Part shown: piece by piece, positions 1 through 42,113 of the stretch
Numbering within the stretch: the stretch's first letter is position 1
Layout: each line of letters starts with the position of its first letter
Origin: an uncultured Pelagibacteraceae bacterium
GTDB taxonomy: Bacteria; Pseudomonadota; Alphaproteobacteria; Pelagibacterales; Pelagibacteraceae
Reading direction: 5' to 3'
Assembly: GCA_902522325.1 (NCBI GenBank)
Contig: CABYVA010000008.1
Location: forward strand, 1-42,113
Length of the DNA: 42,113 bases
Position numbers and translations under genes: made by a program
The notes under the pieces: model-generated
What the model was told of the DNA's origin: nothing
What the model saw: only the letters and a program-made list of their open reading frames with translations
Database searches by the model: none

Positions 1-670
1 TTATTTCCTCTATTTTTTTTATAAAACTTGAAAATTCTTTTTTATCTATATCAAACCAAAAATTATATTGAATAAGATTTTCTTCAGACGAAAGTGATTT
101 AAGTTTTATATATTCAACTTTATTTTTGAACTGGTCAATTATTTCTTCTATATTATTTGATCCTTTTTTTATTTGTATCTGCAATATATTTGTTGAACTT
201 GCAGTAATATTTTTTACTTTTATTTTATCATTATATATTTTTCGAAAATAAAGTATGCTAATTGTAATAGCTGTAGCTAATATTGAAACTAAAAATTGGT
301 TAGCACCGTTAGCAAGCCCGATACCAATTATAAAAAATAAATAAACTAATTCTTCAGGTTCTTTAATAGCAGCCCTAAATCTTACTATTGAAAGTGCCCC
401 AACTAAACCTAAAGAAAGTGCTAAAGAAAATTTTATTACAGTAATAACCAAAGTAGTAATTATGGCTAACGGAACAAAGGTTTCTGAAAAATGCTCCTTA
501 TCATTTAAGCTAGTAGAAACTTTTATATAAGTGAATTTTACTAAATAAGCCAAAATTAAAGATAACAGAATTGCTGCAATAAAATTCCCTATATTTATAT
601 CAATGTTTGAGTTTAAAAAAAAATTTTCTAAATCATTTCTGTTAAGAGTATCTTGGGCGTTGTTTTCCAT
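1..670 (-). CDS. DUF4956 family membrane protein (partial, C-terminus beyond left edge)
   Basis: The reverse-strand frame opens at the ATG at 670-668, begins MENNAQDTLNR and stays open to base 1, so about 223 residues are visible and the C-terminus is cut off. Hydrophobic stretches sit at roughly residues 27-45, 68-90, 108-130 and 135-148. Between them is the stretch GLVGALSIVRFRAAIKEPEE, which I recognise as the DUF4956 signature. After the membrane part comes a soluble domain of at least 70 residues. The biochemical role of DUF4956 is unknown. In many bacteria it is encoded beside a VTC-type polyphosphate polymerase domain protein, but that neighbour would lie outside this window. The gene is divergent from the FkbM gene across a gap of about 120 bp. 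Confidence 0.72.
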   Translation of the reverse strand, partial: MENNAQDTLNRNDLENFFLNSNIDINIGNFIAAILLSLILAYLVKFTYIKVSTSLNDKEHFSETFVPLAIITTLVITVIKFSLALSLGLVGALSIVRFRAAIKEPEELVYLFFIIGIGLANGANQFLVSILATAITISILYFRKIYNDKIKVKNITASSTNILQIQIKKGSNNIEEIIDQFKNKVEYIKLKSLSSEENLIQYNFWFDIDKKEFSSFIKKIEEI

Positions 671-791
671 AATAAGTAAACACTTAATTTTATATAATCA
701 TCTTTTTATCAAAATATTAACAAATAAAAAGGAAAATAAAATTCAAACTATTCTTGATGATTATTTTTATTAAATTAAAGTGGTTTATTTA
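671..791. other. Divergent spacer between DUF4956 and FkbM genes
   Basis: The 121 bp are AT-rich. A 9-bp inverted repeat, ATAATCATC (694-702) and GATGATTAT (756-764), encloses 53 bp. I see no clear promoter pair and no RNA gene. The repeat may be chance in such AT-rich DNA. Confidence 0.3.
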
Positions 792-1514
792 ATGAGTTTT
801 ATCGTAAAATTAATAAATGTATTTGATTTATTTACTGAAAGAAAAATTTTTCTTAAATTAAATCAACTTTTAGGTAAAGATATTAAACAGGTTATAGATG
901 TTGGGGCTCATCAAGGAGAATTTATTATTAAGTTAGGCAAATTATTTTATATTAAAAATGCTTTTTCTTTTGAGCCAAATCCCGAAATTTTCAAAATTTT
1001 AAATAACAATACTAATGATTTGCAAAATAAAAATATTTTAAAAACATTTAATCTTGGATTGGGAGAAATCAATAAAACAGAGATATTGAATGTTAATATA
1101 GAAAGTTCATCTTCAAGCATTAACAAGCTTAATGAAGAGTCAAATTACTTTATAAGAAAATATAGAGTTTTGAATTTTTTTAAGAACAAAAAGATAACCA
1201 GGCCTGTTCAAATTAAAATAGAAAAATTAAGTAATATTTTAAACAAATATGAAGTTAATCAAATTGATTTATTGAAAATTGATACCGAAGGATATGAATT
1301 AAGTGTTTTAAAAGGTGTTATAAACAATTTAAAGGACATAAAAGTAATTTATTTTGAACATCATTTTGACGATATGATTATAAAAAAATATAAATTAAGC
1401 GATATTCACTCTTTGCTAATTGAAAATAATTTTAAAAAATATTTTAAAATTAAAATGAGATTTAGAAAATCTTTTGAATATATTTATTATAATGAGAATT
1501 TGTTAAAAAATTAA
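792..1514 (+). CDS. FkbM family methyltransferase
   Basis: This is a probable SAM-dependent methyltransferase of the FkbM family. Such enzymes often O-methylate sugars in surface polysaccharides. The SAM-binding motif I is VIDVGAHQGEF, near residues 35-45, followed by the acidic strand end FSFEPNP. The family hallmark LLKIDTEGYELSVLKG lies near residues 160-175. I prefer the ATG at 792 (MSFIVKLINVF, 240 aa). The frame also opens four codons earlier at a GTG (780), with no clear ribosome-binding site at either position. Its stop overlaps the start of the next glycosyltransferase by one base (TAATG), so the two are translationally coupled. The neighbours suggest glycan modification. The acceptor cannot be read from the sequence. 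Confidence 0.85.
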   Translation: MSFIVKLINVFDLFTERKIFLKLNQLLGKDIKQVIDVGAHQGEFIIKLGKLFYIKNAFSFEPNPEIFKILNNNTNDLQNKNILKTFNLGLGEINKTEILNVNIESSSSSINKLNEESNYFIRKYRVLNFFKNKKITRPVQIKIEKLSNILNKYEVNQIDLLKIDTEGYELSVLKGVINNLKDIKVIYFEHHFDDMIIKKYKLSDIHSLLIENNFKKYFKIKMRFRKSFEYIYYNENLLKN

Positions 1515-2293
1515 TGAAAACAAAACCTTTAGTTTCAATACTCATAACAAACTACAATAAAAAAAAATATTTAAATAGGTGTTTATCCTCTTGTGAAAAG
1601 CAAACGTATACTAATAAAGAAATATTATTACATGACGATCACTCTAAAGACGGTTCTCTTGAAATAATAAAAAAATTTAAAAATATTAAATTAGTTGTAA
1701 ATAAAAAAAAAAGAAATAAATCTAATCCGTTAAATCAGGCGAAAGCAATATTAAGGATTTTTAAATTGTGCAAAGGTAAAATAATTTTTCTTTTAGACGC
1801 AGATGATTATTTTAAAAAAAATAAATTACACGAAATTGTAAAAAAATTTAAAAGCAATTCTAAATTAGATTTTATTCAAGATACTCCGATTTTCTTAAAT
1901 AAGAAAAAAGAATATAAGTTTAAAAATAAAAATTCAAAAAGTACTATTTGGCCAAGATTTTATCCTACAAGTACAATTGCAATAAAAAGAAATTTTTTTT
2001 TAGAAATACAAAAAATCTTAAATACCAATAAATTTCCTAATTTGGAAATAGATGCAAGAATATGTATATACACATTTATAAAAAAAAAATTTAATATAAC
2101 AAAAAAAAAATATACTTTTTATTCTGACGATAATTTTGGCATATCCTCAAAATACAAAAAATTTTCTGTAGGATGGTGGAAAAAAAGAAAAGAAGCTTAT
2201 CAGTTTATGTTCAATATAATGAAAAAAAAAAAAATAAACTTTAAAAAAGGTCTTGATTATTATATTACAAATTTTTTAGTTGATTTATATTAA
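1514..2293 (+). CDS. Glycosyltransferase family 2 protein
   Basis: This 259-residue protein has a GT-A fold of family 2. The N-terminus carries the nucleotide-sugar-binding strand VSILITNYNK (residues 7-16) and the segment HDDHSKDGS at about 40-48. The metal-binding DxD-type motif is DADD at residues 95-98. The C-terminal half is extremely lysine-rich, has no transmembrane segment and would be cytoplasmic. Donor and acceptor sugars cannot be predicted. It overlaps the preceding FkbM gene by one base and is followed after 2 bp by the epimerase gene, so the three form one operon. The coding sequence contains an A13 run (2222-2234). The same kind of run occurs in core genes here, so I do not read it as a phase-variation switch. 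Confidence 0.88.
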   Translation: MKTKPLVSILITNYNKKKYLNRCLSSCEKQTYTNKEILLHDDHSKDGSLEIIKKFKNIKLVVNKKKRNKSNPLNQAKAILRIFKLCKGKIIFLLDADDYFKKNKLHEIVKKFKSNSKLDFIQDTPIFLNKKKEYKFKNKNSKSTIWPRFYPTSTIAIKRNFFLEIQKILNTNKFPNLEIDARICIYTFIKKKFNITKKKYTFYSDDNFGISSKYKKFSVGWWKKRKEAYQFMFNIMKKKKINFKKGLDYYITNFLVDLY

Positions 2294-2295
2294 TT

Positions 2296-3186
2296 ATGAA
2301 AAATATTATAGTTGTAACAGGAGGCGCAGGTTTTGTAGGGTCGAATTTAATTAGCTTTTTATTAAAAAAAACAAGTTATCAAATTTTGAGCTTGGATAAC
2401 TATACGTCTGGAAGTAAAAAAAATCATATACAAAGTAATCGAGTAAATTATATAAATTGTCATACAAAAAACATTTCAAAAAAACTTAATAATAAAAAAA
2501 AAAAAATTAACGCAATATTTCATTTTGGGGAATTTGCTAGAATTTACCAAAGTTTTTTAATGATGAATCAGTGTATAGACTCTAACACTATTGGTAGTAA
2601 TGAAGTTTTTAATTTTTGTATGAAAAATAAAATTAAACTTATTTATTCTGCAACATCTGCAAGTTTAGGAAACAAAGGAAATGATAAAAATCTTTCACCA
2701 TATTCTTTTACTAAAGCTAAAAATCTTGAGTTATTAAATAATTTAAAAAAATGGTTTAATTTTAAATTTGAAATTATTTATTTTTATAATGTTTATGGGC
2801 CAAAACAAATATGTAAAGGAAAAATGGCTACTGTTATTGGAATATTTGAAGATCATTATAAAAAAAAGTTACCATTGCCAATAGTAAAACCAGGAACTCA
2901 AACAAGAAGATTTACTCATATTCAAGATACCGTTAGCACTTGTTACAAAGCATGGAAACTAAATAAGTGTCGTCACTATAGTATTTCCAGTAAAAAAGAA
3001 TATTCAATTTTAAAAGTTGCTAAAATGTTTAAAACTAAAATTAAATATTTATCAGCTAGGCCAGGAGAACGCTATGCGTCAGCTTTAACAAATATGAATT
3101 TATCAAATAAAGTTTATAGGGAAAATGGTAAAATTGATTTACCTTATTACATAAAAAATTTTATCAAAAAAAATCCACGTCAATAG
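2296..3186 (+). CDS. NAD-dependent epimerase/dehydratase (extended SDR, nucleotide-sugar type)
   Basis: This is a nucleotide-sugar epimerase or dehydratase of the extended short-chain dehydrogenase superfamily, 296 residues. The Rossmann glycine motif GGAGFVGS is at residues 9-16. The acidic residue D34 in the strand SLDNYTSGS is typical of GalE-like enzymes that bind NAD. The catalytic pair is YSFTK (Y136 and K140), preceded by serines in SATSAS. The segment VYGPKQ and the later RRFTHIQDTV also match the GalE/WbpP group. The product could be UDP-galactose, UDP-GalNAc or another sugar, and the sequence does not decide this. It is somewhat shorter than GalE (about 330-340 aa). It ends the surface-glycan operon 70 bp before the 5S rRNA gene. 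An A13 run lies at 2494-2506. Confidence 0.85.
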   Translation: MKNIIVVTGGAGFVGSNLISFLLKKTSYQILSLDNYTSGSKKNHIQSNRVNYINCHTKNISKKLNNKKKKINAIFHFGEFARIYQSFLMMNQCIDSNTIGSNEVFNFCMKNKIKLIYSATSASLGNKGNDKNLSPYSFTKAKNLELLNNLKKWFNFKFEIIYFYNVYGPKQICKGKMATVIGIFEDHYKKKLPLPIVKPGTQTRRFTHIQDTVSTCYKAWKLNKCRHYSISSKKEYSILKVAKMFKTKIKYLSARPGERYASALTNMNLSNKVYRENGKIDLPYYIKNFIKKNPRQ

Positions 3187-3224
3187 CTAAATTTTTTGGT
3201 AAAAATTTTTAATTAAAATTAATG

Positions 3225-3252
3225 TTTACAACAATTTTTTTTAGGGTATAAA
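3225..3252 (+). promoter_or_regulatory. Sigma-70-type promoter of the 5S rRNA gene
   Basis: A -35 box TTTACA (3225-3230) and a -10 box TATAAA (3247-3252) are 16 bp apart, each matching five of six consensus bases. The bases before the -35 box are AT-only, like an UP element. Transcription would start about seven bases after the -10 box, at or within a base or two of the mature 5S 5' end. This suggests the 5S gene is transcribed on its own. Confidence 0.6.
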
Positions 3253-3256
3253 ACGT

Positions 3257-3376
3257 ACGCCTGGTGATTATTGCGAAGGTGTAATACCCGATCCCATTCC
3301 GAACTCGGAAGTCAAGCCCTTCTGCGCCGATGGTACTTTGTCTTAAGACATGGAAGAGTAGGACATTGCCAGGCTA
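3257..3376 (+). rRNA. rrf: 5S ribosomal RNA
   Basis: The segment contains the very conserved 5S core CCCGATCCCATTCCGAACTC, followed by GCGCCGATGGTAC and GGAAGAGTAGG. The ends pair as the terminal helix: GCCTGG at 3259-3264 with CCAGGC at 3369-3374. The length of about 118-120 nt is normal. No 23S or 16S sequence precedes it. The upstream neighbour is a sugar epimerase, so this gene is separated from the rest of the rRNA operon. There is no hairpin terminator before rpmJ, which begins about 9 bp after the 5S end. The exact ends are placed to within a couple of bases. Confidence 0.96.
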
Positions 3377-3385
3377 TAAAAAGTT

Positions 3386-3511
3386 ATGAAAATAAAAAGC
3401 TCATTAAAATCTTTAAAAAATAGGGACTTAAATTCTAAATTAATTAGAAGAAGAGGCCGAGTATATATAATCAATAAAACGAATCCAAAGTTTAAAGCAA
3501 GGCAAAAATAG
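3386..3511 (+). CDS. rpmJ: 50S ribosomal protein bL36 (zinc-free type)
   Basis: This short gene encodes 41 residues: it begins [16 protein letters not shown], continues [16 protein letters not shown] and ends KFKARQK, which is unmistakable bL36. bL36 is a small basic protein of the large ribosomal subunit. The zinc-ribbon cysteines of the classical form are absent, so this is the C-minus (YkgO-like) type common in alphaproteobacteria. It starts 9 bp after the 5S rRNA with no terminator or Shine-Dalgarno between, so it is probably co-transcribed with 5S and released by 5S processing. A 62-codon open frame on the opposite strand here is only a shadow. Confidence 0.95.
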
Positions 3512-3580
3512 TCATCATGTGACGTTTGCAAAGATTGATATTTTTCAAACTATCACTAATCTGAAAAAATATATTTCATT

Positions 3581-4669
3581 ATGAAAATTGGATCTGTCAG
3601 CGAAAACAAAAACATAGAAAAAAGAATTTCTATAACACCTGAAATTGCAAAAAAATATATAAATTTAGGTTTTGAAATACAACTAACTGAAAATTACGGA
3701 AAGCATTTAGGGTTTGAAGATAAAGAATACGGTGAACTAGGAGTCAAGTTTATAAATGAAGATAAAAAAATAATAGAAAATGTAGACATAATTATTCAAA
3801 TGAACTTATTAGACGAAAGCAAAACTTCTCTTTTAAAATCTAATCAAATTTTTATTGGTGTTTTAAATCCATACGAGAATCAAAAACAGCTTGATGAGTT
3901 AGTAAAAAGAAAAGTTAATATGTTTTCTTTAGAGTTATTGCCTAGAATAACAAGAGCTCAATCTATGGATATACTTTCATCGCAAGCAAATTTAGCAGGT
4001 TATAAAGCTGTAATAGAATCCTTTTCGATCTTTGAAAAAGCAATACCCATGATGATGACTGCAGCAGGAACAGTTCCTGCAGCAAAAATTTTAGTTGTAG
4101 GGGCTGGAGTTGCAGGTTTGCAGGCAATTGCAACCGCAAAAAGAATGGGAGCGATTGTATTTGCTACAGATGTAAGATTAGCTTCAAAAGAGCAGGTAGA
4201 AAGTTTGGGCGGAAAATTTTTAACTGTAGAGGGAGCTGAAAATTTAGAAACTGAGGGCGGGTATGCCAAAGAAGCCTCCGAAGGATTTAAAAAAAAACAA
4301 GAAGAATTATTGAGCGAAACACTAAAAAAAATCGATATTGTAATTTGCACTGCTTTGATACCAGGAAAAAAAGCTCCATTAATTATAAAAGAAAGTATGT
4401 TAAAAAATATGAAACCAGGATCAGTAATATATGATTTGGCCGCTGTTCAGGGAGGGAATGTAGTTTTTGTTGAGGTAGATAAAGTTATTGAAAAAAATGG
4501 TGTTAAAATAATGGGTGAAAGAAATATCTTAAATAAATTACCAACTTCATCTTCAAATCTTTATGCAAAAAACGTATTTAATTTTGTTTTAAATTTGTAT
4601 GATAAAGAAAATAAAAAAATAAAAATTAACTTAGAGGATGAAATTATTGCCAAAACAATAATTAAATAA
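3581..4669 (+). CDS. pntAa: NAD(P) transhydrogenase subunit alpha part 1 (domain I)
   Basis: This is the soluble NAD(H)-binding domain of proton-translocating transhydrogenase, which uses the proton gradient to transfer hydride from NADH to NADP+. The protein is 362 aa, normal for the stand-alone PntAa of alphaproteobacteria. The conserved region RAQSMDILSSQANLAGYKAV lies at about 125-144. The NAD-binding Rossmann loop is VGAGVAGLQA (173-182), preceded by AAGTVPAAK. It is followed 4 bp later by pntAb and then pntB, so all three subunits are made from one operon. The 69 bp between rpmJ and this gene show no convincing terminator and no clear promoter. In SAR11 this enzyme plausibly turns respiratory or proteorhodopsin proton motive force into NADPH, which is inference. 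Confidence 0.96.
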   Translation: MKIGSVSENKNIEKRISITPEIAKKYINLGFEIQLTENYGKHLGFEDKEYGELGVKFINEDKKIIENVDIIIQMNLLDESKTSLLKSNQIFIGVLNPYENQKQLDELVKRKVNMFSLELLPRITRAQSMDILSSQANLAGYKAVIESFSIFEKAIPMMMTAAGTVPAAKILVVGAGVAGLQAIATAKRMGAIVFATDVRLASKEQVESLGGKFLTVEGAENLETEGGYAKEASEGFKKKQEELLSETLKKIDIVICTALIPGKKAPLIIKESMLKNMKPGSVIYDLAAVQGGNVVFVEVDKVIEKNGVKIMGERNILNKLPTSSSNLYAKNVFNFVLNLYDKENKKIKINLEDEIIAKTIIK

Positions 4670-4673
4670 TTGT

Positions 4674-4985
4674 ATGGAAATTGATCCTTTTATATTTAGA
4701 TTTAGCATTTTTATACTTTCTATTTTTATAGGATATTATGTTGTTTGGAGTGTAACTCCATCTTTACACACACCTTTAATGTCAGTAACAAATGCGATTT
4801 CCTCAGTAATCATTGTAGGTGCCATTATAGCGGCTCTTGCTGGAGAAGCTGGTAATATATTTGATACAGCAAATATTTTTGGGTTTTTAGCTATAATTTT
4901 AGCCGCTGTTAATATTTTTGGAGGGTTTTTGGTTACCCAAAGAATGTTAGCTATGTATAAAAAAAAGAAGAAAGATAAAAAATGA
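4674..4985 (+). CDS. pntAb: NAD(P) transhydrogenase subunit alpha part 2 (membrane)
   Basis: This 103-residue protein corresponds to the C-terminal membrane segment that is fused to PntA in E. coli. It has three predicted membrane helices (about residues 8-27, 36-56 and 65-90). The segment VTPSLHTPLMSVTNAISSVI is the family signature. A lysine-rich tail ends the protein. The gene lies 4 bp after pntAa and overlaps pntB by 4 bp (ATGA), which indicates coupled translation and equimolar subunits. Confidence 0.95.
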   Translation: MEIDPFIFRFSIFILSIFIGYYVVWSVTPSLHTPLMSVTNAISSVIIVGAIIAALAGEAGNIFDTANIFGFLAIILAAVNIFGGFLVTQRMLAMYKKKKKDKK

Positions 4986-6379
4986 TTTCAGCAAATTTAT
5001 TAGCAGTATTTTATCTTATTTCAGGTGTACTCTTTATTTTAGCTCTAAGAGGTCTTTCATCACCAGAAACCTCAAGACAAGGAAATTTATTTGGAATAAT
5101 TGGTATGGCACTAGCGATTAGTGTTACAATAATTTCGGTTGGTAATTTCTCAACTGGATTTTTATATTTATTAATTTTGTTATTAATTGGAGGGTCGATA
5201 GGAACGTATATTGCATTTAAAATACCAATGACTGCAATGCCAGAACTAGTTGCTGGTTTTCACAGTTTGGTTGGACTTGCGGCAGTTTTTGTTGCCATAT
5301 CTGCTTTTTTAAATCCTGAAGTATTTAATTTAGGCTTACCCGGTAATATTAAAATAGCAAGTTTGATTGAGATGTCTTTAGGAGCTGCTATTGGGGCAAT
5401 AACTTTTACAGGTTCAATTATAGCTTTTTTAAAATTAAGAGGAATAATGTCTGGTTCTCCCATAACTTTTTTTGGCCAACATTACTTAAACCTATTATTA
5501 GGTATAATATTAATAAGTTTAATATTTTATTTATGTAAAACTCAAGTAGATACTTGGTTCTGGACAATAATTCTAATTTCATTTTTGTTAGGCATATTAT
5601 TAATTATTCCAATAGGCGGAGCTGATATGCCAGTGGTAATTTCAATGCTAAATTCTTATTCAGGTTGGGCAGCAGCAGGAATTGGTTTTACTTTAGAAAA
5701 TACCGCACTGATAATCACAGGTGCATTGGTAGGTTCATCTGGTGCAATTTTATCTTATATTATGTGCAAAGGAATGAACCGTTCTTTTTTTAATGTAATT
5801 CTTGGAGGCTGGGGTGCAACAGATCAATCTTCAACAAACAAATCTAAAGAACAAAAACCAGTAAAAAATGGAAATGCAGACGATGCAGCTTTTTTGATGA
5901 AAAATGCTTCTTCAGTAATAATTGTTCCTGGTTATGGCATGGCTGTAGCTCAAGCTCAACATGCTCTTAGAGAAATGGTTGATGCATTAAAAAAAAATGG
6001 AGTTAAAGTTACTTATGCCATTCATCCTGTTGCCGGCAGAATGCCTGGCCATATGAATGTTTTACTTGCTGAAGCAAATGTCCCATATGATGAAGTTTTT
6101 GAACTCGAAGAAATAAATAACGATTTTGCCAATTGTGATGTTGCATATGTTATTGGTGCAAATGATGTAACAAATCCAGTCGCTAAAACTGATCCTCAAA
6201 GCCCAATTTACGGGATGCCGATATTAGACGTTGAAAAATCTAAATCAGTACTTTTTGTAAAAAGAAGTTTATCCCCAGGATATGCTGGAATTGATAATGA
6301 TTTATTTTATAGAGATAATACATTAATGTTGTTTGCTGATGCAAAAAAAATGACAGAAGATATTATTAAGAGTTTATAA
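4982..6379 (+). CDS. pntB: NAD(P) transhydrogenase subunit beta
   Basis: PntB carries the remaining membrane helices (domain II, residues 1 to about 265) and the NADP(H)-binding domain III (about 300-465). At 465 aa it is full length. The proton-channel region AGFHSLVG (His94) and GGADMPVVISMLNSYSG (212-228) are present. The NADP-binding loop GYGMAVAQAQH is at 317-327, followed by HPVAGRMPGHMNVLLAEA and GANDVTNPVAK. It completes the three-subunit enzyme with the two upstream genes. A transaldolase gene follows after 3 bp, probably in the same transcript, which would place two contributors to NADPH and pentose supply together. Confidence 0.96.
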   Translation: MISANLLAVFYLISGVLFILALRGLSSPETSRQGNLFGIIGMALAISVTIISVGNFSTGFLYLLILLLIGGSIGTYIAFKIPMTAMPELVAGFHSLVGLAAVFVAISAFLNPEVFNLGLPGNIKIASLIEMSLGAAIGAITFTGSIIAFLKLRGIMSGSPITFFGQHYLNLLLGIILISLIFYLCKTQVDTWFWTIILISFLLGILLIIPIGGADMPVVISMLNSYSGWAAAGIGFTLENTALIITGALVGSSGAILSYIMCKGMNRSFFNVILGGWGATDQSSTNKSKEQKPVKNGNADDAAFLMKNASSVIIVPGYGMAVAQAQHALREMVDALKKNGVKVTYAIHPVAGRMPGHMNVLLAEANVPYDEVFELEEINNDFANCDVAYVIGANDVTNPVAKTDPQSPIYGMPILDVEKSKSVLFVKRSLSPGYAGIDNDLFYRDNTLMLFADAKKMTEDIIKSL

Positions 6380-6382
6380 AAT

Positions 6383-7075
6383 ATGACAAAAATATTTTGT
6401 GATATAGCTGATATAAAATTAATTAAAAAATTTACAAAAAAAAAAATTGTCAAAGGATTTACTACAAATCCAAGTTTAATAAGAAAAGCAGGGGCTAAAA
6501 ATTATTCAAAATACTGCAAAGATATTTTAAAAATAACAAAAAAACCTATCTCATTTGAAGTTTTTGCCGATAATTATAAAAATATTATAAAACAAGCTTT
6601 AACAATTAAGGATTGGGGAAACCAGATATATGTAAAAGTACCCGTAAATAATTCTAAGGGTATCTTTATGGGAAGAGCAATAAAGTACCTTAATACCAAG
6701 AACATAAAACTAAATATAACAGCTGTGTATAGTGCAAGACAAACTTCTCAAATATTAAAAAATATTAATAAAAAAACAAAATTAATAATATCTATTTTTG
6801 CAGGCAGGATGGCTGATAAGGGAAAAGATCCAATTCCAGAATTTAAAAAAAGTATAAAACTTGCAAAGAAATTTAAAAATGTTGAAATACTTTGGGCCAG
6901 TGTAAGAGAACCTTACAATTATTTGCAAGCTAAGCAGATCGGATGTCAAATTATAACAGTACCGCCAGCTATAATTGAAAAAATAGAAAATTTTGGAAAA
7001 ACTTTTGATCAATTAACAAAAGATACGGTTAAAGCCTTTTTAGCAGATAGTAAAAAATCTAGGTTTAAAATTTAA
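6383..7075 (+). CDS. Transaldolase / fructose-6-phosphate aldolase family protein
   Basis: This is a small class I aldolase of the transaldolase family (TalC/FSA-like), 230 residues. The N-terminal DIADI and FTTNPSLIRKAG (26-37) match the family. The Schiff-base lysine is K85 in IYVKVPV, preceded by ISFEVFAD. The later motifs ITAVYS, ISIFAGRMADKG and WASVREP also fit. The likely role is exchange of three-carbon units between sugar phosphates in the pentose phosphate pathway, partnering transketolase at 14897-16852. The family also contains fructose-6-phosphate aldolases, and the sequence alone does not separate the two activities. It is 3 bp downstream of pntB and 7 bp upstream of the TPR-sulfotransferase gene. 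Confidence 0.87.
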   Translation: MTKIFCDIADIKLIKKFTKKKIVKGFTTNPSLIRKAGAKNYSKYCKDILKITKKPISFEVFADNYKNIIKQALTIKDWGNQIYVKVPVNNSKGIFMGRAIKYLNTKNIKLNITAVYSARQTSQILKNINKKTKLIISIFAGRMADKGKDPIPEFKKSIKLAKKFKNVEILWASVREPYNYLQAKQIGCQIITVPPAIIEKIENFGKTFDQLTKDTVKAFLADSKKSRFKI

Positions 7076-7082
7076 AAAATAA

Positions 7083-8582
7083 ATGGAAGTTAAAGAACTT
7101 TTTGGATTAGCTCTTCAAGAGCATAAAAAAAAAAATTTTTTATCGGCAGAAAAATTTTACAAACAAATATTAAAAACTTATCCTAATGAGGTTTCAACAC
7201 TTAATAATCTTGGCACAGTACTAAAAGAGTTAAAAAAAAACAAAGAGGCAATTTTTTATTACGAAAAAGCCTTATTGGTTAAACCTCAAGATATAATAAC
7301 AAATTATAACCTCGGATTAATATTTGCTAGTATTGAAGAATTTCAAAAATCAATAAATTATTATGAAAAAGTTATTAAAATAGATTCCAAACATCTTCAA
7401 GCATATCATAACATGATGGATATTTTCGAAAAAACAAATAATCAAGAAAAGTTAGAAGAGATAATCACAAAAGCAAAATCTTATTTAAAAGATAATTCGA
7501 TTATTAAATTATATGAAGGAAACCTCTTATATAAAAAAGAAAAATTCAGTGAAGCTATAAATATTTTAGAATCAATTTCTTTTGATTTTAATAATATAAT
7601 GCAAGAGCAGTTAAGGGTTCTAACTTTAGGAAAATGCTACGACCGCAGTAAATATTTTGATAAAGCCTTTGATAATTTTTCGAAAGCAAATCAAATTAGT
7701 TTTAAATTAAAAAATAAAAATATTAATAAAAATTTATATTTAGAAAAAATTGAAAGCAGGAACATATTTTTTAATAAATTAAAAAAAGAAAAATGGCCTT
7801 CTCTTAAACTATCAGAAGATCAAACTAATCCGATTTTTATTATTGGTTTTCCAAGATCAGGAACAACGCTTTTGGATACTATATTAAGTAGTCATCCGTC
7901 GATTGAAGTAATTGAAGAAAAATCAATGATTCCAAATTTAATTGGATTATTAAGTGAATTGACAAAAAATAAATTAGAAAATTTAAGAGATATCAGTAAT
8001 GATCAAGTAGTAAATCTAAGAAATAATTATTTTAAAAATCTCAACTCTCATATAACAAATAAAAATAGCTCAAAGCTTTATGTTGATAAATTACCGTTAA
8101 ATATAATTTATGTAGGAGAGATTTTAAGAATTTTTCCTGAGGCTAAATTTATTATTTCGCTTCGTCATCCATGCGATTGTGTTCTAAGCTGTTTTATGCA
8201 GACTTTTGAAATTAATAACGCGATGGCAAATTTTCTTAACCTGGAAGATTCTGCAAACTTATATGATCATGTAATGAAATTATGGATACAATATATTTCA
8301 ATTTTTCATATTAATTATCATGAAATAAAATATGAAAATTTAGTTCAAAATTTAGAAAAAACAATCAAGTCATTGCTAAAATTTTTAGAATTACCTTGGG
8401 ATGATAATTTATTGGAATTTTCTAAAACAGCAAAACAAAAACAACAAATTAAAACCCCGAGCTATGATCAAGTTACTAGACCAATATACTCAGAAGCCAG
8501 CGGGAGATGGAAAATGTATGAAAAAAAAATCTCAACTATTTATCCAATCTTAAAACCGTGGATTAAAAAATTTAATTATTAG
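7083..8582 (+). CDS. TPR-repeat sulfotransferase family protein
   Basis: This two-domain protein has 499 residues. Residues 1 to about 215 are tetratricopeptide repeats, for example AEKFYKQILKTYPNE, NLGTVLKELKKNKEAIFYY and YNLGLIFASIEEF. Residues 250-490 form a PAPS-dependent sulfotransferase domain. The 5'-phosphosulfate loop is FPRSGTT (256-262). The 3'-phosphate region follows at about 355-375 (FIISLRHPCDCVLSCF), and the C-terminal GRWKMYEK matches the family end. The likely reaction is sulfate transfer from PAPS to a sugar, lipid or peptide acceptor bound with help of the repeats. There is no signal peptide, so it would act in the cytoplasm. The acceptor is unknown. It is convergent with the tRNA-fMet gene, 14 bp away, and no terminator is visible. 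Confidence 0.88.
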   Translation: MEVKELFGLALQEHKKKNFLSAEKFYKQILKTYPNEVSTLNNLGTVLKELKKNKEAIFYYEKALLVKPQDIITNYNLGLIFASIEEFQKSINYYEKVIKIDSKHLQAYHNMMDIFEKTNNQEKLEEIITKAKSYLKDNSIIKLYEGNLLYKKEKFSEAINILESISFDFNNIMQEQLRVLTLGKCYDRSKYFDKAFDNFSKANQISFKLKNKNINKNLYLEKIESRNIFFNKLKKEKWPSLKLSEDQTNPIFIIGFPRSGTTLLDTILSSHPSIEVIEEKSMIPNLIGLLSELTKNKLENLRDISNDQVVNLRNNYFKNLNSHITNKNSSKLYVDKLPLNIIYVGEILRIFPEAKFIISLRHPCDCVLSCFMQTFEINNAMANFLNLEDSANLYDHVMKLWIQYISIFHINYHEIKYENLVQNLEKTIKSLLKFLELPWDDNLLEFSKTAKQKQQIKTPSYDQVTRPIYSEASGRWKMYEKKISTIYPILKPWIKKFNY

Positions 8583-8596
8583 TACAAGATAAACTT

Positions 8597-8673
<77 letters not shown>

Positions 8674-8677
8674 GTAT

Positions 8678-8872
8678 TTAAATTCTGTTCCTTAATTTAT
8701 TTAATTTTTTTACTCTTTTTATATTTTCTTGAAGAATTCTTTTTTTCTTTTCAGAGGGTTTTTCATAGGTATTTTTTAATTTTATAATTTTAAAAAAACC
8801 ATCCCTTTGCAACTTTCTCTTTAACACTCTAAGAGCTTGTTCAACATTATTATCTTTTACTTCTATTTTAAT
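8678..8872 (-). CDS. rpsU: 30S ribosomal protein bS21, probably started at an ATT codon
   Basis: The protein is bS21, which binds near the 3' end of 16S rRNA and helps initiation. The core KDNNVEQALRVLKRKLQRDGFF and NTYEKPSEKKKR are diagnostic. The frame is open back to a TTG at 8884 (68 aa, MEVIIKIEVK), but that TTG touches a perfect Shine-Dalgarno GGAGGT (8882-8877). Four bases after GGAGGT comes ATT (8872-8870). Starting there gives a 64-residue protein beginning MKIEVKDNN, which puts six residues before DNN exactly as in other alphaproteobacterial bS21 proteins. I therefore choose ATT. No ATG, GTG or usable TTG lies between. The gene follows trcR by about 60 bp and precedes tRNA-fMet by 4 bp. 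Confidence 0.9.
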   Translation of the reverse strand: MKIEVKDNNVEQALRVLKRKLQRDGFFKIIKLKNTYEKPSEKKKRILQENIKRVKKLNKLRNRI

Positions 8873-8876
8873 AATT

Positions 8877-8882
8877 ACCTCC
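8877..8882 (-). promoter_or_regulatory. Perfect Shine-Dalgarno sequence of rpsU
   Basis: GGAGGT on the minus strand (8882-8877) is fully complementary to the usual 16S anti-Shine-Dalgarno end. It stands out because nearly all other genes in the window have no such sequence. bS21 itself sits next to the anti-Shine-Dalgarno region of the ribosome, so this site could feed back on bS21 synthesis. That is inference by analogy with rpsU autoregulation described in Flavobacterium. Confidence 0.6.
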
Positions 8883-8945
8883 AAAAAAAATTGTAATTAA
8901 CATTTTAAAATTTTGATGTCTATTAAATTTATTCATTTTTTTAAA

Positions 8946-9515
8946 TTATTTTGACAATTTTGCTTTTTCTTTTTCTTTTTTTTCTCTTTTAATTCTTCTT
9001 TCAGCTTTTTCAATTGCTGCAATTAAGTCTTTTTGTGAAAATAAACTCATAGCTACCGGGTCTTTCGAATTAAGATTATTATAATTCCAGTAGCTTTTGT
9101 TTCTTATCGAAGTAACCGAATTTCTTGTTATTCCAACTAATTTTGCAATCTGAGAATCTTTTAATTGGGGGTGATATTTAATCAACCATAAAGCCGAGTC
9201 AGGCTTGTCTTGTCTTTTAGATAGAGGTACATATTTTTTTATTTTTTTATTTGAACTAGAAATTTCAATATCGGTATTTTTAATTTTTAGTGGTCTGCTC
9301 TCATCTTTTGATGATAATTCAATTTCTTCCCTTGTTAATTGACCAGATATAATTGGATTGTATGCCATAATTCCTTTTGCAACTTCCCCATCGGCTATGC
9401 CTTGTACTTCAACTTCATGAAGGTTACAGAAATCTGCTATTTGTTTAAATGTTAAGGTTGTATTTTCTACCAACCAAACAGCAGTTGCTATTGGCATTAA
9501 AGGTGCATTCGACAT
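8946..9515 (-). CDS. trcR: TrcR / DUF1013 family cell-cycle transcriptional regulator
   Basis: This is a 189-residue protein of the alphaproteobacterial DUF1013 family, named cell cycle transcriptional regulator TrcR. The N-terminus PIATAVWLVENTTLTFKQIA with FCNLHEVEVQGIADGEVA is highly characteristic. A second helix-turn-helix-like block is DSQIAKLVGITRNSVTSIRN near residues 120-140. The C-terminus is a lysine/glutamate-rich helix. It is expected to be a cytoplasmic DNA- or polymerase-associated regulator; its targets in SAR11 are unknown. The ATG follows the stop codon of rpmE directly (TAAATG), indicating translational coupling. Confidence 0.9.
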   Translation of the reverse strand: MSNAPLMPIATAVWLVENTTLTFKQIADFCNLHEVEVQGIADGEVAKGIMAYNPIISGQLTREEIELSSKDESRPLKIKNTDIEISSSNKKIKKYVPLSKRQDKPDSALWLIKYHPQLKDSQIAKLVGITRNSVTSIRNKSYWNYNNLNSKDPVAMSLFSQKDLIAAIEKAERRIKREKKEKEKAKLSK

Positions 9516-9746
9516 TTATTTTTTCTTTTCTGATCTAAAATTTTGAAATTTTTTGTTAAATTTACTGACTCTACCTTTGTCAAGTAATTTTTGTTTACCA
9601 CCAGTCCATGCAGAGTGAGATTTTGGATCTATTTCTAATTTTAAAATATCTCCTTCTGCACCCCAAGTCGATTTTGTTTCAAACTGTGTACCATCAGTCA
9701 TTTCAACTTTTATAGGGTGGTACTTTGGATGTATGCCTTTTTTCAT
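9516..9746 (-). CDS. rpmE: 50S ribosomal protein bL31 (zinc-free type)
   Basis: The protein is bL31, 76 residues, beginning [20 protein letters not shown] and including [16 protein letters not shown] and [10 protein letters not shown]. The family is certain from these. There are no cysteines, so it is the C-minus form that does not bind zinc. It is located on the large subunit near the subunit bridge. It abuts trcR without a gap and lies 35 bp downstream of the inositol-monophosphatase-family gene. Confidence 0.95.
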
Positions 9747-9781
9747 ATCGAGACTTATAACAAAAGAATTTAAGAAAACAA

Positions 9782-10522
9782 TTAAAAGTTCTTTAATTTT
9801 TCAAGCATTTTTTCATTTATTGCAATACTAGCGGCTCTAATATCAATGTGTTCATTTTTTAATAAATCTATTTGGTTTACTATTCCTCCTGATTCTTTAA
9901 CAATAACAATTCCAGCAGCTATATCCCATAAATTTAAATTATTTTGAAAATAACCATCAAATCTGCCTGATGCTACATATGCCATATCAAGCGCGGCACT
10001 ACCTGATTTTCTGGTTGTTAAATCAATATTTCCTTTTGGATTTCCACCAGTTGCGAATAAACAAGATTTTATCTCTTTTTTTTTTGAAACTTTAATTCTT
10101 TGATTGTTTAAAAATGCACCATTATCTTTTTCTGCAAAAAACATTTCGTCTTTTATAGGATCAAAAATTAAACCAGAAACAATTTCATTATTGGATTTTA
10201 AAGCTATTGAAATAGCAAAATGAGGTACACCGTGCAGGAAATTTAATGTTCCGTCTATTGGATCTATTATCCAGACATTATCAGAGTCTTTGTTTTTTAT
10301 ATATCCAGCTTCTTCACTAATTAAAGAATAATTTTTTTTCGATTTAATTAATTCTTCTATTATAATTTTTTCCGCCTTTGTATCAGCATTTGAAACAAAA
10401 TCTGATGGTCCTTTAACTGAAACTTGTAATTTTTCAATTTCTCCAAAATCTCTAATAAGAGCTTTTGAAGCTTTTTCACTTGCTTTAATCATTATATTTA
10501 AATTTGGCGAAATTGAATTCAT
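9782..10522 (-). CDS. suhB: Inositol monophosphatase family protein
   Basis: This is a Mg-dependent phosphatase of the inositol-monophosphatase (SuhB) family, 246 residues, cytoplasmic. The metal-binding residues are visible: E70/E71 in SEEAGY, D87 and D90 with Gly-Thr in [12 protein letters not shown] (84-95), and the third aspartate in NLWDIAAG near residue 200. The lithium-inhibited family segment [11 protein letters not shown] (41-51) is present. In the cell it could hydrolyse inositol phosphates or related sugar phosphates, and in E. coli SuhB also acts on rRNA transcription. Which role applies here is unknown. It follows efp by 6 bp, in the same operon. Confidence 0.9.
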
Positions 10523-10528
10523 GATAAA

Positions 10529-11089
10529 TTAAATTTTTTTTACATACTCTATAGTTCTTGTATCAACTATAATTGTATCTCCACTCTCAATAAAAGGAGG
10601 AACCTGAATATTAAGACCATTAGAAAGTTTTGCTGGTTTGTAAGAAGACGATACAGTCTGACCTTTTAAAGCGACATCAGTACTTTCAATTTTACAACTA
10701 ATCTGATTTGGCAAATCCACTGCAATAGGAGTATCGTTATAAAAACTTATATTGACTTCTAAATTTTCTGTAAGCATTTTACCTTTATCACCAATTATTT
10801 TTTTTTTTATATTAATTTGCTCAAAAGATTTTTGATTAATAAAATAATAATCAGATTCGTCTTCGTACAAGAAGTTAAATTTAATCTCATCTAATGAAGC
10901 TTTTTCAACTGTATCACTAGATCTAAATCTTTCATTAAGTTTTGTATTTTTATTAACACTTTTCATTTCTACTTGAGCAAAGGCACCACCTTTGCCAGGT
11001 TTAACATGCTGTGTTTTCATTACTTGCCAAAGATCGTTTTTATGTTCGATTAACATTCCTACCCTTATTTCATTTCCAGATATTTTCAT
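10529..11089 (-). CDS. efp: Elongation factor P
   Basis: EF-P (186 aa, normal length) relieves ribosome stalling at consecutive prolines by binding between the P and E sites. The N-terminal KOW-like domain carries the tip loop KPGKGGAF, with the lysine K33 at the position that is modified in E. coli. Two OB domains follow, with the signature FYNDTPIAVDLP and the C-terminal VPPFIESGDTIIVDTRTIEY. No lysyl-modification genes (epmA or epmB) lie nearby. The gene overlaps thiE by 4 bp (ATGA), so it is within the glycolysis-thiE-efp operon. Confidence 0.96.
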   Translation of the reverse strand: MKISGNEIRVGMLIEHKNDLWQVMKTQHVKPGKGGAFAQVEMKSVNKNTKLNERFRSSDTVEKASLDEIKFNFLYEDESDYYFINQKSFEQINIKKKIIGDKGKMLTENLEVNISFYNDTPIAVDLPNQISCKIESTDVALKGQTVSSSYKPAKLSNGLNIQVPPFIESGDTIIVDTRTIEYVKKI

Positions 11090-11709
11090 TTTAATTTCTT
11101 TATAGCTTCTAGTGGTTTATATTTTTTATTATTCCAAATGTAGCTTGAAATAGCTAAAAAGTTAGCTTTATTCAATAAAAGTTTTTCATAATTTTCTAGC
11201 TTAATACCACCAATGGCAACAATTGGAATATTAGTTATTTTTTTAACTAAAGTTAATAGTTGTATAGTTGCCTTATATTTAACTTTTTTAGTTTTGGTTG
11301 AATAAAAAGCTCCTAGGGCAATATAATTTACGTTTTCTTCGATTGCTTTTTTAACTAATTTTAGTGAATTATGGCATGTGGCACCAATAATTTTATTTTT
11401 TAAGAGCTTTCTTGCATCTGGAATATTCATATCCTTTTGGCCAAGGTGACACCCGTCTGCATTTAATTTTTTTGCTAAAAAAGGATCATCATTAACAATA
11501 AATTTAACTTTATATTTTTTACATATTTTTTGAATTTTTTTTCCAATAATTATCTTATTTTTTTTACTCTCTTTTTTTAATCTTAATTGAAAAAAATAGG
11601 TCTTTTTTAACTTCAAAATATCAATTAATTGATTGTAGAAATTTCGATCTTTAATTTTATTTGGAGAGATTAAATAAATAAATTTACTATTTATTTTAAA
11701 TTTTTTCAA
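11086..11709 (-). CDS. thiE: Thiamine phosphate synthase
   Basis: ThiE joins HMP-diphosphate and thiazole phosphate to make thiamine phosphate. Motifs include IYLISP at the N-terminus, QLRLK, IVNDDPFLAKKLNADGCHLG with the QKD loop, GATCHN, ALGAFYSTKTKK and the final VAIGGI. The frame extends up to an ATG at 11739, giving a 44-bp overlap with fba and an unnatural leader. I prefer the TTG at 11709-11707 (MKKFKINSKFIYLISP, 207 aa), which follows AGAGGAAA closely and overlaps fba by only 14 bp. SAR11 genomes are known to lack HMP synthesis and to need external precursor, so ThiE and ThiD (30520) would act as a salvage route. Confidence 0.88.
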   Translation of the reverse strand: MKKFKINSKFIYLISPNKIKDRNFYNQLIDILKLKKTYFFQLRLKKESKKNKIIIGKKIQKICKKYKVKFIVNDDPFLAKKLNADGCHLGQKDMNIPDARKLLKNKIIGATCHNSLKLVKKAIEENVNYIALGAFYSTKTKKVKYKATIQLLTLVKKITNIPIVAIGGIKLENYEKLLLNKANFLAISSYIWNNKKYKPLEAIKKLK

Positions 11710-12706
11710 TTTCCTCTGTCCATTTTCCTTGCGATGCAAGACTGCACATTTTAGCTCTATGATTAAAAACTTCTTGGGTTCCTTTAATATTACTTAGATC
11801 TTTTGACCAAAATTTTAAAGCACTTTGTTGCAAAGCTCTTCCGTAGGAATAAGTCATTATAAAATTTGTTTTATTATTTATATTAATTTGATTTAAGTTT
11901 TTTGCTGCTTCCTTTTCAGCTTGTCCTCCAGACAAGAAAGCTATTCCTGGCACTTCCGAGGGAACCGATTCTTTAAGACATTTAATTGTTAGTTCAGCAA
12001 TTTTTTTGGTATCAGTTTTTTCGTCAGAATTTTGTCCTGGCAAAATCATGTTTGGCTTAAGAATTGTTCCTTTTAATTCAACTTTCAGAAGATCTAATTG
12101 ATCATAACATTTTTTTATAACCTCTGAGGTTTTTGCAAAGCAATCTTCTGAAGTATGATTTCCTTCCATCAAAACCTCTGGTTCTACTATTGGGACCATT
12201 CCTGATTCTTGCACTAATGCAGCATAACGAGCTAAAGCATGAGCATTAGAATAAATAGATAGTTTACTTGGATAATTTTTTGAAATTATATAAACACCTC
12301 TCCATTTAGCAAATCTTGCTCCTAACTTATAATATTCTTTTAATCTTTCTCTCAAACCATCAAGGCCTTCTGTAATTTTTTCTTCGGGTGAATTTGCTAA
12401 AGTTTTTGCACCTGTATCAACTTTGATTCCAGGCACTGCTCCTGTTGAAGAAATTAATTCTGAAATTTTTTTACCTGATGAAGCAGATTGCTTTATAGTT
12501 TCATCATAAAGTATTACTCCACCCACATAACTTTTCATTCCTGTAGAACTAAAAAGTGTTTCTCTAAACAATAATCTATTTTTAGAAGTGGACTCCACGT
12601 TTACACTTTGAAGACGCTTAGTCATCGTACCAGTGCTTTCGTCAGCAGCCAGTATTCCTTTTCCATTTGCAATAATTTTTAAAGCAATTTTATTTAACTC
12701 AGACAT
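11696..12706 (-). CDS. Fructose-bisphosphate aldolase class I
   Basis: This is a class I (Schiff-base) aldolase of the eukaryote-like type, 336 residues, interconverting fructose-1,6-bisphosphate with dihydroxyacetone phosphate and glyceraldehyde-3-phosphate. The family motif GKGILAADESTGTMTKRL is at residues 16-31. The catalytic acids are in VEPE (174-177), and the imine-forming lysine is K217 in ILKPNMILPG. SGGQ near residue 260 binds phosphate. The C-terminal tail is shorter than in animal enzymes and lacks the terminal tyrosine. It lies 1 bp after pgk in the tkt-gap-pgk-fba operon. With no phosphofructokinase gene in view, the direction is probably gluconeogenic, which is inference. Confidence 0.94.
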   Translation of the reverse strand: MSELNKIALKIIANGKGILAADESTGTMTKRLQSVNVESTSKNRLLFRETLFSSTGMKSYVGGVILYDETIKQSASSGKKISELISSTGAVPGIKVDTGAKTLANSPEEKITEGLDGLRERLKEYYKLGARFAKWRGVYIISKNYPSKLSIYSNAHALARYAALVQESGMVPIVEPEVLMEGNHTSEDCFAKTSEVIKKCYDQLDLLKVELKGTILKPNMILPGQNSDEKTDTKKIAELTIKCLKESVPSEVPGIAFLSGGQAEKEAAKNLNQININNKTNFIMTYSYGRALQQSALKFWSKDLSNIKGTQEVFNHRAKMCSLASQGKWTEEIEKI

Positions 12707-12707
12707 T

Positions 12708-13889
12708 TTAATTTATAGCCTTTATACCAGGTAAAGTTTTACCTTCAAGAAATTCTAAAAATGCGCCACCCGCAGTTGAAACAAATGTAAAAGATTTCAT
12801 TTTGTCAAATTTATTTATAGCTGCAACCGTTTCTCCTCCTCCTGCAACTGAAAACATATTATTATTTAATGTTCTTTCTGTAATTATTTCTAGAATTTTT
12901 TTTGTACCATTTTGAAAATTCGGATTTTCAAAATAGCCAGCTGGACCATTCCACAAAACAGTATTTGAATTATCAATTATTTTTTTTATAGAAGCAATTG
13001 TCTTGGGTCCAATATCTAATATCATTTCATCTTCCTCAATTTTATCTATATCTTTATTTTTACCCATGCCCTCTAGACTTTTAGCTACAATTACATCCGT
13101 TGGGCATGTAATCTCACAATTAAACTCGTTAGATTTTTTTAAAATTTCTTTAATCAATTGACCACAATCATTCTCACATATTGATTTACCTACTTTTGAG
13201 CCCGTATGTTTTAGCATTGTGTTTGCCATACCGCCCACAATAATTATATTATCAAATTTTTTTATCAGATTATTAATAATTTTAATTTTGGTCGAAATTT
13301 TAGATCCCCCAATAATTAAGGAAACTGGTTTTTTAATTTCTGAGGTTATTTTTTTTAAAGCATTAATTTCTTCTGTTATTTGCAAACCGAAGTAGGAAGG
13401 AATATATTTTGTAATACCTTCAATAGAAGCATGGGCTCTATGGGAGCATGAAAAAGCATCGTTAATATAGATATCTCCTAAACCAGAAATTTTTTTTGAA
13501 AATTCTTTATCATTTGCTTCTTCTCCTTCATTAAAACGTATATTTTCCAACATCATTATTGAACCATTTGAAAGATTATCTATTTCAGAAAAAGTGTTTT
13601 TACTTATTATATTTTTGTTAAATATAATTTTTTTATTCAACAAATCTGATAACTTTTTTGAAATAGGATCTAAAGTCATACCTTTAACTATCTTTCCTTT
13701 TGGTCTTCCAATATGTGATAATATTATTATTTTAGCTTCTTTTTCTATTAAGAATTCTATAGTAGGTAATATTTTTTTAATTCTTGAAGTTTCGGTTATA
13801 GCCCCATTCTTCATTGGAACATTTAAATCAACTCTTAAAACTACTTTTTTTCCTTTTAATTTTAAATTTTGATTTAAGATATTATTCAT
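12708..13889 (-). CDS. pgk: Phosphoglycerate kinase
   Basis: PGK (393 aa, full length) transfers phosphate between 1,3-bisphosphoglycerate and ADP. Substrate-binding segments RVDLNVPM (19-26), LSHIGRPKG and NDAFSCSHRAHAS are present in the N-terminal lobe. The nucleotide lobe has GGSKISTK, the ATP-site WNGPAGYFE and the C-terminal GGGETVAA followed by STAGGAFLEFLEG. It is cytoplasmic. Spacing is 6 bp after gap and 1 bp before fba, so it lies in the middle of a single operon. Confidence 0.97.
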   Translation of the reverse strand: MNNILNQNLKLKGKKVVLRVDLNVPMKNGAITETSRIKKILPTIEFLIEKEAKIIILSHIGRPKGKIVKGMTLDPISKKLSDLLNKKIIFNKNIISKNTFSEIDNLSNGSIMMLENIRFNEGEEANDKEFSKKISGLGDIYINDAFSCSHRAHASIEGITKYIPSYFGLQITEEINALKKITSEIKKPVSLIIGGSKISTKIKIINNLIKKFDNIIIVGGMANTMLKHTGSKVGKSICENDCGQLIKEILKKSNEFNCEITCPTDVIVAKSLEGMGKNKDIDKIEEDEMILDIGPKTIASIKKIIDNSNTVLWNGPAGYFENPNFQNGTKKILEIITERTLNNNMFSVAGGGETVAAINKFDKMKSFTFVSTAGGAFLEFLEGKTLPGIKAIN

Positions 13890-13895
13890 TAAATT

Positions 13896-14900
13896 TTAAA
13901 TTTTATGAATATATTTAGTCAAATCATTCATTCTTGATGCGAAACCCCATTCATTATCGTACCATGCTGAAACTTTGCCCATGTGGTCTCCAACAACAGC
14001 TGTTAAAGATAAATCTACTATGGCGGAGTTAGGATTATGGTTAAAATCAATTGATACTAATTTTTCGCTAGTTACACTAAGAACGTTTTTTAATTTATTA
14101 TTCGAAGCTTTTATAAATGAGTCATTAATTTTTTTAACAGACAATTTTTTTTTTGAATTGAAAACAAATTCAACTAAAGAAACATTTGCGGTTGGTACTC
14201 TCAGTGCCAAACCTTCTAGTTTACCTTTAAGTTCAGGAATAATATCTCCAATTGCTTTTGAAGCACCGGTTGAAGTTGGAACAATTGATTGAGCTGCAGA
14301 TCTAGCGCGTCTTGGATCTTTATGTGAATTATCCAAAAGTCTTTGATCCGTTGTATATGAATGAATGGTAGTCATGAAACCTTTTTCTATATTAAAATTT
14401 TCATTAACCACAAATGCTACTGGTGCAAGACAATTTGTAGTGCATGATGCAGCAGAAATTATTAAATCATTTTTTTTTATTGATTTATGATTTATGCCAT
14501 AGACAACAGTTCTGTCAGCATTTTTACAGGGTGCAGAAACAATTACTTTTTTCGCACCATTTTTTATATGTGTCATTGATTGTTTTTTTGAATTATATTT
14601 TCCAGTACATTCTAAAACAATATCAACATTATTTTTTTTCCAATTAATTTTGTCTAATTCAGTTTCTTGTGAAAAATGTATTTTTTTACTATTTATAATT
14701 AAATTTTTTTTATCAAAATCAATATTTGCATTAAACTTCCCATGAACTGAGTCATACTTTAATAATAGACTACTATTTTCAGAATTAGTTCTGTTGTTAA
14801 CATGTACAATTTTTATATCTTTATTTCTATTTTCCTCGAGTGATCTGATAACCATTCTTCCAATTCTACCCAATCCATTAATCCCAATCTTTATAGTCAT
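13896..14900 (-). CDS. gap: Glyceraldehyde-3-phosphate dehydrogenase
   Basis: The protein is phosphorylating GAPDH, 334 residues. The Rossmann motif INGLGRIGR is at residues 7-15. The catalytic cysteine is C153 in SAASCTTNCLAP, and the histidine is in TTIHSYTTDQ. The substrate segment RRARSAAQSIVPTSTGASKA and the C-terminal SAWYDNEWGFASRM are present. One odd feature is the loop after the second strand. It reads HVNNRTNS where NAD-specific enzymes have INDL: the aspartate that contacts the adenosine ribose is Asn36 here and is followed by Arg37. This may relax or change cofactor choice toward NADP(H). The ATG overlaps the tkt stop by 4 bp. Confidence 0.96.
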   Translation of the reverse strand: MTIKIGINGLGRIGRMVIRSLEENRNKDIKIVHVNNRTNSENSSLLLKYDSVHGKFNANIDFDKKNLIINSKKIHFSQETELDKINWKKNNVDIVLECTGKYNSKKQSMTHIKNGAKKVIVSAPCKNADRTVVYGINHKSIKKNDLIISAASCTTNCLAPVAFVVNENFNIEKGFMTTIHSYTTDQRLLDNSHKDPRRARSAAQSIVPTSTGASKAIGDIIPELKGKLEGLALRVPTANVSLVEFVFNSKKKLSVKKINDSFIKASNNKLKNVLSVTSEKLVSIDFNHNPNSAIVDLSLTAVVGDHMGKVSAWYDNEWGFASRMNDLTKYIHKI

Positions 14901-16852
14901 ATTTTTTTATTTATCATTTCCATAGTTTTTTCTGCAATATTTTCTACTGTTAAACCAAAGTCTTTATAAATTTCTTTATACGGTGCACTTTTACCAAAAT
15001 TATTAATCCCAAAATTTAATCCTTTTTTAAAAATATATTTTTTCCAAGACTCAGTAGATCCTGCTTCAATAGATATTGTAAATTCTGTTTCATTTAAAAT
15101 TTTATCTTTATAATTTTTTGTTTGTATATTAAACAATTCTTGACACGGCACAGAAACAACTTTTGAATAGATGTTTTCTGTGGCTAATTTATGACTAACT
15201 TCTAAAGCCAAATTAACTTCAGAGCCACTTGCCATAATAGATAACAATACATTTGGGTTAGACCTAAAAATTTCATAAGCTCCTAAAGCACATTTGTTTT
15301 CTTTTTCAAATTCTTTTCTCACAGGCTCAACTTTTTGTCTGGTCAAAGCAATTATGCTAGGTGTTTTTTTATGTTTTAAAGCTAGTTGCCAGCACTCAAA
15401 TGTTTCGATTGTATCAGCAGGTCTAAAAACATTTAAATTTGGAATTACTCTTAAACCAGATAGTTGTTCGACAGGTTGATGAGTGGGTCCGTCCTCTCCT
15501 AATCCAATTGAGTCATGCGTCATAACATAAATTACTCTTTGATGCATTAATGCGGACAATCTAATTGATGGTTTACAATAATCACTAAAAATTAGAAAAG
15601 TTCCTCCATATGGTAGTAAGCCACTATGCAAAGATATACCATTCATTATTCCACACATCGCATGCTCTCTGACTCCGTAGTGAATGTAATTACCATCAAA
15701 ATTTCCTGGCTTAATCACTTTATGGTTTTTTGTTTTTGTATTATTCGAACCCGCAAGATCTGCAGATCCTCCAATTATATTAGGTAATTTTGAAATTATA
15801 TTTAAAAATTTTTCCGATGATTTCCTTGTAGCGATAGATTCAGACGATTTTAAATAATTTTTTTTTTCTTTTTCAATAATTTTATTATCAATTGTCCAAT
15901 CTATCCATCGATTTGTTTTTTTTTTATAGTTTTTAGTCCAATTTACATATTCTTTATCTGAACGTTTGCCAATATTTCTCCATTCGTTTAAAATTTTTTT
16001 TGGAATATCAAAAGGAGCATATGGCCATTTTAATTTTTTTCTAACTAAGTTTGTCTCATCTTTTCCTAAAGGACTTCCGTGAGCAGATGCAGATCTAGAC
16101 TTGTTTGGAGATCCATAACCAATAATTGTCTTACACGATATTACAGTTGGTTTTTTTGCTTTTTGAACTTTTTTTAGAGCTTTAAATATTTGTTTTTCGT
16201 TATGTCCGTCTATTAAAATATATTCCCAGCCATAACCTTCGAATCTTTTTTTAAAATTATCAGAAGTTGCGAGGTTTGTAGGGCCATCAATTGATATAGA
16301 ATTATTATCGAATAACATTATAAGATTTTTTAATTTTAAATGTCCAGCAAGGCTTAATGCTTCATGGCTTATCCCCTCCATTAAGCAACCATCTCCTGCA
16401 ATAACATAGGTTTTATGGTTTATAATTTTTTTACTAATTTTTTTTTTTAAAATTTCTTCTGATAAGGCAAAACCAACTGCATTTGCTATACCTTGTCCCA
16501 AAGGACCTGTTGTAGTTTCTATTCCAGTACTTGGGTAATATTCTGGATGTCCTGCACAAATAGAATTTAATTGTCTAAAATTTTTAATATCGTTTATAGA
16601 AATACTTTTATAGCCAGTTAAATATAGCAGAGAGTAAAGAAGCATTGAACCGTGACCAGCCGATAATACGAATCTATCACGATTAACCCAATCTGGGTCT
16701 TTTGGGTTAAATTTTAAAAAGTGTTTAAATAGGACAGTTGCCACATCAGCCATACCCATTGGCATACCAGGGTGGCCAGAATTAGCTTTTTCCACAGCAT
16801 CAATTGATAGAAATCTAATTGCATTAGATAAATCTTTATTTTGTAAGCTCAA
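14897..16852 (-). CDS. tkt: Transketolase
   Basis: Transketolase (651 aa, full length) moves two-carbon units between sugar phosphates using thiamine diphosphate. The N-terminal domain shows ANSGHPGMPMGMAD and the TPP/Mg motif GDGCLMEGISHEA. The central pyrimidine domain shows YGVREHAMCGIMNG, YGGTFLIFSDYCKP and HDSIGLGEDGPTHQP. The C-terminal domain ends with a normal GFG-like region (KDFGLTVENI). It is the first gene of the minus-strand operon that continues into gap, pgk and fba. The 54 bp between it and the divergent coiled-coil gene must hold both promoters. TPP for this enzyme would come from thiE and thiD products. Confidence 0.97.
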   Translation of the reverse strand: MSLQNKDLSNAIRFLSIDAVEKANSGHPGMPMGMADVATVLFKHFLKFNPKDPDWVNRDRFVLSAGHGSMLLYSLLYLTGYKSISINDIKNFRQLNSICAGHPEYYPSTGIETTTGPLGQGIANAVGFALSEEILKKKISKKIINHKTYVIAGDGCLMEGISHEALSLAGHLKLKNLIMLFDNNSISIDGPTNLATSDNFKKRFEGYGWEYILIDGHNEKQIFKALKKVQKAKKPTVISCKTIIGYGSPNKSRSASAHGSPLGKDETNLVRKKLKWPYAPFDIPKKILNEWRNIGKRSDKEYVNWTKNYKKKTNRWIDWTIDNKIIEKEKKNYLKSSESIATRKSSEKFLNIISKLPNIIGGSADLAGSNNTKTKNHKVIKPGNFDGNYIHYGVREHAMCGIMNGISLHSGLLPYGGTFLIFSDYCKPSIRLSALMHQRVIYVMTHDSIGLGEDGPTHQPVEQLSGLRVIPNLNVFRPADTIETFECWQLALKHKKTPSIIALTRQKVEPVRKEFEKENKCALGAYEIFRSNPNVLLSIMASGSEVNLALEVSHKLATENIYSKVVSVPCQELFNIQTKNYKDKILNETEFTISIEAGSTESWKKYIFKKGLNFGINNFGKSAPYKEIYKDFGLTVENIAEKTMEMINKKI

Positions 16853-16906
16853 AAATTATCCTATCTAGACTAAGAAGACTCAATTTAATAATATAAATAT
16901 ATATAT

Positions 16907-17230
16907 ATGAAAAGTCCTACTGAAAAAGAAAAAAAATTAGATTTAGCGCTTTCTAAATTAAAAAGTATAAATTTTGAAAATCCTAGTATTAAAAATAGTA
17001 TAGAAAATTTGGAAAATGAGAAAAATCAATTAGAAATTGAAAAAAAAGAAATAGAAACAAGGTATCAAAATTTGATCGAAGATCATGATAAGCTTAATGA
17101 AAAGTTGGAGGAAATGAATAAACAGAAATTAAAGGAACAAGATAAAGAAACGCAATTTTCAGAAAAAATAGATGAATTAAATCAGGAAACAGATAATTTA
17201 CTAGATGAGATTGATAAATGGCCAATGTAA
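16907..17230 (+). CDS. Small coiled-coil protein upstream of ZapA (DUF4164-like)
   Basis: This 107-residue protein is almost wholly predicted coiled coil from residue 20 to the end, with many Lys, Glu, Asn and Leu and no membrane segment or signal peptide. It overlaps zapA by 13 bp, so the two are translationally coupled and probably function together. In other alphaproteobacteria a short coiled-coil DUF4164 protein lies between tkt and zapA, and I assign it to that group by position and composition only. A role as an assembly partner of ZapA at the division ring is plausible but not shown by any motif. Confidence 0.7.
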   Translation: MKSPTEKEKKLDLALSKLKSINFENPSIKNSIENLENEKNQLEIEKKEIETRYQNLIEDHDKLNEKLEEMNKQKLKEQDKETQFSEKIDELNQETDNLLDEIDKWPM

Positions 17231-17664
17231 ATATTAAGTTTAATGGAAAAGATTTTCTTCTATCATGTGATGATGGGCAAGAAGAGCATTTAGAAGAATT
17301 ATCACAGCATTTAAATCAAAAATTTAATGATTTAAAAAATAATTTAGGAAATATAGGAGAAAATAAACTTTTGCTTATTACTTCAATTAAAATAATGGAC
17401 GAATATTTTGAAACAAAAAAAAAAATAAATGAAAAAAAAAAGGAATTAGAAAATTTATCAAGCAGATTTAAAGAGTTAAAAACTTTAGTCTATGAATATA
17501 AAGAAAAAAAGGAAACAGAAATTAACAATTTAAATTTTGAACAAAATAATTTCAAAAAAGAGATAGAAAAAACTAGAGAAGATTATGAAAAAATTATAGA
17601 AAATGCTACAGATCAAATTGAAGAGTTTGTTAAAAAAACTAATTTAGAAAATCCAATTCAATAA
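17218..17664 (+). CDS. zapA: Cell division protein ZapA
   Basis: ZapA bundles FtsZ filaments at the division site. The N-terminal domain ANVNIKFNGKDFLLSCDDGQEEHLEEL followed by AQ-type helix residues and the central LLLITSIKIMDEYFE match the family (about residues 1-68). The remaining 80 residues form a long charged coiled coil, so at 148 aa this protein is longer than the roughly 100-aa typical form. It overlaps the upstream coiled-coil gene by 13 bp. The 5-formyl-THF cyclo-ligase gene begins 5 bp later, which leaves no room for the 6S RNA gene often found between these two in other proteobacteria. Confidence 0.85.
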   Translation: MANVNIKFNGKDFLLSCDDGQEEHLEELSQHLNQKFNDLKNNLGNIGENKLLLITSIKIMDEYFETKKKINEKKKELENLSSRFKELKTLVYEYKEKKETEINNLNFEQNNFKKEIEKTREDYEKIIENATDQIEEFVKKTNLENPIQ

Positions 17665-17669
17665 ATTTT

Positions 17670-18215
17670 GTGTTTAAATCCAAACTAAGAAAAAGAATTC
17701 TTAAAATTAGAAAGATTGCAAACAAAAATAATATTAAATTAAAATTTGATAAAATTTTTAAATTAATAAAAAAAAGAGAATCAAAAAAAAAAAGTATTAT
17801 AGGAGGATATTTCCCAATTAATTTTGAGGTTGATGATTTAGATATTTTAAAAGAATTTAGTAAAAAAAAATATCAAACTTGTCTTCCAGTAATTAAAAAA
17901 AATTATAAAATGGATTTTTATAAGTGGAATATCAATGATCCATTGAATATTAATAAATATGGTATACCTGAACCAATTCCAACTAACATAATTTATCCAG
18001 ATGTGATCCTTATACCTATGGTTGCTTTTGATAAAAATTTAAATCGATTGGGTTACGGAGGAGGTTATTACGATCGTTTAATTGATAAATTAAGTAAAAA
18101 AAAAAAAATTTTAAAAATAGGTTTAGCATTAACTGCGCAAAAAATTAAAAATATTCCAGTTACAAAACATGATAAAAAATTAGATTATATTATTACTGAA
18201 AAATATATTTTATGA
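17670..18215 (+). CDS. 5-formyltetrahydrofolate cyclo-ligase
   Basis: The enzyme converts 5-formyl-THF to 5,10-methenyl-THF with ATP, recycling folate. It has 181 residues, near the family norm. The N-terminus KSKLRKRILKIRK is the usual opening, GGYFPINFEVD is present, and the C-terminal signature RLGYGGGYYDRLI (about 126-138) binds ATP and folate. The start is GTG at 17670, 5 bp after the zapA stop. Near the end it has an A13 run (18096-18108) inside codons. The stop overlaps the next gene's start region (TTATGATG). Confidence 0.9.
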   Translation: MFKSKLRKRILKIRKIANKNNIKLKFDKIFKLIKKRESKKKSIIGGYFPINFEVDDLDILKEFSKKKYQTCLPVIKKNYKMDFYKWNINDPLNINKYGIPEPIPTNIIYPDVILIPMVAFDKNLNRLGYGGGYYDRLIDKLSKKKKILKIGLALTAQKIKNIPVTKHDKKLDYIITEKYIL

Positions 18216-19021
18216 TGAAAATTCTTTTTTTAGGTGACATTGTTGGAGATTCAGGCTGTGAGGCTGTTAAAAAACATTTGCCAAACAAAATTAAAGAAAA
18301 AAAAATTGATTTTGTAATTGCTAATGGAGAAAATGCTGCAAAAGAAGGAGTTGGAATAACTGAGGAGATAACAAAAAATTTATTTAAATCTGGAGTAGAC
18401 GTCATTACAACTGGAAATCATGTATGGGATCAAAAAGAAACTGCAGAATATATAGAAAAAGAAAATAGACTTTTAAGACCTGAAAATATGATCTCACCAT
18501 CACCTGGCAGAGGTTTTAATATTTACGATTTAAAAAACGGTTTAAAAATTGGAGTATTGAATTTAATGGGAAATGTTTTTATGAAAAAATGTGAAGATGT
18601 TTTTCAAATTGCGAACAAATTTATCTCAAAAAATAAATTAAAAAAGAATTTTGATTTTTTAGTTGTGGACTTTCATGGAGAAATTACAAGTGAAAAAATG
18701 GCAATAGGACATTTTTTTGATGGGAATGCTAGTCTTGTAATAGGAACTCACACTCATGTACCCACTTCAGATGCTATAATTTTAGAAAAAGGAACCGCAT
18801 ATCAAACTGATGCAGGAATGTGTGGAGTTTATAATTCTGTCATTGGAATGAACAAAAATAATTCTATTAATAGATTTTTAAAAAAAGAATCTCAAAGACA
18901 TTACCCAGCTGTAGGAGAAGCAACTTTATGTGGATCGATTGTTGAATGTAATGTAGAAACAGGACTTGCAAACAATATAAATCAATTCATATTTGGGAAT
19001 GGATTAAAAAATTCGGACTAA
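18212..19021 (+). CDS. YmdB-type metallophosphoesterase (TIGR00282 family)
   Basis: This is a predicted metal-dependent phosphodiesterase with the calcineurin fold, 269 residues, of the YmdB/DR1281 group, members of which hydrolyse cyclic nucleotides or act on RNA. Metal-binding motifs in order are FLGDIVGD (residues 6-13), NGENAA, TGNHVWD, VVDFHGE and the final GTHTHVPTSD. The C-terminal core TDAGMCG is also characteristic. The double ATGATG leaves the start uncertain by one codon. It overlaps the cyclo-ligase gene by up to 4 bp. The real substrate in this organism is unknown. Confidence 0.9.
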   Translation: MMKILFLGDIVGDSGCEAVKKHLPNKIKEKKIDFVIANGENAAKEGVGITEEITKNLFKSGVDVITTGNHVWDQKETAEYIEKENRLLRPENMISPSPGRGFNIYDLKNGLKIGVLNLMGNVFMKKCEDVFQIANKFISKNKLKKNFDFLVVDFHGEITSEKMAIGHFFDGNASLVIGTHTHVPTSDAIILEKGTAYQTDAGMCGVYNSVIGMNKNNSINRFLKKESQRHYPAVGEATLCGSIVECNVETGLANNINQFIFGNGLKNSD

Positions 19022-19028
19022 ATTATTT

Positions 19029-19754
19029 ATGGCTGGACATTCGCATTGGGCAGGAATTAAACATAAAAAAGGTAAAGCAGATAAATTAAGATCAAGCCTT
19101 TTTTCTAAACTTTCTAGAGAAATTACAGTTGCTGCAAAATTAGGTGACAAAGATCCAGATATGAATTCAAGACTAAGATCTGCAATTCAAGCAGCACGTA
19201 CAGCAAACATGCCAAAAGATAATATAGAGAGAGCAATAAACAAATCGTCTGGCGCTGATTCACAAAATTACGAAAGTTTAAGATATGAAGGCTTTGGTCC
19301 AGAAAAAATAGCGGTAATTATTGAAGCTTTAACTGATAATAAAAATAGAACAGCTTCAAAAATTAGAACAATTTTTCAAAAACATGGGGGAAGTCTTGGA
19401 ATGCAAGGTTCAGCATCACATAATTTTATTCAGGTTGGAGTTATAAAAGTTGATAAAAAAGAAATATCAGATGATCAAATTCTTGAATTAGCAATAGAAT
19501 CTGGAGCTAAAGAATGTATTTCTAATCATAGTTTTCATGAGGTTAACTGTGAAAAAAATGAAATTTATAATGTTAAAAATAAGCTAGAAACAAAAATTAA
19601 AAACTTTATCTCTACAGAAATAGAATGGAAATCGTTAAACACCAAAATGATTAGTAAAGATAAATTAGAAACAACAATGGACTTTTTGGAAACTTTGGAA
19701 GAAGAAGATGACGTGCAAAGTGTTTACACCAACCATAAATTTGAGAATAATTAA
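19029..19754 (+). CDS. yebC: YebC/PmpR family transcriptional regulator
   Basis: The YebC family protein has 241 residues. The N-terminal signature MAGHSHWAGIKHKKGKAD is nearly invariant in the family, followed by LFSKLSREITVAAK and the LRSAIQAARTANMPKDNIERAI region. Members are described as DNA-binding regulators, and some more recently as translation factors acting at proline stretches. The gene overlaps the RuvC-fold gene by one base (TAATG), reproducing the common yebC-ruvC order. Confidence 0.95.
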   Translation: MAGHSHWAGIKHKKGKADKLRSSLFSKLSREITVAAKLGDKDPDMNSRLRSAIQAARTANMPKDNIERAINKSSGADSQNYESLRYEGFGPEKIAVIIEALTDNKNRTASKIRTIFQKHGGSLGMQGSASHNFIQVGVIKVDKKEISDDQILELAIESGAKECISNHSFHEVNCEKNEIYNVKNKLETKIKNFISTEIEWKSLNTKMISKDKLETTMDFLETLEEEDDVQSVYTNHKFENN

Positions 19755-20248
19755 TGTTAATAATTGGAATAGATCCAGGAATTTCAGGCTCTTTATGTTT
19801 TTTTGAAGATGGAAAAATAATTGATGTAATTGAAATGCCGGTTATGGCTGAAGGGAAAAAAAATAAAAGGCAAGTCAACGGTTCTCAAATTTATAACGAA
19901 ATATATAAAAGAACCAAGGATATTGAAAAAAAAAATATTAAAGTTATCATTGAGCAAGTTTCAGCAATGCCAGGCCAAGGAGTAACTAGTATGTTTAATT
20001 TTGGCCAATCATTTGGAGTCTTAAAAGGAATTTGTTCGGCTATGCAACTTCCTTTATATTTTGTTAGGCCAGCTAAATGGAAAAAATACTTCAATTTAAT
20101 TAATTCAGAAAAAGACGCTAGCAGAACTAAGGCAATTGAGGTTTTTCCCTATATTTCACAACAATTATCCAAAAAAAAAGACGCAAATAAAGCAGATGCT
20201 ATTCTAATATCCAGTTTTTTCTATGAAACTTATCAATCTGAAGAATAG
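19754..20248 (+). CDS. RuvC-fold Holliday junction resolvase, MOC1-like
   Basis: This 164-residue RNase H-fold nuclease sits in the usual ruvC position after yebC. Likely catalytic acids are D7 (IGIDPGISG), E67 (VIIEQVSAMPG), D143 and D148 (KKDANKADAILI). The interior does not resemble classical RuvC. The blocks GKKNKRQVNG, SMFNFGQSFG, PAKWKKYF, EKDASRTKAIEVFP and KKDANKADAILI resemble, as I recall them, the chloroplast MOC1 resolvase and its bacterial relatives. ruvA and ruvB, which usually follow, are absent, and tolQ comes next after 54 bp. The function is most likely cutting Holliday junctions. I leave the symbol empty because calling it ruvC could mislead. Confidence 0.8.
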   Translation: MLIIGIDPGISGSLCFFEDGKIIDVIEMPVMAEGKKNKRQVNGSQIYNEIYKRTKDIEKKNIKVIIEQVSAMPGQGVTSMFNFGQSFGVLKGICSAMQLPLYFVRPAKWKKYFNLINSEKDASRTKAIEVFPYISQQLSKKKDANKADAILISSFFYETYQSEE

Positions 20249-20302
20249 TTTTTTAGTATAAATAGACAAATTCATGACACATTTTAGTGTGAGATCTTAG
20301 AA

Positions 20303-20977
20303 ATGGAAGCAGATATATCAACACAAGCAGTAGGTTTGGCTAGTAATACAGATTTCTCAATATTTCAATTATTTATTCGAGCAGACATTATAGTAAAATC
20401 AGTAATAATTATTTTAATAGCATGCTCAGTATATTCTTGGGCTATTATTTTCGAAAAATTTAAATTATTTAAAAAAATAAATTTAACTACTCAAGAATTT
20501 GAAAATAAGTTTTGGAAATCTAAATCTGCTGAGAGTTTTTATAACAATTTACCATCTAAAATAGATGATCCTATGGCAAAAGTTTTTATAAATTCAATGC
20601 AAGTATTATTAAAATCAAAAAGAGCTTCAAACCTAGATGAAAGAATGTCTAGAATGCTCGAGATAAGCATTGAACAACAAATGGAAAAAATAGAAAAGAA
20701 TTATACATTTCTAGCAACCGTAGGAGCTACAGCACCATTCATAGGTTTGTTCGGAACAGTATGGGGTATTATGAACTCGTTTCAATCGATTGCAATTTCA
20801 AGAAACACAAGTTTAGCTATTGTTGCCCCTGGAATTGCCGAAGCTTTATTTGCAACTGCATTAGGTTTATTAGCAGCAATACCTGCCGTTATAGCTTTTA
20901 ACAAATTTAGCAATGACTCAAAAAAATATTCTCAAAAACTAGAAAATTTTTCAAAAAGATTTTTGTCAATAATTTAA
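20303..20977 (+). CDS. tolQ: Tol-Pal system protein TolQ
   Basis: TolQ (224 aa) is the inner-membrane proton-channel subunit that, with TolR, powers TolA during outer-membrane constriction. It has an N-terminal membrane helix (about residues 32-50) and two more in the C-terminal half. The family motif VGATAPFIGLFGTVWGIMNSF is at about 140-160, and GIAEALFATALGLLAAIPAVIAFN follows. It starts the tolQ-tolR-tolA-tolB cluster, with 2 bp before tolR. The ybgC thioesterase that often precedes tolQ is absent. Confidence 0.95.
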   Translation: MEADISTQAVGLASNTDFSIFQLFIRADIIVKSVIIILIACSVYSWAIIFEKFKLFKKINLTTQEFENKFWKSKSAESFYNNLPSKIDDPMAKVFINSMQVLLKSKRASNLDERMSRMLEISIEQQMEKIEKNYTFLATVGATAPFIGLFGTVWGIMNSFQSIAISRNTSLAIVAPGIAEALFATALGLLAAIPAVIAFNKFSNDSKKYSQKLENFSKRFLSII

Positions 20978-20979
20978 AA

Positions 20980-21396
20980 ATGCAATTTAAAACAAAACGT
21001 TCGCGAAGAGAACTCATGAGCGAAATTAATGTAACTCCTTTCGTGGATGTAATGTTAGTTTTATTAATTATTTTTATGGTAACAGCTCCATTATTGACTG
21101 TTGGAGTTCAAGTCGATTTACCAGAAAGTTCTGCAGATTCGCTACCCGAGGAACAAGAACCTTTAACATTAACTATTAATTCAAAAGGTGAAATTTTTAT
21201 TCAAGAGTCTAAAGTAGAATATGATAAAATTATTGCAAAAATTTTAGCAGTATCAAAAAATAGAACAGATACAAGAATATATGTAAGAGGAGATAGAACA
21301 ATAAACTATGGAAGGGTTTTAGAAGTAATGGGAATGCTTTCTGGATCTGGATTTACCAAGGTTGCACTAATTTCGGAACCTTATAAAGAAAGATAA
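20980..21396 (+). CDS. tolR: Tol-Pal system protein TolR
   Basis: TolR (138 aa) is the ExbD/TolR partner of TolQ. Residues 11-40 carry the signature SEINVTPFVDVMLVLLIIFMV, with the channel aspartate D23 in the membrane helix. The periplasmic domain follows, with VQVDLPES and the C-terminal YGRVLEVMGMLSGSGFTKVALI. It is 2 bp downstream of tolQ and 4 bp upstream of tolA. Confidence 0.95.
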   Translation: MQFKTKRSRRELMSEINVTPFVDVMLVLLIIFMVTAPLLTVGVQVDLPESSADSLPEEQEPLTLTINSKGEIFIQESKVEYDKIIAKILAVSKNRTDTRIYVRGDRTINYGRVLEVMGMLSGSGFTKVALISEPYKER

Positions 21397-21400
21397 GTCT

Positions 21401-22213
21401 GTGACTAGAAATATTATTATTTCTTCAACTTTTCATTTGTTAATTATTATAATAGCAACAATGAGCTTACCTTTTTTAGTAAAAAAACCAATTGATTTAC
21501 CCCCAATAATCTCGATAGATCTAATACAAATTTCTGATGAAACCAACATACCTTTTGCTCCAAAAGCAAAAAAAATAATAGAAAAAGTTAAAAAAAAAGA
21601 AGAGGAAAAACTAGTTTCAGAACAAGCACCGCCTAAAAAAGTAAAAAAAGAAAAACCTGACATAGTTCCATTGCCAGATGAAAAAATTGAAAAAATAAAA
21701 AAACCAGAGGATAAAAAACAAAACCCGGAAAAAATTGATAGTGAGATCAAGCAAGTTTCTGAATTTGAAAAAGATGAATTATTTGATCCAAATAATATCG
21801 CAGCACTTATTGATAAATCCAAAGAAGATGTAGCAGAAGAGGTTTACGAAAAAAATAAACTTACTCAAGACCAAGATAAAAGCATTAATATAATCGGTTT
21901 GTCATTAAGCGAAGAAGATGCTTTAAAAGCACAAATTTTTGGATGTTGGAGTATTCCATTAGGCCTACCATATAATGAAAATTTACTTGTAAGAATTAAA
22001 TTGAAGTTAAAACCTGATGGAACTGTTATAAGATCAGAGATTTTAGATCATGCAAGAATGAATAAACCAGGTCAAGGATTTTATAAAGTATTGGCAGAAA
22101 GTGCATTAAGAGCAATTCAATTGTGTCAACCATTAAGAGTTCCTAGCACAGGATATGAGAGATGGAAAGATTTGCAATTGAATTTTGATGCAAGAGAGAT
22201 GTTAGAAGGTTAA
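21401..22213 (+). CDS. tolA: Tol-Pal system protein TolA
   Basis: TolA links the TolQR motor to Pal. It starts at a GTG (MTRNIIISS). The protein has 270 residues: one N-terminal membrane anchor (about 5-26), a long charged linker of Lys, Glu and Pro (about 50-130), and a C-terminal TonB-like domain from about 165 ([22 protein letters not shown] and [12 protein letters not shown]). The cysteines in the C-terminal domain (FGCW and LCQP) match the conserved disulfide of TolA domain III. Position between tolR and tolB confirms identity. It ends 2 bp before tolB. Confidence 0.92.
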
Positions 22214-22215
22214 TC

Positions 22216-23556
22216 ATGATATTTAGGTATTTATTTATTTTATTTATTTTATTACCTTTTAATGCGTTTGCGTTAATAGAAGTTGATATTACAAGGGGTA
22301 ATTTAAATCCTCTTCCCATAGCAGTTACATCACTATCTATGGATAAAGATTCAGAAAAAAAATTTAAAGAGTTATTAAAAAAAGATGATATTGGTTTAGA
22401 AATTTCAAATGTATTAAAAAATAATCTAAAAAAAACAGGATTATTTAATCCTTTAAATAATGATGCTTTTCTTCAAAAATCTGACATTGCACATTTGAAA
22501 CCAAGATTTGAAGATTGGGCACTGATTAAAGCACAAGCATTGATAACAGGAAAAGTTACATTTGTTGATGATAAGTTAAGAGTTGAATTTAGATTATGGG
22601 ATGTACTTGCCGGAAAAGAAATGATGGCTTTGGCTTTTACAACTGTTCCAGATAACTGGAGAAGGGTTGGACATATTATAACTGATAAAGTTTATGAACG
22701 TTTAACTGGGGAAAAAGGTTATTTTGATACTAGAATTATTTATGTAGCAGAGGAAGGACCAAAAACAAAGAGAATAAAAAAATTAGCTATAATGGATCAA
22801 GATGGTTTTAATACAAAATATTTGACTTTAGGAAACGAGTTAGTGCTAACTCCAAGATTTAACCCAACTAATCAAATGGTAACTTATCTTTCTTATTTTA
22901 GAAATTTACCAAGAGTATATTTGTTAGATATAGAGACCGGTGTACAAGAGGTAGTAGGCGATTTTCCTGGAATGACATTTGCACCTAGATTTTCACCTGA
23001 TGGAAAAAAAATTATTATGAGTTTTGCTATGGATGGAAATTCTGATATTTATACTATGGATCTTGAAAATAGAGTTGTAGAGAGAATTACTAATCATCCA
23101 TCTATTGATACATCACCTTCATTTTCTCCAAATGGAAAATACATTTGTTTTAATTCTGATAGAAGTGGGTATCAACAAATTTATGTAATGAAAAGTGATG
23201 GTTCAAATGTGAAAAGAATTTCTTTCGGAAAAGGTTTGTATGGAACTCCAGTTTGGTCACCGAGAGGAGATTTAATAGCATTCACAAAATTGCATAAAGG
23301 TAAATTCTACATTGGCGTTATGAGAACTGATGGCAAGGGAGAGAGATTACTCACTGAAAACTTTTATCAAGAAGCACCATCATGGTCCCCTAATGGAAGA
23401 GTTTTAATTTTTTATAGAGAAACAAAAACAAATTCTAAAGGAGAAGGTTTTTCAGCCAAATTATGGTCAATAGATTTAACAGGCTACAATGAGAGGTTGG
23501 TTGATACAGAAACAGACGCTTCTGACCCATCTTGGTCGTCTTTATTAAGTAAATGA
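22216..23556 (+). CDS. tolB: Tol-Pal system beta-propeller protein TolB
   Basis: TolB (446 aa) is periplasmic. A signal peptide occupies residues 1-19, with cleavage likely after NAFA. An alpha/beta N-terminal domain comes first ([17 protein letters not shown]). A beta-propeller of TolB/WD-like blades starts near residue 215, with repeats such as [49 protein letters not shown] and [16 protein letters not shown]. It interacts with Pal and TolA. It is followed by a short hairpin (23556-23574) and then the pal promoter. Confidence 0.96.
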
Positions 23557-23576
23557 AATCAAAATAGTTGATTTTT
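23556..23576 (+). terminator. Possible weak terminator or attenuator between tolB and pal
   Basis: A perfect 7-bp stem AAATCAA/TTGATTT with a 5-base loop AATAG lies right at the tolB stop codon and runs into a short T tract (23572-23576). It is AT-rich and would be weak. It could lower read-through before the separate pal promoter. Confidence 0.3.
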
Positions 23577-23609
23577 AGGCTTGAAAGATCTAATTAGTTG
23601 TGAAAAAGT

Positions 23610-23631
23610 TATAATATACAACTTTAAGGAG
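23610..23631 (+). promoter_or_regulatory. pal promoter -10 box and strong Shine-Dalgarno
   Basis: A consensus -10 box TATAAT lies at 23610-23615. There is no good -35 match at 16-18 bp; the TTGAAA at 23581 is 23 bp away. A near-perfect ribosome-binding site AAGGAG (23626-23631) sits 4 bp before the pal ATG, which is unusual in this genome. Together they suggest extra expression of the abundant lipoprotein Pal. Confidence 0.45.
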
Positions 23632-23635
23632 CAGT

Positions 23636-24115
23636 ATGAATTTAGTCAAAATTTTTAAAAATGCATTTTTAGTAATTTTAGCATCTTTAATTCTATCTGC
23701 TTGTGCAACTAAAAAAGTTGGCACAGGACAGTTACAAGGAGATGTTTATACAGGATCAGACACTGTTGAATATTTAGCATCAGGAGTTAAGGATAGAGTT
23801 TTCTTTGCAACAAACGAGTCAGTTCTAACAACTGCTTCAAGAGAAACTTTGAGAAAACAAGCAGCTTGGTTAAGAAAAAATTCTGATATTAATATTGTAC
23901 TAGAGGGACACGCTGATGAAAGAGGCACAAGAGAGTACAACTTAGCACTAGGTGAAAGAAGAGCAAACGCTGCTAAGGACTACTTAATGACTTATGGAAT
24001 ATCATCAAATAGAATTTCCGTAATTAGTTATGGAAAAGAAAGACCTGTTGATTCAGGATCAAACCCTTTAGCTTGGTCAAAGAACAGAAGATCAGTTACA
24101 GTAAAAGCTAATTAA
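23636..24115 (+). CDS. pal: Peptidoglycan-associated lipoprotein Pal
   Basis: Pal (159 aa) is an outer-membrane lipoprotein that binds peptidoglycan and TolB. Residues 1-22 are a lipoprotein signal with lipobox LSAC (lipidated C23). The OmpA-like domain includes DRVFFATNESVLT, then the peptidoglycan-binding NIVLEGHADERGTREYNLALGERRANA and the final SYGKERPVD. It is preceded by its own -10 box and strong Shine-Dalgarno sequence, and followed by a strong terminator. Confidence 0.97.
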   Translation: MNLVKIFKNAFLVILASLILSACATKKVGTGQLQGDVYTGSDTVEYLASGVKDRVFFATNESVLTTASRETLRKQAAWLRKNSDINIVLEGHADERGTREYNLALGERRANAAKDYLMTYGISSNRISVISYGKERPVDSGSNPLAWSKNRRSVTVKAN

Positions 24116-24131
24116 ATTAAATTATTTTATT

Positions 24132-24168
24132 AAAGACCCTGTAAACATTATTACAGGGTCTTTTTTTT
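24132..24168 (+). terminator. Rho-independent terminator after pal
   Basis: A 13-bp perfect stem, AAAGACCCTGTAA (24132-24144) with TTACAGGGTCTTT (24151-24163), a 6-base loop and a T8 tract (24161-24168) make a textbook terminator. It is the clearest in the window. It lies between pal and cpoB, so cpoB needs its own promoter or read-through. Confidence 0.92.
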
Positions 24169-24196
24169 GCCATCATTGTAATTATTAATCAATTTA

Positions 24197-25186
24197 ATGA
24201 TTAAGTTTAAAAATTTTGTATTAATAAATTTATTTTTAATTTTTTTATTAACAGCTTCAAAAACTTTAGCAGAAAATGAAAATTTGTTGGAGATATTGGA
24301 GTTGATGCAAAAAGATCTAAAAACTTTAGAAAAAGCTGTTTACTCAGATTCGTTTAATAATAGTTTAAATAATTCATCTTCATCTTCTTTAAATGAAAAT
24401 GAAGAAGATGTTTTAACTAGACATTTATTGAAATTATCAGAAATAGAAAATCAATTTCAAATGTTGACAAATAAATTTGAAGAAATTAATTTTAAGTTAG
24501 ACAAATTATCTAATAGATTGAGCAAAGTACAGGCAGATAATCAGATTAGATTTCAAAACTTAGAAAATGGAAAAATTATTTCAAACAATGAAGATAGTAA
24601 ATTAACATCTGTTCCTAAAGAAGATGATGATAAAATATTACCAGGATCTTCTGAGCCGCAAGATTTAGGATCAATTTCATATAAAGATACTGAAACAAAC
24701 TCATTAGAACAACAAACACAATCTATAGAAACTTCTGCAACTGTACTCACAGAAACTTTTGAATCTAAAGAAAAATTATTACCAGACGAAACTCCAGAAA
24801 AACAATATGAGTTTGCTACAAGTTTTTTAAAAGTAGGAGATTACAACACTGCAGAAAGAGCGTTTAAAGAATTTATAGATACGAATCCTGGACATAAATT
24901 AGCTGGAAACGCACAATATTGGTACGCAGAAACATTTAGAATTAGACAATTATATACTGACGCAGCATCAGCTTATTTAGAAGGTTATCAAAAATATCCT
25001 AAAAGCGATAAGGGTCCTATAAATTTATTAAAACTTGGTGTATCATTAGTGCAAATAGGAGAAAAAGATCAAGGTTGCTTAATGATCACAGGTGTTAAAA
25101 AACAATATCCAAAAGCAAATCAATCTGTTCTTCAAAAAGCAAAATATGAAGAAAAAAAGTTTGAGTGCAAAAAAGAAAATTCCTAA
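24197..25186 (+). CDS. cpoB: Cell division coordinator CpoB (YbgF)
   Basis: This protein has 329 residues, matching YbgF/CpoB by position after pal and by architecture. A signal peptide ends near residue 25 (SKTLA). A coiled-coil trimerisation segment with LLKLSEIENQFQ and LDKLSNRLSKVQ lies at about 78-118. A variable acidic linker follows, then C-terminal tetratricopeptide repeats from about 207 (EKQYEFATSFLKVGDYNTAERAF, HKLAGNAQYWYAETF, AYLEGYQKYPKSDKGP). In E. coli, CpoB links Tol energisation to PBP1B. It overlaps tilS by about 40 bp if tilS starts at 25146. Confidence 0.9.
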   Translation: MIKFKNFVLINLFLIFLLTASKTLAENENLLEILELMQKDLKTLEKAVYSDSFNNSLNNSSSSSLNENEEDVLTRHLLKLSEIENQFQMLTNKFEEINFKLDKLSNRLSKVQADNQIRFQNLENGKIISNNEDSKLTSVPKEDDDKILPGSSEPQDLGSISYKDTETNSLEQQTQSIETSATVLTETFESKEKLLPDETPEKQYEFATSFLKVGDYNTAERAFKEFIDTNPGHKLAGNAQYWYAETFRIRQLYTDAASAYLEGYQKYPKSDKGPINLLKLGVSLVQIGEKDQGCLMITGVKKQYPKANQSVLQKAKYEEKKFECKKENS

Positions 25187-26183
25187 ATTAATTATTAAAT
25201 ATTTAAATAATAAAGAATTTTTAAGGATCTTTAACGAATTTAAAAAATCATTAAATAGTAAAAACAAATATGCAGTTGCTGTTTCAGGCGGACCAGATAG
25301 CCTTGCTTTAGCTTATTTATCCAAATGTTTTTCTATTATTTATAATGCTAGAATTTATTATTATATAGTTGATCACGGACTAAGGCAGGAATCCTCTAAA
25401 GAAGCGAAAAAAGTTGTATCTATTCTAAAAAAATTTATGATTAACTGTAAAATATTAGTTTGGAAAGGTAATAAACCTAAGTCGAATATTCAATCAATTG
25501 CCAGGAATAATCGTTATTCTTTATTAATTAAAGAATGTAAGAAAAATAATATCAAATATATTTTGTTAGGCCATCATGCAGATGATCAATATGAAAATTT
25601 TTTATTAAGACTTCTTAGAGGAAGTGGATTAAGAGGGCTAGTTTCAATGGATAAGGTCTCAAAAGATAGTTTACAAAATATTCAATTTTTAAGACCATTA
25701 ATTAATATTGAAAAATATAAGTTAAAAAATATCTCTCAAAAAGTTTTTGATTTTTTTGTTGAAGATCCGTCAAATTATGATGAAAATTTTAAGCGAATTA
25801 GAATAAGGCGTCTAATTAAAAATTTAGAGTCTGAAGGCTTAGACAAAAAAAAATTAGAACTTACTATTAAAAATCTTAAAGATTCAGACCAGACTATTAA
25901 TTTTTATGTAAAAAATAATATTGATAAAAATGCAATATTTTTAAGTAATAATAATACTTACGTATTGAATAAAATTTTTTTTAATCAGCCAAACGAAATT
26001 ATTTTTAGATCATTTACTTACATAATGAGAAAAATTAGCAGTAGATATTATTCAGCGCGTGGAAAAAGCATTAGTGAAATTATTTCTAAAATAAAGTTTA
26101 AAAAACTAAAAAAAGTGACTTTAGGAGGGTGTATAATCGAGCAGATTAATGAAACTATCTTAATTTCAAGAGAAATAACATAA
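25146..26183 (+). CDS. tilS: tRNA(Ile)-lysidine synthase
   Basis: TilS makes lysidine at the wobble base of the CAU tRNA-Ile so that it reads AUA. The PP-loop ATP-pyrophosphatase motif SGGPDSLALAYL is clear. Further motifs are VDHGLRQES, LLGHHADDQYENFLLRLLRGSGLRGL and the IEDPSN-like VEDPSNYDENFKRIRIR. The protein is about 345 residues. I take the ATG at 25146 (MKKKSLSAKKK); the open frame runs further up inside cpoB, and the TTG at 25161 is an alternative. A TilS-ftsH order is common in proteobacteria. It ends 55 bp before ftsH. Confidence 0.92.
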   Translation: MKKKSLSAKKKIPKLIIKYLNNKEFLRIFNEFKKSLNSKNKYAVAVSGGPDSLALAYLSKCFSIIYNARIYYYIVDHGLRQESSKEAKKVVSILKKFMINCKILVWKGNKPKSNIQSIARNNRYSLLIKECKKNNIKYILLGHHADDQYENFLLRLLRGSGLRGLVSMDKVSKDSLQNIQFLRPLINIEKYKLKNISQKVFDFFVEDPSNYDENFKRIRIRRLIKNLESEGLDKKKLELTIKNLKDSDQTINFYVKNNIDKNAIFLSNNNTYVLNKIFFNQPNEIIFRSFTYIMRKISSRYYSARGKSISEIISKIKFKKLKKVTLGGCIIEQINETILISREIT

Positions 26184-26238
26184 ATTTAGCAACAAAATGC
26201 CACTTGTTTAATTTATAATAATTCTTATCTTATTAGCT

Positions 26239-28131
26239 ATGAACTTTAAAAATTTAGCAATGTGGGCAGTTATAGTCTTTTTAACTATTGGTCTTTACAA
26301 TATGTTTAAAAATCCACAAGCATCAATGAGCAATAAAAATACAATTATATTTTCTGAATTTTTGGAAGAAGTTGAAAATGGAAGAGTTGTAAAAGTTGAA
26401 ATTCAAGGTAACAACATAAAAGGAGTTTTATCTGATGGCACTGTATTTACTACATATTCTCCAAATGATCCTAATCTTATTGAAAAACTTTCTAATAGCG
26501 GAGTAAGTATTTCAGCTCTGCCGATAGATGAAAAAATGCCATCACTATTTGGAGTTCTTTTATCATGGTTTCCTATGCTTCTATTAATTGCAGTTTGGAT
26601 TTTTTTTATGAGACAAATGCAAGGAGGCAAAGGTGGGGCTATGGGATTTGGTCGTTCAAAAGCAAAAATGATGAATCAACTTAAAGGAAAAGTGACATTT
26701 AACGATGTTGCGGGAATTGAAGAAGCGAAAGAAGAAGTTGAAGAAGTTGTTGAATTTTTAAGGGATCCAAAAAAATTTAGTAGACTTGGAGGAAAAATAC
26801 CAAGAGGTTGTTTGCTTGTAGGGCCTCCGGGAACTGGAAAAACATTATTAGCAAGAGCAATTGCCGGAGAAGCAGATGTTCCTTTTTTTACAATTTCAGG
26901 ATCTGATTTTGTAGAAATGTTTGTTGGAGTTGGTGCATCTAGAGTTAGAGACATGTTTGAACAAGGAAAAAAACATTCACCATGTATTATTTTTATAGAT
27001 GAAATTGATGCCGTAGGAAGAAGCAGAGGAGCTGGCCTTGGCGGAGGTAATGATGAAAGAGAACAAACTTTAAATCAGTTATTAGTTGAGATGGATGGTT
27101 TTGATACAAATGAAGGTGTAATTATAATTGCAGCTACAAATAGACCAGATGTTTTAGATCCAGCACTTTTAAGACCAGGAAGATTTGATAGACAAGTAGT
27201 AGTTTCAAATCCAGATATTATTGGAAGAGAAAAAATTTTAAAGGTTCATGTCAAAAAAATTTCAATGGCACCTGGCGTTAATCTAAGAACAGTAGCACGT
27301 GGAACACCAGGTTTTTCTGGGGCAGATTTAGCAAACCTAGTCAATGAAGCAGCTTTACTAGCAGCAAGAAAAAATAAAAGAATAGTAACTTATAATGAGT
27401 TTGAAGAAGCTAAAGACAAGGTAATGATGGGAGCGGAAAGAAGATCAATGGTGATGACTGAAGAAGAAAAGAAATTAACAGCTTACCATGAAGCAGGACA
27501 TGCGATTGTAACAATAAACGAAAAAGCAGCTCATCCAATTCATAAGGCGACAATAATACCAAGAGGCAGAGCGCTTGGAATGGTAATGCAATTGCCAGAA
27601 AGAGATGAACTATCGCAAACTAGAGAACAGCTAAACGCTCAGATGGCAATAGCGATGGGTGGTAGAGTAGCTGAAGAAATTATTTTCGGCGACGAAAAAG
27701 TAACCACTGGTGCATCCAGCGATATAGAACAAGCAACTAAAAGAGCAAGAGCTATGGTTATGAAAGCTGGTTTAAGCAAAGAATTAGGACCAGTGGCATA
27801 TGGTGAAAATGAAGAGGAAGTATTTTTAGGAAGATCTGTGGCGAGATCACAGCACATGTCAGAAGAAACAGCAAAAAAAGTTGACGCAGAAATAAGAAAG
27901 TTGGTTGACAAAGGTTATGAAAGAGCAAAAAAAGTTTTAAATGAAAAAATCGAGGATTTACATAAACTTGCAAAAGCCCTTTTAACTTATGAAACTTTAA
28001 CAGGCTCAGAAATAGAGGATTTGATTAACAAAAATGAATATCCAAAAAATAAAGAAGATTTAAAAGTTGAAAATGAAGAACAAGATTCAGCTTTAGGATC
28101 CATTGGTTTAAAGCCTAAGATAGTTCATTAA
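26239..28131 (+). CDS. ftsH: ATP-dependent zinc metalloprotease FtsH
   Basis: FtsH is a membrane-bound AAA+ protease that degrades misfolded membrane proteins and, in E. coli, sigma-32 and LpxC. It has 630 residues, full length. Two membrane helices (about 5-22 and 105-125) flank a periplasmic domain. Walker A GPPGTGKT is at 195-202, Walker B is [11 protein letters not shown], the second region of homology is [20 protein letters not shown], and the zinc site HEAGH is at 417-421. Upstream of the ATG is a 55-bp gap with a TATAAT at 26214-26219, but no matching -35 box at normal spacing. folP follows after 6 bp. Confidence 0.97.
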
Positions 28132-28137
28132 TTCATA

Positions 28138-29187
28138 ATGAAAAAATATTACACTAGAGCGTGTAATTTCTATTACGGAAGTATTTCAAAAAACTTGGTT
28201 ATTAAAAATAAAACTTTACCATTAAATGGTAATTTAAATATTTCATTTGATCATGTTGAAATTCTATCAAGAAATTCTGTAAAAAAAATCCATATAAAAA
28301 AAATTAAAAAATTACCTTCATTTTTAAAAAAGAAGGTGAATAAAGATCTTAAAATTATTGTTAAAAAAAAAAAAAATTTTTTGAGCTTCAATTTTAAAAA
28401 TATTCCAAATATTATGGGCATATTAAACTTAACTCCAGATAGCTTTTCTGACGGAGGAAAATTTAATAAAAAAAAATTAGCTTATAAACAAGTTATCAAT
28501 TTATTTAATTCAGGAGCAAATATTGTTGACATAGGAGGTGAGTCTACAAGACCAGGGGCAAAAGAAATTAAATCAAATATTGAATGGAATAGAATTAAAA
28601 TTTTATTAAAAAAATTAAAAAAATTTTCTTTATCTTTGGATACAAGAAAGTCCGAGATTATGCAAAAGGGAATTAAAAATGGTATAAAATTAATTAATGA
28701 TGTTTCAGGATTAAGTTATGATGACAAAACAATAGAAGTATTAAAAAAAAATAATATATCTTTTATAATTAATCATGCCCAAGGCAATCCATCCACAATG
28801 CAAATTAATCCAAAATATAAAAATGTAATATTAGACATATATGATTTTTTTGAAGAAAGAATAGAATACATAAGAAATAATGGGATAAAACATAAGCGTA
28901 TAATTATTGATCCTGGTATAGGTTTTGGAAAAAATCTGAAACATAATATGAAGCTAATAAGCAATATTTCTATTTTTCATAGCCTTGGTTTTCCTATATT
29001 GCTTGGTATGTCTAGAAAAAAATTTATAAAAGATATTTCTGGAAAAAATGATAGTAAAAAAAGATTTGGAGGAACTATTAGTTCATCTTTGTTTGCTGCA
29101 TTACAAGGAGTGCAAATTTTAAGAGTGCATGATGTTAATGAAGTAGTTCAAAGTATTAAAGTATTTAAAAAATTAATTGGAAACTAA
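28138..29187 (+). CDS. folP: Dihydropteroate synthase
   Basis: The enzyme condenses p-aminobenzoate with dihydropterin diphosphate in folate synthesis. The pterin-binding barrel starts at NIMGILNLTPDSFSDGGKF (91-109), followed by VDIGGESTRPGA, INDVSG and IDPGIGFGK, then FPILLGMSRKKFI. An N-terminal extension of about 90 lysine-rich residues precedes the barrel, a form seen in alphaproteobacterial enzymes and of unknown role. The gene includes an A14 run at 28363-28376. Its TAA overlaps the glmM ATG by one base. Confidence 0.94.
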   Translation: MKKYYTRACNFYYGSISKNLVIKNKTLPLNGNLNISFDHVEILSRNSVKKIHIKKIKKLPSFLKKKVNKDLKIIVKKKKNFLSFNFKNIPNIMGILNLTPDSFSDGGKFNKKKLAYKQVINLFNSGANIVDIGGESTRPGAKEIKSNIEWNRIKILLKKLKKFSLSLDTRKSEIMQKGIKNGIKLINDVSGLSYDDKTIEVLKKNNISFIINHAQGNPSTMQINPKYKNVILDIYDFFEERIEYIRNNGIKHKRIIIDPGIGFGKNLKHNMKLISNISIFHSLGFPILLGMSRKKFIKDISGKNDSKKRFGGTISSSLFAALQGVQILRVHDVNEVVQSIKVFKKLIGN

Positions 29188-30518
29188 TGACAAAAAAATA
29201 TTTTGGGACCGATGGTATACGAGGAACAGTCAACAAGGGAAATATTAATGGTGATATGTTTTTTAAGTTTGGTTTGGCTGCTGGAACTTATTTTAAAAAT
29301 CAAAAAAAAAGCAAACAAACAGCAATAATAGCAAAAGATACTAGATTGTCAGGGTATACATTAGAACCTGCGCTAGTATCAGGTTTAGCCTCTGCTGGGA
29401 TGCATGTTTATACTTTAGGACCTCTGCCAACCAATGGCCTTGCAATGTTAACAAAATCTATGAAAGCAAATATGGGAATTATGATTACAGCTTCACACAA
29501 TCCATATTATGATAATGGGTTAAAATTATTTGGGCCAGATGGATTAAAACTATCAGATAAAATTGAAAAAAAAATAGAAAGCCTGATCGATAAAAAAATA
29601 GATTATAAGCTTTCTAAACCAAAGTTTCTCGGAAGAGTTAAAAGGTTAGAAAATGGAAATGAAGAATATGTTAAAATTCTCAAAAAAAACTTTCCAAAAA
29701 ATTTTAGTTTGAAAGGTTCAAAAATTGTAATCGATTGTGCAAATGGTGCAGGATATAAATCTGGCCCATATCTACTAAAATCATTAGGAGCAAAAGTAAT
29801 TTCATTAGGAGTAAAACCTAATGGATTAAATATTAACGAAAAATGTGGTTCTACATTTCCAAAAAAAATTCAAGCAGCAGTTAAAAAACATAAAGCAAAT
29901 ATTGGTATTTCATTAGATGGTGACGCTGATCGGATAATAATGTGCGATGAAAAGGGCAAGATTGTTGATGGAGATCAAATTATTGCTGCACTAGCAAGAA
30001 GATGGAAAAATAAAAAAATGCTTAAGGGTGGAGTAGTTGGAACATCAATGTCAAACTACGGGTTAGAAAAATTTTTTAGTAAAAATAAAATTAAATTTTT
30101 TAGAACAAATGTAGGCGATAGATATGTTAAAGAAAAAATGCAAGAGAAGAAGTTCAATCTTGGAGGAGAGCAGTCGGGTCATATAATTTTAGGAAAATTT
30201 GCTACTACTGGCGATGGTTTACTTGTAGCCTTGGAAATTTTATTTTCTTTAAGAAAGGGGAGAAAAGCTAGTACTTTTTTAAACGTTTTTAATCAAGTAC
30301 CACAAGTTTTAGAAAATATAACGGTTAAAGATAAAAATATAATTAATAGTTTAAATTGCAAAAAAGCAATCAATAAAGCAAAAAATTTAATCAGAAGACA
30401 AGGTCGAATGCTTGTTAGAAAATCTGGAACTGAACCAAAAATTAGGATTATGGGAGAGTCTCATAATAAATTCTTGCTTAAAAATTGTATTAAATTAATT
30501 AAAAAAACAATCAAGTAA
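29187..30518 (+). CDS. glmM: Phosphoglucosamine mutase
   Basis: GlmM converts glucosamine-6-phosphate to glucosamine-1-phosphate for UDP-GlcNAc and peptidoglycan synthesis. It has 443 residues. The active-site serine is S103 in ITASHNPYYDNG, FGTDGIRGTVN is at the N-terminus, the Mg site is DGDADR (about 242-247), and the sugar-phosphate-binding RKSGTEPKIRIMGE is near the end. It follows folP with one overlapping base, the same order as in many proteobacteria. The product ultimately feeds WecB-type pathways. Confidence 0.96.
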   Translation: MTKKYFGTDGIRGTVNKGNINGDMFFKFGLAAGTYFKNQKKSKQTAIIAKDTRLSGYTLEPALVSGLASAGMHVYTLGPLPTNGLAMLTKSMKANMGIMITASHNPYYDNGLKLFGPDGLKLSDKIEKKIESLIDKKIDYKLSKPKFLGRVKRLENGNEEYVKILKKNFPKNFSLKGSKIVIDCANGAGYKSGPYLLKSLGAKVISLGVKPNGLNINEKCGSTFPKKIQAAVKKHKANIGISLDGDADRIIMCDEKGKIVDGDQIIAALARRWKNKKMLKGGVVGTSMSNYGLEKFFSKNKIKFFRTNVGDRYVKEKMQEKKFNLGGEQSGHIILGKFATTGDGLLVALEILFSLRKGRKASTFLNVFNQVPQVLENITVKDKNIINSLNCKKAINKAKNLIRRQGRMLVRKSGTEPKIRIMGESHNKFLLKNCIKLIKKTIK

Positions 30519-30519
30519 A

Positions 30520-31332
30520 TTGAAACCAAAATCAAAAGTACTAATAATTGCAGGATCAGATTCTTCTGGAGGGGCAGGCATACAAGCAGATATTAAAACA
30601 GTTACAAGTCTTGGCTCTTATGCAATGACAGCAATAACTGCTGTTACATCACAGAATACAACAGGAGTTAAATCTATTTTTTTAGTTAATACAAAAGAAA
30701 TAGAGAAACAAATAGTCTTTACGTGTAAAGATATAAAACCAGATGCAATAAAAGTAGGCATGCTAAGTTCTTCAAAGGTAATAAATTCCATCATTAGATC
30801 GCTAAATAAAATTAAAGTAAAAAAAATAATTTTAGATCCAGTAATGATTGCAAAAGGTGGTGCAAGATTAATTAATCACGAAGCTATTCAAGTTTTAAAA
30901 AAAAAATTAATTACAAAAGTTACATTGATTACTCCAAATATCCCTGAGGCTGAAGTATTAACTAAAGTTAGAATAAATAATACAAAAGATATGATACATG
31001 CAGCAAATATTTTAATAAGCCTGGGAGCAAAAAATGTTCTACTAAAAGGAGGTCATTTAAATAAAAAAGTTGTTGAAGATATTTATGTTAATAAAAATGA
31101 AATAAAAATTTTTAAAAATAAAAAAATTACAACTAAAAATACACATGGAACAGGCTGTACTTTATCAAGCGCTATAACTACATTTTATTCATGTGGAAAA
31201 ACATTAAAGAAATCTTGTGAGCTAGGTATTAAATATGTAAACAATTCGATTAAATCTAAAATTAATTATGGAAAAGGTCATGGCCCAATTAATCATTTAA
31301 ATTCAATAGTATTAAATAAAAAATTTAGGTAA
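30520..31332 (+). CDS. thiD: HMP/HMP-phosphate kinase
   Basis: ThiD phosphorylates 4-amino-5-hydroxymethyl-2-methylpyrimidine and its phosphate, in 270 residues. [18 protein letters not shown] (9-26) and the anion-hole [13 protein letters not shown] (about 205-217) are diagnostic of this ribokinase-like group. The start codon appears to be TTG (30520-30522), 1 bp after the glmM stop, with no Shine-Dalgarno. It probably supplies ThiE with HMP diphosphate from imported precursor. It overlaps purA by one base. Confidence 0.93.
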
Positions 31333-32624
31333 TGAAAAATATAGTGGTAGTAGGTTCGCAGTGGGGAGATGAAGGAAAAGGTAAAATTGTTGACTGGTTA
31401 TCTGATCAAGCTGACGTTATTGTTAGATTTCAAGGCGGACATAACGCTGGACACACTCTAGTAATTGATGGAGTAACTTATAAACTAAGGCTACTTCCAT
31501 CAGGAATAGTTAGAAAAGGCAAAATATCTATTATTGGCAATGGAGTAGTTATTGATCCTTGGGCTTTATTAGATGAAATAGAAGAAATAAAATCAAAAGG
31601 TGTTGATGTAAACCAAGATAATTTTATTATATCAGAGTCAGCAAATTTAATTTTACCATTTCATAAGGAAATGGATGAAATTAGAGAAGACAAGGCAGGA
31701 AAACAAAAAATTGGAACTACACGTAGAGGAATAGGACCAGCATATGAAGATAAAGTTGGCAGAAGATCTATACGTGTTATGGATCTAAAATCTGAGAGTA
31801 ACTTAGACCATAGGTTAGATACAGCATTGTTCCACCATAATAGTATAAGAAAAGGACTGGGTAAAAAAATTTACAAAAAAGATAAATTAAAAAAAGATTT
31901 ACTAAAAATAGCTCCAAAAATTCTGAGATTTTCTAAACCTGTATGGCTTAAAATAGATGAATATAAAAAAAAACAAAAAAAAATATTATTTGAAGGTGCT
32001 CAAGGAATATTGTTAGATGTAGATCATGGCACTTACCCATTTGTAACATCGTCAAATACTGTAGCTGCAAATGCTGCTATTGGAACTGGTTGTGGGCCGG
32101 GTACAATTAATTATGTTTTAGGAATCACCAAATCTTATACAACAAGAGTAGGAGAAGGTCCTTTTCCAACTGAACTGAAGGACCGTATTGGAAAATTATT
32201 AGGAACTAAAGGAAAAGAATTTGGCACAGTTACAAGTAGACAAAGAAGGTGTGGCTGGTTTGATGGTATTTTAGTCCGTCAAACAATAAAAATTTCAGGA
32301 ATTAACGGAGTTGCATTAACAAAATTAGATGTTTTAGATGATTTAGATGAAATTAAAATGTGCGTTCAATATGAATTAAATGGAAAAAAAATTGATTACC
32401 TTCCAGCTGCCGTTGAAGATCAATTAAAAATTAAACCAATCTATGAAACTTTTCCTGGATGGAAATCTTCTACTAATGGAATAAAAAATATTGAATCTTT
32501 ACCCGAAAATGCAAAAAAATATATTTTTGCTATTGAAGATTTTATTGGAGCTAAAATTTGTAGCATTTCAACGAGTCCTGAAAGAAAAGATACTATTCTT
32601 ATCGAGAATCCTTTTGATATATAA
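31332..32624 (+). CDS. purA: Adenylosuccinate synthetase
   Basis: PurA makes adenylosuccinate from IMP, aspartate and GTP. It has 430 residues, standard size. The GTP loop [16 protein letters not shown] is at the N-terminus, and [51 protein letters not shown] and [14 protein letters not shown] all follow in order. It ends 9 bp from the convergent rpoH gene with no visible terminator. Confidence 0.97.
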
Positions 32625-32633
32625 TTTGAATTA

Positions 32634-33524
32634 TTAAATTGGCAAAAGATTTTTTGATTTTGCTGAATTTAACATATGTTTTTGAAGTTTTTCAAAAGCT
32701 TTATTTTCGATTTGCCTTATTCTTTCTCGACTAATTTTATATTTTTTACTTAAATCTTCTAAAGTAGTTGGTTTGTCGTTAAGTCTTCTCGAATAAAGAA
32801 TTTCCTTTTCTCTTTCATTTAGAATTTTGATAGAATCTATTAATAAATTTTTTCTTTGTTCCATCTCTTCTTTATGAGCAAATTTTAAATCATGGTCTAA
32901 TTCTTTATCAACAATCCAATCTTGCCATTCGTCCCCATCCTCTCCTATTGGAGCGTTTAGTGAAAGTTCTTTTCCAGACAATCTTCTATTCATAGATATT
33001 ACTTCATCTTTACTAACATCAAGTTTATCCGCTATTTCACTGACGTGAGCATCTTTTAAATCTCCTTCAGATTTTGGAGCAATTTGATTTTTTATTTTTT
33101 TAAGATTAAAAAATAATTTTTTTTGAGCAGTTGTAGTTCCTATTTTAACTAAGCTCCATGATCTTAAAATATATTCTTGGATTGAGGCTTTAATCCACCA
33201 CATTGCATAAGTAGCAAGTCGAAAACCTTTTTCGGGCTCAAACTTTTTGACAGCTTGCATAAGTCCCACATTTCCCTCTGAAATCATTTCGCTGACAGGA
33301 AGCCCATATCCTTTGTAGCCCATGGCAATTTTTGCAACCAATCTTAAATGACTCGTCACAAGTTTTTCCGCAGCTTTAAGATTACCTGTTGTTTTCCAGT
33401 TCTTAGCCAACATGTACTCTTCTTCAGCATCGAGCATGGGAAATTTTTTTATCTGCGCTAAGTACGCCGACAAACCTCCCTCATTCGAGAGAGTAGGAAG
33501 ATTGTAACTAGTAGTTGTAGCCAT
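32634..33524 (-). CDS. rpoH: RNA polymerase heat-shock sigma factor RpoH
   Basis: This is a sigma-70 family factor of 296 residues, of the RpoH (sigma-32) type. Region 2 contains HLRLVAKIAMGYKGYGLPVSEMISEGNVGLMQAVKKFEP and FRLATYAMWWIKASIQEY. The RpoH box QKKLFFNLKK, which separates sigma-32 from RpoD, is present near residue 132. Region 4.2 is LEDLSKKYKISRERIRQIENKAFEKL at the C-terminus. Most SAR11 genomes have only RpoD and RpoH, so this factor probably covers a broad stress response. The gene has its own short upstream region of about 41 bp after rluD. Confidence 0.95.
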   Translation of the reverse strand: MATTTSYNLPTLSNEGGLSAYLAQIKKFPMLDAEEEYMLAKNWKTTGNLKAAEKLVTSHLRLVAKIAMGYKGYGLPVSEMISEGNVGLMQAVKKFEPEKGFRLATYAMWWIKASIQEYILRSWSLVKIGTTTAQKKLFFNLKKIKNQIAPKSEGDLKDAHVSEIADKLDVSKDEVISMNRRLSGKELSLNAPIGEDGDEWQDWIVDKELDHDLKFAHKEEMEQRKNLLIDSIKILNEREKEILYSRRLNDKPTTLEDLSKKYKISRERIRQIENKAFEKLQKHMLNSAKSKNLLPI

Positions 33525-33565
33525 AGTGGTATTTATTTAATAAAATTATTCATTATTACAATAGT

Positions 33566-34546
33566 TTATTTTTCAGTATTTCTAAGTATTTTTAGTATTT
33601 TTTCAAGGTCTTGTGGCAAAATTGAGGAAAATTCTAAATTTTTATCAGTAACAGGATGAACAAAACCTAAAGTTTTGGCATGTAAAAATTGTCTGTCTAA
33701 TTTTAGAATTAAATTTTCTAATTTTGGACTAATGTTTTTAAATTTCTTAAATTTTTTTTTGTATTTTTTATCACCTAAAATATTATTGCCTTTATGACTC
33801 ATATGAACTCTAATTTGATGAGTTCTACCTGTTTCTAATTTACATTCAACGAGACTTAAAGTTGGCACCTTATCATTTTCAAAAATTTCTAATGTTTTAT
33901 AATTGGTAACTGCTTTTTTTCCTTTTGTGATTCCAACCTCCATAAGTTGTCTGTTTTTTGAACTTCTAGTAATTAAAGTTGAAATTTTTCCATTCTTAGG
34001 CCTTAGCTTTCCCCATATCAACAATTGATATATTCTTGTAATAGTATGTTTGCTAAATTGGTTTGATAAGTGTTGATGTGCATTATTATTTTTTGCAACT
34101 ACAATCAATCCTGAAGTATCTTTATCTATTCTATGAACTATTCCAGGTCTAAGTTCATCGCCTATTGTAGAAAGAGTAGTGCCACAATAATTCATTAGAG
34201 CATTTACAATAGTCTTATCATGATTGCCAGCGCCTGGGTGCATAACAATACCAGCTGGTTTATTTATGACCAATAAATTACCATCTTCATATAAAATGTT
34301 TAATTTAAAATTGTATGGTTTCAACGAGGCTTTTTTTGGCTGAGGTATTTCCAAACTTATTTTTTGACCAGAAGAAACTTTGTAAGATGGATCAACAATA
34401 GTTTTATTATTTAACTTAAGTTTTTTTTTTAATATTAAATTTTTAACTCTAGTTCTACTTAGCAAATTTTCCTTTTTGCTTATAAAAGAATCAACTCGTG
34501 ATTTGTGATCATTATCGTCAGCGATTAAAGTAATGATTTTTTTCAT
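33566..34546 (-). CDS. rluD: Ribosomal large subunit pseudouridine synthase D
   Basis: This is an RluA/RluD family enzyme, 326 residues, which makes pseudouridines in helix 69 of 23S rRNA if RluD is right. An N-terminal S4 RNA-binding domain (about 15-75) is followed by the catalytic motif HRIDKDTSGLIVVAKN with the active aspartate. Other family blocks are VINKPAGIVMHPGAGN, KLETGRTHQIRVHMSH and RQFLHAKTLGFVHP. RluC is the main alternative. It starts 23 bp from the divergent tRNA-Arg gene. Confidence 0.9.
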   Translation of the reverse strand: MKKIITLIADDNDHKSRVDSFISKKENLLSRTRVKNLILKKKLKLNNKTIVDPSYKVSSGQKISLEIPQPKKASLKPYNFKLNILYEDGNLLVINKPAGIVMHPGAGNHDKTIVNALMNYCGTTLSTIGDELRPGIVHRIDKDTSGLIVVAKNNNAHQHLSNQFSKHTITRIYQLLIWGKLRPKNGKISTLITRSSKNRQLMEVGITKGKKAVTNYKTLEIFENDKVPTLSLVECKLETGRTHQIRVHMSHKGNNILGDKKYKKKFKKFKNISPKLENLILKLDRQFLHAKTLGFVHPVTDKNLEFSSILPQDLEKILKILRNTEK

Positions 34547-34569
34547 AAATTATAATACTAATACTATAT

Positions 34570-34646
34570 GCGCTTGTAGCTCAATTGGATAGAGCGCCTG
34601 ACTTCGGATCAGGAGGCTGAGGGTTCAAGTCCTTCCGGGCGCACCA
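34570..34646 (+). tRNA. tRNA-Arg (TCG)
   Basis: The 77-nt sequence folds as a tRNA. The acceptor stem GCGCTTG pairs with CGGGCGC (two G:T pairs), the D arm is present, and the anticodon stem CCTGA/TCAGG carries the loop CTTCGGA, giving anticodon TCG (reads CGA and, when modified, other CGN codons). The T loop is GTTCAAGTC, and CCA is encoded. A TATAAT at 34551-34556 is a plausible -10 box, with the rest of the promoter inside the start of rluD. It borders a glycosyltransferase segment. No integrase gene or second copy of its 3' end was seen. Confidence 0.96.
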
Positions 34647-34724
34647 AATAATGTTAAAATTTAGGGCAAAAATAAACAACAAAGAATTACTGGGTTTTTT
34701 TTTGGATATTTAATATAAGAAATA

Positions 34725-35447
34725 ATGATTTTTTTAATATTACCATCATACAATGAAGAAAAAAATTTAATTAAGATTTTTAGCAAAATAAATAAATTAT
34801 CTAAAAAAATTCAAATAACAGTAGTACTGATAGATGATTGTTCATCTGACAAAACACATTCATTAAAAAATTTAAAAAAAAAATTTAAATTTATTTATTT
34901 AAAACACAAAGAAAATAAGGGTTTGAGTTTAGCATTGGAATCAGGCTTCAAAATTACTAAAAAAATTGCAAATAAAAAAGATATTATTATTACAATGGAT
35001 AGTGATAATACTCATCCGGTTCAAATAATTCCAAAAATGGCAGAAGAGGTAAAAAAAAATGATTTTGATATAGTAATTGCTTCAAGATTTTTAAAACAAT
35101 CTAAGGTTAATGGTCTAAGTTTTTTTAGAGAAAATTTAAGTTTATTTGCAAAATATGTTTTTAAATTTTTTTATCCATTTAAAAATTTAAATGAATATAC
35201 CTGCAATTATAGAGCTTACAAAGTTAAATTAATAAATAATTTATTAAAAAAAAAAACATTTTTTAAAAACGAAGATTTTAATATTGCGGCAAAAATTTTA
35301 CTTTATTTTATTAAGAATTTTAAAAATTTAAAAGTATATGAAGTACCTTTAACCTTAAATTATCAAAATAAAATAGGCTCTAGCAAAATGAGGATATTTA
35401 AAAATATATTATTAACATTAAAATTAATATTTATTAAAAAATTGTAG
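34725..35447 (+). CDS. Glycosyltransferase family 2, DPM1/GtrB-like
   Basis: This family 2 glycosyltransferase of 240 residues resembles polyprenyl-phosphate mannosyl/glucosyl synthases. PSYNEEKNLIKIF (7-19), VLIDDCSSDKT (34-44) and the metal motif MDSDNTHP (91-98) come in order, then VIASRFLKQS and the helix FFRENLSLFAKYVFKFFYP. There is a hydrophobic tail but no clear double helix as in GtrB. A role in charging a lipid carrier for a GT-C enzyme is inferred, because the next gene encodes a large membrane protein of that kind, transcribed convergently with only 5 bp between. Confidence 0.82.
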   Translation: MIFLILPSYNEEKNLIKIFSKINKLSKKIQITVVLIDDCSSDKTHSLKNLKKKFKFIYLKHKENKGLSLALESGFKITKKIANKKDIIITMDSDNTHPVQIIPKMAEEVKKNDFDIVIASRFLKQSKVNGLSFFRENLSLFAKYVFKFFYPFKNLNEYTCNYRAYKVKLINNLLKKKTFFKNEDFNIAAKILLYFIKNFKNLKVYEVPLTLNYQNKIGSSKMRIFKNILLTLKLIFIKKL

Positions 35448-35452
35448 CTTAA

Positions 35453-36682
35453 TTAAAAAATTAAATTTTTTGAAAAATTATAATTATTATTTACTGTAGC
35501 AATTATAAAATAGGCAAAAACCGCAAAGTAATAAAATAATAAATATTTCGTTCTTGATATCAGATTTGAAGCTAAGAAATTTTTAAAAAGTATAAATATT
35601 AAAATTAACAAGAGAGGTTCGAAATATTTTTGAGAAATACTATAGTTAATAGCTGTTAGATTAACCAAAATTATTGGTATTAAAATTTTTTTATCCTTTT
35701 TAAACAACAAGTAAATTAAAATAAAACCAAAAAAAGATGACAAATAAAAGATAATATTATTTTTTAAAAGTAAATAAGAAAGTTTGTAGAAAAAACCTCC
35801 ACCTATCAAAAGATCATAATTAAAATTTGATACAATAAAACAGAAAATAACTACTATAAAAATTATTTCAATTTTATTTGATTTTACAAAAGTACCTTTA
35901 ATTATTTTAAAATTTTTAGAGTTTAAAATTAAAAAACAAATGAAGAAAAACGTAATAGATGTGTTGGTTACAAGCGTATAGTAGATATCAGCTGTAAATT
36001 CTAATTTTGAAATAATTTCACTGTAGAAAATTAAAAAAAAGCCAGGAATTGAAAAAAGAAAACATATAAGTAATATTTTCGAAAAATAATATTTTCCATA
36101 TAATTTAAAATAATTAAAAAGATAAAAAGCAAAAAAGACTATGTAGGATTGCATTGAATAAGTTGCGCAAGAAAGGAATAAAATATTTAAAAAAATGTGC
36201 ATAAAGTTTTTTTTATGCATAGTTAAGATATAAAAATAGTTAGCTATTAATAAAAATATTAGTGCTGTTAAATGAGCATTTGGCCATATTGCAGAGGATC
36301 TAAAATAGGGAAAAAGTAAAAATGATGCACTTAATAATAATAAATTAATTTTATTAAAATTATAAATTTTTTTTAAATTTAAATATAAAAAAAAAGGCAG
36401 TAAGAGAGAAAAGATGAAATAAAATATTTTAACTATATAAATATCATTAAAGAAAAAATAAGGAATAGATAACAAAATATAATGTAGAGGAGCATGACGC
36501 GATAAATGATTTATTTTATCGTATCCAAAATTTGCAAAATCCATAATGATAGGAGCAGTTCTTATGAAATCTAATTTACTTCCTCCAGTTGATAAATCTT
36601 CATTAAAAAAAAAACCTATTAAAAGTAAAACCGCTGGTAATAATATTAGTACGTATAATTTTTTATCAGATAAACTCTGCAT
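35453..36682 (-). CDS. Polytopic membrane protein, possible GT-C-type glycosyltransferase
   Basis: The protein has 409 residues and about ten hydrophobic segments, with short loops rich in Lys and Asn. The opening helix is followed by a loop containing SKLDFIRTAPIIMDFANFGYDKINHLSRHAPLHY, placed where GT-C enzymes have their catalytic acidic loop between helices 1 and 2. The later SSAIWPNAHLTALIFLL also fits mannosyl/arabinosyl-transferase-like membrane proteins. I do not recognise a specific family. The alternative is an O-antigen-type or other sugar-related membrane protein. It lies between the DPM1-like gene and wecB, supporting glycan work. Confidence 0.55.
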   Translation of the reverse strand: MQSLSDKKLYVLILLPAVLLLIGFFFNEDLSTGGSKLDFIRTAPIIMDFANFGYDKINHLSRHAPLHYILLSIPYFFFNDIYIVKIFYFIFSLLLPFFLYLNLKKIYNFNKINLLLLSASFLLFPYFRSSAIWPNAHLTALIFLLIANYFYILTMHKKNFMHIFLNILFLSCATYSMQSYIVFFAFYLFNYFKLYGKYYFSKILLICFLFSIPGFFLIFYSEIISKLEFTADIYYTLVTNTSITFFFICFLILNSKNFKIIKGTFVKSNKIEIIFIVVIFCFIVSNFNYDLLIGGGFFYKLSYLLLKNNIIFYLSSFFGFILIYLLFKKDKKILIPIILVNLTAINYSISQKYFEPLLLILIFILFKNFLASNLISRTKYLLFYYFAVFAYFIIATVNNNYNFSKNLIF

Positions 36683-36755
36683 TTTTTCTTTATAGCAAAT
36701 CTAACAGCAATTAAAAAAGAAAATAATTTAACTTAAGATTTATTGTACTAAATAA

Positions 36756-36770
36756 AATAGTTTAACTATT
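36756..36770. promoter_or_regulatory. Perfect 15-bp palindrome upstream of wecB
   Basis: AATAGTT-T-AACTATT reads the same on both strands apart from the central base. It lies in the 115-bp divergent region between the putative GT-C gene and wecB, and is flanked by a TTGTAC (36743-36748). It may be an operator or a short hairpin. The rest of that intergenic region shows nothing I recognise. Confidence 0.3.
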
Positions 36771-36797
36771 AAAAAAATTGATATACATAATAATTTG

Positions 36798-37895
36798 ATG
36801 AAATTTTGCATAGTTCTATCAACTAGACCAGAAATTATAAAACTCGCATCTATTATTAAAATTTTTAAAAAAAAGAAGGAAAATTTTTTTTTAGTTAATA
36901 CGAACCAACATTATACAAAAATAATGAGCAAGGTCTTTTTTAATCATTTTAATATTCCCAAACCAAAATATAATATTAATGCTAACAGCAGTTCTTATAT
37001 TAGTTTTTTTTCTAAAAGTTTAAAAGAAATTGGAAATATATTAATTAAAGAAAAACCAAATTATTTAATAGTTCAAGGAGATACGAATACAGCGTTAGCA
37101 GGATGTTTGGCAGGTTCTATATACAATAGGCACCATTTAGATAATAAAAAAATTAAAATTGTTCATGTAGAGTCTGGACTGAGATCTTTCGACGAAAAAA
37201 TGCCTGAGGAAATAAATAGAAAAATAATTGACATATTATCTGATATTTTATTTGTTCCAACAAAGATCGATATGGACAATCTTAAAAATGAAAACCTGTT
37301 GAAAAATAAAAAAATATTAAAAAGTGGAAACACTATTACAGATGTAGTTAAGTCAAATTTAAATTTATTAAATAAAAACAATATACTTAAAAAATTCCAA
37401 TTAAAAAAAAGAGATTATTTTTTAGCTACGTTGCATAGACCAGAAAGCGTTGATAATTCTGTTAATTTTAAAAAAATTATTTATGCTTTTAATAAAATAT
37501 CAAATTTATATAAAAAAAAAATTATCTTTCCTGTTCATCCAAGAACAGAGAAAATTCTCAAAAAATTTAAAAAAAAAGTAAATAAAAATATAATAATTAC
37601 TAAGCCTTTAGAATATATAGATTTTTTGTTTTTAATGAAAAATTGTAGAATTATCTTTACAGACTCTGGAGGCATTCAAGAAGAAAGTAGTATTTTAGGC
37701 ATTCCTTGTATTACAACTAGAACTTCAACAGAAAGACAAATAACTTTAAAATCTAAAGTTAATATCATGACTGGATATGACCAAAAGAAAATTATTGGTG
37801 CTGTTAGAAAATTTTATAATATTAAAGCAAAGAAATTAAATTTATTTGGCGATGGCAGAGTAGCTGAAAAAATTTACAAGTTTCTAAAAAAATAA
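36798..37895 (+). CDS. wecB: UDP-N-acetylglucosamine 2-epimerase (non-hydrolyzing)
   Basis: WecB converts UDP-GlcNAc to UDP-ManNAc for surface polysaccharides. It has 365 residues. FCIVLSTRPEIIKLA is at the N-terminus, VQGDTNTALAG near residue 95, HVESGLRSFDEKMPEEINRK near 121-141, then LATLHRPESVDN, PVHPRTEKIL and the C-terminal FTDSGGIQEESSILGIPC with TTRTSTERQ. The ATG at 36798 gives the natural start; the frame opens one codon earlier at TTG. Its stop directly abuts the convergent ABC permease gene. No ManNAc dehydrogenase gene lies nearby. Confidence 0.92.
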   Translation: MKFCIVLSTRPEIIKLASIIKIFKKKKENFFLVNTNQHYTKIMSKVFFNHFNIPKPKYNINANSSSYISFFSKSLKEIGNILIKEKPNYLIVQGDTNTALAGCLAGSIYNRHHLDNKKIKIVHVESGLRSFDEKMPEEINRKIIDILSDILFVPTKIDMDNLKNENLLKNKKILKSGNTITDVVKSNLNLLNKNNILKKFQLKKRDYFLATLHRPESVDNSVNFKKIIYAFNKISNLYKKKIIFPVHPRTEKILKKFKKKVNKNIIITKPLEYIDFLFLMKNCRIIFTDSGGIQEESSILGIPCITTRTSTERQITLKSKVNIMTGYDQKKIIGAVRKFYNIKAKKLNLFGDGRVAEKIYKFLKK

Positions 37896-38687
37896 TTATT
37901 CACCTATATTAATTAAAGTCCCTTTTTTACGCGCTTTACTAAATGAATAATAAAACAACGATATTGCTACTATTAGATAAATACCATTTAAATAAAGTGC
38001 TTGAACTATGTTTTGATAGTTGACCGTTTGATCAATTAAAATGCTTCTTGCCTCTTCAAAAATATAAACTAGCGGAAGTAAATAAGCAATTTTTTGAAAA
38101 ATTTCAGGTAAAATTTCTATCGGATAATAAATGCACCCAAGCGGCGCCAGAAGAAACATAGTTGACCAAGCTATATTTTCAAATGATGGACCAAATCTTA
38201 ATAAACCAGCAGAAACAAAAATACCTAGTGTAATTCCAAATAAATATAAACTTAAAAAAAGAACAAATAAGTGAATGCCAAGATCCATTAAAGATATTCC
38301 AAAAAGTGGAGAAGTAAGTAAAATCGCAGGCACCAAACCAATCAATGATCTAATTAAAGCAGTAAAAACTAAGGATATTATTATTTCTCCAATTTTTATT
38401 GGTGCAATGAATAAGTTTGTAAAGTTTCTGCTCCAAATTTCTTCTAAAAATAACATATTAAATCCGATGCTAGTTCTGAAAAGAAAGTCATAAAGAATTG
38501 CACAAGTAAGAATTACACCCACTGCATCATTATAATATGAACTATGAGACTCAAAAAAATTAGATATAAATCCCCATAAGGTTATTTGTATTGATGGCCA
38601 GTAAATTAAATCCAAAATTCTTGGAAAAGATCTGGTGATTAAATAAAAATGTCTTAGAAAAAGTCCGTAAATTCTATTAAAACTCAT
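37896..38687 (-). CDS. ABC-2 type transporter permease
   Basis: This is an inner-membrane permease of 263 residues with about six helices, of the ABC-2 type used for export. The hydrophobic pattern and the segments VLTCAILYDFLFRTSIGFNMLFLEEIWSRNF and FGITLGIFVSAGLLRFGPSFENIAW fit the family, and the gene overlaps the ATPase gene by 11 bp. Substrate class cannot be told: drugs, lipids or glycans are possible. The location next to wecB makes glycan or lipid export tempting, but the pair is on the opposite strand. Confidence 0.85.
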   Translation of the reverse strand: MSFNRIYGLFLRHFYLITRSFPRILDLIYWPSIQITLWGFISNFFESHSSYYNDAVGVILTCAILYDFLFRTSIGFNMLFLEEIWSRNFTNLFIAPIKIGEIIISLVFTALIRSLIGLVPAILLTSPLFGISLMDLGIHLFVLFLSLYLFGITLGIFVSAGLLRFGPSFENIAWSTMFLLAPLGCIYYPIEILPEIFQKIAYLLPLVYIFEEARSILIDQTVNYQNIVQALYLNGIYLIVAISLFYYSFSKARKKGTLINIGE

Positions 38688-39411
38688 TTGTGCTCCTCGA
38701 GAGTTTTAAAAAAACTTCCTCTAAATTTTTTCTACCATGTTTTTTAATTAAATCATCAGGATGGCCATTGTCTATAATAGCGCCATCTTTCATCATTAAT
38801 ACTGTTTTGCACAATCTTGTTACTTCATTCATATTATGAGATGCTAACAAAATTGATATTTTATTTTCTTTTTTATAATTTTCTAAAAAAGATCTAATAA
38901 AGTCACCAACTTCTGGATCTAGTGATGCGGTTGGTTCATCCAAAAATAAAACTTTTGGTTTATTTATTAATGCTTTGGCTAAACTAACCCTATTTTTTTG
39001 TCCTGAAGAAAGTTCGCCGGTTACTCTATTTAACAATTCTTCTAATCTTAATTTTCCAGCAAGATACTCAATTCTATTTTTAACATTTAAAACATTGTAT
39101 AATTTACAATACACAATTAAATTTTGTTTTACTGTAAGTTTTTTAGGTAATTCAATATAAGGGGAAATAAAATTTATTTTTTGAAGAGTCTCTGTTCTAT
39201 TTTCTTCAATTTTTTTTCCTTCAATTAATATTTCCCCATTCGATGGTTTAAGCAAACCTAACAACATACCAATTGTTGTTGTTTTTCCACAACCATTAGG
39301 TCCAAGTAGCCCTAAAATTTCATCTTTATGAATATTAAATGAAATATTTTTAACAGCTTCATTTAAACCATATTTTTTTTTAAGATTTTTAACTTCTACT
39401 AACTTTTCCAT
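38677..39411 (-). CDS. ABC transporter ATP-binding protein
   Basis: This is a single ABC ATPase domain of 244 residues that would energise the permease downstream. Walker A is GPNGCGKTT (about 37-45), the Q-loop region is NFISPYIE, the signature is LSSGQKNRVSLAKAL, Walker B is VLFLDEPTASLDPE and the switch histidine is in LLASHNM. It overlaps the permease gene by 11 bp and abuts the Sua5-type gene upstream by one base, so the three are an operon. Confidence 0.95.
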   Translation of the reverse strand: MEKLVEVKNLKKKYGLNEAVKNISFNIHKDEILGLLGPNGCGKTTTIGMLLGLLKPSNGEILIEGKKIEENRTETLQKINFISPYIELPKKLTVKQNLIVYCKLYNVLNVKNRIEYLAGKLRLEELLNRVTGELSSGQKNRVSLAKALINKPKVLFLDEPTASLDPEVGDFIRSFLENYKKENKISILLASHNMNEVTRLCKTVLMMKDGAIIDNGHPDDLIKKHGRKNLEEVFLKLSRSTNEF

Positions 39412-40343
39412 TAATATTTTGATGCCCTATGAAGTCTATCATTAATTGCTTGTCCAAAACCGTAATTTGGAATTTTTTCAACTGCAATTTTTTTAAATTT
39501 TTTATTTTTAATCATTCTAATTGTTTTGTATAAATTTTTTGCTGCCTCTTTTAAATTTTTAGTTTTGCTTAAATAATAAAAATTTTTATCAGATAATTTT
39601 CTTTTTTTAATTAATATAAATGCCTCATCTGGTTTTGGTTTGTTAACGTTTAATCTAATTGGTATTCCGGGCGAATAATGAACTTTGCCTTGGCCTGGAA
39701 CTACTACTTTTTTAATTTTTTTATTAAATTTTAAATTAATTTTTAGAATTTTATTTATCGAATTTATCTTTACACCTCCCAATCTAAGTATTTCAGGTTT
39801 ATTCACTAAACTAACTATGGTTGATTCTAAACCTATTTTTGATCTACCACCATTAAGTATGAACTTAATTTTTTTTCCAAACTCGTCCTTAACATCTTCT
39901 TTGCATACTGGACTAATTTTTGTTGAAATGTTTGCGCTAGGTGCTGCCAAAGGATATTCAATTTCCTTAAGAAGTTTTTGAGCAAGTGAATGTTTAGGAA
40001 ATCTAACCGCCAAAGTCTTTTTTTTATTTGTAACATTTTTTGAAATTTTATTTTTATTTTTAAGTTTTAATACATATGTTAGCGGACCTGGGCTAAAATT
40101 TTTATAAAGTTTATAAAAATTATCATTTAGTATGCAGTCTTTTTTAAGTTTTTTTAAACTGTGATAATGAACAATTAAAGGATTTTTTTTAGATCTTTTT
40201 TTAAGCTTAAATATTTTAGATGTAGCTATGTCAGAATAGGCATTAGCAGCTAAGCCATAAACAGTTTCTGTAGGTATCCCTATACATTCTTTTTTATTTA
40301 AAAAGAATTGAGCTTTTTTAATATTTGAATGATTATTTTTCAT
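39411..40343 (-). CDS. L-threonylcarbamoyladenylate synthase (Sua5/YwlC type)
   Basis: The protein (310 aa) begins with the YrdC-type domain that makes threonylcarbamoyl-AMP for t6A37 in ANN-decoding tRNAs. GIPTETVYGLAANAYSD (17-33), KKNPLIVHY, FSPGPLTYVL, RFPKHSLAQKLL and PLAAPSANIS with ILNGGRSKIGLESTIV are all present. A C-terminal segment of about 100 residues, with PGQGKVHYSPGIPIRLN, makes it the longer Sua5 form rather than the short TsaC. It diverges from xseB across 21 bp that contain an inverted repeat TAATA-N5-TATTA (40349-40363). Confidence 0.93.
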   Translation of the reverse strand: MKNNHSNIKKAQFFLNKKECIGIPTETVYGLAANAYSDIATSKIFKLKKRSKKNPLIVHYHSLKKLKKDCILNDNFYKLYKNFSPGPLTYVLKLKNKNKISKNVTNKKKTLAVRFPKHSLAQKLLKEIEYPLAAPSANISTKISPVCKEDVKDEFGKKIKFILNGGRSKIGLESTIVSLVNKPEILRLGGVKINSINKILKINLKFNKKIKKVVVPGQGKVHYSPGIPIRLNVNKPKPDEAFILIKKRKLSDKNFYYLSKTKNLKEAAKNLYKTIRMIKNKKFKKIAVEKIPNYGFGQAINDRLHRASKY

Positions 40344-40364
40344 GATAATAATACGTACTATTAT

Positions 40365-40610
40365 ATGAAAGAAAAAAATTTACTAGCTGATAATCATTCA
40401 AAATCTTTAGAGGAATTAACTAAAGAAATAAATGAAATTATTAAAAAATTAGAAAATGAAAAAAATCTTGAAAATTCTCTAGATGAATATCAAAAGCTTA
40501 TAAAATTAAATAATATATTAGAAAAAAAATTTCAAAAAAAAGGCAAGAATATAAGTCAAAACACAAAACAGAAAATAAACAACATAGTTGTTAGTAAAAA
40601 TGAAAAATAA
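40365..40610 (+). CDS. xseB: Exodeoxyribonuclease VII small subunit
   Basis: This 81-residue protein has the XseB pattern KSLEELTKEINEIIKKLENEKN and LENSLDEYQKLIKLNNILEKK, forming two helices. It binds the XseA subunit of the single-strand-specific exonuclease VII. The ATG at 40365 (MKEKNLLADN) is preferred; the open frame extends 36 bp upstream into the Sua5-type gene's start. It overlaps ispA by 11 bp, and the xseB-ispA-dxs order is the standard one. Confidence 0.9.
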   Translation: MKEKNLLADNHSKSLEELTKEINEIIKKLENEKNLENSLDEYQKLIKLNNILEKKFQKKGKNISQNTKQKINNIVVSKNEK

Positions 40611-41472
40611 ACTTAATAAAATAGCAAGAGAAACTAACTTATATTTAAAAGATTATATTTCGAAACAAAAAAAAAGTAATTTAATCGCACCTATAAAGTA
40701 TGGACTATTTTCTGGAGGAAAAAAAATTAGATCTAAGATATTAGTAGATATAGGAAAAATGTTTAAAGTTAATTATAAAACTTTAATTAAAATCGGTGCC
40801 GCTGTCGAGTGTGTCCATGCATATTCTCTAATTCATGATGATTTACCATGTATGGACAATGATGCTTTGAGAAGAGGCAAACCTTCTACTCATGTACAAT
40901 ACGGAGAGTCCACAGCAGTTCTGGCTGGCAATTCTCTTTTAACTATTGCTTTTGAGATTTTAACTGCAAAGAATTTAAATGTTAGTGAAAAAATAAAAAT
41001 AGAATTAATTAAAAACCTGTCTGAATGCGCCGGTCATTCTGGAGTTGCTGGTGGCCAATACTTAGATTTGTACTATGAAAAAAAAAAGGTTTCTCTAAAA
41101 AAAGTTGTTGATATGCAAATAAAAAAAACTGGTAAATTATTTAGTTTTTGTTGTATGGTTCCTTTAATAGTTAAAAACAAAGATGCCAAAGATATTAATT
41201 TTTTTAGTAAACTAGGATCAGATGTTGGTTTATTATTTCAAATAATTGATGATTTACTTGATTTTACTGGGGATACTAATTATTTGGGAAAGAAAACTAA
41301 AAAGGATAAGAAAAGAGGAAAAGCAACCATCGTAGACTTGTTAGGTTATAAAAAAACTACTAAATACTGTGATAAAATAAAATTAAATTTATTTAAAAAA
41401 CTTAACAAATATGGTTCAAAGTCTAAAGATATACAGGAAACTATTGAATATATATCAATAAGAAATAAATGA
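40600..41472 (+). CDS. ispA: Farnesyl diphosphate synthase (polyprenyl synthetase family)
   Basis: This is a short-chain prenyltransferase of 290 residues. The first aspartate-rich motif is [10 protein letters not shown], with RRGKPSTH next. The second is [17 protein letters not shown] (about 34-42) and [18 protein letters not shown] also fit. It condenses DMAPP and IPP to geranyl and farnesyl diphosphate for quinone tails and undecaprenol. I start it at the ATG at 40600, which overlaps xseB by 11 bp; a TTG 12 bp earlier is also in frame. The stop overlaps the dxs ATG by 4 bp. Confidence 0.94.
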
Positions 41473-42113
41473 AAAAAAATTATAAATACTTAAATAATAT
41501 AAATTTTCCATCAGATATAAAAAAATTATCAGCTGATAAGTTACAAAAATTGTCAAATGAGGTAAGGGAAGAATTGATAAGTGCGGTCTCAGAAACTGGG
41601 GGACATCTTGGCGCAGGACTGGGAGTAGTAGAATTGACGGTAGCGCTACATTATATTTTTGATACCCCAAATGATAAATTGATATGGGATGTTGGACATC
41701 AAACTTACCCGCATAAAATTCTTACAGGAAGGAAAGAAAAAATTAGAACTTTAAGACAAGGTGGGGGGCTATCTGGTTTTACAAAAAGATCAGAAAGTGA
41801 ATATGATCCTTTTGGTGCAGCACATAGTTCTACATCTATATCGTCAGCCCTAGGAGTTGCTGTTGCAAACAAGATTAATAATAAATCAAACAATGTTATA
41901 GCGGTAATCGGAGATGGAGCAATGAGTGCCGGAATGGCTTATGAAGCTATGAATAATGCTGGGGCATCAAAAACAAAAATGATTGTTATTTTAAATGATA
42001 ATGACATGTCAATTGCCAAACCAGTTGGAGCCATGAGAGCTTATTTGGCAAAATTATTATCAGGAAAAATTTATTTTAGTTTAGTTGAAACTATAAAATT
42101 AATTATTTCTGCT
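41469..42113 (+). CDS. dxs: 1-deoxy-D-xylulose-5-phosphate synthase (partial, runs off right edge)
   Basis: This is the start of DXS, which makes 1-deoxyxylulose-5-phosphate from pyruvate and glyceraldehyde-3-phosphate, the first step of the MEP pathway. 215 residues are visible and open to the end. The TPP-binding region is [20 protein letters not shown], with [34 protein letters not shown] and [17 protein letters not shown] preceding it. The ATG at 41469 overlaps the ispA stop (ATGA). Confidence 0.96.

Follow-up and report, generated by a model that had tools for sequence, protein, structure and literature searches.

The DNA analysed here, referred to as the window, is a stretch of 42,113 nucleotides from an uncultured member of the Pelagibacteraceae (contig CABYVA010000008.1), and it forms part of an incomplete genome of 993,623 bases. 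Its minus strand carries rpsU, the gene for ribosomal protein bS21. The upstream neighbours of rpsU are trcR and, beyond trcR, rpmE, an inositol-phosphatase-family gene and efp. The features of the locus are as follows.

8597..8673, minus strand: initiator-type tRNA-Met (CAT) gene found by ARAGORN, 4 nt past the rpsU stop
8678..8872, minus strand: rpsU coding sequence (bS21), 64 codons from ATT to the stop TAA (TIGR00030, E=1.5e-14; PF01165, E=7.4e-16)
8870..8872, minus strand: ATT start codon, placed by alignment with the bS21 methionine, by a comparison of 73 loci in the genus and by upstream stops in sister genera
8874..8882, minus strand: extended Shine-Dalgarno (SD) sequence GGAGGTAAT, complementary to the 16S tail ATTACCTCC, with a predicted pairing of -13.3 kcal/mol
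8883..8890, minus strand: tract of eight T residues adjoining the SD on its upstream side, kept in the ATT class of the genus and mostly lost in the ATG class
8894..8902, minus strand: putative extended -10 element TGTTAATTA with invariant TGnTA, from column conservation in an alignment anchored on TAGACA
8917..8922, minus strand: putative -35 element TAGACA
8946..9515, minus strand: trcR (PF06242), the upstream neighbour
9516-9746: rpmE (bL31), farther upstream of rpsU than trcR

An earlier note on this DNA had placed GGAGGT at 8882-8877 and, after four bases, ATT at 8872-8870 in the rpsU frame of the minus strand. These coordinates are borne out, and the frame is that of bS21 by its matches to TIGR00030 and PF01165. 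The note was also right that only one ordinary start, TTG 8884-8882, occurs in the open frame upstream of the ATT and touches the SD; it overlaps the first G of GGAGG. The spacing claimed for alphaproteobacterial bS21 holds as well, the ATT aligning with the initiator position, and the N-terminal peptide predicted from the AUU start is MKIEVKDNNVEQALR. By contrast, calling this the only perfect SD of the region was an overstatement, as GGAGGGGATAAGCCATG at 16379 (minus strand) is another strong SD candidate in the window. Judged from the window and its relatives together, an AUU start of SAR11 rpsU behind a strong SD is strongly supported.

The 3' end of 16S rRNA in the window's own genome is GGATTACCTCCTT. 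In the family, the 16S end reads GGATTACCTCC and not the usual GGATCACC (G000:C11:17499-17543 and relatives), and the extended SD GGAGGTAA matches the changed base. A 5S rRNA gene at 3260-3374 (plus strand) is the only rRNA gene of the 42 kb; in a complete relative, G012, the 5S gene at about 1002.7 kb is well apart from the 16S gene at about 1050.7 kb.

Upstream of rpsU, TNGACA with its 17-nt spacer is found in 73/73 genus loci; together with the conserved TGnTA it recurs in sister genera. The pair fits a sigma-70-type promoter with an extended -10 element, the last -10 base being A and not T. The leader predicted from it, about 15-20 nt, would consist of the T-tract, the SD and the start. 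No match to this leader was found in Rfam, and it is not among the rpsB, rpsL, ffh and SAM-V motifs of PMC2704228. Predicted folds of three rpsU initiation regions reach about -2 kcal/mol. A structured leader or riboswitch was rejected, given the absence of an Rfam match and a predicted leader that is too short. UTP-sensitive promoters of E. coli have a T-tract at the transcription start and undergo reiterative transcription; the T-tract of the window (8883-8890, minus strand) also sits at the predicted transcription start.

Downstream of rpsU, the tRNA-fMet gene follows after 4-13 nt in 73/73 genus loci. In the window it is probably co-transcribed with rpsU; of the tRNA-Met genes found in the complete genome G012, none but the rpsU-linked copy is of the initiator type. 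The anticodon stem of the window's tRNA (8597-8673, minus strand) is UCAGG/CCUGA, with A29-U41 instead of three G-C pairs, and the rpsU-linked initiator tRNAs read in the genus are all of the UCAGG/CCUGA or the CAAGG/CCTTG kind. A search of the literature for initiator tRNAs without three G-C pairs found no paper on point.

Conservation of the rpsU start site

How widely is this arrangement kept? A pattern search found the exact signature GGRGG-N3-TT-ATT at rpsU in 271 of 399 genomes of the Pelagibacter genus, many of those without it being incomplete assemblies, and in 49 of 57 near-complete ones; many of the genomes compared are single-cell or metagenome assemblies. GGRGG is present in 80/80 named loci, with the start being ATT in 78 and ATC in two. 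In the set of 73 genus loci the first codon is ATT (65), ACG (four) or ATG (four); GGRGG lies exactly 5 nt before it in 69/69 non-ATG loci and is absent from the four ATG loci. This conservation rules out a sequencing error behind the ATT.

The ATT start is also used by rpsU in sister genera of the same family. At six of seven such loci (L369-L373 and L375) the frame is interrupted by a stop 2-5 codons upstream of the ATT, and since the intervening codons include no ATG, GTG or TTG, a non-canonical start is forced. At the seventh (L374), the only standard in-frame start is an ATG 11 codons upstream.

The 139 distinct loci with ATT or ATC allow the coding boundary to be followed codon by codon. 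Downstream of the start, codons 2, 3, 5-9, 11 and 12 show synonymous changes only, codon 4 varies between E and D, and codon 10 between V and I. On the upstream side, the residue at codon -1 is V, F, I, L or A, all changes there being nonsynonymous, and that at codon -2 is V, D, E or G; a TAG occupies codon -4 in a single locus. ATT stands at codon 1 in 136/139, and the isoleucine codon 3 is ATA in 135/139, which indicates that codon 1 is held at the nucleotide level. The substitutes for ATT within the genus are ATC, ACG and ATG, that is, AUG itself or codons one step away from it, and never GTG or TTG, as if starts tolerated by initiation factor IF3 were avoided. The earlier note had proposed an alignment of upstream DNA as a check; in it, GGAGG and ATT are conserved and conservation at the protein level is lost before the ATT. 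An upstream ATG, GTG or TTG is not consistently kept among the relatives, the TTG being replaced in several of them and stops being present in the six sister-genus loci.

Weak starts of rpsU extend beyond the family. Another family of the order has a leader of the form TTAAGGAGGGCAGNACNATA-GTY. The open frame lacks ATG, GTG and TTG at 9 of 12 loci, and translation probably begins at the invariant ATA. When 43 other alphaproteobacterial families were sampled with one rpsU gene apiece, a hand count of the starts found ATG in 12, GTG in 18, TTG in seven and a non-canonical start in six (two ATC, two ATA, one CTG and one ATT), three of which lack any standard start in the open frame. The control gene rpsT of the same class begins with ATG in 29/29, and rpsU of the gammaproteobacterial type has mostly ATG. 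Viral bS21 genes (L282-L338 and L199-L201) have ATG or TTG starts, many behind an extended AAGGAGGTAA SD; that of Pelagibacter phage Mosig is AAAGGAGGTAAT, with a predicted pairing of -20.9 kcal/mol.

Relatives with an ATG start and the use of Shine-Dalgarno sequences

A natural experiment is provided by the 23 genomes in which the first rpsU codon does not end in T. Five with ACG and two with ATC all have GGAGG, and none of the 16 with ATG has it. The comparison within the genus shows no non-AUG rpsU start that lacks a strong SD. Predicted energies of pairing to the 16S tail lie between -9.3 and -13.1 kcal/mol for the ATT class, against +1.4 to -5.3 for the ATG class. Members of both classes and of the sister genera share one and the same 16S end, GGATTACCTCCTT, and an altered anti-SD was therefore rejected as the route of SD loss in the ATG class. 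On a trcR tree, which is short and partly unresolved and leaves the direction of change unfixed, the ATG/no-SD state needs at least two changes on supported branches and four on the best tree; a Fisher p-value calculated over genomes takes no account of shared ancestry. Since relatives bearing AUG lack the SD, the weak start looks selected, and it probably helps to control the amount of bS21. Some successful species, those of the 16 ATG genomes, manage without the device.

The earlier note had described the genome as mostly lacking SD sites, which agrees with the rarity of strong ones in G012: with mechanical ORFs as gene calls, 16 of 1328 ORFs have GGAGG a short way upstream of their first start. 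The predicted anti-SD pairing of rpsU in this genome is -11.9 kcal/mol, rank 14 of about 1354. Pairing below -8 kcal/mol is found at 7.0% of starts versus 1.6% of control windows; this enrichment before other starts suggests that the anti-SD is not generally silenced. When G012 was screened automatically for other genes combining a strong SD with a non-canonical start, three candidates that lack any standard start came up, none of them convincing; rpsU itself falls outside the filter because of its in-frame TTG. At about 340393 on the minus strand of G012 contig C1, a 48-codon ORF whose beginning resembles a signal peptide has an ATT preceded by AAGGAG, lacks a standard start nearby, and is possibly another non-AUG gene.

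Control of bS21 and competing explanations

In Pelagibacter and its sister genera, rpsU would be translated from a near-cognate AUU placed 5 nt after an extended SD on a very short leader. The strong SD would keep 30S subunits bound to the mRNA, and the imperfect pairing of AUU with the anticodon would slow initiation and expose it to start-codon proofreading by IF3. Output of rpsU would then depend on both SD pairing and the stringency of initiation. The bS21 protein joins late and lies beside the SD helix; 30S subunits short of it, or poorly policed by IF3, may initiate relatively better on rpsU and so refill the bS21 pool. We favour this combination of AUU and SD with stringency-limited initiation, most likely serving homeostatic control of bS21, as the better-founded reading. 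Its parts differ in strength: sensitivity of the start to IF3 is quite probable from the precedents of infC, sigR and the S. aureus genes discussed below, and feedback through bS21 or the state of the 30S subunit, the weaker of the two, is plausible at a little under even chances. The idea of the earlier note, a gene that senses bS21 or the anti-SD on ribosomes, is plausible too.

The gene for IF3 itself, infC, starts at GTG in Pelagibacter, and IF3 is thus not obviously autoregulated by its start codon in the genus; this counts against the favoured reading, as do the ATG genomes that lack the device and the fact that Tyr54 is not apparent in this bS21. This GTG (L118-L127) has no SD and directly follows an in-frame stop; in the next family and other alphaproteobacteria (L128-L130, L122 and L114-L117) infC seems to start at AUA or AUC behind GGAG. 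The Pelagibacterales IF3 proteins that were read (L118-L130) carry Lys where E. coli has Arg131 (RFKGRE for RFRGRE). Changes of Arg131 in IF3 accompany unusual initiator tRNAs in mycoplasmas.

Could the same sequences reflect a fixed rate of synthesis instead of control? A strong SD with a weak start, or a weak SD with AUG, might simply give the same moderate, unregulated rate, and expression of E. coli pcnB is reportedly limited by its AUU start. The exchange of non-AUG with SD for AUG without SD is what such compensation predicts, down to the lack of GGAGG in 16/16 ATG genomes. Taken alone, however, a set-point does not account for the choice of codons rejected by IF3 (ATT, ATC and ACG, with ATA in the next family) over GTG or TTG with a milder SD, nor for weak rpsU starts throughout a class in which rpsT always has ATG. 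A fixed set-point is the chief rival, a serious explanation though a less probable one than control.

Control of the Flavobacterium type alone, in which bS21 hides the anti-SD, ribosomes lacking bS21 translate rpsU, and the AUU just trims background, is improbable. It would suit the general rarity of SDs in a genome that gives rpsU a strong one, and the mechanism is known in F. johnsoniae (PMC9976891). Against it, a minority of other genes use SDs, as the excess of pairing below -8 kcal/mol indicates, and for this reason rpsU is not classed with that autoregulation; moreover, rpsU ranks 14th and not uniquely first, and Tyr54 of Bacteroidia bS21, which is linked to anti-SD sequestration, is not apparent on inspection of this bS21.

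The neighbouring tRNA suggests a further possibility, that demand for initiator tRNA sets transcription and the weak start merely throttles bS21 made from an over-abundant transcript. The invariable linkage within the genus, to the sole initiator-type gene found in G012, is in keeping with this. Sister genera, however, have ATT and the SD with no tRNA found in roughly 100-250 nt downstream, and non-AUG rpsU starts occur class-wide, making the idea decidedly improbable. Coupling to the tRNA-fMet gene as the cause of the AUU was likewise rejected, as the tRNA is not seen beyond the genus within short downstream stretches.

A short leader ORF, MNKFNRHQNFKMLITIFFGGNY, has a TAA stop that overlaps the ATT, but translational coupling to it or frameshifting out of it is very hard to credit: the ORF is open in the window and many relatives and TTATTAA is kept in the ATT class, but the conserved TAGACA and the start are 50 nt apart in some species and 51 nt in others, so that the frame is not maintained, the stop is lost in ACG variants, and the conserved blocks are spaced like a -35/-10 pair. 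A +1 frameshift at TAT TAA was rejected for want of support, since tRNA-Tyr would mispair on AUU. The ordinary start at TTG 8884 that a gene finder limited to ATG, GTG and TTG would pick was rejected as scarcely conceivable: although in frame in most genus relatives, it overlaps the SD, gives way to CTG, TGG, TAG, CCG or TCG in some of them and to stops at or after its position in sister genera, and is followed by codons that drift as far as the ATT.

Returning to control through start-codon stringency, a broader proposal can be made tentatively and with less confidence than the feedback on rpsU itself. In SAR11, and more loosely in many Alphaproteobacteria, the non-AUG start of rpsU may sense the state of 30S initiation (bS21 occupancy, IF3 and initiator tRNA) and so control bS21, and phage-borne bS21 genes may avoid this feedback by their AUG or UUG starts. 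Since marine phages carry bS21 genes, such control would also be relevant to the possible exchange of a ribosomal protein by phages.

Comparison with known systems

Start codons that are normally rejected are known in few bacterial genes, and here the gene for a ribosomal protein has retained one across a bacterial family that is the most abundant in the ocean. The open-access literature yielded no report of an AUU start in SAR11 rpsU, which does not disprove that one exists. Annotation limited to ATG, GTG and TTG must misplace the N-terminus of bS21 in SAR11. Relatives with AUG and a lost SD offer a ready test of the trade-off between SD strength and start-codon proofreading, and the same comparison bears on translational feedback by bS21 outside the Bacteroidota.

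The regulation of rpsU in E. coli is described as unknown in a 2024 review, the consulted part of which does not mention non-AUG rpsU starts (PMC10931766). The review also discusses the UUG start of E. coli rpsT, with reported effects on autoregulation, and describes that autoregulation as neither proved nor disproved (PMC10931766). The rpsT gene resembles SAR11 rpsU in having a weak start codon in a gene for a 30S protein; however, UUG is an accepted start, and in Alphaproteobacteria rpsT has ATG (29/29) and rpsU is the weak one. In F. johnsoniae, ribosomes lacking bS21 boost translation of rpsU with its strong SD, and bS21 joins late and can dissociate (PMC9976891). Gene, exceptionally strong SD and rarity of SDs in the genome are shared with SAR11, whereas SAR11 rpsU differs in its AUU start, its SD rank of 14 among about 1354 and the lack of indications of anti-SD sequestration.

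Parallels in the start site itself come from genes outside the ribosomal proteins. In S. aureus, cvfC1 (AUU) and ccpN (AUA) have conserved near-cognate starts with extended SDs, as SAR11 rpsU does, but they do not encode ribosomal proteins, and their initiation was mapped by Ribo-Ret (PMC13009471). Streptomyces sigR has a GTC start behind AGGAGGTG and is repressed by IF3 (PMC5472188). It shares with SAR11 rpsU a conserved non-canonical start behind an extensive ribosome-binding site, although it encodes a transcription factor in another phylum and the effect of IF3 is experimental for sigR and inferred for rpsU.

A further counterpart is infC, with AUU in E. coli and AUA in S. aureus: like SAR11 rpsU, it is a gene of the 30S initiation machinery with a strong SD and a start that IF3 discriminates against. 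Changing its AUU to AUG abolishes autocontrol by IF3 (Butler 1987, cited in PMC5472188). The difference is that the gene here is rpsU, and that in this genus infC no longer shows the feature and has GTG as its start, with apparent starts of the AUA/AUC type in the next family and other alphaproteobacteria examined. With its conserved start other than AUG, GUG or UUG and its strong SD, rpsU has the sequence features of the infC and sigR type; in its anatomy, the start site of SAR11 rpsU resembles that of infC, on a gene for which such a site is new.
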